Shown here: positions 1 through 64,000 of the stretch, one piece after another
Numbering within the stretch: the stretch's first letter is position 1
How the letters are laid out: each line of letters begins with the position of its first letter
NCBI RefSeq assembly: GCF_016786355.1
Contig: NZ_JADWYX010000051.1
Coordinates: 1 to 64,000 of the forward strand
Reading direction: 5' to 3'
Origin: Frankia sp. AgB1.9
GTDB taxonomy: Bacteria; Actinomycetota; Actinomycetes; Frankiales; Frankiaceae
Length of the DNA stretch: 64,000 nt
Notes under the pieces: generated by a model
The model's database searches: none
What the model was told of the DNA's origin: nothing
Seen by the model: only the letters and a program-made list of their open reading frames with translations
Made by a program: the position numbers and the translations under genes

Positions 1-104
1 GCGGATCTGCGGGGAGGCGCCAGGCCAGCCCGGCACGAGGCGGGTGAGCCGCCTCGATGCCGGTGGTCGGACCTCGATGCGAGTCCGACCGTCAGGCCCA
101 CGGG

Positions 105-596
105 TCAGAGCGCGCCTTGCTGGCGACGACGGCTGGCGAGACCGACGGTCAGCAGCACGGCACCGAGGCCGGCACCGGCCAGCGGGAGGGCGGTGCTGGG
201 GTCGGCCATGCCGCCGCCACCCGCCGCGACGCCACCGCCGGCGCCACCGCCCGCGCCACCCACGCCGACGACACCGACGCCCACGCCGCCGACGACGCAG
301 TTGTTCCTGTCCTTGTCCTTGTCGCCGAGGATGCCGTTCGGGAACAGGCCGCCGCCGTCCTTCCCGTCCTTACCATCCTTGCCGTCCTTGTTGCAGTTGT
401 TCTTGTCGTTCAGGATCCCGTTCGGGAACAGGCCGCCATCGTCCTTGCCGTTCTTGTCATCGAGAATGCCGTTGCCCGACTTGTCGCCGGACGCCGTGTC
501 AGCGTGCGCGGCGCCGACGCCGACGCCGAACGTGAGAACCATGCCGGCGATACCGGACAGTCCCACCAGGGCGGCACTCCGTCCCAGTCCCTTCAT
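105..596 (-). CDS. Secreted Asp-rich repeat protein with LPxAG-like wall-sorting signal
   Basis: The 163-residue product has a signal peptide (about residues 1-33, ending AAHADT). The mature part is rich in Asp, Asn and Gly and contains two copies of a GGLFPNGIL block, each followed by a DK/NNC segment. A Gly/Val/Ala-rich stretch follows. The C-terminus has LPLAG, a hydrophobic segment and a basic SRRRQQ tail, which is the layout of a sortase sorting signal with an unusual LPxAG motif. The ATG at 596 was chosen over the longer open frame because a GAGAGGGGA ribosome site precedes it and the signal peptide starts there. I know no precise family. Cell-wall attachment and possible cation binding by the acidic repeats are inference. 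Confidence 0.75.
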   Translation of the reverse strand: MKGLGRSAALVGLSGIAGMVLTFGVGVGAAHADTASGDKSGNGILDDKNGKDDGGLFPNGILNDKNNCNKDGKDGKDGKDGGGLFPNGILGDKDKDRNNCVVGGVGVGVVGVGGAGGGAGGGVAAGGGGMADPSTALPLAGAGLGAVLLTVGLASRRRQQGAL

Positions 597-1029
597 CAGG
601 TCCCCTCTCCCAGAGTTAGTGACTGCGTGATTGCTGCGAGCGACAACATAGCCACTCGACGGCGGAATCCAGCGCAGCCCGCGTCGGCCTCGGACCTGCG
701 GTGATGGCGCGGGCGGGCACACGCCCCGGTCAGCGGCTGCTGGCGGCAAATGCCCGTGCCGGTGGGATGTCCGCCCGTTCTCTGTGCTTCGGCGGCGGCC
801 GTTTTCCCGACTCCTTCTGCGTATTTCCGGAAACCAGCACCACGGAATTGGCCCGGTAAGCCGCCCGTGGGCTCGGTGACCGTTTTTCCCGGCCCGCCCA
901 AACCGCGCCCGGATACGGCGGCGACAGGCCGGGAAACGGCGTCGGCGGCCGTAGCATCCGGGCGTCGGGGGCAGGGGGAGGGAGCGGTTTTCGTGGGCCT
1001 GGAACCGAGGCGACGCGATCCGGCGCGCG
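597..1029. other. Gene-free stretch
   Basis: About 430 bases lie between the divergently placed secreted protein and the orphan reductase fragment. It should hold the promoter of the secreted protein. A 10-bp palindrome TTTCCGGAAA sits at 824-833. I find no convincing gene; the open frame running through it on the plus strand lacks recognisable protein sequence until the flavoprotein begins. Confidence 0.5.
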
Positions 1030-1956
1030 GTGCGCGTCGCGGGCCGACGGGAACGAATCGGGCCCGGCGGGAGCCGCCACGGGGCAGGCCCGCCGCGCGC
1101 AGACCCGCGCCGGCGCGGCCAGCGGGTGTTCGTCGTCGGCGGCGGGCCGGGCGGCCTGCAGGCCGCGGTCAGCGCGGCCCAGCGGGGCCATCACGTCACC
1201 CTGTTCGAGCGCTCCGACCGGCTCGGCGGGCAGGTCCAGCTCGCGGCCAGCGTGCCGAGCCGGGCCGAGTTCCTCGACATCGTCCGCAACCTGATCGCCC
1301 ACGCGCAGCGGGTCGGCGTCGACGTGAAGCTGTCCACCGACGTCGACGCGGACCTACTGCTCGCCGAGAAGCCGGACGCGGTGATCCTCGCGACCGGGGC
1401 GGCGCCGAACGCGCCCTGGTGGGCCGGCGCGGCCGGGTCGGGCCCGGACCACCGGGTCGTCGACGTCCGCGATGTCCTGGAAGGCCGCGCGGCGCCGAGC
1501 GGGAAGGTCGTCGTCATCGACGAGCTGGGCTTCCACCAGGCCACCTCGGTCGCCGAGCTGCTCGCCGACCGGGGCTGCCAGGTCGAGGTGATCACCAACG
1601 GCATGGTCGTCGGCCAGGACCTGGGCGTCACCCTCGACATGGAGCAGTGGAACGTCAAGGCCGCCGCCCGTGGCGTCACCCAGGCCACCGACCTGGTGCC
1701 GATGGGCGCGGCGCCGGCCGAGCACAGCGCGGGCGTCGTGCTGAACCTGCAGCACCACCCGACCGGCACCGACCAGACGCGGGAGGTGGACTGGGTGGTC
1801 TGCGCGGTGCACCAGCGCGCCGAGGACGGCCTTTACAAGGCGCTGCGCGCGGCCGACGACCTGCCCTTCACCCTCCAGCGGGTCGGCGACTGCCTCTCGC
1901 CCCGCCGCGCGCACGCGGCTGTCGTCGAGGGCCAGCGCGCGGCGGTGAGCCTGTGA
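1030..1956 (+). CDS. Orphan FAD/NAD(P)-binding domain of an OYE/FadH-type oxidoreductase (N-terminally truncated)
   Basis: The protein begins properly at VFVVGGGPGGLQAA (a Rossmann GxGxxG fingerprint near residue 35) and ends with VGDCLSPRRAHAAVVEG. These are the FAD/NAD domain and C-terminal signature of 2,4-dienoyl-CoA reductase-like OYE flavoenzymes, including those linked to mycofactocin loci. Family members are about 650-700 residues with an N-terminal FMN TIM barrel and an iron-sulfur cluster. Here only about 308 residues are open, an in-frame stop lies at 952, and no barrel is visible upstream. It precedes the ETF operon on the same strand, so it may be a relic or a free-standing electron-transfer domain. 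The GTG start is uncertain. Confidence 0.7.
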   Translation: MRVAGRRERIGPGGSRHGAGPPRADPRRRGQRVFVVGGGPGGLQAAVSAAQRGHHVTLFERSDRLGGQVQLAASVPSRAEFLDIVRNLIAHAQRVGVDVKLSTDVDADLLLAEKPDAVILATGAAPNAPWWAGAAGSGPDHRVVDVRDVLEGRAAPSGKVVVIDELGFHQATSVAELLADRGCQVEVITNGMVVGQDLGVTLDMEQWNVKAAARGVTQATDLVPMGAAPAEHSAGVVLNLQHHPTGTDQTREVDWVVCAVHQRAEDGLYKALRAADDLPFTLQRVGDCLSPRRAHAAVVEGQRAAVSL

Positions 1957-2099
1957 GCGCAGGAGTGAGCGAGCGGAGTGGTCGTCCGAGGCACGAGGAC
2001 GGCCGCGAGCAGGGGTCCCCGTTCGGCGCGGATGCGACGAGCGGGGGAGCGATGAGTGAAGCGACGGAGCGAACTAGAGGCATTGTGAGCGAGGGCACA
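1957..2099 (+). other. Spacer with GAGCGA/GAGCGG-type short repeats
   Basis: The 143-base spacer between the reductase fragment and fixB has repeated GAGCGAGCGGAG / GAAGCGACGGAGCGA motifs. Such low-complexity spacers are common in high-GC actinobacteria. An ATG at 2052 within it opens into the fixB frame but encodes low-complexity sequence, so I start fixB at 2100. Confidence 0.4.
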
Positions 2100-3266
2100 A
2101 TGACTGAGATGATCCACGAGACCGACCTCGCCGATCCGGCGGAGATCCCCTCGCTGGCGACAGGCGACGCGGTCCCGCCCGCCATCGCCGGGACCGTCGC
2201 GCTGGTCGTGGCCCGCGGCGGCGCGGTGCCGCCGGGCGGCCCCGAGGCCGCGGCGGAGGCCGGCGGGCGGGTACTCGTCATCGGCTCCGGAGCCGGCGAG
2301 GCTGCCGAGGCGCTACACCGGGCGACCGGCGGCGGACCGGCGACCGAGGTCTGGTGGGCCGACACCGGTCCGGGGCTGCGCGCAGGAGCGCTCGCCGCGT
2401 CGCTGGCACCGGTACTCGCGAACGCGGACCTCGTGGTGCTGCCCGCCTCCGCCGACGGGCGTGACCTCGCGCCGCGGCTCGCCGCCGCCCTCGACGTCCC
2501 CCTGCTGGCCGGCGCGGGCGCGGCGCGGCTCGGCGCCGACGGCGAGATCGTCGCCGAGCTGTCCCGGGTCGACGGGCGGCTGCTCGTCACGGCGACCTGC
2601 GCGGCGCCCGCGGTCGCCACCCTGCTGCCCGGCGCGCGGTCCGTGCACGGCGTGCCCACCGATCCGGTCGCCGCCGCGATCCCGGCCCAACCGGACGGCG
2701 GGCCCACCGCCATCGCGTTGCCGGCCCCACCGGCCGCGCTGGTCGACGTCGAGGTCCTGGAGGTGCTGGAGCCGGACCCGGCGACGATGGACCTCGGCGA
2801 GGCGCGCCGGGTGCTCGGCGGCGGCGCCGGGCTGGTCGCCCGGACCGGCGCGCTCGCGGCGGTCGCGCCGGCGGCGGCGTTCGAGCTGCTCGCGGGCGTC
2901 GCGGCGGCGCTCGGGGCCTCGGCCGGGGCGACCCGGGTGGTCACCGACGCCGGCTGGATGAGCTACGACCGGCAGATCGGCACCACCGGCGTCACCCTCG
3001 ACCCGGAGCTGTACCTCGCGTTCGGGGTCTCCGGCGCGAGCCAGCACACCGGCGGGCTGGGCGCGCCCGGCCACGTCGTGTCGATCAACACCGACCCGAG
3101 CTGCCCGATGACGTCGATGGCCGACCTCGGCCTCGTCACCGACGCGGGCGGCCTGCTGGTCGAGCTCGCCCGCCGGCTCGGCGTCCCCCTCCCGGCCGGC
3201 GTCCCTCTCCCGACCGGCGGAGATGCCGCCGTGCCCGAACCGCGTGGGGAGGCCACGAGTGTCTGA
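2100..3266 (+). CDS. fixB: Electron transfer flavoprotein alpha subunit (FixB-like, mycofactocin-associated type)
   Basis: The 388-residue protein has the ETF-alpha layout: an N-terminal alpha/beta domain, an Ala-rich middle and the conserved C-terminal FAD-binding region, with GASQHTGG near residue 311 and SINTDPSCPM after it. It should pair with the FixA-like protein four genes downstream and pass electrons to FixC. The ATG at 2100 was chosen because conserved sequence follows shortly after it; an ATG at 2109 is an alternative. The gene overlaps fixC by 8 bases, so translation is probably coupled. Assignment to the mycofactocin-associated ETF subfamily rests on remembered family sequence and on the adjacent OYE-type fragment. 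Confidence 0.85.
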   Translation: MTEMIHETDLADPAEIPSLATGDAVPPAIAGTVALVVARGGAVPPGGPEAAAEAGGRVLVIGSGAGEAAEALHRATGGGPATEVWWADTGPGLRAGALAASLAPVLANADLVVLPASADGRDLAPRLAAALDVPLLAGAGAARLGADGEIVAELSRVDGRLLVTATCAAPAVATLLPGARSVHGVPTDPVAAAIPAQPDGGPTAIALPAPPAALVDVEVLEVLEPDPATMDLGEARRVLGGGAGLVARTGALAAVAPAAAFELLAGVAAALGASAGATRVVTDAGWMSYDRQIGTTGVTLDPELYLAFGVSGASQHTGGLGAPGHVVSINTDPSCPMTSMADLGLVTDAGGLLVELARRLGVPLPAGVPLPTGGDAAVPEPRGEATSV

Positions 3267-4575
3267 CGAGAAGGCGCCCGACGTCGACGTGATCGTCGTC
3301 GGCGCTGGGCCGGCCGGCGCGGCGGCGGCGCTGACGGCGGCCCGCGCGGGCGCGTCGGTGGTGCTGCTGGAGCGCGGCCCGTTCCCCGGCTCGAAGAACG
3401 TCTACGGCGGGGTCATCTACGGCCGGATCCTCGACGAGGTGCTGCCGAACTGGTGGGAGGAGGTGCCGGTCGAGCGCTGGGTGGTCCGCCGCTCGACGAT
3501 GATCCTCACCGAGACCCAGGCGCTGACCGTCGACTTCCGCACCCAGGCCTGGGCCGGACCGCCCTACAACGGCATGACCGCCTACCGGGCCGACTTCGAC
3601 AGCTGGCTGGCCGGCAAGGCGACCGCGGCTGGGGCCCGGCTGGTGACGTCGACGGTCGCGACCGGGCTGCTGCGCGACGCCACCGGGCGGGTCGTCGGCG
3701 TGCGCACCGACCGCGCCGACGGCGAGCTGCGGGCCAAGGTCGTCATCGCGGCGGACGGCGTCAACTCCTTCCTGGCCAAGGAGCTCGGCCTGCTGCCGAA
3801 AGCCGAGCCGAAGCACCTCACGCTGGGCGTCAAGGAGGTCCTGTCGCTGGGGCGCGAGGTGATCGACGAACGGTTCGGCCTGCGCGGCTCCGAGGGCCTC
3901 GACATCGAGATGCTCGGCAACACCCGGGGCATCCCGGGCGGCGGCTTCCTCTACACGAACAGCGACACGGTCGCCATCGGCGCGGTGCTCGCCCTGCCGG
4001 GGCTCGCCGCCGCGAAGGTGCGGCCTGAGGAGATCATCGCCGACCTGAAGGGCCACCCGGCGATCGCGCCCTACCTGCGCGGCGCGACGGTGAAGGAGTA
4101 CGCGGCCCACCTGATCCCGGAGGGCGGCTACGACCACATGCCGCCGCTCGCCGCCGACGGGCTGCTCATCGCCGGCGACGCGGCCGGGATGACGCTGGCC
4201 GCCGGGATCTGGCTGGAGGGCGTGAACTTCGCCCTCGGCTCCGGGCTGGTCGCGGGCCGGGTCGCCGCCGAGGCGGCCGCGGCGGGCGACGCGTCGAAGA
4301 AGCGGCTCGGCGCCTACCGCGCCGAGCTGGAGAAGCAGTTCGTCCTGGCCGACCACAAGCGGCTGCGCGGCGCGCCGGAGATCATCCTCTCGGAGCGGAT
4401 CCAGCGCCGCTACCCGGGCCTGATGGCCGACCTGGTCGAGAGCCTGTTCACGGTCACGAACCCGGAGCCGAAGCCGGGCGCGCTCGCCCTGCTGCGCCGC
4501 GCGGCCAAGCGCAACGGCGTCACCCTGCGCGAGCTCGCCAGCGACGGTGTGAAGATCGGAAAGGTGTTCCGTTGA
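3259..4575 (+). CDS. fixC: FixC-like FAD-dependent electron transfer flavoprotein:quinone oxidoreductase
   Basis: This 438-residue flavoprotein starts with a dinucleotide-binding motif (G15-A-G17-P-A-G20) and continues as the FixC/ETF-QO family, including LLIAGDAAG in the second FAD contact. In FixABCX complexes it accepts electrons from the FixAB flavoprotein and passes them to quinone or, through FixX, to ferredoxin at the membrane. The GTG at 3259 was chosen because GGGGAGG lies 7 bases upstream and it overlaps the fixB stop. The stop overlaps the fixX start (TTGA). Function in this organism is inferred from family and operon. Confidence 0.9.
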   Translation: MSDEKAPDVDVIVVGAGPAGAAAALTAARAGASVVLLERGPFPGSKNVYGGVIYGRILDEVLPNWWEEVPVERWVVRRSTMILTETQALTVDFRTQAWAGPPYNGMTAYRADFDSWLAGKATAAGARLVTSTVATGLLRDATGRVVGVRTDRADGELRAKVVIAADGVNSFLAKELGLLPKAEPKHLTLGVKEVLSLGREVIDERFGLRGSEGLDIEMLGNTRGIPGGGFLYTNSDTVAIGAVLALPGLAAAKVRPEEIIADLKGHPAIAPYLRGATVKEYAAHLIPEGGYDHMPPLAADGLLIAGDAAGMTLAAGIWLEGVNFALGSGLVAGRVAAEAAAAGDASKKRLGAYRAELEKQFVLADHKRLRGAPEIILSERIQRRYPGLMADLVESLFTVTNPEPKPGALALLRRAAKRNGVTLRELASDGVKIGKVFR

Positions 4576-5015
4576 GCCGCTTCGGCTTCCGCAAGGCCTC
4601 GGCGGCCGGCGTAGGCGCCAGCCCCACGGCGGCCCCGGACACGGCTTTGGCCGTCCCGGCACCGACACCCCTGGCCCCGACAGCCGCGATGCCACCCGCC
4701 GCGACGGCGTCAACGGCGGCGGGCGAGCGGTATGGCGAGCTGGCGTTCGACGATCGCATGGCGACGGTCGACTTCCGGGTCGGCGAACGGGCACACATCG
4801 TCGTCGACTCCGACGTCTGCCGGTCGTGCACCACCAGGGCCTGCGTCACGGCCTGCCCGGCGGACCTGTTCGCCCCGACCTCCGACGGCGGCATCCTGTT
4901 CAACTACGAGCAGTGCTTCGAGTGCGGCACCTGCTACCAGGTCTGCAACGGCGAGGGCGCGATCACCTGGACCTATCCCGACGGCGGCCACGGCGTCGTC
5001 TTCCGCCAGGGCTGA
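4572..5015 (+). CDS. fixX: FixX-like ferredoxin with extended N-terminus
   Basis: The C-terminal 85 residues are a FixX ferredoxin: Cys83, 86, 91 and 95 (CRSCTTRACVTACP), then Cys115, 118, 121 and 125 (CFECGTCYQVC), and the typical ITWTYPDGGHGVVF end. Usual FixX is about 95 residues. Starting at the TTG coupled to the fixC stop gives 147 residues, with an Ala/Pro/Thr-rich tail of about 50. ATG codons at 4689 and 4758 would give shorter, more typical forms. The protein would carry electrons between FixC and an external acceptor. The start is the main uncertainty. Confidence 0.88.
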   Translation: MSRFGFRKASAAGVGASPTAAPDTALAVPAPTPLAPTAAMPPAATASTAAGERYGELAFDDRMATVDFRVGERAHIVVDSDVCRSCTTRACVTACPADLFAPTSDGGILFNYEQCFECGTCYQVCNGEGAITWTYPDGGHGVVFRQG

Positions 5016-5019
5016 GGGC

Positions 5020-6108
5020 ATGAGCGTGCACACGAACGGACCGTCCCCCGTCACCCCGTCCTCCAGCAGCCCGGTCCCGCGGGCCGCGCCGCCGGCCCCC
5101 GACGACACCTCGGGTGGGCCGCTCGTCGCGGTCTGCCTGCGGGTGGCCGACCTGCGGCCGCAGGTCGACCCGCTGACCGGCGCGCTGACCCAGTCCGCGC
5201 ACGGGGTGGGCCTCTCGGCCGCCGACGAGGCGGCGCTGGAGCGGGCGCTGACCATCGCCGAGGCCTGGTCGGGCCGGGTGCTCGCGCTGGCCGCAGGGCC
5301 GCCGATCGTCGACGGACCGCTGCGCGCCGCCTCGGCACTCGGCGCCCGGCCGCTGCGGGTCGCCTGGCCGCCCGCCGAGCCCGCGGCCCACGGCGGCCCG
5401 GGGCACGGCCACGACATCCCTGACCAGCGCGACCCCGAGCCGTTCGGCCCGGCCTCCCAGTACCTCGCGGACGTCGCCGGCGACACCCGCGCGCTGGCCG
5501 TGGCACTGGTGGACGCGATTCGCGCGGTCGGCGAGCCGGCCCTGGTCCTCTGCGGCGACCACTCCCCCGACCGCGGCACCGGCGCGCTGCCCGCGCAGCT
5601 GGCCGACGCTCTCGGTGCCGCGCAGGCGCTCGGCCTCGTCGACCTGCGCGTCGAACCCCAGCCGGTCGGCGAGCCCCGCGAGGTCGGCGACGCCCAGCAG
5701 GTCGGCGAGCGCCGGCTGCTCGGTGAGCGCCGGCTCGACGGGGGGCGCCGGGAGCGGCTGCGGATCCCGACGCCGGCGGTGTGCTCGGCCGAGGCGGCCG
5801 GCGTCCGGCTGCGCCGCGCGTCGCTGCCGGCGCTGCTCGCCACCGGCGACGCCGCGGTCCCGGTCGTCGAACCGGCCGGCGCCGCGGACCTGGCCGGCGC
5901 GGTCCGGGTCGAGTCGGTCCGCGCCTATCGCCCGCGTACCCGGGTGGTCCCGCCACCGGCCGGCGCGACGCCCCGGGACCGGCTGCTCGCGCTGACCGGC
6001 GCGCTCGTCGCCCACGAACCTCCCATGATCGTCGGGCCGGCCAGTGCGGCCGAGGCCGCCGACGCCCTGCTGGCCTACCTCACCCGCGCCGGCTACCTGA
6101 CCGACTGA
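5020..6108 (+). CDS. fixA: Electron transfer flavoprotein beta subunit (FixA-like, mycofactocin-associated type)
   Basis: The 362-residue protein opens with an ETF-beta fold (AVCLRVADLRPQVDPLTG), has VLCGDHSPDRGTG in the nucleotide-binding region and ends with RRASLPALL. It lies 4 bases after fixX, so the order is B-C-X-A rather than the usual A-B-C-X. Residues about 216-239 are an insertion of four six-residue repeats (VGEPRE/VGDAQQ/VGERRL/LGERRL) encoded by an 18-bp tandem repeat. The His/Gly-rich HGGPGHGHD stretch around residue 125 is also unusual. It should form the FAD/AMP-binding heterodimer with FixB. Confidence 0.83.
   Translation: MSVHTNGPSPVTPSSSSPVPRAAPPAPDDTSGGPLVAVCLRVADLRPQVDPLTGALTQSAHGVGLSAADEAALERALTIAEAWSGRVLALAAGPPIVDGPLRAASALGARPLRVAWPPAEPAAHGGPGHGHDIPDQRDPEPFGPASQYLADVAGDTRALAVALVDAIRAVGEPALVLCGDHSPDRGTGALPAQLADALGAAQALGLVDLRVEPQPVGEPREVGDAQQVGERRLLGERRLDGGRRERLRIPTPAVCSAEAAGVRLRRASLPALLATGDAAVPVVEPAGAADLAGAVRVESVRAYRPRTRVVPPPAGATPRDRLLALTGALVAHEPPMIVGPASAAEAADALLAYLTRAGYLTD
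5665..5736 (+). repeat. Four 18-bp tandem repeats inside fixA
   Basis: Units begin at 5665, 5683, 5701 and 5719, each starting GTCGG or CTCGG. They keep the frame and insert four six-residue units into a loop of the ETF-beta protein. This is probably slippage-generated length variation. Confidence 0.8.
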
Positions 6109-6235
6109 CCTCCTGACCGACCGACACTGCCGTGGCCTGGGGTTTTGTCCCAGGCGCGACGGGGATGACCCGGAGTTGTCGGCTCCGGGCCTGGAGACGC
6201 GGGGCCAGGTTCTCGACCCGAGAGGCGGCCCCAGC

Positions 6236-6631
6236 ATGAAGCAGGACGAGCTTGTGTCCGCGATCCGCGTGACCGGCGGCTTCGCGTCGGCGGGGCAGGC
6301 CGAGACGGCGGCCCGAGCCACCCTCACGGTCCTCGGGGAACGGCTCTCCGGCGGCGAGACCCGGGACCTCGCCGCCCAGCTACCCGCCGCGTTCGCCGAG
6401 GCGCTCCCACCGGTCGGCGCCGGCGAGCGGTTCGACGTGAACGAGTTCTACCGGCGGGTCGCCTCGATCGAGGGTGACTCGTGCACGGCGCCCAAGGCCC
6501 GCCGTCACGCCCGCGCGGTCGTGGCGGCGCTGAAGGCCAGCGTCTCGCCGGCGGAGTTCGAGGACGTCGCGGGCCAGCTCCCGGGCGACTACGCCGACCT
6601 GCTCAGCCGCGAGCCTGTGATCCACTACTGA
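6236..6631 (+). CDS. DUF2267 domain protein
   Basis: The 131-residue protein fits DUF2267: MKQDELVSAIRVTGG at the start, an LxxRLSGGE-like segment, AAQLPAAFAEALPP, FDVNEFYRRVA, and a second half ending LPGDYADLL. Members are small helical proteins of unknown function, often stress-associated in actinobacteria. The ATG at 6236 follows a GAGGCGG ribosome site. It stands alone between the fix operon and the Cas6-like gene. Confidence 0.82.
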   Translation: MKQDELVSAIRVTGGFASAGQAETAARATLTVLGERLSGGETRDLAAQLPAAFAEALPPVGAGERFDVNEFYRRVASIEGDSCTAPKARRHARAVVAALKASVSPAEFEDVAGQLPGDYADLLSREPVIHY

Positions 6632-6896
6632 GGGCGTCCGAGCGGTCGTCGTCGGACCGACGTAACGGTCCCGTCGTCGCGGGTTAAATTTCCGCCGATA
6701 GCATTTCTTTGGGGCCGCCAGCCGCGTATTCGGACGAACGGGTCGGGGACGGGACGGTCGGGCGCAAAACAGTCGTTCTCCCTTGAAAACCGGTTTCGAC
6801 GTCGTGCCACGGCGACCCCAGCTACCGCGTCGGTGACGTGGTCGGCTACGCTCCCCGCCTGCGGGGCGACGGATCGTAGAAGACTGGTCGCCGACC

Positions 6897-7754
6897 GTGC
6901 GGGACCGATGGCGGAGGCTTCGGATGCCGTCGATGCTTGTGCTCCGGTTGGCTGGTGCCATTCCGGACGTCGCCCCACGCTGGCTGCTCGGCGCGGCCAG
7001 CGCGATCTGCGAGCCGGGCGTCGGCGAGGCGCCCACCCAGGCCCGGCCGTTCAGCGTAGGCGCCGTCGTGCCCGTCGTCGTCGAGGACGCCCGCGTGCCC
7101 GTGGCGTCCTGGCGGCTGGGCTGGCTGGATGACGACGCCCCGCCACCGGGCTGGCCGCCGGCCGAGGTCCGGTTCGGCTCCCGGGCCCGGACCGTGCTGG
7201 CCGCCGAGCTGCACCGCCGGTCCTATGCCGAGCTCGCGCAGGGCACCCCGGCCCGCCACGTCCGGCTGACGATGACCACCCCGACCTTCTTCGCCCTGGA
7301 CGGTCGCGACCTGCCGCTGCCCGACCCGGCACTGATGATCCGTGGCCTGCTGGCCCGGTGGAACAGCTACGCGCCCGGCCCGCTGCGGATCGGTGCCGAC
7401 GACGCCAGTGCGCTCGTCGACGCGGTCTACCTCGACGGGATGTGGGGCGCGAGCGCCGACGTCGAGCTGGGCCACGGGCTGCGCCAGACCGGCTTCGTCG
7501 GCCAGGCCGATCTGCGGCTGCTGGCCGCCACCTCGGACTACAGCGCCACGATGTTCACCGCGCTCACCCGGTTCGCCGCCTACGCGGGAATCGGCGCCAG
7601 GACCGCCTACGGGTTCGGCGCCGTCGACGTCGACATCGTCGACGTGCCCGTCCCACGGCGCCCGGTAACCGCGGCCGCGTCGGCCGGTCCACGCCACGCG
7701 GGAACTCTCACCTCGACGCGCCCACCCCGGCTGGCCACCTCTCCACTGACCTGA
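6897..7754 (+). CDS. Orphan Cas6-like RAMP protein
   Basis: The middle (LTMTTPTFF, then LPDPALMIRGLLARWNSYAP) and the C-terminus (TGFVGQADLR..., GIGARTAYGFG) match the Cas6 pre-crRNA endoribonuclease family, including the terminal Gly-rich RNA-binding loop. Cas6 enzymes cut CRISPR repeat RNA and normally have a catalytic His in the N-terminal third. Counting from the GTG start, the first His here is residue 106, so a conventional catalytic His is missing. No CRISPR repeat array or other cas gene is visible in the window. ATG codons at 6924 and 6933 are alternative starts. It is convergent with the LuxR-type gene, 12 bases apart. Confidence 0.72.
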   Translation: MRDRWRRLRMPSMLVLRLAGAIPDVAPRWLLGAASAICEPGVGEAPTQARPFSVGAVVPVVVEDARVPVASWRLGWLDDDAPPPGWPPAEVRFGSRARTVLAAELHRRSYAELAQGTPARHVRLTMTTPTFFALDGRDLPLPDPALMIRGLLARWNSYAPGPLRIGADDASALVDAVYLDGMWGASADVELGHGLRQTGFVGQADLRLLAATSDYSATMFTALTRFAAYAGIGARTAYGFGAVDVDIVDVPVPRRPVTAAASAGPRHAGTLTSTRPPRLATSPLT

Positions 7755-7766
7755 CCCGTCCAGGCG

Positions 7767-10088
7767 TCACGGCGCGTTGCTGCCGGCCCGGTCGAACAGG
7801 TGCAGGCGATGGGCGACCGCGGCCGCCTCGCCGCGGGTCGCGACGCCGAGCTTGCCGAGGATGTTCGAGACGTGCGTGCTCGCCGTCTTGCGGCTGATGA
7901 ACAGCGCCGAGGCGATCTGCGGGTTCGAGCTGCCCGCCGCGACGAGCCGCAGCACCTCCAGCTCCCGGGCGGTCAGGCCGAGCGGCGGCCCGTCCGCGGC
8001 GCAGGTCTCGGCGTCGCCGCCGGTCAGCCCGTCGACCGGCTCGCCGGGGCCCGACAGCACGACCCGGGCCGCGACGGCGAGCTCGCCGAGCTCCCGGCGC
8101 AACAGGTGGGCGCCCAACTCGTCGGCGATCGCCGCGGCGGCGCGCAGCTCGGCAGCGGCGGCGGCCCGGTCGCCGACGGCCAGCAGCGACTCGGCCAGGC
8201 CACGCAGCGCGCAGGCGCGCTGGTAGGTGACGCCGAGCGCGCCCCAGGCCTTCGCCGCGCTCGCCCAGGCGCCCGGATCCGCGCCGCCCTGCGCCCTGGC
8301 CAGCTCGCCGGCGACCATCGCCCGGAAGGCCTCACCACTGGGGTACCGCTCGAACGGCAGCTCGGCGGCCACCGCCGCGAGCCGCCCGGCACCGTCCAGC
8401 GCCCGGCGCAGACCCTCGGCGTCGCGCCGGACCCGGGCCACGACCGCGGCCTCGGCGGCCGCCGCCATCCCGGCGGCCAGCAGCGGCGCGACGTAGCGGA
8501 CCACGTCCGGCAGGTCGAAGTGCGCCAGCGTCTCGAGCACCCGGTCGGCCACCGCGCCCGGATCGCCGCGGCGCAGCTCCAGCTCCGCCCACAGCCGGGC
8601 CGACGGCAACACGTACTGGCTGTCGACGAACCTCTTGGCGCGCAGGCTGTCGGCCGTGGCCAGCGCCGTCGCGGCCTCGTCAAGGCGGTCCCGGACCAGC
8701 GCGACCTCGCCGCGCAGCTCGCTGAGGAACATCGCGTTGATGCCGACCGGCACCAGCTCCGCGAGCTGGGCCAGCATCCGCTCGGCCTCGGCCCAGCGGC
8801 CGGCGCCGATCATGGCCTCCACCACGTTGCCAGCGATGATCATGCTGGCCCGTTCCTGGCCGAGCCGCCGGGCCAGCCGCAGGCCCTCCTGCCCGACGAG
8901 GATCGCCTCGTCGAACCGCCAGGCGCCCAGCCAGGTGTCGGACTCATGGGTGTAGCTCGCGAGGATCAGATCATCGGCACCCAGCTCGACGGCGATCTCC
9001 CGGCCGCGACGCACGTCGATCGGCTCGCCCCAGACCGGGGCCAGGCAGTCCGAGCTCAGCAGCGCCGACGCCTCGGCCCGGCGGGCCCCTGTCGCGCGGG
9101 CGACCGCGAGCGCCTCGTCCATCGCGGCCTGGCCGGCGGCCCGCCGCGGGACCGACGAGAACGCCTTGCCCAGGGCGACGAGCACCGCGGCGCGTGCCGG
9201 CGTCGGCGGCTGCGCCGGCACCAGCCGGACGGCCTCCTGCGCCTCGGACACGCCGTCGGAGCGGCCCAGCTTGCGCTGCAGCCTGCTCTGCTCGGTCAAC
9301 ACCAGCGCGAGCCGCACCGGGTCGCCGAACCGGCTGGCCTCGACTCGCGCCCTGGCCAACAGCTCGTCCTCGCGACGCAGCTCGCCTGCCGTCCTGGCGG
9401 CCAGGATCGCGGCCTCCAGAATGGCGAGGCGGTCCTTGCCGGTCAGCGCGCCCGGATCCGCGACCTCGTCCCAGCTCGCCATCGCCCGTTCGTAGTGGCG
9501 CAGCGCCTCCGCGTAGGCGTAGGAGCATTCCGCCGCCTCAGCCGCGTGCAGCAGCGCGGGCAGGGCCCGGACATGATCGTGGGCCGAATACCAGTGGTAG
9601 GCCACCGTCGCCGCGGCCTGCGCCGGGCCGCCGACCAGGCACGGGTCAGCCTCGACCGCCTGCGCGTAGCGGCGGTGCAGGTGCTTTCCCTCGCCCGGCA
9701 GCCCGTCGTCGTGCAGGGCGTCACGGGTCAGCGCGTGCCGGAACGCGTACCCGCCCGCGTCCTGGTCGACCAGCAGCACCCCGGCGGCGACGGCGGCCCG
9801 CAGCGCCTCCCACACCTGCTCGTCCGAGAGCCCGGCGACGGCGGCGAGCAGCCGGTGGGCAACCCGCTGGCCGCCGGCCGCCGCGGCCCCCCCCCCCCCG
9901 GCGGGGGGGGGCCCCCCCCCCCGGCCCCCCCCCCCCCCGCGGGCCCCCCGCGGGGCCCCCCCGGCGCCGTTCGCGGGTGCGTCACCCGCTAGGCCGCCGC
10001 CGCGCGGTGCGCCGCCCGTGGCGGTGTCGACCCGCGCCACGGTACGCACTGGGAGGACCCGTCGAGACGACGTCGTCTGATCGGTCAT
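7767..10088 (-). CDS. LuxR-family transcriptional regulator, N-terminal ATPase missing at a homopolymer block
   Basis: The C-terminus carries a LuxR helix-turn-helix (GLTARELEVLRLVAAGSS...TASTHVSNILGKLGV). Before it is a long helical TPR-like region, beginning at LLAAVAGLSDEQVWEALRAA, typical of large AAA/LuxR (LAL or MalT-like) regulators. Such proteins have a Walker-type ATPase of several hundred residues at the N-terminus. Here the first 40 residues lead directly into a Gly/Pro/Ala run encoded by C/G homopolymers at 9887-9962, exactly where the ATPase should be. I read this as a collapsed or mis-filled assembly gap. The given frame stays open only because the block has no A or T. Confidence 0.7.
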   Translation of the reverse strand: MTDQTTSSRRVLPVRTVARVDTATGGAPRGGGLAGDAPANGAGGAPRGARGGGGGRGGGPPPAGGGGAAAAGGQRVAHRLLAAVAGLSDEQVWEALRAAVAAGVLLVDQDAGGYAFRHALTRDALHDDGLPGEGKHLHRRYAQAVEADPCLVGGPAQAAATVAYHWYSAHDHVRALPALLHAAEAAECSYAYAEALRHYERAMASWDEVADPGALTGKDRLAILEAAILAARTAGELRREDELLARARVEASRFGDPVRLALVLTEQSRLQRKLGRSDGVSEAQEAVRLVPAQPPTPARAAVLVALGKAFSSVPRRAAGQAAMDEALAVARATGARRAEASALLSSDCLAPVWGEPIDVRRGREIAVELGADDLILASYTHESDTWLGAWRFDEAILVGQEGLRLARRLGQERASMIIAGNVVEAMIGAGRWAEAERMLAQLAELVPVGINAMFLSELRGEVALVRDRLDEAATALATADSLRAKRFVDSQYVLPSARLWAELELRRGDPGAVADRVLETLAHFDLPDVVRYVAPLLAAGMAAAAEAAVVARVRRDAEGLRRALDGAGRLAAVAAELPFERYPSGEAFRAMVAGELARAQGGADPGAWASAAKAWGALGVTYQRACALRGLAESLLAVGDRAAAAAELRAAAAIADELGAHLLRRELGELAVAARVVLSGPGEPVDGLTGGDAETCAADGPPLGLTARELEVLRLVAAGSSNPQIASALFISRKTASTHVSNILGKLGVATRGEAAAVAHRLHLFDRAGSNAP
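9887..9962. other. C/G homopolymer block, probable assembly artefact
   Basis: About 76 bases consist only of runs of C and G up to 16 long, unlike any neighbouring sequence. They replace the expected ATPase-coding part of the LuxR regulator. A similar block occurs at 50903-50941. Confidence 0.75.
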
Positions 10089-10332
10089 GAGCCCATTCTG
10101 GCCCGGTCCCGCGATGTCCTACTCCACCGCCCGGCCGCTGGTCCGCGTGCGAAGTGACTGGCTGTGCGGGGATGGCCTTTCGCGGCGTACGCCCTCCGCC
10201 CGGCGGTCGCCGGCTCATGCCAGGCTGGCGGCCCGGGGTCCCGGGCGTGTCCCACGGTAGCCGGCCGGCTGCGTCACAGCCCGTCGATGCCGAGGCTGGT
10301 GCGGCCCAGACGGGTGCCGGGTTGACGACACC

Positions 10333-10376
10333 ACAACAGCGGCCCTGGCGGAAGATCCCGCCAGGGCCGCTGTTGT
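10333..10376 (-). terminator. Strong hairpin downstream of the fad operon
   Basis: Two perfectly complementary 19-bp arms (10333-10351 and 10358-10376) flank the 6-base loop AAGATC, just 3' of the 3-hydroxyacyl-CoA dehydrogenase stop. There is no U-tract on the minus-strand side, so it is a hairpin-only terminator or an RNA-stabilising structure. Confidence 0.85.
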
Positions 10377-10385
10377 CGCCCGGTC

Positions 10386-12548
10386 TCAGCGGACGGTGGC
10401 GACGCCCGGAGGGGTGAAGCGGGCGCCGGTGACCCGGTCGCTGATCCCGGTGCGGTCCAGGTATGGCGTGATCCCGCCAAGGTGGAACGGCCAGCCTGCG
10501 CCGAGGATCATGCAGAGGTCCACGTCGGCGGCCTCGGCGACGACCCCCTCGTCGAGCAGCAGCCGGATCTCCCGGGCGAGCGCCGACAGCGCGTTGTCCC
10601 GCACCTCGGCGCTGCTCGGGGCGACCCCGGATCCCGCGCCGGCACCGTCGCCGGTGCCCGCGCGGGCGAGCGCGGCGGCCTCCTCGTCGACGATCGGGGT
10701 GCCGTCGGGCCCCGTGGTGTAGATGCTGGTCTTGCCGGCGGCGACCACCCGGGCGAGCCCGGCTGGGGAGCGGAACCGGTCCGGCCAGGCCTCGTGCAGC
10801 GTCTCGGCGACGTGCAGCGCGACCGCGGGGCCGACCAGGGCGAGCAGTGTCAGCGGCGACATCGGCAGGCCGAGCGAGTCCAGCGCCGCGTCCGCCTCGG
10901 CGACCGGGGTGCCGGCCTCGATCGCGCCGAGGACCTCGCCGAGGAAGCGGGTCAGCAGACGGTTCACGACGAACGCCGGGGCGTCCTTCACCAGCACGGC
11001 GTTCTTGCCGAGCTTCTTCGCGACCGCCAGTGTCGTGGCGACGGAGGCGTCGTCCGTGCGCGCGGCCCGGACCACCTCGACCAGCGGCAGCACGGCCACC
11101 GGGTTGAAGAAGTGCAGCCCGGCGACCCGCTCCGGGTGCGCCAGGCCGGACGCCATCTCGGTCACCGACAGCGCCGAGGTGTTCGTCAGCAGCAGGGCGT
11201 CCGGGCGCACGACCGCCTCGAGTTCGGCGAGCACCGTCTGCTTGACCTTCAGGTCCTCGAAGACGGCCTCGATCACGAGGTCGGCGTCGGCGAACGCGTC
11301 CTTGGTCAGTGAGCCGGTGACCAGCGCCTTCAGGCGGTTGGCCTTGTCGGGTGAGACCCGGCCACGCAGCAGCAGGTTGTCGATCTCGCCGTGGACATAG
11401 GTGACGCCCTTGTCCAGCCGGGCCTTGTCGAGGTCGGTGAGCACCACCGGCACCTCCAGGCGCTGGGCGAACAGCAGCGCGAGCTGGCCGGCCATCAGGC
11501 CTGCGCCGACGACGCCGACCTTCGTCACCGGCCGGGCCAGCTTCGAGTCGGGCCCGCCGACGGGCTTGCGGGCCCGCTTCTGGGTCAGGTCGAAGGCGTA
11601 GAGGCCGGCGGCGAGCTCGTCGGAGACCGAAAGGTCGGCCAGCGCCGCCGTCTCGGCGGCGTAGCCGGCGTCGCGGTCGGCCGTCTCGGCCAGCGCCATG
11701 AGGTCGAGTGCCAGATAGGCCGCCGGCGCGGCGCCGTGCAGCTTCGCGTCCGCGAGCGCCCGGCCCCGGGCCAGCGCGTCCGCCCAGGCGGCGCCGCGCT
11801 CGACCGCGGGCCGGCTGGCGACTGGGTTCAGCTCACCGCGCAGCACCCGGCCAACCCAGCCGAGCGCCTCCTCCAGGAAGTCGGCCGGCTCCAGCAGGAT
11901 GTCGGCGAGGCCCAGCTTCGCGGCCTGCGGGCCCTTGAGGGTCCGGTTGGTGTTCAACGGGTTCTCGACCGCGATCCGGACGGCCTTCTCGGCGCCGACC
12001 AGGTTCGGGAGCAGCTGGGTGCCGCCCCAGCCCGGTACCAGCCCGAGGAACACCTCCGGCAGCGCCAGCACCGGGATTCCGGCGGAGAACGCCCGGTAGT
12101 CGCAGTGCAGCGCCAGCTCCAGGCCGCCGCCCAGCGCCGCGCCGTTGACCAGCGCGAACGTCGGCACCTTGCGGCCGTTCAGCCGGCCCTCGCCGACCCG
12201 GCGCAGCGCCGCGTGGCCGAGCTCGCCCAGGGCCTCGATCGCCGGGCGGATCTCGTCCGGGTCGGTGATCGAGGAGCGGAACGACAGGTCGGCGCCGACG
12301 CAGAAGATGAACGGCTTGCCGGTCACCGCGACGGCGGCGACCGCCGGGGTGTGCGCCTCGATCTCGTCGACCGCGGCGAGCAGCTCGCGCAGCCCGGCGG
12401 GGCCGAAGGTGTTCGGCCGGGTGTGGTCGTGCCCGTTGTCCAGGGTGATCAGGGCAACCGGGCCGTCGACTCCGGGAAGCTGTGCGTAGCGGACGTAGGC
12501 GTGCGTGACGACCTCGTCCGGGAAGTCCAGCGCGACGTTCGCGCCCAT
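10386..12548 (-). CDS. fadB: Fatty acid oxidation multifunctional protein: enoyl-CoA hydratase / 3-hydroxyacyl-CoA dehydrogenase
   Basis: The 720-residue protein begins with a crotonase domain (residues about 1-290, with the oxyanion segments FIFCVGADL and GAALGGGLELALHCDY). It continues with an NAD-binding dehydrogenase domain (VGVVGAGLMAGQLALLFA near residue 345) and C-terminal 3HCDH helices (PAFVVNRLLTRFLGE). It hydrates trans-2-enoyl-CoA and oxidises the 3-hydroxyacyl-CoA product in cytosolic beta-oxidation. It follows the thiolase gene by 47 bases on the same strand, forming a two-gene operon. Length and domain order match the actinobacterial FadB family. Confidence 0.93.
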   Translation of the reverse strand: MGANVALDFPDEVVTHAYVRYAQLPGVDGPVALITLDNGHDHTRPNTFGPAGLRELLAAVDEIEAHTPAVAAVAVTGKPFIFCVGADLSFRSSITDPDEIRPAIEALGELGHAALRRVGEGRLNGRKVPTFALVNGAALGGGLELALHCDYRAFSAGIPVLALPEVFLGLVPGWGGTQLLPNLVGAEKAVRIAVENPLNTNRTLKGPQAAKLGLADILLEPADFLEEALGWVGRVLRGELNPVASRPAVERGAAWADALARGRALADAKLHGAAPAAYLALDLMALAETADRDAGYAAETAALADLSVSDELAAGLYAFDLTQKRARKPVGGPDSKLARPVTKVGVVGAGLMAGQLALLFAQRLEVPVVLTDLDKARLDKGVTYVHGEIDNLLLRGRVSPDKANRLKALVTGSLTKDAFADADLVIEAVFEDLKVKQTVLAELEAVVRPDALLLTNTSALSVTEMASGLAHPERVAGLHFFNPVAVLPLVEVVRAARTDDASVATTLAVAKKLGKNAVLVKDAPAFVVNRLLTRFLGEVLGAIEAGTPVAEADAALDSLGLPMSPLTLLALVGPAVALHVAETLHEAWPDRFRSPAGLARVVAAGKTSIYTTGPDGTPIVDEEAAALARAGTGDGAGAGSGVAPSSAEVRDNALSALAREIRLLLDEGVVAEAADVDLCMILGAGWPFHLGGITPYLDRTGISDRVTGARFTPPGVATVR

Positions 12549-12595
12549 GCGGTGGCTCCTCTACGTGGTCAGGCCGTCAGACGGAGGAAACGGTT

Positions 12596-13798
12596 CTACG
12601 CGCCATGGTGGGGGTTCTCCCAGATCGTGGTGGCGCCCATCCCGAAGCCGACGCACATCGCGGTCATGCCGTAGCGGACCTCGGGGTGCTCCTCGAACTC
12701 CCGGGCGAGCTGGGTCATCAGCCGTACCCCGGAGCTGGCCAGCGGGTGGCCCAGCGCGATCGCGCCGCCGAAGGGGTTGACCCGCGGGTCGTCGTCGTCG
12801 ATCCCGAAGTGGTCGAGGAACGCCAGCACCTGCACGGCGAACGCCTCGTTCAGCTCGAACAGGCCGATGTCGTCGATGGTCAGGCCGGTGCGGGCGAGCG
12901 CCTTCTCCGTCGACGGGATCGGGCCGACGCCCATCACCTCCGGCGCCACCCCCGCGAACCCGAAGCCGACCAGCGACATCTTCTTGGTCAGGCCCAGCTC
13001 GTCGGCGACCTCGCCGGCCGCCAGGATGCAACCGGTGGCGCCGTCGTTGATCCCGGCGGAGTTGCCGGCGGTGACCTTGCCGTGCGGGCGGAACGGCGTC
13101 TTCAGCCCGGCCAGGCCCTCGACGGTCGTGCCCGGGCGCGGCGGCTCGTCGACCGTCACGTACTCCCAGCCGGACTCGGCGTGCCGGGCGGCGACGGGGA
13201 CGAGGTCGGGCTGGATCCTGCCGTCCGCGTAAGCCTTCGCCACCTTCTCCTGGGAGCGGACGGCGTAGGCGTCGGCTCGCGCCTTGGAGATCGCCGGGTA
13301 ACGGTCGTGCACGTTCTCGGCGGTCATGCCCATGACCAGCGCGGACGGGTCGACGAGCTTCTCGGAGACGAACCGGGGGTTCGGGTCGACGCCCTCGCCC
13401 ATCGGATGGCGGCCCATGTGCTCGACGCCGCCGGCGATGGCGATGTCGTACGCGCCAATGCCGATCGCGGACGCGGTGGTGGTGACGGCCGTGACCGCGC
13501 CGGCGCACATCCGGTCGATCGCGTAGCCGGGCACCGACTCGGGCAGCCCGGCCAGGATGCCGGCGACCCGGCCGATGGTCAGGCCCTGGTCGCCGATCTG
13601 GGTGGTGGCGGCGATGGCGACGTCGTCGACCCGGTCGGGCGGCAGCGACGGGTTACGTCGCAGCAGCTCGCGGATGACCCGGACGACCAGGTCATCGGCC
13701 CGGGTCTCGGCGTACACGCCCTTGGCCTTGCCGAACGGTGTGCGTACCCCGTCGACGAAAACGACGTCGCGGACGGCACCGCGGGATGCCTTGAACAC
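12596..13798 (-). CDS. fadA: Acetyl-CoA acyltransferase (3-ketoacyl-CoA thiolase)
   Basis: The 400-residue protein is a type II thiolase: the nucleophile Cys98 in IDRMCAGA, the NEAFAVQ motif, GGAIALGHPL with the catalytic His, and CVGFGMG with the second catalytic Cys near the end. It cleaves 3-ketoacyl-CoA to acetyl-CoA and a shortened acyl-CoA. It is the promoter-proximal gene of the fadA-fadB operon. A perfect dyad at 13906-13925 lies about 110 bases upstream of the start and is a candidate operator. Confidence 0.94.
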   Translation of the reverse strand: MFKASRGAVRDVVFVDGVRTPFGKAKGVYAETRADDLVVRVIRELLRRNPSLPPDRVDDVAIAATTQIGDQGLTIGRVAGILAGLPESVPGYAIDRMCAGAVTAVTTTASAIGIGAYDIAIAGGVEHMGRHPMGEGVDPNPRFVSEKLVDPSALVMGMTAENVHDRYPAISKARADAYAVRSQEKVAKAYADGRIQPDLVPVAARHAESGWEYVTVDEPPRPGTTVEGLAGLKTPFRPHGKVTAGNSAGINDGATGCILAAGEVADELGLTKKMSLVGFGFAGVAPEVMGVGPIPSTEKALARTGLTIDDIGLFELNEAFAVQVLAFLDHFGIDDDDPRVNPFGGAIALGHPLASSGVRLMTQLAREFEEHPEVRYGMTAMCVGFGMGATTIWENPHHGA

Positions 13799-13905
13799 AG
13801 GGTCCTCCCCGGCGAGGAACGGCTGGTCGGCGCGCTACCGCGGCGACCGGGCCCAGTTGCGGCCCGGACCACCGGTCGGCGGCCACACCGCCAGCCTACG
13901 ACAGA

Positions 13906-13925
13906 GTTACCGATGAGTAGGTAAC
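13906..13925. promoter_or_regulatory. Candidate operator upstream of fadA
   Basis: The dyad GTTACC-N8-GGTAAC has perfect 6-bp arms around an 8-base spacer. Its size and position upstream of a beta-oxidation operon suit a dimeric TetR- or GntR-type repressor responsive to fatty acids, which is inference. Confidence 0.45.
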
Positions 13926-13999
13926 GTCCGCTACGTCGTTTCCATGCCGGGTCCGCATCGGTGCCCGGCCGCGGCGGGGTCGGGCACAGGCGGGCGGGG

Positions 14000-14695
14000 T
14001 CAGGTCGACAGCAGGCAGTAGTTCTTGCCGTCCTTGCTGACCTGGTAGTCGCGGTTCTGGGTTCGTCCGCCCCTGGTCAGAGCCACCGTCACCTCCCGGC
14101 TCGTGGTGCCGTTGCCGGAGCTGACCCAGTAACCGATGGTCCGGAACTTCGTGATCGGTCCCTCGGACGCGTCCTGCTGCTTCATGGCGGTGGCGAAGGC
14201 CTCGGGGCTGCCCTGGTTGCGTAGCGGCCCGCAGAGCCTGCCGTAGGCCTGCTGATAACGGCCGGCGCGCACGTCACCCAGGTAGCCACTGACGACCTTC
14301 GTCGGCCCGGTGGCGGAGTGGATGAGCGCGGCGATCCCGGCCCCGCAGCCACCGAGCACCAGCACGACCCCGAGCACGACCGGCAGCACCCAGCGCCGCC
14401 GCTTCTTGGGCGCAGGCCCGCCCGGCGCGACTCCCGGATAGGCGCCGTAGCCGGGCTGGGCGGTCCCGGGCGCCCCTGTGTACCCGGGCGCTGGCGGGTA
14501 TCCCGGCGCCGGCGGGTATCCGGGGGCCGGCGGGTATCCGGGGGCGCTGTACCCGGGGCCCCCGAAGCCGCCGGGGGTCGCTCCGCCCGGGTAGCCGTAG
14601 CCGGGCTGGCCGGCGTATCCCGGCTGGACGGGGGCGCCGGGCCAGGCCGCCGCGCCGCCGTCTCCCGGCGGGGTCGGCTGTCCGTACTCGCTCAT
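14000..14695 (-). CDS. Membrane protein with Pro-Gly-Tyr-rich cytoplasmic tail and small extracellular domain
   Basis: Residues 1-95 are Gly/Pro/Tyr-rich, with three perfectly phased PAPGYP repeats coded by an 18-bp tandem repeat (14485-14538). A basic KKRRRW stop-transfer and one transmembrane helix (VLPVVLGVVLVLGGCGAGIA) follow. The outer domain (VVSGYLGDVRAGRYQQAYGRLC to the end) resembles the NTF2/DUF4878-like domains of actinobacterial lipoproteins. The start at 14695 (MSEYGQPTPP) removes unrelated upstream open frame. Function is unknown. Confidence 0.8.
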   Translation of the reverse strand: MSEYGQPTPPGDGGAAAWPGAPVQPGYAGQPGYGYPGGATPGGFGGPGYSAPGYPPAPGYPPAPGYPPAPGYTGAPGTAQPGYGAYPGVAPGGPAPKKRRRWVLPVVLGVVLVLGGCGAGIAALIHSATGPTKVVSGYLGDVRAGRYQQAYGRLCGPLRNQGSPEAFATAMKQQDASEGPITKFRTIGYWVSSGNGTTSREVTVALTRGGRTQNRDYQVSKDGKNYCLLST

Positions 14696-15012
14696 GTCGT
14701 CCTCCGACGGCTCACTGCGCTGACCCCCGAGCCAGAACAGCGCGCTGTCGGCGTGGTCAGACGGCGCGGCCGGTGCCGCGCGTGCTGGGCAGGTAATCGT
14801 GGCCGCCGCGACCAGGTGGGCGCGGGGTGGACGCGATCCATGCCGGCCATTGTGGGGGAGGAAACGGGCGCCTGGAACCGGCTTCGTCAGACCGCTGACT
14901 GTCGCTCGACGGACCCGGAGGTCGCCCGACCGATCGGTCAGCCGCGCGACGGGGGTGCCGACAGCTGGGCGGCACACCTCACCCGCCGGGGTGATCGAGG
15001 AGCTGGCCTGGC
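14696..15012. other. Gene-free stretch
   Basis: These 317 bases between the protease stop and the Pro-Gly-Tyr protein start should hold the latter's promoter. I see no gene and no strong hairpin here. Confidence 0.5.
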
Positions 15013-15993
15013 TCAGGCGTCGGTGAGCTCGCGGGGGACGGCGACGACGTCGACGAGGGCGCCGTTGCGCCAGACCGTGATCTCCAGTCGGCGCCCGATC
15101 GCGTGCTCGACCATGAGGCGCTGGACGGCGGTGCTGGTGTCTATCTGCTGGCCGTCCACCGTCAGCACGATGTCGCCGCGGCGCAGGCCGGCGCTTTCCG
15201 CGGGACTGCCTTCGACGACCTGGGCGACCCGCAGGCCGGTCCGGCGCCCGACCTTCGCGGCCAGCGGCGGCGGCAGAGGCGACTGGCCGCCGGCGATCCC
15301 CAGCCACGCGCGGCGGACCCGGCCGTGCCGCAGCAGCGTGGCGATCAGCTCACGGGTCGTCTCGTTGATCGGGACCGCGAGCCCCAGGCCGACGCCGGCG
15401 ACCGCGGTATTCACCCCCACCATCCTGCCGCGACTGTCCGCCAGCACCCCGCCGCTGTTGCCCGGGTTGAGCGCCGCGTCCGTCTGGATCACCTCGTCGA
15501 CGACCCGGCCGGCCTTCGTCGGCAGCGAGCGGCCCAGCGCCGAGACGATGCCGGCGGTGACGCTGCCCGCCAGGCCCAGCGGGTTGCCCAGCGCCACGAC
15601 CAGCTGCCCGACGCGCAGCCGGCTGGCGTCGCCCAGCGGGACCGCCGGTGGCACCTCGCCCCGCGCCCGCAGCACGGCCAGGTCGGAGAGCGGGTCGCGG
15701 CCGATCACGTCCGCGGTGACCTCCGCGCCGTCGGCGAAGGTCGCCTCGGCCACCTGGGCGCCTTCCACGACGTGCGCGCTGGTCAGCAGGATGCCGTCCG
15801 GCGCCAGGACGCTCGCGCTGCCCGCGCCCGCTCCGCGCCGGCCGCGCACCCGCAGGCTGGCGACGCTCGGCAGCACCGTGCGGGCGACGTGCACCACCGC
15901 GGCGGAGTAGGCGTCGAGGGGTTCGGACGGGTCGTCGTCCGGGTGATCATCATGGGTGCCGTCGGATGGCTGTGGCCGGGCCTCGTCACTCAT
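15013..15993 (-). CDS. HtrA-like trypsin-family serine protease with PDZ domain, no membrane anchor
   Basis: The 326-residue protein has the HtrA catalytic triad: His74 (TSAHVV), Asp104 (SDLAVL) and Ser180 (PGNSGG). A C-terminal PDZ domain follows (about residues 228-320, GLRVAQVVEGSPAESAGLRRGDIVLTV). Actinobacterial HtrA proteins usually have a signal or transmembrane segment, but here the N-terminus is acidic and hydrophilic, so a cytoplasmic enzyme is likely. The start at 15993 gives the shortest form containing the whole protease. RNase D lies 93 bases upstream on the same strand. Confidence 0.88.
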   Translation of the reverse strand: MSDEARPQPSDGTHDDHPDDDPSEPLDAYSAAVVHVARTVLPSVASLRVRGRRGAGAGSASVLAPDGILLTSAHVVEGAQVAEATFADGAEVTADVIGRDPLSDLAVLRARGEVPPAVPLGDASRLRVGQLVVALGNPLGLAGSVTAGIVSALGRSLPTKAGRVVDEVIQTDAALNPGNSGGVLADSRGRMVGVNTAVAGVGLGLAVPINETTRELIATLLRHGRVRRAWLGIAGGQSPLPPPLAAKVGRRTGLRVAQVVEGSPAESAGLRRGDIVLTVDGQQIDTSTAVQRLMVEHAIGRRLEITVWRNGALVDVVAVPRELTDA

Positions 15994-16086
15994 GCCGCCA
16001 GCAACCGACGATGACCACGGAACGTGCCCGGGTTCGCCGACGGCGGACATCCGGTGACGGGTCGGACAAAGGCGGGCAGTGCAGCG

Positions 16087-17400
16087 TCAGGGGGCGTCGA
16101 CCGCTGGACGGCTCTCCTCGGGTGCGACCGGTTCCGTCTCCGCGGCGCCGGGGGCGGCTACGGCGGCCGGTGCCGGTTCGGGCAGGGCGCCGGCGATCGC
16201 GGCCGCGGTGAGGCCGACCTGCCAGTCGCGGGCACCCCCGGCACGCAGCGCGTCGGCGACGGTCTCCTGCGTCGGGTCGCCGGGCGGCGACCAGGCCACC
16301 CGGCGGGTGAGCGCCGGCTCGACCAGGTTCTCGACCGGCATGTGATGCCTGGTGGCGATCGCGTTGACGCTTGCCCGGACCCGGGCCAGCCGCGCCGCCG
16401 CGATGGGGTCGCGCTCGGCCCACCGGTTCGGCGGCGGCAGGCCGTCGCCGCCGGTGGACGCGGTCGCCGGTGGGAGGTCGCCGTCGGGCAGCCCTGCCGC
16501 CTCCGCCAGCGCGCCCATCCACACGCTCGCGCTGCGGCGCAGCCTCGGCCCGGAGAACACCGGCAGCTTGACCAGCTCGGTCGCGTCAGCAGGCGCGTTC
16601 AGCACGGCGTCGATGATCGCGCTGTCCGGCAGCACCCGGCCGGGCGCGATGTCCCGGGTTCGCGCGATCTTGTCCCGGGCGTTCCACATCGCGCGGACGG
16701 CGGCCAGCTGCCGACGGCTGCGGGCCCGGTGGATACCGCTGGTCCGCCGCCAGGGCTCGGCCCGCGGCTCACGGGGCGGGGCGGCGACGATCGCCGCGAA
16801 CTCCTGATGGGCGAAGTCGAGCTTGCCCGTCTCCGCGAGCTCGACGGCCAGCGCGTCGCGCAGCTCGACCAACAGCTCGACGTCGAGCGCGGCGTAGCGC
16901 AGCCAGGGCTCGGGCAGGGGCCGGGTCGACCAGTCGGCCGCCGAGTGCCCCTTCTCCAGGCCGAAGCCGAGCACGCGCTCGACCATCATCCCGAGGCCGA
17001 CCCGCTCGTAGCCGAGCAGCCGGCCGGCGAGCTCGGTGTCGAACAGGGTGGCCGGGCGCAGTCCCAGCTCGGCGAGGCAGGGCAGATCCTGGCTCGCGGC
17101 GTGCAGCACCCACTCGACGCCGCCGACCTTGTCCTGGATGACGCTCAGGTCGGGCAACGCGACCGGGTCGATGAGCGCCGTCCCGGAACCACGCCGACGG
17201 ACCTGCACCAGGTAGGCGCGCTGGCTGTACCGGTACCCGGACGCCCGCTCGGCGTCGAAGGCGACCGGTCCGTCGCCGGCGGCGAGCCGCTCGGCGACGT
17301 CAGCGAGCGCCCGAGCGTCGGTGATGACGGGTGGGGTGCCCTCGACCGGTTCCAGGAGAGGGGTGACGGCGGGCGACACCGGCTCTGCCGCGTCGGTCAC
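16087..17400 (-). CDS. rnd: Ribonuclease D (DEDD 3'-5' exonuclease with HRDC domain)
   Basis: The protein has the DEDD-y exonuclease motifs: VAFDAERASGY (D-x-E), HAASQDLPCLAELGL, and YAALDVELLVEL with the Tyr/Asp pair. A C-terminal HRDC-type helical region follows. It trims RNA 3' ends, classically tRNA precursors. The GTG at 17400 was chosen because a GGGGGTGG site precedes it; the frame remains open to 17511. In actinobacteria rnd commonly neighbours DUF3000 and hemE, as it does here. Confidence 0.9.
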   Translation of the reverse strand: MTDAAEPVSPAVTPLLEPVEGTPPVITDARALADVAERLAAGDGPVAFDAERASGYRYSQRAYLVQVRRRGSGTALIDPVALPDLSVIQDKVGGVEWVLHAASQDLPCLAELGLRPATLFDTELAGRLLGYERVGLGMMVERVLGFGLEKGHSAADWSTRPLPEPWLRYAALDVELLVELRDALAVELAETGKLDFAHQEFAAIVAAPPREPRAEPWRRTSGIHRARSRRQLAAVRAMWNARDKIARTRDIAPGRVLPDSAIIDAVLNAPADATELVKLPVFSGPRLRRSASVWMGALAEAAGLPDGDLPPATASTGGDGLPPPNRWAERDPIAAARLARVRASVNAIATRHHMPVENLVEPALTRRVAWSPPGDPTQETVADALRAGGARDWQVGLTAAAIAGALPEPAPAAVAAPGAAETEPVAPEESRPAVDAP

Positions 17401-17680
17401 GTCTGGTCTGCCACCCCCGCTGAACTGCTGTGTTGAGTTCGGAACCGTCGACGTCACGATCGGCGATGGTACGTGTGAAAGCCGCTGTTGGCAGGTCGCT
17501 CGGCGGATCAATCGTACCGTTTATACGCTTCGTAGCGAGGCTACCGGGCTGAGTGACCGACGTCCGGCCCATATGTGCGCGGCTCGCGCTGTTCGCCGCG
17601 CGGGTCCCCGCGCTTCCCCGCCGACCCGCTGGCCGGGAACGGCGGGGGAGTGCGCCCTGCGTGCGAGTTGGGCCAGGGTG

Positions 17681-17734
17681 TCGGGCTAGCCGGCGTCGGG
17701 CTAGCCGGCGTCGGGCTAGCCAGCGTCGGGCTAG
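17681..17734 (-). repeat. 15-bp tandem repeat across the DUF3000 stop codon
   Basis: Units TCGGGCTAGCCGGCG begin at 17681 and 17696, with a one-base variant at 17711 and a partial copy at 17726. Each contains CTAG, which on the minus strand is the stop codon context of the DUF3000 gene. Confidence 0.85.
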
Positions 17735-18429
17735 AAGCGACGACCCGGCAGTGGTACGACGCCGGCCAGCCGCGGCGGGAGCCCGGCCATGGCGGCGAGC
17801 AGGTCGGCGAAGGCGTGCAGGTGCGCCGTCGTGTCCCCGGCCGTCCACGGCCTGGCGCGGTCGTCGCCGCCGGGCCGCCGGGCCGGGGCCACCGTCTCGG
17901 CCCAGTCAGGCGACCACGAGCAGCGGACCTCGACGTCGAAGCTGTCCCCGTCGGGCGCCAGCACGCCGAACCGCCGGGAGGTCGTCGTGGTGACCGTGCC
18001 GCCCAGCGCCCGCACGCCGGCGCCATGCGCCGCCAGGGCCTCGACCAGCCACGACCACGCCACCTCGGGCAGCATCGGGTCGGCGGCGACCTCCGGCTCG
18101 ACGGTGGCCCGCGCGTAGCAGACCAGCCGGGCGCTGCCCTCCCAGGCGGCGTGCCCCGCCTGGTCGAACAGCAGCACGAACCGGCCGGAGGCGACGTCGT
18201 CCTCGTCCCCGGCAAGGCTGGCGGCCAGCGCGAAGGCATGCGGCGCCACCCGGGACGGCGCGGTGGTCTCCCGGACCGTCACCTCCGGGCGGACGCTGGT
18301 GAGCCCGTGGCGCAGTGCGGCCGTGGCGGCGCCGAACACGACCGGACCGGCCAGCGCCGGGCCGGCGTCGGCGAGCGCGGCGCCGGCTTCGGTGGCCGCC
18401 CCGGAGTCGGGTGACAGCGGGGCGCCCAT
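17731..18429 (-). CDS. DUF3000 domain protein
   Basis: The 232-residue protein matches the actinobacterial DUF3000 family (RPEVTVRETTAPSRVAPHAFAL..., ASGRFVLLFDQAGHAAWEG..., DPMLPEVAWSWLVEAL). Function is unknown, but genes of this family regularly sit between RNase D and hemE. ATG 18429 follows from family alignment by eye; the longer open frame upstream has no family similarity. Its stop lies in a 15-bp tandem repeat. Confidence 0.87.
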   Translation of the reverse strand: MGAPLSPDSGAATEAGAALADAGPALAGPVVFGAATAALRHGLTSVRPEVTVRETTAPSRVAPHAFALAASLAGDEDDVASGRFVLLFDQAGHAAWEGSARLVCYARATVEPEVAADPMLPEVAWSWLVEALAAHGAGVRALGGTVTTTTSRRFGVLAPDGDSFDVEVRCSWSPDWAETVAPARRPGGDDRARPWTAGDTTAHLHAFADLLAAMAGLPPRLAGVVPLPGRRF

Positions 18430-18575
18430 GGCGGCCACGTTAGGGCGTGGCCGCAGATCACGCTGACCGGACGCCGGAGCGTGCGGCTTCGACCCCGCTG
18501 GGTACGTCCAGTGGCCGCCGGCCCGATGTGCCCCGCCGGGTCCCGGGTGGAACGGCTCCGGTGCCGGGTGCAGGC

Positions 18576-18944
18576 TCACGCCAGGGACCGAGGGGTACGC
18601 CCGGAGCCGACCCGGCGCCGCGTCTCCGGCTGGGCCGGCGTCGACTCGGCCGGTGTCGACTGAGCCGGCATCGCCTGAGACGGCATCGACTGGGCCGGTA
18701 CGCCGAGGTCGATGACGGCCGGGCGGACCACCCGCTGGCCGGGCCGGTCCTGGCCGGTCGCCCGGGCACGCTCTGGCTGGGTGAGGGGGCCGAGCAGGAC
18801 GGCGGCACCGCACTCCACGCAGGCCCGTTCGGGGCAGTCCGCGCCGTGCCCGTCGAGGCACTCCGGTCGCTCGAACGGCCGCTCGTCCGCGCACTGGGGG
18901 CAGAACATGCGAACGAGCTGATCAAGCTCGCCTCCGGGGAGCAT
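18576..18944 (-). CDS. Small zinc-ribbon protein
   Basis: The 122-residue protein has CPQC...C...CxxC-type clusters (MFCPQCADERPFE, then CPERACVECG), so it should bind zinc. A perfect AGGAGGTG ribosome site lies just upstream of the ATG at 18944, which is good evidence that the gene is real. The C-terminal third is low-complexity PAQSM/PAQST five-residue repeats coded by a 15-bp minisatellite. I do not recognise a named family. It is transcribed away from hemE. Confidence 0.75.
   Translation of the reverse strand: MLPGGELDQLVRMFCPQCADERPFERPECLDGHGADCPERACVECGAAVLLGPLTQPERARATGQDRPGQRVVRPAVIDLGVPAQSMPSQAMPAQSTPAESTPAQPETRRRVGSGRTPRSLA
18627..18701 (-). repeat. Five 15-bp tandem repeats in the zinc-ribbon gene
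   Basis: Units of the type CGACTGGGCCGGCAT start at 18627, 18642, 18657, 18672 and 18687 with a few substitutions. They encode five-residue repeats near the C-terminus. Confidence 0.85.
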
Positions 18945-19200
18945 GACCGCACCTCCTCGACATCGGGGGCTGGGACAGGTCCCCGGGCAGTGCGTACGGC
19001 TCCCGCGAAGCCGCCCGAGCCCCGCACAAGCGAGGCCAGCTCGGACAACGCATGCCCTCTGGGCCCTTTCGGACGGCACAGACGGTGCCACGGCGATGGC
19101 CCATCTCCACGCATTCCCCCCGGCGTGTCGGCAGGCGCTTCGCGTCTCCCGGCGGTCGCGAAGACCACGCCGAAGCGGGACGGTCATGGCGAGGAGTAAC

Positions 19201-19217
19201 TTCTACGGTACGTAGAA
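19201..19217. promoter_or_regulatory. Perfect dyad upstream of hemE
   Basis: TTCTACG-GTA-CGTAGAA has 7-bp arms around 3 bases. It lies 102 bases before the hemE start, in the region shared with the divergent zinc-ribbon gene, and is AT-rich relative to its surroundings. It is a candidate operator for a haem-, iron- or redox-responsive regulator, which is inference. Confidence 0.4.
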
Positions 19218-19318
19218 ATAGATGCCGCGGTTCGGTGACCCGGACCAGCCGCCCGCCCGCCGCACTCCGGACGGGAAGCGGTTCGGCGCTTGACGGCGGC
19301 GCGTGTCACGATCGGAGC

Positions 19319-20497
19319 ATGGGCGTGAGCCGAACCTCCAGGATCGCCGACCTCCCGGATCGGCTTCACCGGTCCGGCAGGGACGCTGTCGTCGAGCCAG
19401 CAGAGCCGCGCCAGGCGGCCGAGCCCGTCCGGGGCGCCGCCGACGCGGCGCCGGGTCCCGGCTCGCGCCGGCCGGGGCTGGCCGAGCGGGCGTCGCTGCT
19501 GCGGGCCGCCCGCGGCGAGCCGACCGACGTCGCGCCCGTGTGGTTCATGCGGCAGGCCGGCCGGGCGCTGCCGGAGTACCGGGCGCTGCGCGCGGGCGTC
19601 CCGATGCTGGAGTCCTGTCAGGACGCCGCGCTGGTCACCGAGATCACCCTGCAGCCGGTCCGCCGGTTCGGCACCGACGCGGCGATCTTCTACTCGGACA
19701 TCGTCGTGCCGCTGGTCGCGATCGGCATGGGCGTGGACATCGTCGCCGGGGTCGGCCCGGTGGTCGCCGAGCCGATCAAGGACGCCGCCGGGCTCGCGGC
19801 GCTGCGACCGGTCGAGCCCGACGACGTCCCGTACGTCCACGACGCGGTCCGGCTGCTGCTCGCCGAGCTCGGCGACACACCCCTGATCGGCTTCGCCGGC
19901 GCGCCGTTCACACTGGCCAGCTACCTCGTGGAGGGCGGCCCGAGCAAGACCCATGCCAAGACCAAGCGGCTGATGTACACCGCGCCGGACCTCTGGCACA
20001 GCCTGCTCGACCGGCTGGCCGACGTCACGATCGGCTTCCTGCGCGTCCAGGTAGACGCCGGTATCGACGCGCTGCAGTTGTTCGACTCGTGGGCCGGGGC
20101 TCTCGACGAGGGCGACTACCGCCGCTATGTGGCACCGCATTCCGCCAAGGTGCTGGCCGCGTTCGAGGGTGCCGGAGTGCCGCGCATCCACTTCGGCGTC
20201 AACACCGGCGAACTGCTCACCGCGATGGGCGAGGTCGGCGCGGACGTCGTCGGCGTCGACTGGCGGCTCGGGCTTGACGAGGCCGCCCGCCGGGTCGGGC
20301 CGGGCCGTGCCGTGCAGGGCAACCTGGACCCGACCGCCGTGTTCGCCCCGCCGGACGTGCTGGCCGAGAAGGTCCGCGACGTGCTGCTGCGCGGGTCGAA
20401 GGCCGAGGGCCATATCTTCAACCTCGGCCACGGCGTGATTCCCGAGACGGACCCGGGCGTGCTCGCCCACATCGTGGACCTGGTCCATGGCGCCTGA
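19319..20497 (+). CDS. hemE: Uroporphyrinogen decarboxylase
   Basis: The protein shows the HemE signature [14 protein letters not shown], then [32 protein letters not shown] and NLDP near the end. It decarboxylates uroporphyrinogen III to coproporphyrinogen III. The ATG at 19319 gives 392 residues, about 50 more at the N-terminus than the conserved core, and this extension is low-complexity. A later start is possible. It heads hemE-hemY-hemQ on one strand. Confidence 0.93.
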
Positions 20498-20518
20498 ATC
20501 CGGGGCGCCTGAATCCGG
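20489..20518 (+). repeat. 15-bp tandem duplication across the hemE stop codon
   Basis: GGCGCCTGAATCCGG occurs twice head to tail (20489-20503, 20504-20518). The first copy carries the hemE stop TGA. Confidence 0.9.
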
Positions 20519-20588
20519 CGCGCATGGCCGTTAGGCCGAGCGCGACAATGCCGGCCCGCACCGGGCTGGCGCGAAGGGGCGACGCGGC

Positions 20589-22022
20589 GTGCGAGTGGTG
20601 ATCGTCGGTGGCGGCATCGCGGGCCTCGCCGCGGCGCACGCGCTGGCTGGCAAGGCTCAGGTAACCGTGCTGGAGGCCGCCGACCGGGTCGGCGGCAAGC
20701 TGCGCACCACCCCGATCGAGGGGCTCGCGGTCGAGGAAGGCGCCGAGTCGTTCCTCGCGCGGGTCCCGGAAGGCCAGCGGCTGGCCCGCCAGGTCGGCCT
20801 CGGGCACGACCTCGTGCACCCGGCCACCACCTCGGCCGCGCTGTGGATCAACGGACGGCTGCGGCCGATCCCGCCGAACACACTGCTCGGCGTGCCGACC
20901 GACGCGCTCGGGCTGGTGCGCTCCCGGGTGCTGTCCCCGCTCGGCCTGCTGCGCGCCGCCGCCGACCTGGTGCTGCCACGGGCCTCGATGCCCGAGGACC
21001 CGACCGTCGGTGACTTCGTCGGCGCCAGGGTCGGCCGGCAGGTCGTCGACCGGCTGGTGGACCCGCTGCTCGGCGGCGTCTACGCCGGCCGGGCCGACGC
21101 GCTGTCGCTGCGGGCCACCGTCCCGCAGCTGGCGCCGATCCTGGCCGAGGACCGCTCGCTGCTGCTCGGCGCCCACCGGGTGCGGGCCCGTACCGCCCCG
21201 GTCGCCTCGGCCCCGCCGGCCCCCGTGTTCGCGACCGTGCGCGGCGGGCTCGGCGGGTTCGCCGCCCGGGTCGCGCAGGCCAGCGGCGCGGCGGTGCGCA
21301 CCGGGGTGCTCGTCCGCCGGATCACCCGCGTCGAGGGCGGCTGGCGCGTCGACTTCGACGAGAAGGGCGCCGCCGGCGAGCCGGGGGAGGTCGTCACCGG
21401 GCCGCGCGGCAGCGGGTCGCTGGACGCCGACGCGGTGATCCTCGCCGTGCCGGCGGGCGCGGCCCGGGAGCTGCTCACCCCGATCGCCCCGCACGCGGCC
21501 GCGCCGCTGGCTGGCGTGCCGTACGCGTCGATCGGGCTGGTCACGCTCGTCTTCCGCGACATCGATCTGCCCGCGGGAAGCAGCGGCTTCCTGGTGCCGG
21601 CGCGGGAGCGGGCCACGATCAAGGCCGCGACCTACCTGTCGTCGAAGTGGCCGCACGTGTCCGCGGGCAGTCCGCTGCGGGTCGTGCGTGCCAGCGTTGG
21701 GCGGGCCGGCGCCGACGAGGACCTGCGCCGGTCCGACACGGAGCTGACCGGCGTCGTGGCCGCCGAGCTCGCCCATGCCGGCGGGATCACCGCTCGCCCG
21801 GTGGCGAGCAGGGTCAGCCGGTGGGGCGGCGCGCTGCCGCAGTACCTGCCCGGCCACCTGGAGCGGATCGCCTCGGTGCGCCGCGCGTTGCCGCCCGGCC
21901 TAGCGCTGGCCGGCGCCGGCTACGACGGCGTCGGCATCCCGGCCTGTATCCGCTCGGGCGAGGCGGCCGCCGCAGCCGTGCTCAGCGCGACCGACGCGGT
22001 CGGCGCCGCCGGCCCGGTCTGA
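20589..22022 (+). CDS. hemY: Coproporphyrinogen III / protoporphyrinogen oxidase (HemY/CgoX type)
   Basis: The 477-residue flavoprotein starts with the FAD motif VVIVGGGIAGLAAAHAL and has the family segments EEGAESFLARVPEG and VDPLLGGVYAG, with ALAGAGYDGVGIPACI at the C-terminus. Paired with HemQ, it should oxidise coproporphyrinogen III to coproporphyrin III in the coproporphyrin-dependent branch used by actinobacteria and firmicutes. It starts 91 bases after hemE and 78 before hemQ. Confidence 0.92.
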   Translation: MRVVIVGGGIAGLAAAHALAGKAQVTVLEAADRVGGKLRTTPIEGLAVEEGAESFLARVPEGQRLARQVGLGHDLVHPATTSAALWINGRLRPIPPNTLLGVPTDALGLVRSRVLSPLGLLRAAADLVLPRASMPEDPTVGDFVGARVGRQVVDRLVDPLLGGVYAGRADALSLRATVPQLAPILAEDRSLLLGAHRVRARTAPVASAPPAPVFATVRGGLGGFAARVAQASGAAVRTGVLVRRITRVEGGWRVDFDEKGAAGEPGEVVTGPRGSGSLDADAVILAVPAGAARELLTPIAPHAAAPLAGVPYASIGLVTLVFRDIDLPAGSSGFLVPARERATIKAATYLSSKWPHVSAGSPLRVVRASVGRAGADEDLRRSDTELTGVVAAELAHAGGITARPVASRVSRWGGALPQYLPGHLERIASVRRALPPGLALAGAGYDGVGIPACIRSGEAAAAAVLSATDAVGAAGPV

Positions 22023-22100
22023 CCCGCCGGGTCGCGAGCCCGCCCCGATCGCGACCAACGGCACCCGTGACCCGCCCGTCGAGCGAGGAAGAATAGACGT

Positions 22101-22853
22101 ATGTCCGAGTCCCAGCCCGCCGCCGAACGCGCGGCCGGCGACCAGCCAGCCGATGGACGCCAAGCCGCCGAGCGGTCCGCCCGTGACCTGAACGCGGAGA
22201 TGCTCTACACGAGCTGGTCGGTGTTCGCCGCCCGCCGGCCGCTGCCCGCCGACAGGTCCGCCGTCGCGGCCGAGGTCGAGGCCCTGCTCGACGGCGCCCT
22301 CGCCAAGGACGTCTACACCCGCGGTATCTACGAGATCTCCGGCTACCGCGCCGACGCCGACCTGATGGTCTGGTGGACGAGCCCTGACCCGGATCTACTG
22401 CAGGAGACCTACCAGCGCTTCCGGCAGACCACGCTGGGCGCCCACCTGGACCCGGTCTGGTCGGCCGTCGGCCTGCACCGGCCCGCCGAGTTCAACCGCA
22501 GCCACATCCCGGCCTACGTCCGGCGGGAGGACCCGCGCGGGTACGTCTGCGTCTACCCGTTCAACCGGTCGCTCGAGTGGTACCTGCTGCCCGACTACGA
22601 GCGGCGCGGCATGCTGGCCGAGCACGGGATCATGGGCCGGGAGTACGAGGACGTCCGCGCGAACACTGTCTCCGCGTTCGGCCTCGGCGACTATGAGTGG
22701 CTGCTGGCCTTCGAGGCCGACGAGCTGCACCGGATCGTCGACTGCATCCGCCACCTGCGCTCCAGCGCCGCCCGCCGCCACACCCGCCTGGAGACGCCGT
22801 TCTACACAGGCGCCCGCAAGCCCATCGCCGACATAGTCGCCGCCCTGCCCTAG
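22101..22853 (+). CDS. hemQ: Coproheme decarboxylase (HemQ/ChdC), chlorite dismutase family
   Basis: The 250-residue protein has the family core WWTSPDPDLLQETYQRFR, YVCVYPFNRSLEWYLLP and the likely axial haem ligand His175 in MLAEHG. It converts iron-coproporphyrin III to haem b, using peroxide. Its position after hemE and hemY completes the late coproporphyrin route except for the ferrochelatase, which is not in the window. The first 25 residues are low-complexity. Confidence 0.93.
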   Translation: MSESQPAAERAAGDQPADGRQAAERSARDLNAEMLYTSWSVFAARRPLPADRSAVAAEVEALLDGALAKDVYTRGIYEISGYRADADLMVWWTSPDPDLLQETYQRFRQTTLGAHLDPVWSAVGLHRPAEFNRSHIPAYVRREDPRGYVCVYPFNRSLEWYLLPDYERRGMLAEHGIMGREYEDVRANTVSAFGLGDYEWLLAFEADELHRIVDCIRHLRSSAARRHTRLETPFYTGARKPIADIVAALP

Positions 22854-22999
22854 GCATGGCCTGGCCCTGGGCGCTTCTCTCACCGGCGCCGACTTGCCTT
22901 CGCAGACGCCGATCATCCGGCTAGCTGGGCAGGCTGCAGCACCATGATCGAGAACTGCGCAGAGATAAAGCCGACAAATCGGGGCATCGAAGTCTGCTT

Positions 23000-23070
23000 T
23001 GCCTGCGCAGTCGGTGATCAAGGCGTCTCGATGGGAAATTGGGCCGCCTTGATCACTGACTGCGCAGGCA
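23000..23070. repeat. Near-perfect 26-bp inverted repeat
   Basis: Arms at 23000-23025 and 23045-23070 differ at one base and flank a 19-base spacer. The arm core is CTGCGCAGTCGGTGATCAAG. A partial relative of the arm (ACTGCGCAG) occurs at about 22954. It could be a terminator for hemQ or a palindromic repeat element. Confidence 0.8.
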
Positions 23071-23325
23071 GTGCGCGTGCGAGTGGCGCCTCTCGCTGAT
23101 CGGCTCCGCGCCGATTTCCATACCAACCTGGCGATCATCGACGGCCGTCGGCGCGGTCGCCCATGATGGTCGCCAGTCTGGTATTGAAACGGGCGCCCTA
23201 CGCCCGATATGCGTCATTTATCCATACCAGGTCCGCGATCTTGCCGATTGTGCCCGCCGGACGCGGTCGAAGATCCGCGACCGGGTATGCAAACCGGCAC
23301 CACATCCGACTTGAAGATCGACTGG

Positions 23326-23383
23326 CGGTCGAAGGGCGCTTCGCGCCCGACAGGCGACGCGGTCGAAGGGCGCTCCGCGCCCG
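23326..23383. repeat. Two direct copies of a small hairpin repeat
   Basis: CGGTCGAAGGGCGC-type units at 23326-23349 and 23360-23383 differ at one base, and each folds as GGGCGC-TNCG-type hairpin with GCGCCC. Confidence 0.75.
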
Positions 23384-23950
23384 GTTTCGGCCGCGCGCCG
23401 GGTGCGGTCGGCGTCCGCGCAGGCGCCCCCACCCGTCGGGCGGGCGCCGACCGGCCCGCGGCCCGGAGGTCTCCCCCTGGGCTTTGGCGGACAGTAGCAG
23501 TTTGGTGGCGTCGTGTAACTCATTGATGAGAGAGCGACACGGCATGTGTTTGTTCGGGTGGGGTGTCGCGGTGGTGCTCGTGGGGTGGGATCGGCGGAAT
23601 CGTGCTCGTGCTTCCAGCGGTTGTGCGGTGGTAGCGAGGGTTTGTCGGGAAGGTCTGGCGCGCCTGGCTCGTCGGGACTGTCGCGTGGGGGCGCTGGTCG
23701 GGCAATAGCCAGGTGCGGGTAAGTTTGCGCGCGTGGTCGTGGGTGCGGCCATCCCGCAGGGGAACCGGCACGGCCTCGGTCGCGCCGGGAGCGGGGAGCG
23801 CGGTCCGCGACGGCGCGTGCCGCTGGGACTGCCCGTCTAGGGCGTGTTCCGCGCGAGGCACCGGGCGCGCGGGGGAGCGGGTGGCGTATCCACCGCGGAG
23901 GGGACCTTGCTGACGCTGCAGGTACGCGGCCGGCTCGGGGACGGCGCGCA

Positions 23951-25513
23951 GTGACCGCGACGGTGCCCGGTCGCGAGGCTCCAGGGCGGGCCGCGTCGCG
24001 TCGGGCCCGGGAGACACCGGAACGGCCGCCGGGCGGGGCCATCGCCGTCGAGAACGATCTCTACCGGGCCCAGCTGCGCTGGGAGCGCCGCTACGTCAGG
24101 GTCCTGATCGCCTTCGACGCCGCGGCCTGTGTGGTCGCGGCCGGAGTGGCCTACGTGATCAGGTTCGGTCCGTTCGGGACCCGGCACTTCGACACGGCCC
24201 GGGACACGTCGGAGTGGTACCTGCTGGCGCTGGTGCTGCTGCCGCTGGTCTGGGTCGTCTCGATGGCGCTGAACCGGGCCTACGAGCCGCGGTTCCTCGG
24301 CGGTGGGTCCGAGGAGTTCCGCCGGGTCGTCAACGCGGCGGTCCGGGTGGTCGCCACCGTCGCCACCGTGTCCTATGCGACCAAGGCCGAGGTCGCCCGC
24401 GCGTACGTGCTCATCGTCTTCCCGGTTGCCATCCTGCTGTCGATGGTCGGCCGGATCGGCGGCCGGGGCATCCTGCACCGGATGCGCCGGCAGGGCCGCT
24501 GCATGCACCGGGTGCTGGTCGTCGGCGCCGGCGAGTCGGCCGCGACCCTGGTCCGCCTCGCCCAGCGCGACCCGACCGCCGGCTGGTCGGTCGTCGGCGT
24601 CGTGCTGGACCGCCTGCCCGGCCGACACAGCCACGACCGGCCGGAGCGCAGCGGCTTCGACCTGCTCGGCGTACCGATCGTCGGCACCTCGGAGAGCCTG
24701 CACACCTCGATCCGGGCGACCCGCGCCACCACCGTCGCGATCTCCCCGCAGATGGACGGCGAGACGCTGCAGCGGGTGCTGTGGAACCTGGAGGGCTCGG
24801 ACGTCGACGTGCTGGTCTCGTCGGCGCTGACCGACGTCGTCGGGCCGCGGATCTCGATCCGGCCCGTCGCCGGCCTGCCGCTGCTGCACATCCGCGAGCC
24901 GGAGCTGTCCGGCTCCCGGCGGGTCATGAAGATCCTGTTCGACCGCGCGGTGGCGCTCACCGTCGTCGTGCTGTTCTCGCCCCTGCTGATCGCGTTGGCC
25001 CTCGCGGTCCGGCTCACCAGCCGAGGCCCGGCGATCTTCAAGCAGGTCCGGGTCGGCCGCGGTGGCGAGACGTTCAAGATGTACAAGTTCCGCTCGATGT
25101 ACGTCGACGCCGAGGCCCGCCTCGCCGGCCTGCAGACGAGCAACGAGGGCCAGGGACTGCTGTTCAAGATGCGCGACGACCCACGTGTCACCCGGGTCGG
25201 GAAGTTCCTGCGCAAGTGGTCGCTCGACGAGGTGCCGCAGCTGTTCAACGTGCTGAACGGCTCGATGTCGCTGGTCGGGCCCCGCCCGCCGCTGCCCCGT
25301 GAGGTCGCCCAGTACGAGGACGACGTGCACCGCCGGCTGATGGTCAAGCCCGGCCTGACCGGCCTGTGGCAGATCAGCGGGCGCTCGGACCTGAACTGGG
25401 ACGAGTCGGTCCGCCTCGACCTGCGCTACGTCGAGAACTGGACCCTGGCCATGGACTTCGTCATCCTCTGGCGCACCGTCTTCGCCGTCCTGCGCCGGGA
25501 AGGCGCTTACTAG
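23951..25513 (+). CDS. Exopolysaccharide polyprenyl glycosylphosphotransferase
   Basis: The 520-residue membrane protein has several N-terminal transmembrane helices (VLIAFDAAACVVAAGVAYVI and following). A nucleotide-binding-like middle follows (VLVVGAGESAATLVRLA), then a C-terminal bacterial sugar transferase domain (FKMYKFRSM, FLRKWSLDEVPQLFNVL, SLVGPRPPLPREV, GLTGLWQISGR). Such enzymes load the first sugar-1-phosphate onto undecaprenyl phosphate at the inner membrane. The GTG at 23951 is the likely start. Its stop overlaps the stop of the convergent ATPase gene in a shared CTAG. No other polysaccharide genes are adjacent. Confidence 0.92.
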   Translation: MTATVPGREAPGRAASRRARETPERPPGGAIAVENDLYRAQLRWERRYVRVLIAFDAAACVVAAGVAYVIRFGPFGTRHFDTARDTSEWYLLALVLLPLVWVVSMALNRAYEPRFLGGGSEEFRRVVNAAVRVVATVATVSYATKAEVARAYVLIVFPVAILLSMVGRIGGRGILHRMRRQGRCMHRVLVVGAGESAATLVRLAQRDPTAGWSVVGVVLDRLPGRHSHDRPERSGFDLLGVPIVGTSESLHTSIRATRATTVAISPQMDGETLQRVLWNLEGSDVDVLVSSALTDVVGPRISIRPVAGLPLLHIREPELSGSRRVMKILFDRAVALTVVVLFSPLLIALALAVRLTSRGPAIFKQVRVGRGGETFKMYKFRSMYVDAEARLAGLQTSNEGQGLLFKMRDDPRVTRVGKFLRKWSLDEVPQLFNVLNGSMSLVGPRPPLPREVAQYEDDVHRRLMVKPGLTGLWQISGRSDLNWDESVRLDLRYVENWTLAMDFVILWRTVFAVLRREGAY

Positions 25514-27063
25514 CCCTCCTGGGCGGCGGCTGCCTCGTAGCGTCGGTTTGGTGATCTTGTCGCGCCGATGGCGGTGACCAACCTCTGGTCCATCAGGGCC
25601 GTGAGGGCTGCCTTGACCCGGGCGCTGGTGAGCCCGGTCATGCTCTCGATCTCCCGGCGGGAAAGCGGCCGCGCGGCCGAGCGAATGGACTCGAGGACGA
25701 ACCAGTCTCGCTCGGCCGGAACCGTGGTACGAGATATCGAAGCGGTGGCTGCGTCCCTGGCCGTCGCATTGTCTCTGGCGGCCGCGGCGAGGTCGGCGCG
25801 CCGCGGGGGAGGCCCGCTGAGGGTCACCTCGAACCAGGAGATGTTGTCGGCGAACCGAGGCGCCGGCAGGCCAGCCACCGACATCGCCCGGACCATGGTG
25901 CGAATGCCGGATGCGCGGTTCTCGCAAACCGTCCTGCCCTCGCCCGGTACCTCGACGTCCTCCAGGAGCTTGAGCAGAAGGGCGTTGCGCGCCGACGACA
26001 GACCGGGCTCGCCGAGAGAGCTCACGCGGACGGCCCCGAAGAGGCCCCCGGGGTTGCGCACAGTTATCCGGTCCGGGTAGACCTCGACCTGGACCTGGGT
26101 GCCAAGTGAGTACTGGCCGAGGTCACGGTGCACGACCGCGTTCACGACCGCCTCCCGCAGCGCTTCCAGCGGGTACTCGTACACCGTTGACGCGCCGCCG
26201 CCCGGCGCGATGACCGTACCGCGTCGGATGGCCCGGGCAAGCTGCACGAGGGTTTCGCGAACCTGGAGCGGAACCGGGCCGTCGAACGCCCGGTTCTCGA
26301 GAAAACGCAAGCCGGTCCCGATCTCGGCGCCGTCGACCGTCGGGTACTCGACGAACGTGACCTCCAGCTGCGGGAAGAAGTGCTGTGGGAACCGGCCGAA
26401 GCAGAGCAGGCCGGCCAGCGAGGGCACCGGACCTGAATCGCCGGGCACCAGGACCCGGGTGGCCAGCAGAAGCTCACGATCGTCGAGGTCTCGGAAGGCG
26501 AACGGGCGCTGCAGACGCAGACGCTGAAGGTATGGCCCGACGATCTCCGGCATCAGGTCGCCCGGTGTGGCGTTCTGGACGGGGACGGTGTCGTCGACCG
26601 GCTGGCCACGGGCCGCGACCAGAGCGTGGACCTCGGCGGGACCGAGCCGGTAGTCGCCATCGCCTACGCGGACGTAGGAGCCGTTCGCCATGCCGGCGCC
26701 GCGGTAGTAGCAGGGCTTGGAGCTCCGATCCAGCTCGGCGACCTCCGCCACGACGAGCTGGACGCCCTCGAACTCCATGATCTCGATTAGTGGGGCCAGC
26801 GGCGGCGCCATCTGGTCACGCGAGAGATCGGCCAACGAGTCTCGGACCTTCTTCGGGTCAGCCACGCCGGTCGCCGCGAAACTGTGGGTCTCATCAAGCC
26901 CGAGCAGGATCACGCCGCCGCCTGGTGAGTTGGCGAACGCCGACAGGGTCTCCCGGGTCGACTTCGGCAGCTCCCGAGTAGCGCGCTTGGCCTCCACCCG
27001 AGCGAGATCCGTCCGCGAGTCGCGCAGCGTGCGAACGAGCTCGGCGAGTTCGGCGGCCAACAT
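25510..27063 (-). CDS. Schlafen/AlbA_2-type ATP-binding DNA-interaction protein
   Basis: The 517-residue protein has an N-terminal AlbA_2 (divergent AAA-4) domain: RVEAKRATRELPKS, LSAFANSPGGGVILLGLDE and GSYVRVGDGDYRL. A GHKL-like ATPase part contains the NAVVHRDL motif, and a winged-helix-like C-terminus follows (RREIESMTGLTSARVKAAL). Members act as transcription regulators and some occur in phage-defence loci; the role here is unknown. It is convergent with the sugar transferase (4-base overlap) and about 70 bases from the MFS gene. It may be accessory DNA. Confidence 0.85.
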   Translation of the reverse strand: MLAAELAELVRTLRDSRTDLARVEAKRATRELPKSTRETLSAFANSPGGGVILLGLDETHSFAATGVADPKKVRDSLADLSRDQMAPPLAPLIEIMEFEGVQLVVAEVAELDRSSKPCYYRGAGMANGSYVRVGDGDYRLGPAEVHALVAARGQPVDDTVPVQNATPGDLMPEIVGPYLQRLRLQRPFAFRDLDDRELLLATRVLVPGDSGPVPSLAGLLCFGRFPQHFFPQLEVTFVEYPTVDGAEIGTGLRFLENRAFDGPVPLQVRETLVQLARAIRRGTVIAPGGGASTVYEYPLEALREAVVNAVVHRDLGQYSLGTQVQVEVYPDRITVRNPGGLFGAVRVSSLGEPGLSSARNALLLKLLEDVEVPGEGRTVCENRASGIRTMVRAMSVAGLPAPRFADNISWFEVTLSGPPPRRADLAAAARDNATARDAATASISRTTVPAERDWFVLESIRSAARPLSRREIESMTGLTSARVKAALTALMDQRLVTAIGATRSPNRRYEAAAAQEG

Positions 27064-27136
27064 AGCGAGAGCTTAGCTCTACTTGGCGATACTTGGCGAA
27101 TTGCTTTGCCAGCTTGGCGGGCGTTGAGCCCGCGGT

Positions 27137-28591
27137 TCAGGTCTGTGCGTCGGTTGGGCGGCCTGGCAGGCCGCGGCTGAGGACGAGCATCGCGACGGCC
27201 GCGGCGGCCAGGAGTACGAACAGCCAGGTCAGCCAGTGCGCGCCGGCCCGCGCCTGGAGCAGGCCCAGCGTCGTGACGCCCAGCGAGGCGGACAGCTGGA
27301 CGGACATGAACACGGCGGTCGTGCCCTGCGGCTGCTCGGCCGGCGGGAGAAGCCGGAAGACGGTGGCGAAGGTCGGCGACGCGGTCAGGCCGAAGCCCAG
27401 CCCGATCCCGACGAACAGCGCGAACACCGCCGGCAGCGGAAGCCGGTCGTGGGCGAAGGCGAACGTCGTCAGACCGGCCGCGGTGACGACCGCGCCGGCG
27501 CGGACGAGCGGACGAGGCCCCGTCCGGTCGCTGACCCGCCCGCCCCACGACATCGACACGAACAGGCCGAGGCCCAGCGCGCACACCAACAGGCCCTGGC
27601 CGGCGCCGCGCAGGTGGTGGCGGTCCGCGCCGAAGATCGGCAGTGCGGCCTGCTGCCCGTACATCAGCAGGCCGACGCAGCACATCACCGCGAGGCTCGT
27701 GGCGAACCCGGGCCGCCGCAGCAGGCGTAGGTCGAACGCGGGTGGTGTCCGCGCCGTCAGCGCGTGCCTGACATACCCGGCGAGCAGCGCGGCTCCCGCG
27801 ACCGCGGCCGTGATGGTCACGGCGTCGGCACCCGCCTGGCCCGATCGGGTCAGCGCGAACAGGAGCCCGACGTAACCCGTCGTCAGCAGGGCCAGGCCGC
27901 GCAGGTCCGCGCGGGGCGCCGCGGCCGGTTCCGTTCCTGCCCCGCCGGTCGCGGCCTCGGCTCGGCCGGTGGGCCGGTCGGCCGGGATGAAGGCGATGGC
28001 GACGGCGAACAGGCCGAGGGTCAGCGGGATGTTGACGACGAAGATCCACTGCCAGTGGCCGGTCGCGAGCAGCAGGCCGCCGACCACCGGGCCGAGGGCC
28101 GGCGCGACGTTGATGATCATCGAGATCGTGCCCAGGACCCGGCCGACCCGGTCCTGGCGGGCGAGTCGGGCCGCGAGCATGAGCGACGTCGGCTCCAGCA
28201 GGCCGCCGCCCAGGCCCTGCACCACCCGGAACGCGATCAGCGCGCCCGCCGACCAGGCGAGGGCCGACAGCGCGGAGCCGAGCCCGAACAGCCCGAGCCC
28301 GACCAGGAAGACCAGCCGCCCGCCGAACCGCGCGGTAGCCCAGTTGAGCAGCGGCAGCATGGTCGCGGCGGCCAGCAGGTAGCCGACGCTGGTCCAGACG
28401 ACCGTCGTGAGCGGGGCGTGCAGGTCGGCCGTCAGCGTGCGCAGCGCGACGGAGACCACGGTGCCGTCCAGGACCGCCACCAGTGCGGCGAGCCCCAGCG
28501 CGAGCAGCGCGCCCGTCGGCGCTCCCGGTTCCTCGGCCGGCTCGGCGACCTCGGTCTGCGTACCCGAACCGACGGTTGTGTTTACGGTCAT
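27137..28591 (-). CDS. MFS drug/H+ antiporter, DHA2 (EmrB/QacA) family
   Basis: The 484-residue protein has the DHA2 features: VAVLDGTVVSVALRTL in helix 1, a helix-4 segment IAFRVVQGLGGGLLEPTS, motif C-like GPVVGGLLL, and about 14 hydrophobic segments. It should export toxic compounds using the proton gradient. It is divergently transcribed from a TetR gene with a dyad in the 73-base gap, the usual self-regulated efflux arrangement. The substrate cannot be told. Confidence 0.92.
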   Translation of the reverse strand: MTVNTTVGSGTQTEVAEPAEEPGAPTGALLALGLAALVAVLDGTVVSVALRTLTADLHAPLTTVVWTSVGYLLAAATMLPLLNWATARFGGRLVFLVGLGLFGLGSALSALAWSAGALIAFRVVQGLGGGLLEPTSLMLAARLARQDRVGRVLGTISMIINVAPALGPVVGGLLLATGHWQWIFVVNIPLTLGLFAVAIAFIPADRPTGRAEAATGGAGTEPAAAPRADLRGLALLTTGYVGLLFALTRSGQAGADAVTITAAVAGAALLAGYVRHALTARTPPAFDLRLLRRPGFATSLAVMCCVGLLMYGQQAALPIFGADRHHLRGAGQGLLVCALGLGLFVSMSWGGRVSDRTGPRPLVRAGAVVTAAGLTTFAFAHDRLPLPAVFALFVGIGLGFGLTASPTFATVFRLLPPAEQPQGTTAVFMSVQLSASLGVTTLGLLQARAGAHWLTWLFVLLAAAAVAMLVLSRGLPGRPTDAQT

Positions 28592-28601
28592 GGCGCAAAA
28601 C

Positions 28602-28625
28602 TACACCACACGGTTTAGTGTTGTA
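28602..28625. promoter_or_regulatory. Candidate TetR operator between the MFS and tetR genes
   Basis: Imperfect dyad: TACACCAC (28602-28609) and GTGTTGTA (28618-28625) match as inverted repeats at 7 of 8 positions, around an 8-base AT-rich spacer. It lies just upstream of the MFS start and between the divergent genes. Confidence 0.45.
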
Positions 28626-28664
28626 ACGTCCGTTCGCCGTCAACCCTGGGGCTACACTGGGCGG

Positions 28665-29303
28665 ATGGCGGTTGTGGACGCGAAGCGAGTGGCTCGTCCG
28701 GACAAGCGACGCGTGATCCTCGACGCGGCGGCACCGATCTTCGGTGACGAGGGATACGAGCGGGCGAGTGTCGACGCGATCGCCACGGCCGCCGGCGTCT
28801 CCAAGCCGACGATCTACAGCTACTTTGGCGGCAAGGACCAGCTGTTCCGCGAGTCGGTCGCGGACTCGGCCGTCCAGCTGAACGCCGACGCCCTCGAGGT
28901 GATCCAGCGCCTCGACCTCTCGGCGGTCGGCTGGCGCGACAGCCTGCGCGAGCTGGGCCTGCGCCTCGTCGAGTGCCAGCGCACCCCGTGCTCGCTCTTC
29001 CTCGCCCGCATGATCGCGGCGGAGACCGCCCGCGACCCCGAGGTCTACCGGCTGGTGCGCGTCAAGGCGGAGGCTCCGATCATGGAGGCGCTGGCGGGGC
29101 GCCTGGCGATGCTCGGCAATGCCGGCCACCTGGTGGTCCCCGACCCGACGCGGGCCGCCCACCAGTTCCTCGCCCTGATCGGCGCCGAGATCCAGGTCCT
29201 CACCGAGCACGGCACCGCGGCCGTCCCAGACGAGCTGATCCGGGCCGCCGTCGCTGCGGGCGTCGACACCTTCCTGCGCGCGCACGCCCGACCGCCCCAG
29301 TAG
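28665..29303 (+). CDS. TetR-family transcriptional regulator
   Basis: The 212-residue protein has a TetR helix-turn-helix at residues about 14-60 (RRVILDAAAPIFGDEGYERASVDAIA, then GVSKPTIYSYFGGKDQLF) and a ligand-binding helical domain with SLFLARMIAAETARDPE. It should repress the divergent MFS exporter and itself. The ATG at 28665 is set by the conserved N-terminus. Confidence 0.93.
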   Translation: MAVVDAKRVARPDKRRVILDAAAPIFGDEGYERASVDAIATAAGVSKPTIYSYFGGKDQLFRESVADSAVQLNADALEVIQRLDLSAVGWRDSLRELGLRLVECQRTPCSLFLARMIAAETARDPEVYRLVRVKAEAPIMEALAGRLAMLGNAGHLVVPDPTRAAHQFLALIGAEIQVLTEHGTAAVPDELIRAAVAAGVDTFLRAHARPPQ

Positions 29304-29317
29304 GCGGGGCGACGAGA

Positions 29318-29343
29318 AAGGCGGCGGTCGGGACCGCCGCCTT
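29318..29343. terminator. Bidirectional hairpin terminator
   Basis: Perfect 12-bp arms AAGGCGGCGGTC / GACCGCCGCCTT around two bases lie between the convergent tetR and cysQ stops. With A at one end and T at the other, it can serve both directions. Confidence 0.85.
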
Positions 29344-29361
29344 CGTGTGCCGCGGGGTGAC

Positions 29362-30135
29362 TCAGCCGGAGGACGACGCCCGGATCGCGGCCAGCACCGC
29401 CTCGGCCAGCTCGGGCCGGCAGATCACGAGGTCGGGCAGCAGCGGGTCGGCCTGGTTGTACCGCAGCGGCGAGCCGTCGATCCGGGTCGCGTGCAGACCC
29501 GCGGCGAGCGCGACCGCGACCGGGGCGGCCGAGTCCCACTCGTACTGGCCGCCGGCGTGCAGGTAGACGTCAGCCTCCCCGCGGATCACCGCGGAGGCCT
29601 TGGCGCCGGCCGAGCCCATCGGTATGACGACGCCGCCGATCCTCTCGGTGACGTCGGTGACGAGCTTGGGTGCCCTGGTACGGCTCGCGACCAGGCGTAC
29701 CGGCCCGGCCGGTCCGGCCGGCGGTGGGGTGATCGTCGCGCTCGACAGCGTGACCCCGACGGCCGGCAGCGCGACGGCCCCGGCGACGAGCCCGCCGGCC
29801 TGCCACAGCGCGACGTGCACGGCCCAGTCGGTGCGGCCCTCCTCGGCGAACTCCCGGGTGCCGTCGAGCGGGTCGACGATCCAGACCCGGTCGGCGCGGA
29901 GGCGGACCGGGTCGTCGACGGCCTCCTCGGACAGCACGGCGTCCTTCGGGCGGTGGCGGGCGAGCGCCGCGGCGAGCAGCCGCTGGGAGCCGGCGTCGCC
30001 GGCGTCCTTGAGTGCGGGCCCGTCCGCGAAGCCAACCTCGGCTCGGATCTCCAGCAGTCGTCGTCCGGCGTCTTCGGCCAGGAGGCTCGCGAGCTCGGCG
30101 TCGGCCAGCTCGGCGGTTGTGGTGTCGATGCTCAC
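29362..30135 (-). CDS. cysQ: 3'(2'),5'-bisphosphate nucleotidase (CysQ-like inositol monophosphatase family)
   Basis: The 257-residue protein has the Mg-dependent phosphatase motifs: LSEEAVDD (metal ligand Glu), WIVDPLDGTREF (D-x-x-D-G-T) and YEWDSAAPVAVALAAG. CysQ removes the 3'-phosphate of PAP/PAPS from sulfate assimilation. The divergent neighbour is an ATP-sulfurylase-like protein, which supports a sulfur-nucleotide role. Inositol-phosphate activity is the alternative. Confidence 0.88.
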   Translation of the reverse strand: MSIDTTTAELADAELASLLAEDAGRRLLEIRAEVGFADGPALKDAGDAGSQRLLAAALARHRPKDAVLSEEAVDDPVRLRADRVWIVDPLDGTREFAEEGRTDWAVHVALWQAGGLVAGAVALPAVGVTLSSATITPPPAGPAGPVRLVASRTRAPKLVTDVTERIGGVVIPMGSAGAKASAVIRGEADVYLHAGGQYEWDSAAPVAVALAAGLHATRIDGSPLRYNQADPLLPDLVICRPELAEAVLAAIRASSSG

Positions 30136-30279
30136 CGTTCCGATTTTATGGCAGAAGGCTGCCGCGAATCACGAGAACCGTCCTGCTCGGGCTGGCGGAG
30201 CGGTCGGGGCCATCCTGCCGTACGGCGAGCCAACGCCGTCGGACCGGCCGTCTTGTCACCGGACGGCTACGGTCCGAAG

Positions 30280-31443
30280 GTGCCCGTGCGCTGCCCCGTG
30301 CTCGTCGACGAGGACCGCGCCGCCGAGCTGTCGGCCGCCTCGGCCGGCTGGCCGTCGGCGCGGCTGACCCGTGCGCAGCTCGCCGACCTCGAGCTGCTGC
30401 TGCTCGGCGCCTTCGGACCGGCACCGGGCTACCCGGAGGACACCCTGCGCGACGGGCTGCGGCTGCCCTCGCTGGTCGTCCCGGCGCGAGACGCGGCCGG
30501 TCTCGGCCCCGGCGACGCCGTCGCGTTGCGGGAGCCCGAAGGTGAGCTCGTCGCGGCCATGCGGGTCGCCGGCGTCCGCCGGCGCGGTGGGCCGGTGGAC
30601 GCCGACAAGGAACGCACCGCGGCGCTGGCGCGGACGGCGAGCCGGGTCGAGCCCGACCGGCAGCCCGAGCCCACCGGCCGGGCCCGGCTGGTCGGCACGG
30701 TCGCGGGGCTGCGGCTGCCGAGCCACCCCGACTACCCGGAGCTGCGGCTGAGCCCCGTCGAGCTGCGTTCGGCGCTCACCGAACGCGGCTGGCTGCGCCC
30801 CGGCCGGTCGGCGCCCTGGGCGGTCTGGGCCGACGGCCTGCTGCACACGGCGGACATCGCTCGCATCCGGGCCCTCACCCGGCAGGGCAAGTACTGCGTC
30901 GTGCTCGCTCCGGTAGGCGGGACCGACCCGGGGGACCGGCGCTACCAGCTGCGCGTGCGCGCCCTGCTCGCGGCGCTCGACGCCCTCGACGAGCCGGTCC
31001 GCCCGACCGAGGCGACCCTGACCGCCGCCGCGCTCGCGGCCGAGGCCACCGGCGCTCCGGTGCAGCCGCCGGTGCCCACGCCGTCCCGGGTCGGGTCGGG
31101 CCAGCCGGCGCACGCGCTGCTGGTCCTGGTCCCGGTCGTGCCGAGCCCGGAGCTCGCCGCGCCCCGGGAGCCGGGGCTGTCCGCGACCTCTCCGCACGGT
31201 GCCGCGGCCGGTGACGACACCGGCACCGCGGACCGTGCCGCCGAGCTGGGCGCGCTGCGGGCCCACCTGGCCGAGTTCTACGGTCTGGGCGGCAGCCTCA
31301 CCGGTCCGGCACTCGGCGCCCCCGGGCGCGGTGAGCTGGCCGCGCTGCTCGCCGCCGGCAGGCCGATCCCCGCCGAGCTCAGCCCGCCCGGGGTGGCCGC
31401 CGAGCTCGACCGAGCCCACGCCGAGGGCTGGCTGCTCGGCTGA
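30280..31443 (+). CDS. Degenerate ATP-sulfurylase-like protein
   Basis: Residues about 25-160 resemble the PUA-like N-terminal domain of ATP sulfurylase: LTRAQLADLELLLLGAFGP, then LGPGDAVALREPEGELVA and later HPDYPELRLSPVELRSAL. The following part keeps VGGTDPGD (about residues 212-219) and RYQLRVRALLAAL, like the catalytic domain. However, the QxRNPxHxxH substrate motif is replaced by WADGLLHTADIARI. The 387-residue protein probably cannot make APS normally. It is divergent from cysQ. The GTG at 30280 is the likely start. Homology is by eye and should be treated as a hypothesis. Confidence 0.6.
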   Translation: MPVRCPVLVDEDRAAELSAASAGWPSARLTRAQLADLELLLLGAFGPAPGYPEDTLRDGLRLPSLVVPARDAAGLGPGDAVALREPEGELVAAMRVAGVRRRGGPVDADKERTAALARTASRVEPDRQPEPTGRARLVGTVAGLRLPSHPDYPELRLSPVELRSALTERGWLRPGRSAPWAVWADGLLHTADIARIRALTRQGKYCVVLAPVGGTDPGDRRYQLRVRALLAALDALDEPVRPTEATLTAAALAAEATGAPVQPPVPTPSRVGSGQPAHALLVLVPVVPSPELAAPREPGLSATSPHGAAAGDDTGTADRAAELGALRAHLAEFYGLGGSLTGPALGAPGRGELAALLAAGRPIPAELSPPGVAAELDRAHAEGWLLG

Positions 31444-31465
31444 CGCCGACGCCGGCCGACGATCG

Positions 31466-31636
31466 GGCTAGTTGTCGAGGCCGGCAAGGCTCTCAGTTCC
31501 GGCGTCCCCATGATCGCTGGTTCGGCCCCCCGGTGGTCGTAACCTGGCCTGTTTCGTAGCCACCAGAGGGCGAAAACGGCGATCAAGGCGACGGGCAGAC
31601 CCTGGCGGTCGCGGCACTGGCTAGTTGTCGAGGCCG
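31466..31636. repeat. 18-bp direct repeats bracketing a palindromic element
   Basis: GGCTAGTTGTCGAGGCCG is present at 31466-31483 and again at 31619-31636. The second copy carries the last codons and stop of the YbjQ-domain gene. The first looks like a duplicated target site, with 135 bp containing a palindromic element between them. Confidence 0.85.
31511..31585. repeat. Palindromic element, copy 1 (diverged)
   Basis: TGATCGCTGGTTCGGCCC on the left and AGGGCGAAAACGGCGATCA on the right form imperfect arms around GGTGGTCGTAACC...GTAGCCACC. It is the same family as the elements at 40686 and 41618. Confidence 0.8.
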
Positions 31637-32478
31637 AGGGTGAACTGGGGCTTGGGCGCGGTGTCGGCCAGGCGGTGGGCCGGGTCCAGCGTGCGGATCG
31701 CGGTTCCGGTCGCGAAGAACTCGGTCGCGTGCTCGCCCCAGACATGGTTGCTCACCACGAGGTCGACGCCGACGATGCCGTTGGCCCCGGCCTGGGCCGC
31801 CTCGGCCTGCATGCGGGTCAGCGCCAGCTCGCGAGCCTGGTAGACCCCCTGGGTGAACGTGGTCATCTCCTGGTTGACGCCGACCTGGCGTAGCGACTGG
31901 AAGACGCCCTGGTGGGCGATGTGGTAGACGCAGGTGCCGAGGACGAAGGCCACCGGTACCGAGCCCGCCGCCAGCAGCCGGTAGAAGTCCTGCGCGGACA
32001 GGTCCGAGGTGAACGGGTGCCCGTTGGGCGCGCGGTGGGCCCCCGGCGACCGGATCGCCCGCACGGCCGTGCCCGCCGCGATGAACTCCAGGACGTTCTG
32101 GCCCCAGGCGTAGTACTGCACGCGCAGTTTCACCCCGACGATGCCGTCCGCGCCCAGCCGCTCGGCCTCGCTCTGCATCCGGCCCATCGCCAGCTCGCGC
32201 GCCGAGTACATCGCCTGGCTGAGCACGCCCAGCTCCTGGTTCGTCTTCCACCCCGCGGCCTGCAGGCCGATGTGGTAGATCGACGAGCCGACGACGAACC
32301 CCAGCGGCTCGAATCCGGCCTCGTTGAGCAGCACGTACTCCGACACCGAGAGGTCCGACGTGAAGACCCCGTTCGGCGCCGCTCCCGCCGTCATCGCCAG
32401 CCGCGTTCCGGCGGCGTCGGGTTCCCACCCGGCGCCGGGTGGCTGCTGGCTGTCGCCGCCGCGACCGAACCCCGCCAT
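31621..32478 (-). CDS. Tandem YbjQ/heavy-metal-binding-domain protein
   Basis: The 285-residue protein has two copies of a YbjQ (UPF0145)-like domain. The first is about residues 36-145 (SLEGFVVGSSIYHIG-like, ARELAMGRMQSEAERLGADGIVGVKL, EFIAAGTAVR). The second is about 155-270 (CVYHIAHQG, ARELALTRMQAEAAQAGANGIVGVDLV, EFFATGTAIR). Usual members have one domain of about 105 residues and form pentamers. A GAGGAGGG ribosome site supports the ATG at 32478. Function is unknown; the family name reflects proposed metal binding. Confidence 0.85.
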   Translation of the reverse strand: MAGFGRGGDSQQPPGAGWEPDAAGTRLAMTAGAAPNGVFTSDLSVSEYVLLNEAGFEPLGFVVGSSIYHIGLQAAGWKTNQELGVLSQAMYSARELAMGRMQSEAERLGADGIVGVKLRVQYYAWGQNVLEFIAAGTAVRAIRSPGAHRAPNGHPFTSDLSAQDFYRLLAAGSVPVAFVLGTCVYHIAHQGVFQSLRQVGVNQEMTTFTQGVYQARELALTRMQAEAAQAGANGIVGVDLVVSNHVWGEHATEFFATGTAIRTLDPAHRLADTAPKPQFTLGLDN

Positions 32479-32675
32479 GACGCCCTCCTCGATCGCGCCC
32501 GGCCGCCGGCCTGACCAGCCCGCCGCCCCGGGAACCTGGCGGCACGCTACGCGCCGAATAGGTATCGGCCGAGCCCGGGTAGCGGCCAGGACCGTGGTCC
32601 GACCCGGCAATGGCACGGGTCGGTCCGGCGCGCGACCCAATGACCGGCTTCGGTCACGGCGCTACATTTCGGTTC

Positions 32676-33149
32676 ATGGCTTCGCCCTCGCGGCCACCGG
32701 CCGAACCGCCCCAGCCGACCGGATTGCCGCCTGCGGGTTCGCCGCCGCCGGGGCAACCTCCGGACGCGCTCGGGAATCTCGTCGTCGCGCATCTCCGACG
32801 GGTGGAGACGGCGATGCTGGCGCACGTCCTCGTGACGACGCTGGCCGGGGCACTGCCGCCGTCGATGGTGCGCGTCGAACGCCGCCGCTCCGTCACCGGC
32901 CGGCTTGCCCGTCGGCCTGGCGAGCCCGTCGGCGTGAGCGTCCTGGCCGCCGACCGGATGCTGACGTTCCGCATTCCGGCCCTGGGCCTGATCGAGGCGA
33001 GCGTCAGCCATGTCGTGCACGGCGTGGTTCTCTCGACGGCCCCCACCACCGTCACCGACTGGCTCGACCAGCTCAGCGCCCTGCTCACCGAGATCAGCCG
33101 GAGAGACGAGGCCACCCGAGGGGCCCTCGAACGTTTCCTGGTCGGCTGA
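32676..33149 (+). CDS. Hypothetical protein with Pro-rich N-terminus
   Basis: I do not recognise a family. The 157-residue product has about 30 Pro/Ser-rich residues, then a soluble alpha/beta part (NLVVAHLRRVETAMLAHVLVTTLAG, VSVLAADRMLTFRIPALGLIEASVSHVVHGVVLS) ending with an amphipathic helix. Codon composition looks like the coding neighbours. It is divergent from the YbjQ gene, 197 bases away. ATG 32676 is one option; the frame opens at 32610. Confidence 0.55.
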   Translation: MASPSRPPAEPPQPTGLPPAGSPPPGQPPDALGNLVVAHLRRVETAMLAHVLVTTLAGALPPSMVRVERRRSVTGRLARRPGEPVGVSVLAADRMLTFRIPALGLIEASVSHVVHGVVLSTAPTTVTDWLDQLSALLTEISRRDEATRGALERFLVG

Positions 33150-33250
33150 GCCGCGCCGGCCTGATCTGCTGAAATCCAGCGGGCAATCGCCGCCGGCGAC
33201 GACTGTTGAGGAGCGCGTGTCGTTCGCGGGTCTGCCGGCAGGCGGCTTCG

Positions 33251-34333
33251 CTACGAGCCGAGTCCGGGAATGATGTCGGAGAGCGTGTAGGTGAGTGGCT
33301 GCTCAAGTTGCTCGTAGGTGCAGGAATCGGGGGTGCGGTCGGCGCGCCACCGGACGAAGTGGGCCAGGTGCCGGAAGCGGGTGCCCTCCATGTGCTCGTA
33401 CTTGACCTCCAGCACCCGCTCGGGACGCAGCGGGATGAACGACAGGTCCTTCTGCGCGTTCCACCGGTTCACGTTGCCGGGCAGCCGCTGGCTCTGGTGC
33501 GCCTCGGCGCTGGCCCACTCCTGCCACGGATGGTCGTCGCCGTCGCCGAGCAGGAGCGGGGCGAGTTCGTCCACCAGTTCGGCCCGGCGCTTGGCGGTGA
33601 AAGCCCCGACGACGCCGACGTGCTGCAGCTTGTTCTCGTCGTTGTAGAGCCCGAGCAGCAGCGAGCCGACGAGCGGGGTGGCCACCGTGGACGTCTTGTG
33701 CCAGCGGAAGCCGGCGAGGACGCAGTCGGCGGTGCGGACATGCTTGATCTTGAACATGACACGCTTGTCAGGCTGGTAGACGCCCTCCAGCGGCTTGGCG
33801 ATCACGCCGTCGAGGTGTGCGCCTTCGAGCTCGACGAACCAGCGGTTGGCGACGTCCAGATCGGTAGTGGTCGCGGTGAGGTGGACCGGCGCCTTCGCCG
33901 TGGCCAACGCGGCTTCGAGCGCGGCGCGCCGTTCGGAGAACGGGCGCCCGGTGTAGTCCTCGTCGCCGAGCGCGAGCAGATCGAAAGCGATGAACGAGGC
34001 CGGGGTCGTCCCGCTCAACAGCTTGACCCGCGACACCGCGGGGTGGATGCGCTGCTGCAACGCCTCGAAGTCCAGCCTGCCGTCCAGGGCGATGACGATC
34101 TCGCCGTCGAGGACGCACCGGTCGGGCAGTTCGGCCTTGACCGCCTCGACCAGCTCGGGGAAGTAGCGGGTCATCGGCTTCTCGTTGCGGCTGCCGAGCT
34201 CGACCTCGTCACCGTCCCGGAAACAGATGCACCTGAAGCCGTCCCATTTGGGCTCATAGGACGCCCCGGATGGGATGGTCGGGACCGACTTCGCCAGCAT
34301 CGGCGCGACCGGCGGCATCACGGGCAGCTTCAT
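33251..34333 (-). CDS. ligC: ATP-dependent DNA ligase (LigC type)
   Basis: The 360-residue protein has the adenylated Lys29 in EPKWDGFR, nucleotidyltransferase motifs LDGEIVI and FEALQQRIHP, DGVIAKPLEGVY, and an OB-fold domain ending with EVKYEHMEGTRFRH. Length and sequence match LigC, the stand-alone actinobacterial ligase linked to base-excision and backup end-joining repair. No Ku or LigD gene is nearby. ATG 34333 removes an upstream open extension without family similarity. Confidence 0.9.
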   Translation of the reverse strand: MKLPVMPPVAPMLAKSVPTIPSGASYEPKWDGFRCICFRDGDEVELGSRNEKPMTRYFPELVEAVKAELPDRCVLDGEIVIALDGRLDFEALQQRIHPAVSRVKLLSGTTPASFIAFDLLALGDEDYTGRPFSERRAALEAALATAKAPVHLTATTTDLDVANRWFVELEGAHLDGVIAKPLEGVYQPDKRVMFKIKHVRTADCVLAGFRWHKTSTVATPLVGSLLLGLYNDENKLQHVGVVGAFTAKRRAELVDELAPLLLGDGDDHPWQEWASAEAHQSQRLPGNVNRWNAQKDLSFIPLRPERVLEVKYEHMEGTRFRHLAHFVRWRADRTPDSCTYEQLEQPLTYTLSDIIPGLGS

Positions 34334-34451
34334 CGGCTCATTGTCCCTTGCCCTCGGTACCTGGGTTCTCGCCCCGCTCGATCCGACGCCGGGCTTCGGC
34401 TGCGATCTGAGCAGGATCCCCCGGCTGGCCTCCGGTCGCGTCGGGAGGCGG

Positions 34452-36767
34452 TCATCGTGCCTGCGCAAGCGTGGGGAGGTCGTCGTTGTTCGCGACGATC
34501 GCGGGGCTGGCCAGCCAGCGCAGATAGGCCGACCGCGCGGCCGGGGACATCCGCTCCGGCGGCAGCGGCCGGCCGTCGGCGTCGAGAAAGGCGTCCGCCG
34601 GGCCGGTGATGAACCCGTCGAGGCGTGGATCTCCGGTGAAGGTCCGGCGGACGCCGGCGGCGTCGGTCACCTCGACCGGCAGGATCGGGTCGTCGCCGCG
34701 CCGCAGCCAGACGGCTGTCGCCGAGGCCCGGTAGGCCTCCTGCCAGCCGGGCCGGACCGCCGCGGCGGCTGCCACCCCGGCGATCGTCGAGAGCGCCTCG
34801 GACCCGGGCCGCCCATCCGGTTTCGCCGCGTCGGCGGCGGCCGCGACCGTCACGCCGACGGTGACGCCGTAGAGGGTGGCGACCAGGTCGTCGACCTTGA
34901 CGGCCCGGGCGGTGGCGGCGAGCTGGTCGATCGCCAGAGTCGTCCGGCGGGCCGCGTCGTCGGCGGTCAGCTCGGCGCGCAGGGTCAGCCCGGCGGCGGT
35001 GTCGGCGAGCGCCGTGAGGAAGAACGACACCATCGCGGCCTGCTGGAGATGGACGAGCGCGCGCGGGCTCGCCGGGTACGCGACCTGGCCGTCGCCCCGG
35101 TAGCCGCGGGTCGCGGCCCAGCCCGCCTGCCCCAGGTCGGCCGCCTGCCGCAGCGCGTCCGACCCCAGAGCCGTGGCCGTCGGGCCGCCCGCGGCCAGGG
35201 CCTCGCCGAGCAGGGCCGCCCACAGCTCGGCCGGAATCCGCGCGCCGTCCGCCGGCCCGGCCAGCCGCGCCGACCAGGGGCCGCCCGCGCCGCCGCCAGC
35301 CGCGCGCCCGGCCGCGGCGGCCGGCCAGACCGCGACCAGGCCCCGGCCTGAGGGGCCGCGCAGCGCGTCGCCGGCGGGCAGCAGGCCCACGGCCGACGCG
35401 TACAGCTCGGCCCGCCAGACGTGCAACAGGTCGCCGATCGCGGCGCGCAGGCCGGTCGGGAGCGGCCAGGAGCTGTCGCGCCGCAACCGAGGGTCCGCGT
35501 GGGTGACCTGGTAGTGGTAGATCGTGAAGCCGAGCCGCGCCACGAACGTCGCGGCACCGGCCGGATCGGCCTGCCGGGCGCCGATCCCTCCTGCCCGGCT
35601 GACCAGGTACTCCCAGGCACTGGCCACCGGAGCCGGGACGCCCGGTCTGATCGGCGCAGGCAATGCCGACACCCGTGCGCCCGCGACGATCGCCTCCACG
35701 TGGTCGGTCGCGAACCGGGCAACGAGCGTCGGCTCGTCCGCGATGGCCCGCAGCAGGGCGGCCGCGTACGTGGCTCGCCGTCGGCCCGCGGGATCGGCAC
35801 CCAACAGTCCGATGTCCCGCGTGACCGGCGAGGAGCCGCTGACCCGGGCGCCGGCTCCGGTGAGCAGACCGTCGCGGGTGCGGTAGCGATCGCCGGAGAC
35901 GTCGGTCGTCGCGAAGAGCGCGTCGCCGAGCAGGCGCAGGGTGGCCGGGGCGAACCGGCCGGCCGCGAGCAGCGGGCCGAGCAGCGTGGTCTCGGCCTGG
36001 CCACGCACATCGCGCGCGTTGAACCGGCTCAGCCAGACCGCGGTGAGCAGCCCGGACCGGCTGAAGGTCGCGAGCGCCGAGCCGAGCGTGGCCGTGAGGT
36101 CGCCCGCCAGCGCGGTCGGAAGCCATCGGCCCGGGGCGTCGGCCCGGGTGCGGTCGCCGCCGCGCGCGGGCCTGACCCGGTAACCGTCCGCCGTCTCGGT
36201 GACCACGAAGCCGCCGGAGCCGACGTGCTCGGCCAGGCGTAGGACGACGGCCAGCCGCGCCGGCCCGACGGCCCCGACGAGACCCGCGGCGAAGTCCGGG
36301 TCGTGCGCGGACGTCCGCAGCTGGGCGACGACGCCGGCGAGCGTCGTCAGGTCCGCCGCCGGTGCCAGCGCGGCGCCGACGAGCTCCAGACCGAGCCGGG
36401 CCCCTGCGTCCCGCGCAGCCAGACCGTCGCCGCCGAACGGGTCGGGCCGCAGCGTCACCACGAGCCGGCCACCGCCGCCGGACTGCGCCGCGGTTCCACC
36501 GGCACCGCCGGTCGGCGCGGCGCCGAGGCTCGCGTCGGCAGCCTGGGCCTGGGCGAGCCGACGCGTCAGCCTCGCGGCCGAGGTGTCGGCCCAGCCCGCG
36601 CCCGCGTGCAGCGCGACGACGGGGTCCGCCGGCCAGCCGAGCGGCCCGAGCAGCGCCACCACCGCCCGGGCCCACCGGCCGAGCAGGTCGCGCAGATCCC
36701 GCAGCCGCTGCGCCAGCACGCGGGCCAGGCCCTGGTCCAGGACGACTCGCTCACTCGGGCCGGGCAT
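34452..36767 (-). CDS. Large protein of unknown function, partner of a WXG-like protein
   Basis: The 771-residue, Ala/Leu-rich helical protein has no motif I can tie to an enzyme. Visible landmarks are WARAVVALLGPLGWPADPV near the start, a linker with TGGAGG, segments such as SRSGLLTAVWLSRFNARDV, and EAYRASATAVWLRRGDDPI near the end. It starts 4 bases after the WXG-like gene stop, so the two are translationally linked. Frankia and Streptomyces encode large proteins in such positions that I recall as DUF6571-like. That, and any toxin-like or secreted role, is inference. There is no signal peptide. Confidence 0.65.
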   Translation of the reverse strand: MPGPSERVVLDQGLARVLAQRLRDLRDLLGRWARAVVALLGPLGWPADPVVALHAGAGWADTSAARLTRRLAQAQAADASLGAAPTGGAGGTAAQSGGGGRLVVTLRPDPFGGDGLAARDAGARLGLELVGAALAPAADLTTLAGVVAQLRTSAHDPDFAAGLVGAVGPARLAVVLRLAEHVGSGGFVVTETADGYRVRPARGGDRTRADAPGRWLPTALAGDLTATLGSALATFSRSGLLTAVWLSRFNARDVRGQAETTLLGPLLAAGRFAPATLRLLGDALFATTDVSGDRYRTRDGLLTGAGARVSGSSPVTRDIGLLGADPAGRRRATYAAALLRAIADEPTLVARFATDHVEAIVAGARVSALPAPIRPGVPAPVASAWEYLVSRAGGIGARQADPAGAATFVARLGFTIYHYQVTHADPRLRRDSSWPLPTGLRAAIGDLLHVWRAELYASAVGLLPAGDALRGPSGRGLVAVWPAAAAGRAAGGGAGGPWSARLAGPADGARIPAELWAALLGEALAAGGPTATALGSDALRQAADLGQAGWAATRGYRGDGQVAYPASPRALVHLQQAAMVSFFLTALADTAAGLTLRAELTADDAARRTTLAIDQLAATARAVKVDDLVATLYGVTVGVTVAAAADAAKPDGRPGSEALSTIAGVAAAAAVRPGWQEAYRASATAVWLRRGDDPILPVEVTDAAGVRRTFTGDPRLDGFITGPADAFLDADGRPLPPERMSPAARSAYLRWLASPAIVANNDDLPTLAQAR

Positions 36768-36771
36768 CGCT

Positions 36772-37179
36772 CTACCGCCCGTCGCGCAGGTAGCCGAGCC
36801 TGGCTGCCGGCCGGATGGCCCGTGGGTCATCCGGCGCGACCCATTCCGGCTGGGACGCGGCCGTGTGCGCGCAGCTCAGCGCCGTGTCCTCGAGCGCCCG
36901 CCTGATGCTGGTTCCCGCGCGGGCGAGTTCGCCCGCCCAGATGTCGGCGGCCGGCCCGGCCCAGGCGCCGGCGTCGAGCGCTGCCGTCAGACCGCTGAAC
37001 GCCGCGGCGATCTCGGCCGCGCCACGGTCCAGGACAGCCGCGGTGGTCAGCAACGCGCCGCGGCGCTCGTTGACGACCAGCCCCGCCGGCGCCCCCGCCC
37101 CGCTCCCGGCTTCCGCCACGACCGGCCCGGCCAGAACCGGCCCTGCCGCGGCCAGCCCGTCAACAACCCGCCCTGCCAT
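36772..37179 (-). CDS. WXG100-like small helical protein
   Basis: The 135-residue protein contains a WAGPAADIWAGELARAG segment with helical flanks, the pattern of WXG100/ESX proteins, though it is longer than the usual 100 residues. Such proteins form helical hairpins exported by type VII secretion, sometimes with large effector partners. The next gene, 4 bases away, codes the 771-residue protein. No type VII apparatus genes are in the window. Confidence 0.6.
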   Translation of the reverse strand: MAGRVVDGLAAAGPVLAGPVVAEAGSGAGAPAGLVVNERRGALLTTAAVLDRGAAEIAAAFSGLTAALDAGAWAGPAADIWAGELARAGTSIRRALEDTALSCAHTAASQPEWVAPDDPRAIRPAARLGYLRDGR

Positions 37180-37304
37180 GATCCACCGCCTTCTCCGTCG
37201 GAAGCCAGGCGGCACGTTAGCCAGCTCGGCGCCGGTCAGGAAGGCGCCCGTGCCGCCCTGTGGACAGCGGCTGACCTGTGGATATAGCTGGCCGTAGCCG
37301 ACAG

Positions 37305-38057
37305 CTACCCCTTGTTCGGAACGCGGTAACGCAGGAAGAGGGAGCCGTCGTCCTCCAGCACGTGGCCGAGCTCCATGGGCTGGGCCGTCGGCCAGGCAGC
37401 GCCGGCGACGATGCCGAGATGCTGCGGCCCGGCGAGCACCGGCGCGACCGTCAGGCACAGCTCGTCGAGCAGGCCGGCGCCGCCCAGCTGGGCGTGCAGC
37501 ATCGGCCCGCCCTCGGTGAGGACGCGCGAGAGGCCGCGGCCGGCCAGCGCGCCGAGCACCAGCTCCAGCTCGACCTGCTCGTCGCCGCAGACGACGACGT
37601 CCGCGACCTCGCGCAGCGCCGCGGCCCGATCGGCGGGGGCGCTCGCCGCGGTCAGCAGCAGCGGCCGCACGGCCGCGCCGAACAGCCGGGCCCCCGGGTC
37701 GATCGCCAGCGACCCGGAGACCACCGCGATCGGCGGCACCGGCGCGAGGCCCGCCGCGATCCGGGCCTCCTGCCGTGGCGGTGGGACTATGGCTGGCCCG
37801 TAGTTCTCGGCCCGAGCGGTGCCGGCGCCGACGAGGACGACGTCGGCCAGCCACCGCAGTGTGCGGAAGATCTGCCGGTCGCCGGGCCCGCCGAGCGCCG
37901 CGGAGCGGCCGCCGACCTCGGCCGCGCCGTCGGCCGCCGACACGAAGTTCGCCCGGACGTGGGCGGTCCCCGCGGGTGGGACCGGCAGGGCGTAGGCCGC
38001 GTCGAGGTCTTCCTGGCTCAGGTCGTCTTGGCCCGGCGCGGGCAGTAGTCGGCGCAC
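37305..38057 (-). CDS. RibD C-terminal-type pyrimidine reductase family protein
   Basis: The 250-residue protein fits the RibD-C/dihydrofolate-reductase-like fold: VRANFVSAADGAA, GGPGDRQIFRTLRWLADVVLVGAGTARAE, LTEGGPMLHAQLGGAGLLDELCLTVAPVLAG. In actinobacteria such stand-alone reductases are of unsettled substrate; riboflavin pathway pyrimidine reduction is one possibility. The start is the ATG at 38057. Confidence 0.88.
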   Translation of the reverse strand: MRRLLPAPGQDDLSQEDLDAAYALPVPPAGTAHVRANFVSAADGAAEVGGRSAALGGPGDRQIFRTLRWLADVVLVGAGTARAENYGPAIVPPPRQEARIAAGLAPVPPIAVVSGSLAIDPGARLFGAAVRPLLLTAASAPADRAAALREVADVVVCGDEQVELELVLGALAGRGLSRVLTEGGPMLHAQLGGAGLLDELCLTVAPVLAGPQHLGIVAGAAWPTAQPMELGHVLEDDGSLFLRYRVPNKG

Positions 38058-38138
38058 CGTCCTGACCTTATGTGGGTGGCCCGCACCCGAAGGCGGCTGG
38101 GCGAGCGGCCCGAAGGCCGGCGCGCGAGCCGAAGCGTT

Positions 38139-39017
38139 TCAGCCGGCGGCAGACTGGACCCGGCCGGCGATCCGCTCCCGGTAACGGCTCGCCCGGTAGA
38201 CCCCGAGAATCCGGTAGTCGGCGAAGAAGGCAAGCTCCTCGAACGCCTGCGCGACCGCCGCCTCTTCGGGGCTGCCTTCGATGTCTGCCAGGAACTGGGT
38301 CGCGACGAAGGCGCCGCCGACCATGAAGCTCTCCAGCTTCGTCATGTTGACGCCGTTGGTGGCGAATCCGCCGAGCGCCTTGTAAAGCGCCGACGGGCGA
38401 TTCTTCACCTTGAAGATGAAGGTCGTCACCAGCTCGTGCACGCCCGCCGCCGCGCGCAGGTCCTCCGCCGAGAAGATGAGGAAGCGCGTCGTGTTGTGCT
38501 GCTCGTCCTCGAGGTCCTCGCGCAGGATGGTCAGCCCGTACACCTCGGCGGCCACCCGGGAGGCGATCGCGGCCCGGGTGGGGTCACCGGACTGGGCGAG
38601 CTCGCGGGCCGCCCCGGCGGTGTCCGCGTCGGGCATCGCCCGCAGGCCGAGCGCGCGCAGCGCCTCGCGGCACTGGGCCAGCGCCTGTGGGTGGCTGTGC
38701 ACGGTCTTCAGGTCGGCCAGCGAGGTTCCAGGCAGGGCCATGAGCTGGTGGTGCACCGGCAGGAAGTACTCGCCGATGATGTGCGCCTTCGCGTCAGGCA
38801 GCAGATGGTGGATGTCGGCGACGCGGCCGGCGGTGGAGTTCTCCACCGGGATCATCGCGAGCTGCACCGTGCCGTCGTCGATCGCGGCGAAGCACTCCTC
38901 GAACGTCTGGAACGGCACCGCGTCGAAGTCCGGGTACACGTCGCGGCAGGCCAGGTGGGAGTTTGCCCCCGGCTCGCCCTGGTAGGCGATGCGCTGCCGG
39001 GAAGTCAGGACGGGCAC
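38139..39017 (-). CDS. pheA: Prephenate dehydratase with ACT domain, alphaproteobacterial in appearance
   Basis: The protein has IAYQGEPGANSH, a catalytic-domain segment IPVENSTAGRVADIHHLLP, the TTRFLIF motif for prephenate binding, and a C-terminal ACT domain (residues about 185-275) with KLESFMVGGAFVATQFLADIEG. It converts prephenate to phenylpyruvate and is allosterically regulated by Phe. The ESFMVGG form, in place of the ESRP motif, and the whole N-terminus look like alphaproteobacterial enzymes rather than mycobacterial PheA. The GTG at 39017 was chosen for its AAGGA site and family start; the frame opens at 39077. Confidence 0.92.
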   Translation of the reverse strand: MPVLTSRQRIAYQGEPGANSHLACRDVYPDFDAVPFQTFEECFAAIDDGTVQLAMIPVENSTAGRVADIHHLLPDAKAHIIGEYFLPVHHQLMALPGTSLADLKTVHSHPQALAQCREALRALGLRAMPDADTAGAARELAQSGDPTRAAIASRVAAEVYGLTILREDLEDEQHNTTRFLIFSAEDLRAAAGVHELVTTFIFKVKNRPSALYKALGGFATNGVNMTKLESFMVGGAFVATQFLADIEGSPEEAAVAQAFEELAFFADYRILGVYRASRYRERIAGRVQSAAG

Positions 39018-39206
39018 GGTGCGGTCACGGATCCTTTTGGCGTCGGTTCGGCGGAGCCCGGATCGGGCGCCGCCCACGTTACCGGTGCCGGCCGCGGCGA
39101 TACCGGGTCCGGCCGCCGGGAGCCGCGTCGACGATGTTTCGGGAGAGTTGTCCGGTACCCGATATGACCGCTCCGAAAAGAGAGTGATCAGGCCTACGAT
39201 GGAGGC

Positions 39207-39674
39207 GTGCCGGCCGACCTAGTCTGGTTCATCGTCGCCGGAGGGCTCACTATCGCCGAGCTGCTCACGGGTGGCTTGTACCTGCTCATGTTCGCCCTGG
39301 CGGCCGCGGTCGCCGGGGTGGTGGCGCTCGTCGGCGGGGGCCTCGTCTGGGAGCTGCTCGCCTTCGTCCTCGCGGCGGGCGGCCTCACCTTCGGCCTGCG
39401 GCCGATCGCCGCTCGCCATCTCAACACCGCGCCGCTGCTCGCCACCGGCGCGCAGGCGCTCGTCGGCGCCGAGGGCGTCGTCCTCGAACAGGTGGACCGG
39501 TACGACGGCCGCGTGAAGCTCAAGGGCGAGATCTGGTCGGCGCGTGCCTACCCGGACGGCGTCGTGATCGCGGTGGGCAGCGAGGTTCGGGTGCTGCGCA
39601 TCGACGGCGCGACGGCGATCGTCCACCAGGAAGAAGTCCCGGGACTGGAAGTCCCACGGAGGGAGTTGCCATGA
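39207..39674 (+). CDS. NfeD-family membrane protein
   Basis: The 155-residue protein has two or three N-terminal transmembrane segments (LVWFIVAGGLTIAELLTGGLYLLMF, ALVGGGLVWELLAFVLAAGG) and a C-terminal OB-fold domain (GAEGVVLEQVDRYDGRVKLKGEIWSAR). This is the short NfeD form. It overlaps the SPFH gene by 4 bases, the typical NfeD-stomatin operon of membrane quality control. Confidence 0.9.
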   Translation: MPADLVWFIVAGGLTIAELLTGGLYLLMFALAAAVAGVVALVGGGLVWELLAFVLAAGGLTFGLRPIAARHLNTAPLLATGAQALVGAEGVVLEQVDRYDGRVKLKGEIWSARAYPDGVVIAVGSEVRVLRIDGATAIVHQEEVPGLEVPRRELP

Positions 39675-40633
39675 CCGGTGGACTGATCGTGGTGGCGGTG
39701 CTCGCGTTCGTAGCCCTGGTCTTCGTGATGCGGTCGGTCAAGGTCGTCCCGCAGGCACGCGCGGTGGTCGTGGAGCGGCTCGGCCGTTATCACCGCACGC
39801 TGGTGCCGGGTCTTGCCATCGTCCTGCCGTTCGTGGACCGGGTCCGGGAGCGGATCGACCTGCGTGAGCAGGTGGTGGCCTTCCCGCCCCAGCCGGTGAT
39901 CACCGAGGACAACCTGGTGGTCGGCATCGACACCGTCCTCTACTTCCAGGTGACCGACCCGCGCGCGGCGACCTACGAGATCGCCAACTTCATCCAGGCG
40001 ATCGAGCAGCTGACCGTGACGACTCTGCGTAACGTCATCGGTGGCCTGCACCTGGAGGGCGCGCTCACCTCCCGGGACCAGATCAACACCGCGTTGCGCG
40101 GCGTGCTCGACGAGGCGACCGGCAAGTGGGGTATTCGGGTGAACCGGGTCGAGATCAAGGCCATCGAACCGCCGCGCTCGGTGCAGGAGGCGATGGAGAA
40201 GCAGATGCGGGCCGAGCGGGACCGGCGGGCGGCGATCCTGACGGCCGAGGGCTTCCGGCAGAGCGAGATCCTCAAGGCGGAGGGCGAGAAGCAGGCGGCG
40301 ATCCTCAAGGCGGAGGGGGCGAGGCAGGCGCAGATCCTGCAGGCCGAGGGCGAGGCGAAGGCGATCGACACGGTCTTCACGGCGATCCATGCCGGCGACG
40401 CCGATCCGAAGCTGCTCGCCTACCAGTACCTGCAGACGCTGCCCAAGATCGCTAACGGCCAGGCGAGCAAGGTGTGGATCATTCCGAGCGAGCTCAGCGG
40501 CGCGCTGGGCAGCGGCATCGGCGACCTGGCCAGCCTGATCGGCGGCGGCGGGGACAGCTCCCAGGCCGACCCGAACGAGACGCTGCGCCGCCCAAAGCTG
40601 ACCAAGCCCATCGCCCCCACCCAGAACATCTGA
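39671..40633 (+). CDS. SPFH/Band 7 (stomatin-like, QmcA type) membrane protein
   Basis: The 320-residue protein has one N-terminal transmembrane helix and the Band 7 domain (VVPQARAVVVERLGRYHRTLVPGL, LREQVVAFPPQPVITEDNLVV, WGIRVNRVEIKAIEPP). An Ala/Glu-rich coiled-coil follows with repeated ILKAEGEKQAAILKAEGARQ units. These proteins form oligomeric membrane scaffolds, often with proteases. It is co-transcribed with NfeD. Confidence 0.92.
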   Translation: MTGGLIVVAVLAFVALVFVMRSVKVVPQARAVVVERLGRYHRTLVPGLAIVLPFVDRVRERIDLREQVVAFPPQPVITEDNLVVGIDTVLYFQVTDPRAATYEIANFIQAIEQLTVTTLRNVIGGLHLEGALTSRDQINTALRGVLDEATGKWGIRVNRVEIKAIEPPRSVQEAMEKQMRAERDRRAAILTAEGFRQSEILKAEGEKQAAILKAEGARQAQILQAEGEAKAIDTVFTAIHAGDADPKLLAYQYLQTLPKIANGQASKVWIIPSELSGALGSGIGDLASLIGGGGDSSQADPNETLRRPKLTKPIAPTQNI

Positions 40634-40685
40634 CCGACCAACCAGGGCCTGCCGCCGCGAAGGCTGGCCCGGTCCCGGGCAGTCC

Positions 40686-40764
40686 CGTGATCGCCGTTTC
40701 GGCCCTGGGATGGTCGTAACCGGGGCTGTTTCGCAGCCACCAGAGGGCCGAAACGGCGATCACG
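40686..40764. repeat. Palindromic element, copy 2
   Basis: Perfect 21-bp arms (40686-40706, 40744-40764; core GTGATCGCCGTTTCGGCCC) flank a 37-base centre containing GGTCGTAACCGGGGC and GCAGCCACC. It lies 53 bases after the SPFH stop. Closest relative is the copy at 41618, which has its centre inverted. Confidence 0.9.
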
Positions 40765-40934
40765 GCCACTGAGGCAGCGCTCGTCCCTGCCTCGACTCGG
40801 AGGTCCGTGAGTCCGGGCGCTCCCAGTACGGTTCGAGGCGAACGCGACCCAGATCCCGACGCTGGATAGGCGCTGGCCTCCGTACCTCACCCATACGGCG
40901 AACCAGGTTGGGGAGGGCGCTCAGCGCCCGACAC

Positions 40935-40981
40935 GGAGGTTGGTGGGTCTTGGCGCTCCGCGCCCGGACCCACCAACCTCC
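40935..40981. terminator. Long hairpin
   Basis: Perfect 15-bp arms GGAGGTTGGTGGGTC / GACCCACCAACCTCC flank a 17-base loop that itself holds GGCGC/GCGCC. There is no T-run. It may terminate the NfeD-SPFH transcript or protect RNA. Confidence 0.6.
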
Positions 40982-41071
40982 TTACTATCTGCTTACTGAC
41001 CGTTCTCAGGACATCTTCAGGCAGCCGGGCCAGGGTCAGAGATGATCTGAACGTCGCCCCAGGAGGCTGTC

Positions 41072-41587
41072 GTGCCGACAACGATTTCCGGGCTGCCCGC
41101 CCACGCCCTGATCGTGCACGCCACGGTCGTGCTGGTGCCGCTGGCCGCGCTGCTGCTCGCGCTGACCGCGGTCTGGCCCAGGGTGCGCCGCGCGCTCGGG
41201 CCGTTGCCGGCAATCGCCTGCGCCGGTGCGCTCATCCTGGTCCCGATCACTACCTCGACCGGCGAGAAGCTGCGCGACAAGCTCGGGGTCGACAACCCGC
41301 TGATCGCCCGGCATGCCGCGCTGGGTGAGGAACTGCTGCCGTGGGTGGCCGGGCTGTTCGCGGCCGCGCTGCTCCTGCTGTTCGTGCACGGCTGGCGGCC
41401 CACGGCGTGGACGATGCCCGGCCCCGCCCAGCCGGGCTCCGGCTCGTCGGCGCGGACGCTGCCCCGGCCGCTGACGGCGGCGGTGTCACTGGTCGTCGTC
41501 GCGCTCGCGGTCATCGTGATCGTGGAGGTCGTCCGCATCGGGCACGCCGGGGCGGAAGCCGTCTGGCAGGGCGTCGGCAGCAGCTAG
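41072..41587 (+). CDS. DUF2231 membrane protein
   Basis: The 171-residue protein has four hydrophobic segments and the family opening ISGLPAHALIVHATVVLVPLAALLL, with GVDNPLIARHAALGEELLPWV. DUF2231 members are small integral membrane proteins of unknown function, some resembling haem-binding or redox proteins. An AGGAGG site precedes the GTG at 41072. The gene sits between two palindromic elements in opposite orientation. Confidence 0.85.
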   Translation: MPTTISGLPAHALIVHATVVLVPLAALLLALTAVWPRVRRALGPLPAIACAGALILVPITTSTGEKLRDKLGVDNPLIARHAALGEELLPWVAGLFAAALLLLFVHGWRPTAWTMPGPAQPGSGSSARTLPRPLTAAVSLVVVALAVIVIVEVVRIGHAGAEAVWQGVGSS

Positions 41588-41617
41588 CGCCGCCCCGAGC
41601 GAGGTCAGCCAGCCGCC

Positions 41618-41694
41618 ATGGTCGCCGATTCGGCCCTCTGATGGCTGCGGAACAGCTCTGGTTACGATCACCAGAGGGCCGAAACGGCGATCAC
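41618..41694. repeat. Palindromic element, copy 3 (inverted centre)
   Basis: Left GGTCGCCGATTCGGCCCTCTG-like arm and right AGGGCCGAAACGGCGATCAC arm enclose GATGGCTGCGG...GGTTACGATCACC, the reverse complement of the copy 2 centre. This shows the whole element lies in the opposite direction. Confidence 0.85.
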
Positions 41695-41821
41695 GCCATC
41701 GGGCCGAGCGTTGGACACGGGATCGCGCGGTCTGGCGCGACGGGCGCCGACGATCATTCGGCGACGCACCGAATCCGATGCCGGATTTCCCGTGAGGAGA
41801 TCGGGCGGCGACGATAGGCCC

Positions 41822-41929
41822 ATGGCAACGTACGTGATCCTGCTTGTGGTCGTCCTGTTCCTGGCGCTGGGCCTGCTCGGGCTGCTGTACTACGTCCTCA
41901 ACCGCGCCGAGCACGAACGGCACCGGTAG
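41822..41929 (+). CDS. Possible 35-residue single-span membrane peptide
   Basis: MATYVILLVVVLFLALGLLGLL then YYVLNRAEHERHR gives one hydrophobic helix with a basic cytoplasmic end. No strong ribosome site is visible. It ends 34 bases from the convergent treZ stop. It could be a small membrane protein or a chance open frame. Confidence 0.4.
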   Translation: MATYVILLVVVLFLALGLLGLLYYVLNRAEHERHR

Positions 41930-41963
41930 CTCGCCGGTCGGGGCGGCCGGGCTTGGGGGCCGC

Positions 41964-43853
41964 CTACTCCCGCGGGCGTAGGCGGCCGATCACCACTGAC
42001 TCTCCGTCGGCCTCGACGCTGCCCGGCCGGACGTCGAACCCGGGCCGCGACACCGCCAGCGGGTCCAGCACGACCCCGGCTGGCTGACCCGTCGCGCGGC
42101 CGCCCTCCTGCCCAGGGCCGCCCTTGCCCAGCTGGTCAGGGCCGCCCTTGCTCGGATGGTCAGAGCCGCCCCCGCCGGGCCAGCTGACCGGGATCGACTG
42201 CCGGTCCGGGCCCAGGTTGCACACCACGGCGACCGCCCCGGTCGGCCCACCCCGGTACAGCACGAACCACCGGGCGTCCTCGTCGTAGGCGCAGCGCACC
42301 GAGGACCAGTCCGGGTCGGTCAGCTCCGCCATCGTGTGCCGCAGCGCGATCAGCCGCTGGTACCAGCCGAGCAGACCGTGGTGCGGCTCGGCCGACGGCT
42401 GCGACCAGTCCAGCCGCGAGCGGGCGAACGTCTCCTCGGCCTGCGGGTCGGGCACGTCCTCGGGTCCCCAGCCGTGGGCGGCGAACTCGGCCCGCCGGCC
42501 GGTGCGCACCGCGTCGGCCAGCCAGTCGGTCACATGGTCGGTGAAGTACGCCCACGGGGTCGTGGCGCCCCACTCCTCGCCCATGAAGAGCATCGGGGTG
42601 AACGGTCCGGTCAGCAGCAGCGCCGCGCCGATCCGCAGCAGCCCGGCGGACAGCGTCGCCGCGGCCCGGTCGCCGGTCGCGCGGTTGCCGACCTGGTCGT
42701 GGTCCTGCAGGAAGATCACCAGCCGGGACGCCGGGACCGACGCGGGCACCGGCCGCCCGTGGCTGTGTCCCCGGAAGGTCGAGTACGTGCCGTCGTGCAC
42801 GAACCCGCTGGTGAACGCCTTCGCCAGCGTCGCGAGTGACCCGAAGTCGACGTAGTAGCCCTGCCGCTCGCCGGACAGCGCGGCCCACAGGGCGTGGTGG
42901 ACGTCGTCGGCCCACTGGCCGTCCATCCCGAGCCCGCCCGCCTGCGCCGGGCTGATCATCCGGGGGTCGTTCAGGTCGGACTCCGCGACCAGGAACAGCG
43001 GCCGGCGCTGATGGGCCCCCAGCCGGTGGACGCCGGTGGTCAGCTCCTCCAGCACGTGCGTCGCCCGGCTGTCGCGCAGCGCGTGCACCGCGTCGACCCG
43101 CAGGCCGTCGCAGTGATAGTCGCGCAGCCACATCAGCGCGTTATCGACGATGAACGCCCGGACGTCGTCGGAGCCGAAGTCGTCGAGGTTCACCGCCGAT
43201 CCCCACGGCGTGGTGTACCGGTCGGTGAAGTACGGCCCGAACCGGCCCAGGTAGTTCCCGTCCGGACCAAGGTGGTTGTAGACGACGTCCAGGACGACGC
43301 CGATCCCGTGGGCGTGGGCGGCGTCGACGAACCGCTTCAGCCCCTCCGGGCCTCCGTACGGGTCATGCGTCGCGTACAGGCCCACCCCGTCATAGCCCCA
43401 GCCATGCCGGCCCGGGAAGGCGTTCACGGGCAGCAGCTCGACGGCGTCGACCCCGAGCCGGACGAGGTGGTCTAGCCGGTCGATCGCGGCGTCGAACGTC
43501 CCCTCCAGGGTGAACGTGCCCACGTGCAGCTCGTAGAGCACCCCGCCGGCCAGCGGCACCCCGCGCCAGCCGTGGTCCGTCCAGGCGAACCGGCCGTGCT
43601 CGACGACCCGGGACCGGCCGTGCACCCCGTACGGCTGCCACGGCGACCGCGGATCGGGCAGCTCCTCGTCGGCACCATCGAGCCGAAACGCGTAGTCCGT
43701 CCCGTGCCCGGCCGCCAGCACCTCGCCCGACCACCACCCATCCGGCCCGCCGGCCAGGTCCGACACCTCGTCCTGGCCATCGGGATCGCCCGGGTCGCGG
43801 GTGACCACGGCAACCGACTTCGCGAGGGGCGCCCACACCCGGAAGATGCTCAT
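41964..43853 (-). CDS. treZ: Malto-oligosyltrehalose trehalohydrolase
   Basis: The 629-residue GH13 enzyme has an N-terminal CBM48-like domain (FRVWAPLAKSVAVVTRD) and a catalytic barrel with DVVYNHLGPDGNYL, GLRVDAVHALRD (nucleophile Asp) and LFLVAESDLNDPR (acid Glu). It releases trehalose from maltooligosyl-trehalose. It is the last gene of the treX-treY-treZ operon. A Gly/Ser/Gln-rich insertion near residues 575-600 (GGSDHPSKGGPDQLGKGG) is unusual. Confidence 0.95.
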   Translation of the reverse strand: MSIFRVWAPLAKSVAVVTRDPGDPDGQDEVSDLAGGPDGWWSGEVLAAGHGTDYAFRLDGADEELPDPRSPWQPYGVHGRSRVVEHGRFAWTDHGWRGVPLAGGVLYELHVGTFTLEGTFDAAIDRLDHLVRLGVDAVELLPVNAFPGRHGWGYDGVGLYATHDPYGGPEGLKRFVDAAHAHGIGVVLDVVYNHLGPDGNYLGRFGPYFTDRYTTPWGSAVNLDDFGSDDVRAFIVDNALMWLRDYHCDGLRVDAVHALRDSRATHVLEELTTGVHRLGAHQRRPLFLVAESDLNDPRMISPAQAGGLGMDGQWADDVHHALWAALSGERQGYYVDFGSLATLAKAFTSGFVHDGTYSTFRGHSHGRPVPASVPASRLVIFLQDHDQVGNRATGDRAAATLSAGLLRIGAALLLTGPFTPMLFMGEEWGATTPWAYFTDHVTDWLADAVRTGRRAEFAAHGWGPEDVPDPQAEETFARSRLDWSQPSAEPHHGLLGWYQRLIALRHTMAELTDPDWSSVRCAYDEDARWFVLYRGGPTGAVAVVCNLGPDRQSIPVSWPGGGGSDHPSKGGPDQLGKGGPGQEGGRATGQPAGVVLDPLAVSRPGFDVRPGSVEADGESVVIGRLRPRE

Positions 43854-43921
43854 CGCCCCTGTCTTACCGTCACCCGCCGCCGACTACTCACCCGCCCCTG
43901 CCGATACCCAGCCCACCAATG

Positions 43922-46474
43922 TCACGGCACGCGGATCAGCATCGTGACCGGGAAGTCGCGCAACAGGCGTAGGACGTAGGCCGTACCGCCGTCGTGGCGG
44001 CGGCCGGTGAGGACGTCCAGCCACCGCCCGTCGGGGAGCGTCAGGGTCGTGTCGCGCCAACCACCGCCGCGGCGCAGGCCGAGCACGAGACGCGGCACGA
44101 CCGTCACCACCGACTCGGCCCGGGTGAACGCGACCAGATGCTCGGCGGCCGAGCCGGACGCCCACAGCGGCCGGTAGGAGGCGCCGGGGCCGAACCACTC
44201 CGGGTGCTCCCGGCGGACCCGCAGCGCCCGGGACACCACCAGCAGCTTCGCGGCTCCGGTGTCGTCCAGCGCCGGCGGGCGGCGAGGGATCGGGTCGGTG
44301 CCGAGCTCGCCGAGCAGCTTGGTGCGCTCGCCGAAGTTCACCGGCCGCCGGTTGTCCGGGTCGGTCAGCGAGTGGTCCCAGAGCTCCTGGCCCTGGTAGA
44401 CGTCGGGGATGCCGGGCGCGGTGAGCTGCACCAGCCGGGCGGCGAGTGAGTTCTGCCGGCCGAGCTCGACGATCGTGGAGACGTAGTTCTCCAGGGCGCC
44501 GACGAAGTCAGGATCCTCGAGTGCCGCGTCGATGTAGGTCGTCAGCGCGTTCTCGTAGGCGGGGTCCTGATCCGTCCAGGACGTGTGGATCTTCGCCTCG
44601 CGGACCGCCTTGAGCAGGTACTGGCGGGCCCGGTCGGCCGAGATCGGCCAGGCACCGGCGAGGGTCTGGACCAGGTGGTAGACGGTGACCGGGTCGGGCC
44701 AGCCACGCTCGGCATCGGTGTGCCGGTAGCCGAGCCGGCCGAGCTGGCGGACCACGTCAGCCCAGCCGCGCGGGTCCTCCGAGAGCACCGCGAGGCGGGC
44801 CCGGACGTCCTCCGAGCGCTTCGTGTCGTGGGTGGACAGCGTGGTCATCGTCAGCGGCCAGGTGCGGGCCGTCGTCACGTTGGCCTCGTGGAACTCGTGC
44901 ACGGCGCTGCGCGGGTGGCCGGGCGGGAACGCCGGGTACGCGCCAGGATCGCCGCCGACCTCGTTGAGCGCGAGCAGCTGGCCGAACCGGTAGAACGCCG
45001 TGTCCTCCACGCCCTTCGCCATCACCGGGCCGGTGGTCTGCTGGAAGCGGGTCACGAACTCCGCCGGGCCGCCCAGCGCCAGGTCCTCGATCAGGTCGAT
45101 CTCGGTGGAGCGCCGGGGCAGCCGGCGGCGGGCGACCTCGCAGGCACGCACGACGTGTGAGCGGGCCTCCAGCGACGGGGTGCCGTCCGGGCGGACGTAG
45201 GCGCGGTAGACGCCGAAGCCGGCGAGCACCTCGCGCAGCGCCTCGCGCAGGCCGGTCCTGGTCAGGTCGGCCCGGTCCCGGCGCGCCTCGGTGAGCGCCA
45301 ACGTGGTCAGCCGGTCCAGCTCTGGCCGCAGCACGTTGTCCAGGACGTCCAGCTTGGCCAAGTGCGCGGTGTGCGCCCAGTCGGGGGCCTCGCCGGAGAC
45401 CTCGGCGTAGAGCGCGGCCAACGGGCGGGCCGCGACCGGGTCGAGGAAGAGCCGGGTGACCCGGTTCAGCGACTCGTAGCCGGTGGTGCCGTCGCAGGCC
45501 CACGCCTCGGGCAGTGCCTCGTCGCCCTCCAGCACCTTCTCGACCACCGTCCACACGCCGCCCGTGGCGTCCGAGAGGCGGCGCAGGTACTCCTCCGGGT
45601 CGGCCAGGCCGTCCGGGTGGTCGATGCGCAGGCCCTCGACGGTGCCGCCGCGGACCAGGTCGATGAGCAGCCGGTGGGTCGCGGCGAAGACGTCCGAGTC
45701 CTCCTGCCGCAGCGCCGGCAGCGTGGTGATGTCGAAGAACCGGCGGTAGTTCAGCTCGGTGCCGGCGGTGCGCCACCAGCACAGCCGGTAGTACTGGGCG
45801 TCCAGGGTGCCGGCGAGGTCGTCCGGGTCGGCGGTGCCGGGGGCCACCGGGAGCACGTGGTCGTAGTAGGTGATCACCCAGTCGTCGGCCTCGCCCGGGC
45901 CGCCCAGCGGGTCGGAGCCGGGGTTGTCGAACGCGCCCAGCGGGTCGGCGCCGTCGGCGTCCGCCGACTTGACCAGTTGGATCTCGTCGGCCTCCAGGCA
46001 GTCGTGCAGCGGGTTGCCGAGCAGCGGCATCAGGACCTTGCCCGGGTTGTCCGGGGCGGCCCAGTCGATGTCGAACCAGTGCGAGTACGGCGAGTCCGGG
46101 CCCTCACGCAGCACCGACCACCACACCGGGTTGGCGCTCTGCGGCGTCGGGATCGCCATGTGGTTGGGCACCACGTCGACGATCAGCCCGAGGCCGGCCC
46201 GCCGGCAGGCGGCGGTCAGCCGGCGCAGCCCGCCGGCGCCGCCCAGCTCGGGGCTGATCCGGCCGTGCTCGACCACGTCGTAGCCGTGGGTCGAGCCGGG
46301 CGCGGCCTCCAGCACCGGCGACAGGTACAGGTGCGAGACACCCAGCGCCGCGAGATAGGGGACGATCACCGCGGCGTCGGTGAAGTTGAACTCGAGGTGC
46401 AGCTGCAGCCGGTAGGCCGAGGTCGGCACGACCCGGGTGCGCTCGTCCTGGATCGGGCCGTCGTTCATCGGCAT
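43922..46474 (-). CDS. treY: Malto-oligosyltrehalose synthase
   Basis: The 850-residue protein has the TreY layout: TSAYRLQLHLEFNFTDAA, GLIVDVVPNHMA, GLRIDHPDGLADPEEYL, and a C-terminal part with LTAPGIPDVYQGQELWD. It converts the reducing-end alpha-1,4 bond of glucans to alpha-1,1. The GADPLGAFDNPGSDPLGG insertion around residue 185 is low-complexity. It is 28 bases from glgX and 68 from treZ. Confidence 0.95.
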   Translation of the reverse strand: MPMNDGPIQDERTRVVPTSAYRLQLHLEFNFTDAAVIVPYLAALGVSHLYLSPVLEAAPGSTHGYDVVEHGRISPELGGAGGLRRLTAACRRAGLGLIVDVVPNHMAIPTPQSANPVWWSVLREGPDSPYSHWFDIDWAAPDNPGKVLMPLLGNPLHDCLEADEIQLVKSADADGADPLGAFDNPGSDPLGGPGEADDWVITYYDHVLPVAPGTADPDDLAGTLDAQYYRLCWWRTAGTELNYRRFFDITTLPALRQEDSDVFAATHRLLIDLVRGGTVEGLRIDHPDGLADPEEYLRRLSDATGGVWTVVEKVLEGDEALPEAWACDGTTGYESLNRVTRLFLDPVAARPLAALYAEVSGEAPDWAHTAHLAKLDVLDNVLRPELDRLTTLALTEARRDRADLTRTGLREALREVLAGFGVYRAYVRPDGTPSLEARSHVVRACEVARRRLPRRSTEIDLIEDLALGGPAEFVTRFQQTTGPVMAKGVEDTAFYRFGQLLALNEVGGDPGAYPAFPPGHPRSAVHEFHEANVTTARTWPLTMTTLSTHDTKRSEDVRARLAVLSEDPRGWADVVRQLGRLGYRHTDAERGWPDPVTVYHLVQTLAGAWPISADRARQYLLKAVREAKIHTSWTDQDPAYENALTTYIDAALEDPDFVGALENYVSTIVELGRQNSLAARLVQLTAPGIPDVYQGQELWDHSLTDPDNRRPVNFGERTKLLGELGTDPIPRRPPALDDTGAAKLLVVSRALRVRREHPEWFGPGASYRPLWASGSAAEHLVAFTRAESVVTVVPRLVLGLRRGGGWRDTTLTLPDGRWLDVLTGRRHDGGTAYVLRLLRDFPVTMLIRVP

Positions 46475-46502
46475 GTCCTACTCGGCGGATCGGTGGGCGG
46501 GC

Positions 46503-48701
46503 TCACGAAGCACGGCGCAGCACAACCGTCGAGCGGGCGTCGAGCTGGACCTGGGCGCCGGCCTTGAGCTGCCCGGCCGTCGCCTGCGCGGCCGTCGTCT
46601 GCCCGAAGGAGTCGCCGTCCTGGGGTGTCGCGGACCCGCGTGAGTCGACGACGGTCTCCCAGCTGTCGCCGAACTCGGTCGGTGGCACCTGGAAGACCAC
46701 GGTCTCGCTGTGCGCGTTGAAGAACATCAGGAACGAGTCGTCGACGACCGGCTCGCCGCGCACGTCCGGGTCGGGGATGCCGTCGCCGTTGAGGAACACC
46801 CCGAGCATCCGCGCGGTCCCGGACTCCCAGTCCTGGTCGGTCATCTCCGAGCCGTCCGGGCGCAGCCAGACGATGTCCTTGAGGGCCCCGTCGTCACCGA
46901 CCTCGCCGGTACCGCGAATGGGCGCGCCGTGGAAGAAACGACGGCGGCGGAACACCGGGTGCTCGCGGCGCAGCCGGGAGACCTCCGCGGTGAAGCTCAC
47001 CAGGTCGGCGTGCTCGGAAAGGTCTGACCAGTCCAGCCAGGACGTCTCGTTGTCCTGGCAGTACGCGTTGTTGTTGCCGTCCTGGGTGCGCGCCATCTCG
47101 TCACCGGCGACGAGCATGGGCACCCCCTGGGACAGGAACAGCGTCGTGAGCAGGTTACGGGTCTGGGCGGCGCGCAGGGCGCGTACGTCGGGATCGTCCG
47201 TGGCCCCTTCGACGCCGCAGTTCCACGACCGGTTGTCGTCCGATCCGTCCCGGTTCTCCTCGCCGTTCGCGTCGTTGTGCTTGCCGTTGTATGAAACCAG
47301 GTCGGCCAGCGTGAAGCCGTCATGAGCGGTGACGAAGTTGATCGAGGCGGACGGCCGGCGGCCGGTGAACTGGTAGAGGTCGCTGGAGCCGGTCAGGCGG
47401 GAGGCGAACTCGGCGATCCCGTGGTCCTGGCCGCGCCAGAAGTCCCGGACGGTGTCGCGGTACTTGCCGTTCCACTCGGTCCACAGCGGCGGGAAGTTGC
47501 CGACCTGGTAGCCGCCCTCGCCGACGTCCCAGGGCTCGGCGATGAGCTTGACCTGGGAGACGACCGGGTCCTGCTGGACGAGGTCGAAGAAGCTCGACAG
47601 CCGGTCGACGTCGTAGAACTCACGGGCGAGCGTGGCGGCGAGGTCGAACCGGAAGCCGTCGACGTGCATCTCGAGCACCCAGTAGCGCAGCGAGTCCATG
47701 ATCAGCTGCAGCACGTGCGGGTGGCGGACGTGCAGCGTGTTACCGGTGCCGGTGTAGTCCATGTAGTACTGGTTGTCGTCTTCCACCAACCGGTAGTAGG
47801 CCGCGTTGTCGATACCGCGGAAGCACAGCATCGGGCCCATGTGGTTGCCCTCGGCGGTGTGGTTGTAGACGACATCGAGGATCACCTCGATCCCGGCGTT
47901 GTGCAGGTCCTTCACCATGCCCTTGAACTCCTGCACCTGCGCGCCGAGGCCGCCGGCCGAGGAGTAGGCGTTGTGCGGAGCGAGGAACGCGATCGAGTTG
48001 TAGCCCCAGTAGTTGCGCAGCCCACGGCGGACCAGGTGCTCGTCGTGCACGAACTGGTGGACGGGCATCAGCTCGACCGCCGTGATGCCCAGCTTCTGGT
48101 AGTGCTCGATCATGACCGGGTGCGCGATGCCGGCGTAGGTGCCGCGGTACTCGCTGGGCAGGCCGGGGTGACGCATCGTCAGGCCGCGCACGTGCGCCTC
48201 GTAGATCACGGTCTCGTCGTACGGGGTGCGCGGCGGCCGGTCGCCGTTCCAGTCGAAGAACGGGCTGATCACCACGGACTTCATCATGTGCGGCGCCGAG
48301 TCGATGGTGTTCAGGCTGTCCGGCTCGCCGAAGGTGTAGCCGAAACAGGCCTGGTCCCAGTCGATCTCACCGTCGACCGCCTTGGCGTACGGGTCGAGCA
48401 GCAGCTTGTTCGGGTTGCAGCGCAGCCCGCGGCCCGGGTCGTGGGGGCCATGGACCCGGTAGCCGTAACGCTGGCCCGGACCGACCCCGGGCAGGTAGCA
48501 GTGCCAGACGAACGCGTCCTTCTCGTGGAGCTCGATCCGCCGCTCGACGTCGACCGGGTCACCGTCGCTCGCGTGGGGGTTGGCGTCGAACAGGCACAGC
48601 TCGATCCTGTCGGCCACCTCCGAGAAGATCGCGAAATTGGTGCCGGACCCGTCATAGGTGGCGCCGAGGGGATAGGGGTGGCCGGGCCAGACCTGTGCCA
48701 T
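46503..48701 (-). CDS. glgX: Glycogen debranching isoamylase (GlgX/TreX)
   Basis: The 732-residue GH13 protein starts with WPGHPYPLGATYDGSGTNFA (CBM48) and has EVILDVVYNHTAEGNHMGP, HVDGFRFDLAATLAR, QVKLIAEPWDVGEGGYQVG and INFVTAHDGFTLADLVSYN. It removes alpha-1,6 branches to feed linear maltodextrin to TreY and TreZ. It is the first gene of the trehalose operon. Confidence 0.95.
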   Translation of the reverse strand: MAQVWPGHPYPLGATYDGSGTNFAIFSEVADRIELCLFDANPHASDGDPVDVERRIELHEKDAFVWHCYLPGVGPGQRYGYRVHGPHDPGRGLRCNPNKLLLDPYAKAVDGEIDWDQACFGYTFGEPDSLNTIDSAPHMMKSVVISPFFDWNGDRPPRTPYDETVIYEAHVRGLTMRHPGLPSEYRGTYAGIAHPVMIEHYQKLGITAVELMPVHQFVHDEHLVRRGLRNYWGYNSIAFLAPHNAYSSAGGLGAQVQEFKGMVKDLHNAGIEVILDVVYNHTAEGNHMGPMLCFRGIDNAAYYRLVEDDNQYYMDYTGTGNTLHVRHPHVLQLIMDSLRYWVLEMHVDGFRFDLAATLAREFYDVDRLSSFFDLVQQDPVVSQVKLIAEPWDVGEGGYQVGNFPPLWTEWNGKYRDTVRDFWRGQDHGIAEFASRLTGSSDLYQFTGRRPSASINFVTAHDGFTLADLVSYNGKHNDANGEENRDGSDDNRSWNCGVEGATDDPDVRALRAAQTRNLLTTLFLSQGVPMLVAGDEMARTQDGNNNAYCQDNETSWLDWSDLSEHADLVSFTAEVSRLRREHPVFRRRRFFHGAPIRGTGEVGDDGALKDIVWLRPDGSEMTDQDWESGTARMLGVFLNGDGIPDPDVRGEPVVDDSFLMFFNAHSETVVFQVPPTEFGDSWETVVDSRGSATPQDGDSFGQTTAAQATAGQLKAGAQVQLDARSTVVLRRAS

Positions 48702-49047
48702 AGCAGCGAAGCCTACGGAACCGCTGTTTCCAGTCGCTGCCGACTCGGCGGCGCGCCCCGGCGGATCTGGTCCGCGCCGACCCAGCCAGGACGCGGTCAG
48801 ACCCCCTCGGCGGGGACGACTCCCGGCTCCCAGGCGGCTTCACTGAGACACCGCGCGGCCGTCGTCAAGTGACGTCAGCGACAGCTGTGCTGGACGGCGG
48901 CGTCGTTTAGCGCTGAGATAGCTCGTTTGGGTGGTGCCTGGGGGTGGTCCCGCCGGCCTGGTCATGGCACGATCCAGGTGTACCCGGCATAGATCCGACG
49001 ACGGCGAGCCGCAAGGGGAAGGCGTTCTCGTCGACGGAGGGTTCCCC
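48702..49047. other. Gene-free divergent promoter region
   Basis: About 346 bases separate glgX and the DUF3145 gene, which point apart. Both promoters should lie here. I see no gene; the small open frames on either strand look like shadow frames. Confidence 0.5.
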
Positions 49048-49584
49048 GTGGTCATGTCGTCAGCCCATGGGCTGTCATCCGGCTCGGCGTCGAACCTGGT
49101 GCCGGGCATGTTGTCGGTGCTCGCGTGCCCGCCCGCGCTGTGCCCGCACCTGGAGTTCGCCGTCTCCGGCGCGCTCTCGGCGACGGTGTCACTGACCTGG
49201 ACGCAGCAGCCGGCCCGGCCTGGCTCGCTGTACGCCGGGTTGGAGTGGCGCGGCGCTCCCGCGACGGCTGGACGGCTGGCGACCCGGCTGCGCCGGCTGG
49301 GCCACGTCACCTTCGAGGTGGTCGAGGGCCCGTCGCCCGGCTGCGACGCCGAGCGCTACTCGTACACGCCCGAGCTCGGGCTGCACCGGGCCGGCATCGC
49401 GGCCAACGGCGACGTCGTCATCGGCGAGGCCGCGTTGCGGGCCCTGCTGGAGCGCGGCGAGGGCCGGGACACGCTCGCCCGCGGCCTGCACCGACTGCTC
49501 GGCACGGACTGGGACGACGCGCTCGAACCGCTGCGCCGTGGCTCGCACGGTGCCCCGGTCACCTGGCTGCGCCGCACCGGTTGA
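49048..49584 (+). CDS. DUF3145 domain protein
   Basis: The 178-residue protein matches actinobacterial DUF3145: LSVLACPPALCPHLEFAVSGAL, VSLTWTQQPARPGSLYAGLEW, VTFEVVEGPSPGCDAERYSYTPELGL, and a C-terminal LHRLLGTDWDDALEPLRR. Function is unknown. A GGAGGG site 6 bases before the GTG at 49048 decides the start; ATG 49054 is the alternative. Confidence 0.85.
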   Translation: MVMSSAHGLSSGSASNLVPGMLSVLACPPALCPHLEFAVSGALSATVSLTWTQQPARPGSLYAGLEWRGAPATAGRLATRLRRLGHVTFEVVEGPSPGCDAERYSYTPELGLHRAGIAANGDVVIGEAALRALLERGEGRDTLARGLHRLLGTDWDDALEPLRRGSHGAPVTWLRRTG

Positions 49585-50381
49585 GGCGATCGGCCGGAAC
49601 CGGCGCTTGCGCGCCTGCGCTTACCTCCCAGATCGACTCCGTCGATCCGGCAGGAACCCTGGCTCCGCCTGTCGGGCGCTGAGCGCCCTCCCAACGCCTG
49701 TCCAACTGGACGTCGACGAGGTGGGCTCGCGCCTGTCGTCGTCGGTATCTCAGGTTTCGTCCCAGCGGCAGGCGCCGGTTCGGGCTGATCGTCGTGTGAT
49801 CTGGGCGTGGCTTGTCGGCGTGCGTCGCGGCTTCGGACTGCTGGCGTAGTACTCTCCCCCGGATCTTGCGTGACGGCGCGCGGTGCCGCGCTGACCGTCG
49901 AAAACCGCACACAGTGAGCGATCATCATCCCGGTGGTGACCCGCGCGCGTACGTGATCGCCGATGGTGTGCGGAATGCGCAGATCTCCGTCCTGCTTTGT
50001 CTTGTGTGCTCGTACGCGTGGCGATCACCGCCGGTGGCCCTGGCTCCGACGGCGCCCCGCGAGCCGGCGCACGCGGATCGGCGGCCGTCTCGCCCGATGG
50101 GTAGCTGAAGGGAGGACCTGGGCAGAACGGCACTGGGACAACCTGTCCCGCCCATGGCGCCCTGGCACTCCCGAGCCATCCGCCCCTTTTGTCGGGGTGA
50201 GCTGGACACAGTGCGCAGCCACTCGATCCATTCGTGTGGCGAACGCCACAGGGGAGTACCGGGGCTGAGGTGGGCACATAGGCCGGCAGTCGTGCGTTGA
50301 GGGTTGGGCACGAGGAGCGCGACCTACGAAATCGGCTTCGCCGATTCCGCGGGAACCCCGACCAAATCTGGGAGAAAAGAA
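49585..50381. other. Gene-free 0.8-kb stretch
   Basis: Nothing recognisable as protein is visible between DUF3145 and DUF4193. A hairpin GGGCGCTGAGCGCCC sits at 49674-49688, just after the DUF3145 gene, and may terminate it. Composition drops to a slightly lower GC in places, so a small RNA or long leader is possible but unproven. Confidence 0.5.
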
Positions 50382-50675
50382 GTGGCCACCGACTACGACA
50401 CCCCCCGTACCGCAGATCTCGAGGACGCTCCCGAGCAGAGCCTGGAGGCCCTCAAGGCGCGGCGGGCGGATGCGGCGGCCGACCTCGGTGATGAAGTCGA
50501 CCCGTTCGAGACCGAGCTCGACCTGCCCGGAGCTGACCTGTCCGGCGAGGAACTGAACCTGCGGGTACTGCCGCGTCAGGCCGACGAGTTCACCTGCACC
50601 AGCTGCTACCTGGTCCACCACCGTAGCCAGCTGGTCGATGAGCGTCGGATGATCTGCCGCGACTGCGCCGCCTGA
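50382..50675 (+). CDS. DUF4193 zinc-ribbon protein
   Basis: The 97-residue protein starts ATDYDTPR, has acidic LPGADLSGEELNLRVLPRQADEFTC and ends CTSCYLVHHRSQL...CRDCA, with a CxxC...CxxC zinc ribbon. This is the DUF4193 family, widely conserved in actinobacteria and of unknown role. The GTG at 50382 follows GGGAGAAAAG. Confidence 0.88.
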   Translation: MATDYDTPRTADLEDAPEQSLEALKARRADAAADLGDEVDPFETELDLPGADLSGEELNLRVLPRQADEFTCTSCYLVHHRSQLVDERRMICRDCAA

Positions 50676-51578
50676 TCAACCTGTTTCACGACCGATCGGC
50701 CGGACTGCGTCCGGCCAGCCTGGTCCGGCCCAACGATGGGACGGGCAGGCAGGTCGGCGGGGATCCCTGGCGGTTGTGTCCCTGTCGACCCTCTTGACCG
50801 TGCCTGCCGAATGGTGGACACGGTGTCGAGGGTGACGGGGAGCAGCCGATCCCGGGTTCGCGGCGGCGTTGCCGCGAACCCCCCGATGGCCCACCGTCAT
50901 CGCCCCCCCCCGGCGGGGGGGCAGGGGGGTTTTTTTGGGGGAGCCCGGAGCCCGCCGCCCGCACCCGGCCGCGGGCTCGACCCGGACGCCGGCGGCGCGC
51001 AGCTCCGCGACCGCGGCGGCGTCGTCACCTGGCTGGAGGTTGACGAACCGGGTAAGCCCCAGCGGGACGACGACGTCGAGCCCTAGGCGCCGGCCGTCCA
51101 GCGCGGTCTCCTTGACGCAGTAGTCACCCGCGAGGCCGATCACGACCACCGCGTGGACCCCCGCTGCCGCCAGCCGGTCGCCGAGAACGGTCGAGGCGCG
51201 CACGCCAGACCCCGGGTCCCGCGTCGAGAACCCCGAGTATCCGTCGGCCCCGTCCACACCCTTGCGGATCACCTCGCCGGTCACCCTGGCGTCGGGGTGG
51301 AAGTCGGCTCCAGGCGTCCCGGCGACGCAGTGCGGTGGCCAGACGCCGCCGGACGTGACGAAGTGCGGTGTGACCTCGGGGTGCCAGTCCTGCGTCCAGA
51401 ACACCGGCGAGCCGGCCGCGACGGCGGCCGTGACCTGCGCGTTCACCGCGTCGACGATCTCCTCGCCGCCGCCGACGTAGAGGCTGCCGCCCGGCGTCGC
51501 GAAGTCGTTCTGCAGGTCGATCACGAGCAGCGCGACCGCTGGCCCGTAACGGTGGTCCACCGGTTCGGCTGTCGCCAT
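50676..51578 (-). CDS. pncA: Nicotinamidase/isochorismatase family (PncA-like), 3' end corrupted
   Basis: Residues 1-204 are a complete PncA: Asp21 (DLQNDF), Lys106, Cys154 (GDYCVKETA), with metal ligands in TQDWHP and HC. It deamidates nicotinamide to nicotinate for NAD salvage. After residue about 204 the frame runs through a C/T/G homopolymer block (50903-50941) into unrelated Arg/Pro-rich sequence. The real stop is probably near 50960, and the annotated tail is artificial. It is divergent from DUF3097, 125 bases away. Confidence 0.85.
   Translation of the reverse strand: MATAEPVDHRYGPAVALLVIDLQNDFATPGGSLYVGGGEEIVDAVNAQVTAAVAAGSPVFWTQDWHPEVTPHFVTSGGVWPPHCVAGTPGADFHPDARVTGEVIRKGVDGADGYSGFSTRDPGSGVRASTVLGDRLAAAGVHAVVVIGLAGDYCVKETALDGRRLGLDVVVPLGLTRFVNLQPGDDAAAVAELRAAGVRVEPAAGCGRRAPGSPKKTPLPPRRGGAMTVGHRGVRGNAAANPGSAAPRHPRHRVHHSAGTVKRVDRDTTARDPRRPACPSHRWAGPGWPDAVRPIGRETG
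50903..50941. other. Homopolymer block, probable assembly artefact
   Basis: Runs of C, G, then seven T and five G occur together at the 3' end of pncA. They resemble the block at 9887-9962 and no other natural sequence in the window. Confidence 0.65.
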
Positions 51579-51703
51579 CGGGCGTGACCTCGCTTCCGGA
51601 TCGTGGACCGGGCCCTTCCTGCCGGCGGGGACTGCTCCGGTGGGGCGTGTCCCGCCCGTGGCCGCGTCCAGGGCGCCGATGACGGAATCTTAGGCTGTCC
51701 TGT

Positions 51704-52513
51704 ATGCGGAGCCGCGACTATGGCCGAGATGTACTGGCGCCATCCGCGAAGAAGGCGCCAGCACCGATTCCCACCGTCGAGATTGAGTCGGAGCTCGTCG
51801 TGGAGGACCCGGTCAGCGGCTTCTGCGGCGCGGTCGTCGGCCTCGACGCCGACGGCGTGACGCTCGAGGACCGGTTCGGTGTGCGGCGGCTCTTCCCACT
51901 CGAGGAGGGCGCGTTCCTTGTCGAGGGCAGGCGGGTGACGCTGGTTCGGGCCCGCCGGGGTGGACCCGCCGGCCCGACCCGGACCGCCTCCGGCTCGGTC
52001 GCGGTGCCGAACGCGCCGGCCCGGGTCGCCCGGGCCAGCCGCATCTACGTCGAGGGACTGCACGACGCGGCCCTCGTCGAGCGGGTCTGGGGTGACGACC
52101 TGCGGGTCGAGGGGGTCGTCGTCGAGCCGCTGCACGGCGTCGACGACCTGCCCGCCATCGTGGCCACCTTCCGGCCAGGCCCGGGCCGGCGGCTCGGGGT
52201 CCTCGTCGACCACCTGGTGGCCGGCTCCAAGGAGAGCCGGATCGCCGCGTCCGTCACGGGTGAGCACGTTCTGGTCACCGGCCATCCGTACATCGACATC
52301 TGGCAGGCGGTGAAGCCGGCCGCGGTCGGCATCCGCGCCTGGCCGGAGGTGCCGCGGGGCGAGGTGTGGAAGGAAGGCGTGTGCCGCGCGCTGGGCGTGC
52401 GGGAGCCGGCGGAGATGTGGCGCCGGGTCCTGGCCAGCGTGGACAGCTACAGCGACCTGGAGGTAGGCCTCCTGCGAGCCGTCGAGGAGCTCATCGACTT
52501 TGTTACCGGATGA
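51704..52513 (+). CDS. DUF3097 domain protein
   Basis: The 269-residue protein matches DUF3097: PTVEIESELVVEDPVSGFCGAVVG, ASRIYVEGLHDAALVERVWGDDLR, GVLVDHLVAGSKESRIA, VLVTGHPYIDIWQAVKP. The EGxxDA and VDHL segments suggest a TOPRIM-like fold, which is inference. Function is unknown. The amidase follows 45 bases later. Confidence 0.87.
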   Translation: MRSRDYGRDVLAPSAKKAPAPIPTVEIESELVVEDPVSGFCGAVVGLDADGVTLEDRFGVRRLFPLEEGAFLVEGRRVTLVRARRGGPAGPTRTASGSVAVPNAPARVARASRIYVEGLHDAALVERVWGDDLRVEGVVVEPLHGVDDLPAIVATFRPGPGRRLGVLVDHLVAGSKESRIAASVTGEHVLVTGHPYIDIWQAVKPAAVGIRAWPEVPRGEVWKEGVCRALGVREPAEMWRRVLASVDSYSDLEVGLLRAVEELIDFVTG

Positions 52514-52558
52514 GCGGATGAGCCCGCCCGGGCCCGTGCACGAACCGTGGGGCGACGG

Positions 52559-53458
52559 ATGACGTCCGGCCGGCGCGGGCCGGGCCTGGCCACGGTTCGC
52601 GGGGTGCCCCGCGTGGTGCTCGCCGCGATCGCTGTCGTCGTGCTGCTCGCGGCCACGGTCGCCTGGCTGCTGGTCGGCCGGGCCGCCGGGGGCGCAGGGA
52701 CGACGGCCGGCGTGGACCCGCCCACGCGGCTCGGGGGTGTGGCCGTCGGCTCGCTGCCACCACCGGTGCCCCTGCCCTCGGTGGACGCCCGCGGCCGGGT
52801 GGTCGTCATCGACCCGGGCCATGACGGTGGCAACGGCGCGGCACCGGCCCAGATCAACCGTAAGGTCGACGCCGGTGGGTTCCTGAAGGAGTGCGACACC
52901 GTCGGCGCCGAGACCGACGCCGGCTACCCGGAGCACGCCTTCACCTTCGACGTGGCGACCCGGGCGGCGGCGCTGCTGCGCGCCAGGGGAGTGACCGTGG
53001 TGCTCACCCGCGACGACGACACCGGCGTCGGGCCCTGCGTCGACGCCCGCGCCAGGGCCGGTGCCGCGGCGCACGCCGACGTCTCGGTCTCGATCCACGC
53101 CGATGGCGGGCCCCCCGGCGGCTCCGGGTTCCACGTCATCGCGCCGAACCGGGCGCCGGACGGGGTCAACGAGGGCATCCTGGCCGCGTCGGCGCGGCTC
53201 GCCACTGGGCTGCGGGACGCCTACGAGGCAGCGACCGGCGAGCGGCCCGCGAACTACCTCGCCAACCAGGAGGGGATCGTCGACCGGTCCGACCTCGGCG
53301 GCCTGAACCTCTCGACCGTGCCGAAGGTCTTCATCGAGTGCGCCAACATGCGCAACGCTGTCGACGCGGCCCGGGTGTCCGACCCCGTCTGGCGTCAGCG
53401 CGCGGCCGAGGGCATCGTCGCGGGCATCCTGCGCTATCTCGCGGCGCCGCCCGGCTGA
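52559..53458 (+). CDS. N-acetylmuramoyl-L-alanine amidase (Amidase_3), membrane-anchored
   Basis: The 299-residue protein has a transmembrane helix at about residues 18-40 and an Amidase_3 domain: zinc ligand His88 (DPGHDGG), Glu near 125, His180 (SVSIHADGG) and a C-terminal VFIECANMRNA Glu. It cleaves the amide between muramic acid and the stem peptide outside the membrane. The ATG at 52559 or an upstream GTG at 52547 could start it. Confidence 0.92.
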   Translation: MTSGRRGPGLATVRGVPRVVLAAIAVVVLLAATVAWLLVGRAAGGAGTTAGVDPPTRLGGVAVGSLPPPVPLPSVDARGRVVVIDPGHDGGNGAAPAQINRKVDAGGFLKECDTVGAETDAGYPEHAFTFDVATRAAALLRARGVTVVLTRDDDTGVGPCVDARARAGAAAHADVSVSIHADGGPPGGSGFHVIAPNRAPDGVNEGILAASARLATGLRDAYEAATGERPANYLANQEGIVDRSDLGGLNLSTVPKVFIECANMRNAVDAARVSDPVWRQRAAEGIVAGILRYLAAPPG

Positions 53459-53803
53459 CCGCCAGCGGTGTCGGCGCAGGTCAGGGGTGGCGCCGGACCG
53501 TTCGTGCCCACGTCGAGGCCCACGAGTGACCCATCGCGTTGACCGTCCCGCAACATCTGGACGACGCTCGCGCGCTGTTCGACGGTCGGGCTTAGCGTCC
53601 GCTAGAGTGCTCCTTGTCGCCGACGGAGACAGGTTCCGGCGGAGACAGGCCGAGGTGAGCCAAGTAGGGCAAACCGGGGTCAAGCGGACAGGATTTCTTC
53701 TGGTACGCTTCGCAAGGCAAAGAGCAAGAGGCGCCACGGAACACGGCTGAGCAGCACCTGGTCGTGAAGCAGGACGCGAGTCCTGTAGAGTGAGCGCACA
53801 CAT
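53459..53803. other. Gene-free leader region of the tRNA cluster
   Basis: About 345 bases without a gene. TAGAGT hexamers at 53603-53608 and 53786-53791 could be -10 boxes; the second lies 12 bases before tRNA-Gly. No clear -35 partner is visible. Confidence 0.4.
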
Positions 53804-53876
53804 GCGGACGTGGCTCAGTTGGTAGAGCATCACCTTGCCAAGGTGAGGGTCGCGGGTTCGAATCCCGTCGTCCGCT
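53804..53876 (+). tRNA. tRNA-Gly (anticodon GCC)
   Basis: The acceptor GCGGACG pairs with CGTCCGC, and there is a TTGCCAA anticodon loop and GGTTCGAATCC T arm. The 73-base cloverleaf is complete. CCA is not encoded. Confidence 0.97.
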
Positions 53877-53922
53877 CGGAAGTAGCGAGGTCAAGAGGTC
53901 CAGCCAGTCGCGGCCTCCCCCC

Positions 53923-53994
53923 GGCGGAGTGGCCGAGTGGTTTAGGCAAGGGCCTGCAAAGCCCTGTACGCGGGTTCGATTCCCGCCTCCGCCT
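53923..53994 (+). tRNA. tRNA-Cys (anticodon GCA)
   Basis: The GGCGGAG acceptor pairs with CTCCGCC, with anticodon GCA in CTGCAAA, GGTTCGATTCC T arm and discriminator T, as expected for tRNA-Cys. Confidence 0.95.
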
Positions 53995-54035
53995 CGCACT
54001 TACCCACGTGCAGCATTCCCACGGTGCACAGTTGA

Positions 54036-54107
54036 GGGCGATTAGCTCAGTGGGAGAGCGCTACCTTGACACGGTAGAGGTCACTGGTTCAATCCCAGTA
54101 TCGCCCA
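54036..54107 (+). tRNA. tRNA-Val (anticodon GAC)
   Basis: The GGGCGAT acceptor pairs with ATCGCCC, with anticodon loop TTGACAC and T arm GGTTCAATCCC. It is the third tRNA of the cluster. Confidence 0.96.
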
Positions 54108-54128
54108 CGAGCCGGGATTCCTATGCTT

Positions 54129-54147
54129 GTCGCCCCTTCGGGGCGAC
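54129..54147 (+). terminator. Hairpin just after tRNA-Val(GAC)
   Basis: GTCGCCCC-TTC-GGGGCGAC forms a perfect 8-bp stem 22 bases after the tRNA. It probably ends the tRNA-Gly-Cys-Val transcript. Confidence 0.65.
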
Positions 54148-54162
54148 TTCGCTCCGGCCGCA

Positions 54163-54226
54163 ATGTCTGCCCAGGGGGACGACCCCCTGGAACCCCCGGG
54201 TCAGGGGCTCCGTCCCCGACACCCCC
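54163..54226 (+). repeat. 64-bp tRNA-Val-downstream repeat, copy 1
   Basis: It begins ATGTCTGCCCAGGGGGACGA, contains the CCAGGGGG...CCCCCTGG hairpin and GGGTCAGGGGCT, and ends CGACACCCCC. It matches 60 of 64 positions with the copy at 56573. Confidence 0.85.
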
Positions 54227-54227
54227 A

Positions 54228-54261
54228 GGGCCGCCGCGCTTCGCGCGAGCGGCCCTTTTTT
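54228..54261 (+). terminator. GC hairpin with T-run
   Basis: GGGCCGC plus CGCGC arms (54228-54239) pair with GCGCG and GCGGCCC (54243-54255), followed by six T residues. This is a classical intrinsic terminator at the end of the tRNA-downstream repeat. Confidence 0.8.
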
Positions 54262-54593
54262 CGTGTGGGCGTTCTAGTCTTTCGGGTCCGGGTGGGGGAC
54301 TGGTTCAGGATGGCTTTTGCCTCGGGCGTTTTGTCTGGTGCTGGTGGTTCCGTGACGGCTCTTTCGGTGGGCGGGGTGCTGGCGGATGTTTTGGCCGGGC
54401 GCCGCCGCGGGCTTCCGACGTTGTTTCGGTGCGGGATTTTTTGCTTCGTGGGGTTGGGTGGTGGGTTTCTTTGTCTTCTGGGTTTTGGCGGTGGGGCGTT
54501 TCTCGTGGGTCTCGCGTTCCTGGGGAGTGGGGCTGGTGGGGTGTTTGCCGGGGTGGGGGAGCGCGATGAGGTCGGTGTGTGGCGTCGGCGATG
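54262..54593. other. Strongly G/T-rich non-coding stretch
   Basis: The plus strand is dominated by G and T (for example GGGTTGGGTGGTGGG near 54453) with little A. Open frames cross it but give AC- or GT-driven low-complexity peptides. I regard it as non-coding. Confidence 0.6.
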
Positions 54594-55331
54594 ATGGGAC
54601 GCGTGGCTCGACTGAATGATCTGGGGCAGCCCGTGGGAGAGCCGGTCGAGTGGTCCGGCGCCCAGGCGCCACAGGTACGCGACCTCGTCGGGCGGTGGGT
54701 GCGGCTGTGCCCGCTGTCCGCCGCCGAACACGCGCGGCACGTCGTGGACCGACTGGGCGTGCACCCTGACCTGTGGACCTACCAGGGGGACGACGCGCCG
54801 GGCGACGCCCTGACCGCGGGGCGTGCGATCACCGCGATGACAGAGCGGGCGGACACCTGCGCCTTCGCGATCGTGGACCGGGCCAGCGATGCGTTTCAGG
54901 GCAGGGTCGCCCTGTTGCGCAGCCAGCCGAGCGTTGGCTCCATCGAGGTTGGCTGGATCATCTACGCGCCGTCCCTGCAGCGGACCCGCGCCGCCACCGA
55001 GGTGCAGTACCTGCTGATGCGGTACGCCTTCGACGAGCTGGGCTACCGCCGGTACGAATGGAAGTGCGACAGCCTGAACCAGCCTTCCCGGGCGGCCGCC
55101 ACGCGGTTGGGTTTCGTCGAGGAAGGGACCTGGCGCAACGCCCTGGTCGTGAAGGGGCGCAACCGGGACACCACCTGGTTCTCGATCACCGACCGGGAAT
55201 GGCCGCTCGTCCGGCAGGGGTTCGAGGCCTGGCTGGCCGACGACAACTTCGACGAGTCGGGCCGCCAACGGCAGACCCTCGCCGACCTGCGCGCGATACG
55301 TGCGCCGCGGTCGGCGGGAGTCCCCACCTGA
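54594..55331 (+). CDS. GNAT-family N-acetyltransferase
   Basis: The 245-residue protein has GNAT features: VRLCPLSAAEHA, FAIVDRASDAFQGRVALLR, SIEVGWIIYAPSLQRTRAATEV (acetyl-CoA site), FDELGYRRYEWKCDSLNQPSRAAATRLGFVEEG. It resembles RimJ/RimL-like enzymes. The substrate is unknown. ATG 54594 and 54591 are equivalent starts with weak ribosome sites. Confidence 0.9.
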   Translation: MGRVARLNDLGQPVGEPVEWSGAQAPQVRDLVGRWVRLCPLSAAEHARHVVDRLGVHPDLWTYQGDDAPGDALTAGRAITAMTERADTCAFAIVDRASDAFQGRVALLRSQPSVGSIEVGWIIYAPSLQRTRAATEVQYLLMRYAFDELGYRRYEWKCDSLNQPSRAAATRLGFVEEGTWRNALVVKGRNRDTTWFSITDREWPLVRQGFEAWLADDNFDESGRQRQTLADLRAIRAPRSAGVPT

Positions 55332-55377
55332 GCAGCCACCTGAAAGTGGAGGCCCCCGGGCCTACGGCATGAGAAAA

Positions 55378-55407
55378 GCCCGCCCGGTGGTTTCCCACCG
55401 GACGGGC
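55378..55407. terminator. Bidirectional hairpin terminator
   Basis: GCCCGCCCGGTGG pairs with CCACCGGACGGGC with one mismatch around TTTC. It lies between the convergent GNAT and SsgA-like genes. Confidence 0.8.
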
Positions 55408-55484
55408 CTGGCGATTTTGTCGTTCGCCGGACGGTGCCCGCACCGGATTCTCCGCGGGTCGGGCTTCCGCCCGACCCGGGCGCA

Positions 55485-55916
55485 TCACCGGTCGGGGCCG
55501 CCCCAGATGAGCAGGGCCAGCTCGGCGTCGAGGTCGATCACGTCGCTCTCGCTTCCGAGCGGGACCGCCGCATAGGTGCGCCGCAGGAAAGCGAGCACCT
55601 CCGAGCGCGGCATTTCGAACAGCGCGTGCCCTGACGGACTGGACAGCGACAGGCAGACGATCCTTCCGCCTGACTGCGCGGCCGGCCAGACCTGAACGTC
55701 GCCGTCGCCTGCTGGGCGGCGCACTCCGTCACTCAGGAGCTGGCGGGCGAAGGTCCACTCGACGACCTCGTCCGCTCCGGTGCGGAACCCGATGCTGACC
55801 GCGTATGGGTCATCGGGCTCGTACCGGACCGTCGCGGCGACGGGGACCGGGGCCCCTCCGGGCACGACGAGCCGGAGGGCGAGTTCTGCGGTGATCGAAT
55901 CGTGACGAATAGTCAT
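55485..55916 (-). CDS. ssgB: SsgA-like sporulation and cell division protein (SsgB type)
   Basis: The 143-residue protein matches the SsgA-like family: ELALRLVVPGGAPVPVAATVRYEPDDPYAVSIGF, VEWTFARQLLSDGV, GDVQVWPA, and LDAELALLIW at the end. In Streptomyces SsgB recruits FtsZ to sporulation septa; family members occur in morphologically complex actinobacteria. This fits a sporulating or filamentous host. ATG 55916 is fixed by the conserved N-terminus. Confidence 0.88.
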   Translation of the reverse strand: MTIRHDSITAELALRLVVPGGAPVPVAATVRYEPDDPYAVSIGFRTGADEVVEWTFARQLLSDGVRRPAGDGDVQVWPAAQSGGRIVCLSLSSPSGHALFEMPRSEVLAFLRRTYAAVPLGSESDVIDLDAELALLIWGGPDR

Positions 55917-56447
55917 CGGGCGGCCTCTCAGCGGTGCGGTGGTGCGGGCGAGCACCCGTGTAACGAGATGGTTCCCTCTCTGAGGCTCGTAGGAAACAAG
56001 ATTATGCCAAGACAACATCCGTTACGGCCGTTCGCGCCACTTGCCCGGCCAGGGAGTGGTGCCCACCTTCGTGAGGCCCCCGAACCGGCGTGGCCCCGGT
56101 GTCGGGCCGCGTCTTGAGAGATGACGACGGACCGGTTCCTGGTCCATCGGGAGCCCCCCAGACACGGTCCTCGCTGCCGTGGCCGTGCGCAGACATCGTT
56201 CCCCGCGCAGCGGACCTCAACCCCGGCGAGAACCGTCCAACGCCCATGGGACCACCAGCGGCCGGACATCGCAGAGACATCGGCCGGACACGCCCTCGAT
56301 ACCGGCCAGTCTGCGAGCGAGACGCCACCGACACGCCGTCCGCACCTCCCGTCAGGTTGTGTAAGCTGAGCCCGCAGCACGATCGACATGCGCCCAGCGG
56401 GACCTGTCCTCGGACCCTCACCCGGCCGGTCGAAGTGCTTGCGGCTC
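55917..56447. other. Gene-free stretch before tRNA-Val(CAC)
   Basis: About 530 bases with no recognisable gene. The ssgB promoter should be near 55920-56000, where the sequence is A/T-richer (GAAACAAGATTATG). Confidence 0.5.
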
Positions 56448-56519
56448 GGGCGTATAGCTCAGTGGTAGAGCGCTGCCTTCACACGGCAGAGGCCCGTGGT
56501 TCGAAACCACGTACGCCCA
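56448..56519 (+). tRNA. tRNA-Val (anticodon CAC)
   Basis: The GGGCGTA acceptor pairs with TACGCCC, with anticodon loop TTCACAC and T arm GTGGTTCGAAACCAC. It is separate from the tRNA-Val(GAC) 2.3 kb upstream. Confidence 0.96.
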
Positions 56520-56572
56520 CCGAGTCGGCTCCGCGTGTTCGCCGCTTTTGGCGGCTTCACCATGGACCCGCG

Positions 56573-56636
56573 ATGCCTGCCCAGGGGGGCGACCCCCTGG
56601 AACCCCCGGGTCAGGGGCTTCGCCCCCGACACCCCC
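56573..56636 (+). repeat. 64-bp tRNA-Val-downstream repeat, copy 2
   Basis: It starts ATGCCTGCCCAGGGGGGCGA and ends CGACACCCCC, 53 bases after the tRNA. It differs from the first copy at four positions. Confidence 0.85.
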
Positions 56637-56638
56637 GT

Positions 56639-56935
56639 TTGTTCGCCTTCGGCTTCACTTCCCGGGTTCGCCGCCGTTGGCGGCTGCCCGTGGGGGCCTC
56701 GGCTTCGCCTTCGGCGTCCGGTTTGTTCGCCTTTGGCTTCACGTCACGCTCTGGGGGCGCCGGCGTTGGCGGCTTCCTCGGCGTGGCGCCTTTGGGCTTC
56801 GCCCTCGGCGTCCGGTTTGTTCGCCTTCGGCTTCACTTCACTGGTTGGGTTCGCCGCCGCTGGCGGCTCCCCGCGGGGGCCTCAGCTTCGCTCTCGGCGT
56901 CTCGTCTGTTCGCCTTCGGCTCACATCACTGGGTT
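56639..56935 (+). repeat. ~90-bp imperfect tandem repeats, about 3.5 copies
   Basis: The anchor TTGTTCGCCTTCGGCTTCAC recurs at 56639, 56723, 56817 and (as CTGTTCGCCTTCGGCTCACA) at 56906, with periods of 84-94 bases. Each unit also has a GCCGCCG-TTGGCGGC-type hairpin, then GGGGGCCTCGGCTTCGCC. No protein reading is convincing. Confidence 0.8.
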
Positions 56936-57407
56936 GGTCTGGGTGGCTCCCTTGGGGGTGGCGGTGCCTGGGCGGCTGGGTTTGGGCGCCGGGTGGGTGG
57001 GGCGTCGTCTGGAGTCTCGTGGGTGGGGGGACGACGGGCCACTGATCGATGAGGGGGGCGTCCGGGTTCGGGGGAGTACGGGGCGGGCGGGTCACCCTGG
57101 GCGTCGGCGTGGCGCGGGGCGGAGTCACCCGGTGCGGCTGGTGACGGCGCCGTCAGGGGGGCGTGGACGACCGCCTGGGAGCCGAGCAGGGGTGCTCCCC
57201 AGGCGTGGATTGGGCGGCGTTCTCGGCTGGGAGTGCTGGTACGGTCGGGGGCGCGGTTCCCCGGGGCGCCGTCGGCGCGGCGCCGGACGGGCTGTTGCCT
57301 GATGTCAGAGTCGTCTCTGCGAGAGTCGTCTGAGGTCAGAGCCGTCGGCGGGGCTGCCGTGGAACGGACATGAGGTAGAGGTCCTTGCGCAGCAAGCTGG
57401 ACAGCCG
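56936..57407. other. G-rich non-coding stretch
   Basis: After the tandem repeats the plus strand is G/T-rich (GGGTGGGTGGGGCG, GTGGGGGGACG) up to about 57250, like the stretch after the first tRNA-Val. I see no gene until the HIT protein. Confidence 0.5.
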
Positions 57408-58007
57408 GTGACCGATCCCATTGCGCCCGCCGGAGACCCCGGCCGGCCGGCCGGGGCAGCGGGGGTCCCCCTCGACGAGCAGGCCGGCGTCGGCATGCGG
57501 GACGCGTTCCAGCGGCTCTACACGCCCCACCGGATGGCCTACATCAAGGGCGAGAACCGGACCGACGACAGCGCCTGCCCGTTCTGCGAGATCCCGGGCC
57601 TGAGCGATGCGGACGGCCTGGTCGTCGCGCGGGGCGTCGAGGTCTACGCCGTGCTGAACCTCTATCCGTACAACGCCGGGCACCTGATGGTCGTCCCGTA
57701 CCGGCACGTGGCCGACTACGCCGACCTCACCCCGGACGAGGCCGTCGAGATGGCGTTCTTCATGCAGAAGGCGCTGCGCGCGCTGCGGCTGGCCAGCGGC
57801 GCCCACGGCTTCAACACCGGGATGAACCTCGGCACGATCGCCGGTGCCGGCATCGCCGCGCACGTTCACCAGCACGTCGTCCCGCGCTGGGGCGGCGACA
57901 CGAACTTCATGCCGGTTGTCGGCGGCACCCGGGTGTTGCCCGAGCTGCTCCCCGACACCCGCACCCTCGTCGCCGAGGCCTGGGAGAAGGTGGCAGACCA
58001 GGCCTGA
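57408..58007 (+). CDS. HIT-family nucleotide hydrolase/phosphorylase
   Basis: The 199-residue protein has the histidine triad His152-V-His154-Q-His156 in AHVHQHVVPRW and CPFCEIP zinc-like cysteines. It resembles actinobacterial AP4A phosphorylase-type HIT proteins. In mycobacteria the equivalent gene precedes pgsA1. The GTG at 57408 gives about 35 low-complexity residues before the core. Confidence 0.9.
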   Translation: MTDPIAPAGDPGRPAGAAGVPLDEQAGVGMRDAFQRLYTPHRMAYIKGENRTDDSACPFCEIPGLSDADGLVVARGVEVYAVLNLYPYNAGHLMVVPYRHVADYADLTPDEAVEMAFFMQKALRALRLASGAHGFNTGMNLGTIAGAGIAAHVHQHVVPRWGGDTNFMPVVGGTRVLPELLPDTRTLVAEAWEKVADQA

Positions 58008-58049
58008 GGCCGGAACGGGTGCCCATCGCCCGTTCCGGCCGCCGTCGCC

Positions 58050-60164
58050 TCAGCCGGAGCGGTCCTTGAGGACGGTCGCCGCGAGCTGCTCGGGCATCGG
58101 CTCGTAGCGGGTGAGGTGACGGGTGAAGGTGCCCGTGCCGTGGCTGAGCGCGCGCAGCTCGATGGCATACCGGAGCATCTCCAGCTCTGGGACCTCCGCG
58201 CGGACCACCGTGCGGCCCACATCGCCGGCGCCCAGCGGCTCCATGCCGATGACCCGGCCGCGCCGGCCGGACAGGTCGCCCATCACCGCGCCGACGTGCT
58301 CGTCCGGCACGAGCACCGACACGTCCAGCAGCGGCTCGAGCAGGGCCACCCCGGCCTTCGCGGCCGCGTCGCGCAGCGCGAGCCCACCAGCCACCTGGAA
58401 GGCCAGATCGGACGAGTCGACGCTGTGCGCCTTCCCGTCGACCAGCCGGACCCGGATGTCCACCATCGGGTTCCCGGTCGCGACGCCCCTGGCCAGCTGG
58501 GCGGCGAGCCCCTTCTGGACCGACGGGATGAACGCCCGCGGGACCGCGCCGCCGACCACCTCGTCGACGAACTCGAAGCCCGCGCCCGGCGGCAACGGTT
58601 CCACCTCGATCTGGCAGATCGCGTACTGGCCGTGCCCGCCGGACTGCTTGACGTGCCGGCCCAGGCCGTGGGCCGGGCCGCGGACCGTCTCCCGCAGCGC
58701 GATCCGGGGCTCCGCGCGATCCACGTCGACGCCGTACCGGCCCGAAAGCCGTTCGATCAGGACGTCGGCGTGCGCCTCACCCATACACCACAGCAGCAGC
58801 TGCCCGGTCTCCGCGTCCGTGCGGACCGTCACCGTCGGGTCCTCGGCGGCCAGCCGGGACAGCGCCGTCGGCAGTTTGTCCTCGTCGGACTTCGTCCTGG
58901 CCGTGATCGCGACCGGCAGCAGCGGCTCGGGCATCATCCACGGGGCGAGCAGCCGGGGGTTGTCCCGGTCCGAGAGGGTGTCACCGGTCTCGGCGGCGCC
59001 GAGCTTGGTCACCACGCAGATCCCGCCCGCGGCGCAGGCGTCGACCGCGCGCAGCGACGTGCCGTCCGGCGCCTGCAGCGCGCCGACCTTCTCGTCGACG
59101 TCGTGGTCGGGGTGGCCGGCGGCGGCCCGGCCATGGCCGCTGACGTGCACGGTCGCGTCGGGGCGCAGCGTGCCGGAGAAGACCCGCACCAGGGACATCC
59201 GGCCGACGTAGGGGTCGGTCGTCGTGCGGACCACCTCGGCGAGCAGCGGGCCGTCCGGGTCAGCGGCCATCCCCGGGCAGCCGGAGCCGTCACACCGGGT
59301 CAGCGGTGGCAGCGGGTGCTCGGCGGGGGAGGGGAACGCGTCGACCATCAGGTCGAGCAGCTCGACCGAGCCGACCGGGAGGCCGACGCCGCTCGCGGTC
59401 CGGGCGAAGGGCAGCACCGGGTGGAAATGACCGCGGGCGATCGCGGTCTCGGCGTCGTCCAGCAGCGTCCGCGGGTCGAGCTCCTCGCCGCCGAGGTAGC
59501 GGTCGAGCAGGGTCTCGTCCTCGCTCTCGGCGATGATGCCCTCGATGAGCGCGCCACGGGCGTCCTGGGCCGCGCCGTCGAGCTCGGCGCGGTCGGCCAG
59601 GTCGTGCCGGTCCTTGCCGGCGTACTCGACGACGTGGCCCGTCAGCAGCCCGACCAGGCGGGCACCGGCGCCGGCCTGGTCGGCGCCGTCCGGCAGGTAG
59701 ACGGGGAGCACCCCGGCGCCGAACGCCTCCTGGCAGGCGGTGACGGCGGCGGCGAAGTCGGCCCGTGGGTGGTCGAGGCGGGTGACGACGACCGCGCGGG
59801 GCATGTCGACCGCCGCGCACTCGGCCCACAGCGCCCGCGTCGCGCCGTCGACCCCGTCGACCGCGCTGACGACGAACAGGGCGGCGTCGGCGGCCCGCAG
59901 GCCGGCGCGCAGCTCGCCGACGAAGTCCGGGTAGCCCGGCGTGTCCAGCAGATTGATCGTCATGTCGCGGTGGCGCAGCGCTGACAGCGTCAGGTTGATC
60001 CCGCGGGACGAGCGGTGTTCGGCGTCCCCGTGGCGGCCCTGCTGGGCCGCGCCGGCGCCACCGGCACCGGCCACGGCCAGCAGGTCCTCGGCCAGCGCGG
60101 TCTTGCCCGCGCCGGTATGACCCACGAGGACGACGTTGCGGACTTCAGCCGCGGTAGACGGCAT
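58050..60164 (-). CDS. Elongation factor G-like GTPase
   Basis: The 704-residue protein has P-loop GHTGAGKT (15-22), DTPGYPDF (G3) and the full EF-G domain order. The G4 motif NKxD is replaced by TRLD and the G2 effector region is weak, like the EF-G2-type paralogue of actinobacteria. Its ribosomal role is doubtful. It is on the opposite strand between the HIT and pgsA genes, interrupting the usual PIM cluster order. ATG 60164 is set by the N-terminus. Confidence 0.9.
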   Translation of the reverse strand: MPSTAAEVRNVVLVGHTGAGKTALAEDLLAVAGAGGAGAAQQGRHGDAEHRSSRGINLTLSALRHRDMTINLLDTPGYPDFVGELRAGLRAADAALFVVSAVDGVDGATRALWAECAAVDMPRAVVVTRLDHPRADFAAAVTACQEAFGAGVLPVYLPDGADQAGAGARLVGLLTGHVVEYAGKDRHDLADRAELDGAAQDARGALIEGIIAESEDETLLDRYLGGEELDPRTLLDDAETAIARGHFHPVLPFARTASGVGLPVGSVELLDLMVDAFPSPAEHPLPPLTRCDGSGCPGMAADPDGPLLAEVVRTTTDPYVGRMSLVRVFSGTLRPDATVHVSGHGRAAAGHPDHDVDEKVGALQAPDGTSLRAVDACAAGGICVVTKLGAAETGDTLSDRDNPRLLAPWMMPEPLLPVAITARTKSDEDKLPTALSRLAAEDPTVTVRTDAETGQLLLWCMGEAHADVLIERLSGRYGVDVDRAEPRIALRETVRGPAHGLGRHVKQSGGHGQYAICQIEVEPLPPGAGFEFVDEVVGGAVPRAFIPSVQKGLAAQLARGVATGNPMVDIRVRLVDGKAHSVDSSDLAFQVAGGLALRDAAAKAGVALLEPLLDVSVLVPDEHVGAVMGDLSGRRGRVIGMEPLGAGDVGRTVVRAEVPELEMLRYAIELRALSHGTGTFTRHLTRYEPMPEQLAATVLKDRSG

Positions 60165-60531
60165 CTCGGCCTCCGTTCGGTCGTGCCGAACGCCTCCGAC
60201 GCGGCAGCGGAACTGGCGCGTCAGGGGACGGAGACCGCGACGGGCGCACCGGAACAGCGCGTTCGGTTGCGTGCGCCCCTGGCGATCCGCTCCCGGCGGA
60301 TCGCAGGAAGTCGGGCGGCCCTCCCTCGCTCGGACGGTTGCGACGTCGCCGCCCAGCGTGCGCCCCTGTGATGTAACGCACAAGACCTCGGCGGTTTCCC
60401 CCTGTGTGGCATGCCGTCCATCCAGGGCGCTGACCGGCCCGATGAGCCCTGGTGTGGCGGCCGGCCGGGCCGGCGCCGCTGGGTAGGGTGAACCCGCGCG
60501 AACACCCCGCGCCGGACACGACGGGACGGAC
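60165..60531. other. Gene-free divergent promoter region
   Basis: The 367 bases between the EF-G-like gene and pgsA should hold both promoters. No gene or strong repeat is visible. Confidence 0.5.
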
Positions 60532-61266
60532 ATGCTCGCTAGCAAGGCGCGGCCGCAGATCAACCGGCTGCTGGCGCCGGTAAGCCGCTGGGCCGCGCGG
60601 ACGTCGCTCTCGCCGGACCTGGTGACGATCATCGGCACCGTCGGCGTGGTCGGCGGCGCGCTCGCGTTCTTCACCCGTGGCCAGTTCTTCGTCGGCACCG
60701 TCGTGATCACCGTCTTCGTCTTCTCGGACCTGATCGACGGTGTGATCGCGCGGGCGCGCGGCATCTCGTCGAAGTGGGGCGCCTTCCTCGACTCCACCTC
60801 CGACCGGCTCGGCGACGGCGCGATCTTCGGCTCGCTGGTCCTCTGGTACGCGGGGGACGGGCATTCGCTGCCGCTGGCCGGCGCGACGCTGATCGGCCTG
60901 ATCGCCGGCGCCGTCACCTCGTACGTCAAGGCGCGCGCCGAGAGCCTCGGCTTCGACTGCAACGTCGGGATCGCCGAGCGCGGCGAGCGGCTGCTGATCC
61001 TGCTGGTCGCCGCCGGGCTCTACGGCCTGGGCGTCCCGTACCTGCTGCCGATCGCGCTGTGGCTGCTGGCCGCGCTGACCGTGATCACGGTCGGCCAGCG
61101 GATCTGGCACGTCTATCGGCAGTACCAGAGCTCCGGTGGCGCCGGCGCGGTGGCGGCCGCCGCGGCGTCGGGACCGGTCGCAGCCGCGCCGCCCACCGGC
61201 GGCGCCGACGGCCCTGCCGCGATGGTCGGGCCGATCAGCGCGGCCACCGCCGGCTCGGCCGGCTGA
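60532..61266 (+). CDS. pgsA: Phosphatidylinositol phosphate synthase (CDP-alcohol phosphatidyltransferase)
   Basis: The 244-residue membrane protein has the full CDP-alcohol motif: Asp66, Asp69-Gly70, Ala73-Arg74, Gly83, Asp87 and Asp91. It joins CDP-diacylglycerol with inositol phosphate, the first step to PI and PIM lipids. The acyltransferase and PimA genes follow immediately, as in mycobacteria. The Ala-rich C-terminus is extended. Confidence 0.92.
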   Translation: MLASKARPQINRLLAPVSRWAARTSLSPDLVTIIGTVGVVGGALAFFTRGQFFVGTVVITVFVFSDLIDGVIARARGISSKWGAFLDSTSDRLGDGAIFGSLVLWYAGDGHSLPLAGATLIGLIAGAVTSYVKARAESLGFDCNVGIAERGERLLILLVAAGLYGLGVPYLLPIALWLLAALTVITVGQRIWHVYRQYQSSGGAGAVAAAAASGPVAAAPPTGGADGPAAMVGPISAATAGSAG

Positions 61267-61286
61267 GCCCGCAGACCGGGCAGCGC

Positions 61287-62243
61287 ATGTCCAACAGGAC
61301 CACCGATCTCGCCTATGCCCTCGGCTGGCGGGTCGTGCGCGTGCTGCCCGAGCGGCTCGCCGCCCGCGGCTTCGACGCCGCCGCGGACTGGGCCACCCGC
61401 CGCGATGGCAAGGGCGTCCGGCGGCTGCGCGCGAACCTGGCCAGGGTGGTGCCCGAGGGCACCGACCTCGACGCGCTCACCCGCGCCGCGATGCGGTCGT
61501 ACGCCCGTTACTGGCTGGAGGTCTTCCGGCTCCAGGACATGCCGCGGGAGCGCTACGTCAGCGACCAGTTCTTCCTCAACGACGAGTTCCACCTGCGCGA
61601 CGCCTATGCCGCCCGCAAGGGCCTGATCCTCGCGCTGCCGCACATGGGGAGCTGGGAGCTGGCCGGGGCGTGGCTGGTCGCCACCGGGATCCCGTTCACC
61701 ACCGTCGCGGAGCGGCTGAAGCCCGAGTCGCTGTTCGACCGGTTCGTGGCCTTCCGCGAGTCGCTCGGGATGGAGGTCATCCCGCTGACCGGTGGCGCCG
61801 AGCCACCGTCCGGGCTGCTCGCCGAGCGGCTGCTCGCCGGCGGCTGCCTGTGCCTGCTGGCCGACCGGGACCTCTCGGCCAGCGGCGTGCCGGTCGACTT
61901 CTTCGGTGGGCAGGCGAGGATGGCGGCCGGGCCGGCGGCGCTCGCGCTGCGGACCGGAGCCGCGCTGGTGCCGACGGCCCTGTGGTTCGACGGCAAGGGC
62001 TGGAACGGTCAGATCTACCCGCCGGTCGAGCACACCGACGTCGCCACGATGACGCAGGTGATGGCGGACGCGTTCGCCGACTCGATCGCGGCGCACCCGG
62101 CGGACTGGCACATGTTGCAGCGCATCTGGCCCGACCCGCCGGCGCCGGCCGCCGACCCGGCCGAGGCGGAACTGGCCAAGGCTGACCCGGTCGAGGCGGA
62201 CCCGGTCGAGGCGGACCCGGTCGAGGCGGACCCGCCCCGGTGA
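61287..62243 (+). CDS. Phosphatidylinositol mannoside acyltransferase (LpxL/HtrB-like)
   Basis: The 318-residue protein has the acyltransferase motif His119-x4-Glu124 (HMGSWE) and follows pgsA. It should acylate the mannose of PIM1/PIM2 on the cytosolic face, as the PatA-type enzyme does. Its C-terminus holds ADPVE repeats (62184-62233) coded by a 15-bp repeat. The stop overlaps the pimA start by 4 bases. Confidence 0.88.
   Translation: MSNRTTDLAYALGWRVVRVLPERLAARGFDAAADWATRRDGKGVRRLRANLARVVPEGTDLDALTRAAMRSYARYWLEVFRLQDMPRERYVSDQFFLNDEFHLRDAYAARKGLILALPHMGSWELAGAWLVATGIPFTTVAERLKPESLFDRFVAFRESLGMEVIPLTGGAEPPSGLLAERLLAGGCLCLLADRDLSASGVPVDFFGGQARMAAGPAALALRTGAALVPTALWFDGKGWNGQIYPPVEHTDVATMTQVMADAFADSIAAHPADWHMLQRIWPDPPAPAADPAEAELAKADPVEADPVEADPVEADPPR
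62184..62233 (+). repeat. 15-bp tandem repeat at the 3' end of the PIM acyltransferase gene
   Basis: GACCCGGTCGAGGCG occurs in 3.3 exact copies from 62184 and encodes ADPVE repeats just before the stop. Confidence 0.9.
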
Positions 62244-63382
62244 GGATCGGCCTCGCCTGCCCGTACACGTGGGATGTCCCGGGTGGCGTGCAGGTCCACG
62301 TCCGAGACCTGGCCGAGACGTTGATCGCGGCCGGTCACGAGGTCTCGGTCATCACGCCCGCTGACGACTCCGACACGCTGCCCGGCTACGCCGTCGACGC
62401 CGGCCGGGCGCTGCCGGTGCCGTACAACGGCTCGGTCTCCAGGGTGCTGATGGGCCCGGTGTCCGCGACCCGGGTGCGCCGCTGGCTGCGGGAGAACGCC
62501 TTCGACGTGCTGCACGTGCACGAGCCCACCGCGCCGAGCGTCGGGCTGCTCGCGTGCATGCTGGCCGACGGCCCGATCGTCGCGACCTTCCACACGGCCA
62601 ACCCCCGGTCGAAGATCCTCACGGCGGGCAAGGGAGCGCTGCAGCCGTCGCTGGAGAAGCTCCGGGCCCGGATCGCGGTCTCCGAGGCCGCTCGGCGCAC
62701 GATCGTCGAGCATCTGGGCACGTCGGCGGTGCTGATCCCGAACGGGGTGCGCGTCGCCGCGTTCGCCGGCGCCCGGCCGATGCCCGGCTATGAGCCGCCC
62801 CACCACACGGTGTGTTTCCTCGGCCGGATCGACGAGCCCCGCAAGGGCCTGGACGTGCTGCTCGCGGCGTTGCCGGAGCTGGCCCGCCGGGTCCCCGACG
62901 TCCGGCTCCTGGTGGCCGGCCCCGGCGACGTGGCGGCGGTCCGCTCGCGGCTGGACCCGGCGCTGCGCGACCGGGTGGAGCTGGTCGGCCTGGTGCCGAA
63001 CGAGGACAAGGCCAGGGTTTTCGCCTCCGGTGACGTCTACTGTGCGCCGAACACCGGCCAGGAGAGCTTCGGCATCGTGCTGCTGGAGGCGATGGCCTCC
63101 GGTACCCCGGTGATGGCCAGCGACCTCGACGCGTTCCGCCGGGTGCTCGACGACGGCCGGGCCGGCCGGTTGTTCGGGGTCGGCGAGCCGGCGCAGCTCG
63201 CCGAGGGCCTCGCCGCGCTCCTGCTCGACGACGCGGCCCGGGCCGCGTTCGCCGCGCGTGGCCGGGCGGTCGTCGCCGGCTACGACTGGCCGGTGATCGC
63301 CGAGTCGATCGTCGACCTGTACCGGATGGTCAGCGACGGCGCCGGCCCTGTGTCCCTCGTCTCGTCCGCCTCCGACGCCTAG
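62240..63382 (+). CDS. pimA: Phosphatidyl-myo-inositol mannosyltransferase (PimA)
   Basis: The 380-residue GT4 enzyme starts RIGLACPYTWDVPGGVQVHV and has HVHEPTAPS, GRIDEPRKGLDVLL and the E-x7-E region near ESFGIVLLEAMASGTPV. It transfers the first mannose from GDP-Man to phosphatidylinositol. It is coupled to the acyltransferase gene by a GTGA overlap. Confidence 0.93.
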   Translation: MRIGLACPYTWDVPGGVQVHVRDLAETLIAAGHEVSVITPADDSDTLPGYAVDAGRALPVPYNGSVSRVLMGPVSATRVRRWLRENAFDVLHVHEPTAPSVGLLACMLADGPIVATFHTANPRSKILTAGKGALQPSLEKLRARIAVSEAARRTIVEHLGTSAVLIPNGVRVAAFAGARPMPGYEPPHHTVCFLGRIDEPRKGLDVLLAALPELARRVPDVRLLVAGPGDVAAVRSRLDPALRDRVELVGLVPNEDKARVFASGDVYCAPNTGQESFGIVLLEAMASGTPVMASDLDAFRRVLDDGRAGRLFGVGEPAQLAEGLAALLLDDAARAAFAARGRAVVAGYDWPVIAESIVDLYRMVSDGAGPVSLVSSASDA

Positions 63383-63470
63383 CGACTCCCGGCGATCCTG
63401 ATCTGTCGAACCGGCGACGTTCCGGGGGCAGGGCGGTCGGATCGACCAAGCGTTCACTACGCTGCCGAGG

Positions 63471-64000
63471 ATGACTCTCGTCGTGGTCGTGGTCGCCGCG
63501 GTCGTGGCGATCGCGACCTACCTCACCTGGCTGGCCCGCCGCCTCGACCGGCTGGGAGTGCGGGTGGACGCGGCGCGGGCCGGGCTGCTCACCCAGCTGG
63601 CGGCCAGGGCCGCGGCCGCCTCCGCGCTGGCCGCCAGCCGCGGGCTCGCGCCGCTGGAGGCGGTGGCCGAGCAGTCGGCGGCCGGGCATCTGGCGCTGCG
63701 CTCCGGGGCCCCGCTGGACACCGCCGTGGAGGAGACGGAGAACCAGCTCAGCCGCGCGCTGCGGGCGCCCGAGGTGGCCTCCAGCGGGCAAGGCGCTCCG
63801 GAGCTGCTGCACGCCGTCGACTCGGCGGCCGCTCGGGTCGCGCTCGCCCGCCAGCTGCACAACGACGCGGTCCGTGACCTCCGCGCGTTGCGCGGCCGGC
63901 GGTTGGTGCGCGTGCTGCGGCTGGGCGGCCGCCGCCCGCTGCCGGCCTACTTCGAGATCGACGACGCGCTCCCGGCCTGGGTCGAGACGCCCTTCGTGCC
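63471..64000 (+). CDS. Membrane protein downstream of pimA, truncated by the window end
   Basis: The frame is open to the window end. The start has one transmembrane helix (TLVVVVVAAVVAIATYLTWLA), then a long helical region (ETENQLSRALRAPE..., RQLHNDAVRDLRALRGRRLVRVLRL) and LPAYFEIDD. It resembles the LemA-like first part of the protein encoded after pimA in many actinobacteria, where a Nudix-type domain often follows. The C-terminus cannot be seen. ATG 63471 follows CCGAGG. Confidence 0.75.
   Translation, partial: MTLVVVVVAAVVAIATYLTWLARRLDRLGVRVDAARAGLLTQLAARAAAASALAASRGLAPLEAVAEQSAAGHLALRSGAPLDTAVEETENQLSRALRAPEVASSGQGAPELLHAVDSAAARVALARQLHNDAVRDLRALRGRRLVRVLRLGGRRPLPAYFEIDDALPAWVETPFV

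What the first reader, a model, noticed from the sequence alone, without database searches (positions are those of the whole stretch)
6897..7754. Lone Cas6-like protein lacking an N-terminal catalytic histidine
The RAMP core and terminal Gly-rich loop are good, but there is no His before residue 106 and no CRISPR array or cas neighbour. It may be a repurposed RNA-binding or RNase protein.
Basis: partly seen in the sequence, partly recalled or inferred. Interest (0 to 1): 0.6.

Follow-up and report, generated by a model that had tools for sequence, protein, structure and literature searches.

The report
Orphan Cas6 without its catalytic histidine
A soil actinobacterium and its whole genus carry a lone descendant of the CRISPR RNA-cutting protein Cas6 that has lost its cutting site but kept its RNA-binding body, which suggests that an immune protein has been put to another, still unknown, RNA-related use.

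Summary
Window 6924-7754 encodes a Cas6-family protein (Pfam CRISPR_Cas6 62.9 bits, cut-off 25; AlphaFold pLDDT 84.5, VIA Z 25.7 to Thermus Cas6A). No cas gene or array lies near it. 8 of 8 Pseudofrankia genomes carry it; in 7 of 8 it follows a DUF2267 gene. Its nearest relatives mostly sit in type III CRISPR loci and keep a [DE]H...K motif whose His aligns with catalytic His37 of Cas6A. In Pseudofrankia the His column reads A,A,A,H,P,R,R,R and the Lys is gone in 8 of 8, while 35 of 45 columns conserved in relatives are kept in all 8. Core dN/dS is 0.37, catalytic loop 0.85. Two single-contig genomes (EuI1c, DC12) have the gene but no Cas1, RAMP or Cas3 over cut-off. A hairpin in 7 of 7 aligned leaders is a candidate ligand. 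Best reading: an exapted, probably non-cutting Cas6 RNA-binding protein; function and ligand untested. Against: one ortholog still has a His there; the window's genome has a type III-D system elsewhere, with its own Cas6.

The parts
6924..7754 (+). Orphan Cas6-family gene (276 aa from ATG 6924; an in-frame ATG also at 6933; the GTG 6897 start is less likely)
   Evidence: PF10040 62.9 bits; MPS start and GGAGG conserved in orthologs; AlphaFold model
7017..7061 (+). Former catalytic loop (residues 32-46): the [DE]H...K motif of relatives is replaced (E35, A36, R41)
   Evidence: columns w35, w36, w41; alignment of the relatives' His to Cas6A His37
7473..7475 (+). His184, fixed in 8 of 8 Pseudofrankia and absent in 15 of 15 relatives; at the turn between model strands 168-183 and 186-199
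7587..7619 (+). Gly-rich loop (residues 222-232, GIGARTAYGFG), glycines retained; the second Thr of relatives is Ala/Ser in 8 of 8
7638..7751 (+). Arg/Pro-rich C-terminal tail (residues 239-276), long in Pseudofrankia orthologs whose end is sequenced, short or absent in Protofrankia and Pseudonocardiaceae relatives; low confidence in the model
6852..6905 (+). Conserved hairpin in the region before the gene (16-19 pairs in each of 7 orthologous loci): candidate cis RNA ligand, or a DNA/attenuation element
6913..6917 (+). GGAGG ribosome-binding site, 6 nt before ATG 6924
   Evidence: conserved
6236..6631 (+). DUF2267 gene upstream; present next to the gene in 7 of 8 Pseudofrankia
   Evidence: PF10025 E 4.8e-33
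5020..6108 (+). Mycofactocin-associated electron transfer flavoprotein beta subunit gene (conserved neighbourhood, not claimed to work with the Cas6-like protein)
   Evidence: TIGR04503 E 1.2e-119
7767..10088 (-). Convergent gene of a large regulator with a LuxR-type HTH (conserved neighbourhood)
   Evidence: PF00196

Best explanation
A cas6 gene of the Frankiaceae type III (RT-Cas1) kind stayed behind in the ancestor of Pseudofrankia without its CRISPR locus, and was then passed on vertically as a stand-alone gene. Shown: homology, fold, the orphan state in every genome held, loss of the catalytic His-Lys motif, retention of the core and purifying selection on it. Inferred: the protein no longer cuts (or cuts very poorly) and works by binding a short RNA stem-loop through its tandem RRM domains and Gly-rich loop. 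The first candidate ligand is the conserved hairpin just before its own start codon, whose binding would throttle its own translation; further cellular RNA targets are unknown.
For: Gene in 8 of 8 Pseudofrankia genomes, one clade in the tree (97/99), with DUF2267 beside it in 7 of 8 and synonymous divergence like its neighbours', so vertical. No cas gene or array in the fetched DNA of any Pseudofrankia ortholog locus. 12 of 15 relatives have cas genes in the fetched DNA. Of 45 columns with the same residue in at least 14 of 15 relatives, 35 are kept in 8 of 8; Lys41 and Thr228 are kept in 0 of 8, His36 and Asp35 in 1 of 8. His36 column = Cas6A His37 by profile alignment. dN/dS: core 0.37 (0.29-0.47), catalytic loop 0.85 (0.46-1.67). 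No internal stop in 8 of 8, where simulated neutral drift puts one in about 69-86% of lineages at 0.13-0.25 substitutions per site. The relatives' CRISPR repeat start GTTTCTATGCCC occurs in 0 of 8 genomes. Two single-contig genomes (lengths equal to EuI1c and DC12) keep the gene without Cas1, RAMP or Cas3 over cut-off. Leader hairpin: all 7 aligned leaders fold into one hairpin of 16-19 pairs; alifold energy below all 500 column shuffles, z -4.15; covariation score reached by 2 of 500 shuffles.
Against: L032 (G004) still has His in the catalytic column. His184 is new and fixed, so a moved active site is possible. Sulfolobus Cas6 cuts without a His. dN/dS of the gene is higher than for fixC and DUF2267 in most pairs. 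The window's genome has a type III-D locus with arrays on contig C22 and another Cas6 with arrays on C242. The hairpin evidence is soft: single-sequence z-scores run from -1.83 to +0.17, 606 of 2000 random 54-mers of this GC-rich window also fold into one hairpin of 16 or more pairs, column shuffling overstates z, and a TANNNT hexamer at 6847-6852 could be a -10 box whose start point would cut the hairpin. In G007 the model finds no such hairpin near the gene.
Confidence: 0.5

Rival explanations
1. It is still an endoribonuclease, with a rebuilt active site (new His184, or a basic-residue network as in Sulfolobus Cas6), now cutting a cellular RNA.
For: His184 is one of only 5 columns fixed in 8 of 8 Pseudofrankia and absent from 15 of 15 relatives; it lies at a beta-hairpin turn in the model. 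Sulfolobus Cas6 lacks the His and is active (PMC3652601, passages).
Against: The Lys of the old site is lost too, and the catalytic loop evolves almost freely. Whether His184 is near bound RNA could not be measured: no coordinates were returned.
Confidence: 0.2
2. It processes or loads crRNA in trans for CRISPR systems elsewhere in the genome.
For: Most type III systems take Cas6 in trans (PMC12669027, figure-legend passage). G000 has type III-D arrays; G003 and G006 have full-length Cas1, and G003, G004 and G007 Cas3 over cut-off.
Against: The type III-D locus has its own Cas6 with an intact LHDDPPPKPY motif. G002 and G005 have the gene but no Cas1, RAMP or Cas3 over cut-off. The ancestral repeat start is absent in 8 of 8. 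The catalytic motif is lost.
Confidence: 0.1
3. It is a decaying relic with no function.
For: Catalytic loop and tail evolve with dN/dS near 1 (0.85, 0.72); relatives in Protofrankia show broken frames (L041, L042).
Against: No internal stop in 8 of 8 genomes (two orthologs run off contig ends); core dN/dS 0.37 with upper bound 0.47; start and ribosome-binding site conserved in 7 of 7 aligned leaders.
Confidence: 0.12
4. It is a dominant-negative decoy: it binds the repeats of related type III systems carried by plasmids or rivals and blocks their crRNA maturation.
For: Broken catalytic motif with a kept RNA-binding core; relatives occur in type III-B loci on Streptomyces plasmids.
Against: No interaction was shown; no viral contig relative (50 candidate stretches, 0 confirmed) and no sign of a defence island around the gene in the genes annotated here.
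Confidence: 0.08

Closest known systems
Cas6 of Frankiaceae / actinobacterial type III loci (Protofrankia coriariae L067, Frankia canadensis L065, Streptomyces L029/L077)
   Same: Same family by descent, same core and Gly-rich loop; 47-51% identity for L067 and L065, 34-36% for the Streptomyces ones
   Different: They keep [DE]H...K and lie next to cas1, cas2, RAMPs or cas10 genes; the window gene has neither
Thermus thermophilus Cas6A (TTHA0078; 4c8y, 4c97) and Cas6B (TTHB231)
   Same: Closest solved folds: VIA Z 25.7, rmsd 2.2, 219 residues; profile E 5e-30
   Different: Thermus Cas6A has His37 (H37A mutant solved as 4c97); the window protein has Ala in that column
Sulfolobus solfataricus Cas6 (Sso1437)
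   Same: Cas6 lacking the canonical His (passages)
   Different: An active crRNA-processing enzyme that uses basic residues; 9-11% identity between the window model and the Sulfolobus Cas6 entries as I recall them (4ilm, 3zfv)
Non-catalytic Pyrococcus furiosus Cas6 (PfuCas6nc, 3ufc)
   Same: Cas6 fold called non-catalytic in PMC3652601 (passage); VIA Z 15.3
   Different: A paralog of an active Cas6 in the same archaeon; whether it is ever a genus-wide orphan was not looked at

Membership tests
Cas6 protein family (by descent) | Match to Pfam PF10040 over its gathering score | tested here: met
   62.9 bits, cut-off 25
Cas6 protein family (by descent) | NCBIfam TIGR01877 cas_cas6 equivalog over its cut-off | tested here: not met
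   29.8 of 58.65 bits; two relatives from CRISPR loci also miss it (30.3, 33.1), so it does not separate them
Cas6 protein family (by descent) | Tandem RRM (RAMP) fold | tested here: met
   AlphaFold pLDDT 84.5, pTM 0.79; Z 25.7 to 4c97
Cas6 protein family (by descent) | Terminal Gly-rich loop | tested here: met
   Glycines kept in 8 of 8
Working CRISPR Cas6 endoribonuclease | Catalytic His (Cas6A His37 column) | tested here: not met
   Ala in the window; 7 of 8 orthologs not His, L032 His
Working CRISPR Cas6 endoribonuclease | Lys of the catalytic motif | tested here: not met
   Arg in the window; Lys in 0 of 8 Pseudofrankia, 15 of 15 relatives
Working CRISPR Cas6 endoribonuclease | Linked array or cas operon | tested here: not met
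   None in the window or in any Pseudofrankia ortholog locus fetched; arrays exist elsewhere in G000
Working CRISPR Cas6 endoribonuclease | Cleavage of pre-crRNA repeats | not testable with these tools
   Needs purified protein

The most novel reading that the evidence does not exclude
A Cas6 freed from CRISPR has become a core-genome RNA-binding regulator of a bacterial genus, with a new cis hairpin ligand in its own leader and a new fixed His that may be a moved active site: an exaptation of a single cas gene for normal cell RNA metabolism.
Probability: 0.3. Interest if true: 0.8.

Novelty: new variant of a known kind. Interest (0 to 1): 0.6.

Why it matters
The exaptations of CRISPR parts told in the passages I read concern mostly derived systems taken up by mobile elements, or crRNAs and repeats (PMC8730458, abstract and passages). 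A single cas6 kept by a whole genus away from any CRISPR locus, with the cutting motif broken and the RNA-binding core under selection, would be a natural experiment on what a Cas6 can do for a cell apart from immunity, in strains (EuI1c, DC12) where the CRISPR genes we searched for were not found.

Tried and rejected
Mobile origin: no viral contig encodes a relative (50 candidate stretches, 0 confirmed). Regulon of the hairpin: model R1 found the cas6-like leader in 7 of 8 genomes and one further hit below E 1e-3 (G004:C1:7957419, E 1.1e-5); that hit and two weaker ones in G001 (E 0.0032, 0.0147) fall on the antisense strand of called genes, so I read them as chance in GC-rich DNA; a weaker G006 hit (E 0.07) overlaps a called ORF near its start.

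Vestige of the ancestral CRISPR repeat upstream of the gene: a conserved CGGTTTC block in the intergenic alignment shares only a few bases with the relatives' repeats; rejected as too short.

Empty site in Parafrankia (g6): DUF2267 orthologs there lack the mft_etf neighbours, so no clean empty site could be defined.

Rows dropped: from the 15-relative set I left out L070 and L072 (N-terminal part out of frame), L081 (run of N inside), L083 (cut at contig start) and L084 (distant). L033 and L036 run to contig ends; L036 was cut to 241 codons. Tree labels score L032 as motif-lost because D and K are gone, although its His is present; with His alone scored, the loss would need more than one change or a regain.

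Limits: PF03787 rang in only 4 of 14 control genomes, so absence of RAMP matches is not absence of every type III part. G001 has a weak Cas3-like match (56.7 bits, below cut-off). PMC9680954 Table 1 (passage) lists 1 CRISPR for EuI1c and 2 for DC12, which I could not locate. Cas9, Cas12 and Cas13 were not searched. G000 has an estimated contamination of 5.23%, so its C22 and C242 loci could be foreign; not checked. The last search (asked for the order) returned the same 35 genomes as the family searches.

Papers: searches listed nothing that I recognised as describing an orphan Cas6 in Pseudofrankia; I read only listings, abstracts in the listings, and passages.

Full report
What is there. The ORF at 6897-7754 (+) encodes a Cas6-family protein. 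The start is probably ATG 6924, 6 nt after GGAGG; an upstream ATG at 6908 is out of frame here but in frame in several orthologs. Pfam PF10040 matches at 62.9 bits (cut-off 25). A model built from 19 sequences (window plus 18 proteins of related-loci loci) has mean pLDDT 84.5 and pTM 0.79. The best VIA matches are Thermus Cas6A structures (Z 25.7, rmsd 2.2, 219 residues, 29% identity).

Where it lives. The window is contig C225 of a 9.79-Mb genome. The genus has 8 held genomes, and 8 of 8 carry an ortholog. The named records found among them are Pseudofrankia, Frankia nepalensis and a Frankia MAG; the contig lengths of G002 and G005 equal the genome sizes given for EuI1c and DC12. I call the genus Pseudofrankia on this ground. 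A DUF2267 gene lies beside the gene in 7 of 8, and the fixC-like and luxR-like neighbours are found in 6 of 8; in G003 the contig is too short to tell, and in G007 the DUF2267 gene is on another contig. Within the family, 15 of 35 genomes have a match: all 8 of this genus, 5 of 5 of g7 (Protofrankia and kin), 1 of 13 of g2 (Frankia canadensis), and G022 weakly.

Relatives are CRISPR proteins. Of 15 relatives used, 12 have cas genes (RT-cas1, cas2, RAMPs or cas10) in the fetched DNA, L075 has only an array-like repeat near a contig end, and L066 and L068 have neither. The P. coriariae locus has Cas10/Cmr2 and a reverse transcriptase-Cas1 fusion. All 15 have His in the column that aligns with His37 of Thermus Cas6A, and Lys five residues later. 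None of the Pseudofrankia loci has a cas gene by the same search.

What was lost and kept. Of 45 columns in which at least 14 of 15 relatives agree, 35 are identical in 8 of 8 Pseudofrankia. The His column reads A,A,A,H,P,R,R,R; Asp35 is kept in 1 of 8; Lys41, Thr228 and Leu28 in 0 of 8; Glu30, Pro47, Pro74, Arg125 and Ala225 in 4, 2, 6, 5 and 4. So the catalytic motif is broken in all, but one ortholog (L032) keeps the His itself. Five residues are fixed in Pseudofrankia and absent from relatives: Asp126, Ala136, Ile139, His184, Met210. The Pseudofrankia sequences form one clade (97/99).

Selection. Pooled over four pairs, dN/dS is 0.37 (bootstrap 0.29-0.47) in the core, 0.32 in the first strand and helix, 0.85 (0.46-1.67) in the catalytic loop, 0.72 in the tail. 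No ortholog has an internal stop. The core is thus held by selection, though the gene as a whole is held less tightly than fixC or DUF2267 in most pairs.

Is it a Cas6 in trans? The window's genome has a type III-D locus on C22 (Cas10, Csx10-like, Cas7 and Csx19 matches by PADLOC) with its own Cas6 keeping LHDDPPPKPY, and another Cas6 with arrays on C242. G003 and G006 have full-length Cas1 in loci whose gene order looked to me like types I-C and I-G (by eye); G003, G004 and G007 have Cas3 over cut-off. But G002 and G005, single-contig genomes, show no Cas1, no RAMP protein and no Cas3 over cut-off, and the relatives' repeat start is found in 0 of 8 genomes. A published table counts 1 and 2 CRISPRs in these two strains; I could not find them.

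A possible ligand. The 54 nt at 6852-6905 and their counterparts in 6 other loci each fold into a single hairpin of 16-19 pairs. The alignment's consensus fold is better than 500 of 500 column shuffles (z -4.15), with three pairs changed on both sides. Against this, random 54-mers here often fold (606 of 2000), single-sequence z-scores are weak, and a TANNNT hexamer at 6847-6852, if a promoter, would start transcription inside the hairpin. The model finds the hairpin at this gene in 7 of 8 genomes and nowhere else convincingly. I offer it as a lead.

Conclusion. The finding is a real, genus-wide, vertically inherited orphan Cas6 whose cutting motif is broken and whose RNA-binding body is kept. 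It is a Cas6 by descent; it is not shown to be a working Cas6. The most likely mechanism is stem-loop binding without cutting, with autoregulation through its leader as the first thing to test.

Noticed in passing
L049 (G000:C22:20000-39900) and G000:C22:22271-61268: Type III-D locus with its own Cas6 and many short GTTTCAATCC arrays spread over about 40 kb; Cas1 was not found in this genome.
   Followed up: partly
L050 (G000:C242:24000-43900): A Cas6 gene with several GTTTCAATCC arrays; my queries found no effector gene nearby.
   Followed up: partly
L066 (G032:C13:1-13065), match 2370-3083: A second copy of the same Cas6 type in Candidatus Frankia meridionalis with no cas gene found nearby, but with DHH...K intact; it lies 2.4 kb from a contig end.
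   Followed up: partly
L041/L042/L070/L072: Orthologs in cluster-2 Frankia whose N-terminal part is out of frame: they look like decaying copies, in contrast to Pseudofrankia.
   Followed up: no
window 1030-6108: Mycofactocin-associated ETF genes (TIGR04503 beta subunit) with an FAD oxidoreductase gene next to the orphan Cas6.
   Followed up: no
L073 (Saccharomonospora sp. NB11): Type III locus with RT-Cas1, two sets of one repeat flanking it and another repeat array nearby.
   Followed up: no

Follow-up and report, generated by a model that had tools for sequence, protein, structure and literature searches.

What does an ATP-sulfurylase-like protein do once the motifs of sulfurylase catalysis have gone, and why is its gene kept? 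The question is raised by a locus in the window analysed here, a stretch of 64,000 nucleotides from Frankia sp. AgB1.9, a member of the Frankiaceae with a 9.8 Mb genome whose nearest named relatives are Pseudofrankia. The locus carries a stand-alone gene for a sulfurylase-like domain (SLD) next to cysQ. An earlier note on this DNA had let the gene span 29362-31443; the SLD gene occupies 30280-31443, whereas 29362-30135 belongs to cysQ, which is encoded on the other strand. The start at about 30280 was inferred from a GTG codon aligned with the start codons of relatives. The features of the locus are the following.

29362..30135, minus strand: cysQ, 3'(2'),5'-bisphosphate nucleotidase of the inositol-monophosphatase family (Inositol_P; best NCBIfam model bisphos_cysQ)
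30136..30279: intergenic region of 144 bases between cysQ and the SLD gene, predicted to hold probable divergent promoters
30280..31443, plus strand: stand-alone SLD gene, 387 amino acids, GTG start
30301..30573, plus strand: PUA-like N-terminal domain (PF14306), from Pfam
30739..30990, plus strand: PF01747 match, residues 154-237, part of the ATP-sulfurylase catalytic-domain fold
30826..30855, plus strand: WADGLLHTAD, counterpart of the catalytic QxRNPxHxxH, from alignment and conservation over 28 proteins
30913..30936, plus strand: VGGTDPGD segment, from alignment and conservation
about 31416/31417, plus strand: deletion junction, from comparison with the endings of the relatives L009 and L010
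31417..31440, plus strand: HAEGWLLG, the last eight residues of a deleted APS kinase, fused directly to the SLD

The neighbour had been named correctly as cysQ, and its description as divergent is right in the sense of divergent transcription. This arrangement is general in the family: cysQ adjoins the SLD gene in 27 of 31 loci, divergently in 26, and the adjacency is absent in four. In genome G034 (L013/L113) cysQ is co-directional with a fusion whose kinase is broken. The plus-strand reading over 29362-30135 is a shadow of the minus-strand cysQ and no part of the SLD gene, and an antisense open frame of 387 amino acids over the SLD gene was rejected, as dN/dS is about 2 when the sequence is read in that frame.

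Fold and former active site

The SLD protein matches the PUA-like family PF14306 (E 8e-6) and the ATP-sulfurylase family PF01747 (E 1.4e-4), both single-sequence scores lying slightly under the Pfam gathering cut-offs, and the NCBIfam model of bifunctional SAT/APS kinases, PRK05537 (E 1e-16). A single-sequence search of the PDB gave 3cr8, the two-domain APS kinase of Thiobacillus denitrificans, as the best match (E 4e-9). A profile built from 38 relatives found ATP sulfurylases at up to 1e-107, and since this profile includes canonical enzymes, the single-sequence match counts as the more stringent evidence. An AlphaFold2 model from 38 sequences (pLDDT 74, pTM 0.74) was used in place of a poor one from 9 sequences (pLDDT 52), which was set aside. 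In Foldseek its top match was again 3cr8 (E 2.9e-15, TM-score about 0.6), and its 32 hits with E under 0.001 comprise nothing but ATP sulfurylases and SAT/APS-kinase proteins. Among 35 genomes of the order the gene recurs in 33, so the resemblance is not due to chance. Strong profile and fold matches thus give the protein the PUA-like domain and sulfurylase fold of the ATP sulfurylases; the earlier note had proposed as much, and a fold prediction that might have returned an unrelated structure returned this one.

In the alignment, canonical VAFQTRNPMHRAH corresponds to AVWADGLLHTAD of the Frankiaceae proteins. The Q, R, N and second H of QxRNPxHxxH are replaced and the first H is kept, and the ATP-binding loop GRDHAGPG is absent from the SLD protein when it is aligned with canonical enzymes. 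The change of the catalytic motif to WADGLLHTAD and the survival of VGGTxPGD had both been read correctly before. Judged from these motifs, the protein is a catalytically dead ATP-sulfurylase domain. The site is rewritten, not lost: over 28 Frankiaceae proteins, residues 181-192 form the most conserved stretch of 12 residues (mean 98.8% versus 66% overall), a maximum at odds with random decay, and VLAPVGGTDPGD, the region of VGGTDPGD, comes second. D185, T190, A191 and D192 are invariant. One fused relative (L003/L014) has Tyr in place of H189, a substitution that speaks against a His essential to catalysis; in another, Ser replaces G186.

Comparison with known systems places this domain more closely. 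The bifunctional SAT/APS kinase (PRK05537; Aquifex 2gks), likely the ancestor type, shares domain order and fold with the Frankiaceae fusions described below; it has both activities with canonical QTRNPMHRAH and GRDHAGPG, whereas the window protein has neither motif. The protein of 3cr8 (Gay et al. 2009, as cited in PMC13213808 and PMC3734648), the nearest by sequence and fold, also has an inactive sulfurylase-like domain, with the motif QARQPMHRAQ, but bears an active APS kinase; in the window protein the kinase is missing and the motif is rewritten further. This inactive domain of T. denitrificans has been proposed to stabilise the hexamer (cited in PMC13213808). In Entamoeba histolytica EhAPSK (PDB 23vk/23vl) an SLD without substrate-binding loop makes the attached kinase more active, and in EhAPSK-deltaKD the SLD folds and was crystallised without it (PMC13213808). 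The kinase-less form is there a laboratory construct, whereas that of the window is natural and under selection. In P. chrysogenum ATP sulfurylase (1i2d/1m8p) the converse is found: according to the account in PMC13213808, a dead APS-kinase-like C-terminal domain is kept as allosteric regulator of an active sulfurylase, whereas the window protein has a dead sulfurylase half and has lost its kinase by deletion. Literature searches returned nothing on a kinase-less or pseudoenzyme sulfurylase.

In a phylogenetic tree the SLDs fall into two clades, one of Frankiaceae and one of the families f90 and f7 (probably Micromonosporaceae with their relatives), both apart from canonical enzymes. The f90/f7 SLD/APS-kinase fusions are a more distant type with a TDRPLHH-like motif. 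Asp commonly replaces the motif Arg in both clades, and on this tree, with its long branches, activity may have been lost once or twice. The f90 APS kinases L073, L076, L077, L081, L083-L087, L089-L091 and L093 have a still shorter dead SLD, with about 225-250 amino acids ahead of the kinase, a further stage of reduction; the members aligned carry the motif AVTMRGPLDD.

In-frame loss of the APS kinase

In Frankiaceae relatives an APS kinase follows the SLD within one open frame (PF01583, E 6e-57 in L003 and 2e-50 in L001), and PF01583 has no match in the window SLD protein. These fusions are its direct orthologues, as indicated by 55-72% identity over the SLD, the conserved cysQ neighbour and trees; they carry the same motif, and the intact ones all have a P-loop. 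The 31 family loci comprise 25 with an intact P-loop, two with a full-length but broken kinase, three without kinase and one that is masked. Among the loci examined, only those of the window genome and of its sister species G029 and G032 lack the kinase altogether. All three share a deletion that is exactly in frame and about 177-180 codons long, which joins ...PPGVAAELDRA directly to HAEGWLLG, followed by the stop; at the same place L009 reads ...PPAVAAELARAYPPR[kinase]VLTYLHAEGWLLP, and the C-terminal ends of the kinase in relatives are LHAEGWLLP (L009) and LRTEGWLPA (L010). An assembly artefact was considered and rejected, because in G029 and G032 the same junction lies inside one-contig sequences. 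The SLD protein is the former front half of a two-domain protein from which the kinase has been removed in frame. It keeps the inactive N-terminal SLD of the SLD-type APS kinases and is orthologous to the fusions, and lacks their C-terminal P-loop kinase. A decayed stand-alone sulfurylase is rejected, as the open frame runs into an APS kinase across the Frankiaceae. "Degenerate ATP-sulfurylase-like protein", the wording of the earlier note, was apt for the fold and the lost motifs, but it overlooked the SLD/APS-kinase family to which the protein belongs and the deletion of the kinase.

In two further genomes, G030 and G034, the kinase is of full length but has P-loops reading GPSGPG-ST and GPPDAGTS and damage in further motifs; its APS_kinase scores are 86.5 and 37 bits, respectively, versus 175-182 in three intact congeners. 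The branches of the congener tree support neither a single kinase-loss event behind the deleted and broken forms nor any particular order of breakage and deletion.

The surroundings of the gene are also rearranged. Positions 23951-36830 of the window were compared with L001, L002, L112 and L114. In the deletion carriers, all three, a DNA ligase gene and a gene for a 792-amino-acid protein lie downstream of the SLD gene; their place in relatives is upstream of cysQ, and the rearrangement has a breakpoint close to the SLD gene's 3' end. The 792-amino-acid protein (34452-36830, minus strand) is conserved in the family at 41-90% identity and has no Pfam match. A Schlafen AlbA_2/HATPase_c_4 protein (25510-27063, minus strand) also lies beside the locus in G029, G032 and L002; its gene was not found in the other stretches compared.

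Selection on the domain left behind

The remaining SLD is under purifying selection. All three deletion carriers keep its open frame; among them 86 of 120 SLD differences fall at codon position 3 and dN/dS is 0.137-0.144, the most distant pair giving 0.14 (95% bootstrap 0.09-0.22). This is the level of cysQ (0.15-0.26), and constraint is no weaker than on the SLD of fused relatives (0.23-0.43). In comparisons with the two broken-kinase proteins the kinase reaches 0.56-0.79, against 0.09-0.41 in intact proteins, and the SLD stays at 0.32-0.39; constraint has thus been lifted from the kinase but not from the dead domain. Purifying selection on a protein without its catalytic motif is the mark of a pseudoenzyme, and a dead domain selected without its kinase suggests a job of its own, perhaps regulatory.

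Sulfate activation is provided for elsewhere in the genome. The earlier note had advised looking for a canonical cysD/N or sat: in the window genome no PF01747 Sat scored over threshold, but cysD is present in five copies accompanied by cysN-C fusions. These copies (contigs C31, C192, C261, C244 and C214; L026-L030) share 75-95% nucleotide identity, an unusual redundancy, and two kinase matches of the set end at about residue 51, perhaps at assembly breaks. One further PF01507 protein is probably CysH. At the SLD locus neither cysD nor cysN-C was seen as a conserved neighbour. At least one other APS kinase is kept in each of the eight genomes of the genus, exactly one in G032, and the fused kinase was therefore redundant. 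Redundancy may account for the loss of the kinase; it does not explain why the dead half is kept.

Proposed role and rival explanations

The reading preferred here, given about an even chance, is that a dead SLD inherited from a two-domain APS kinase binds a ligand or partner and acts in trans in sulfate activation. A rewritten and nearly invariant pocket that outlives the kinase most likely still binds a ligand or protein, and with the kinase absent, activation in cis or stabilisation of its hexamer is impossible, which makes a role in trans the most economical reading. The SLD would be retained as a ligand-binding or regulatory pseudo-sulfurylase; its pocket would still bind a pathway ligand (APS, PAPS or PAP) or a protein, and it might act as a subunit that regulates or serves as a scaffold. 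Its partner would most likely be the APS-kinase domain of CysN-C, which supplies PAPS in these genomes, with genetic coupling to the PAP/PAPS-degrading CysQ alongside; the CysN-C kinases are candidates for this part. Several points weigh against this reading. The precedent concerns action on a kinase belonging to the same protein or oligomer and not on CysN-C, and the loss of the GRDHAGPG loop and of QxRN may mean that no nucleotide is bound at all. The exceptions to the divergent cysQ arrangement, four loci without the adjacency and one with co-directional genes, count against it too, as does the lack of a conserved cysD/cysN-C neighbour. The more specific version, that the former regulatory half of an APS kinase has become a free-standing pseudo-sulfurylase, acting as independent ligand sensor or CysN-C trans subunit with a new pocket chemistry (WADGLLHTAD) peculiar to the Frankiaceae, is put forward tentatively, as something possible but doubtful. 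The earlier proposal of a regulatory or nucleotide-sensing pseudoenzyme of sulfur metabolism comes close to this: pseudoenzyme is the best reading of fold, lost motifs and purifying selection, although that proposal had been made without the kinase deletion.

The serious rivals of the role in trans are an enzyme with a new activity and a scaffold that binds no ligand. Conservation culminating in the pocket, with D185, T190, A191 and D192 invariant, and selection continuing without the kinase would both suit a neofunctionalised enzyme in which D185, H189, D192 and VGGTDPGD catalyse another reaction, for example on another nucleotide or a sulfated compound; the Tyr and Ser found at positions 189 and 186 in relatives and the missing ATP-binding loop speak against it and make it rather unlikely. 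Equally improbable is a purely structural role, in which the SLD would hold an oligomer together or stabilise a partner without any ligand. The hexamer stabiliser proposed in T. denitrificans, in the account of PMC13213808, offers a precedent, but here the protein's own kinase is gone and cannot be stabilised, and conservation peaks in the former active site and not on an evident interface.

That the remainder is a pseudogene on its way out, left by a kinase lost and broken in parallel within the genus, is very improbable, since the bootstrap upper bound on dN/dS between deletion-carrying species is only 0.22, the frame is open in all three and constraint equals that on cysQ. A still-active, strongly divergent ATP sulfurylase would account for the overall fold and the kept VGGTDPGD, but it is hardly credible in view of the four replaced motif residues, the lost loop and the five cysD copies available for that reaction.

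The role of the dead SLD in two-domain APS kinases is disputed between hexamer stabilisation and activation of the attached kinase, as PMC13213808 presents it. APS kinases with an inactive SLD were already known; what is new here is a naturally kinase-less SLD under purifying selection. The locus amounts to a natural domain-removal experiment, in which the active kinase has been removed by deletion or, in sister species, disrupted, while selection on the dead domain has stayed strong; the SLD therefore has a function for which its own kinase is not required. Close relatives with intact, broken and missing kinases provide a ready comparison for the role of the SLD.
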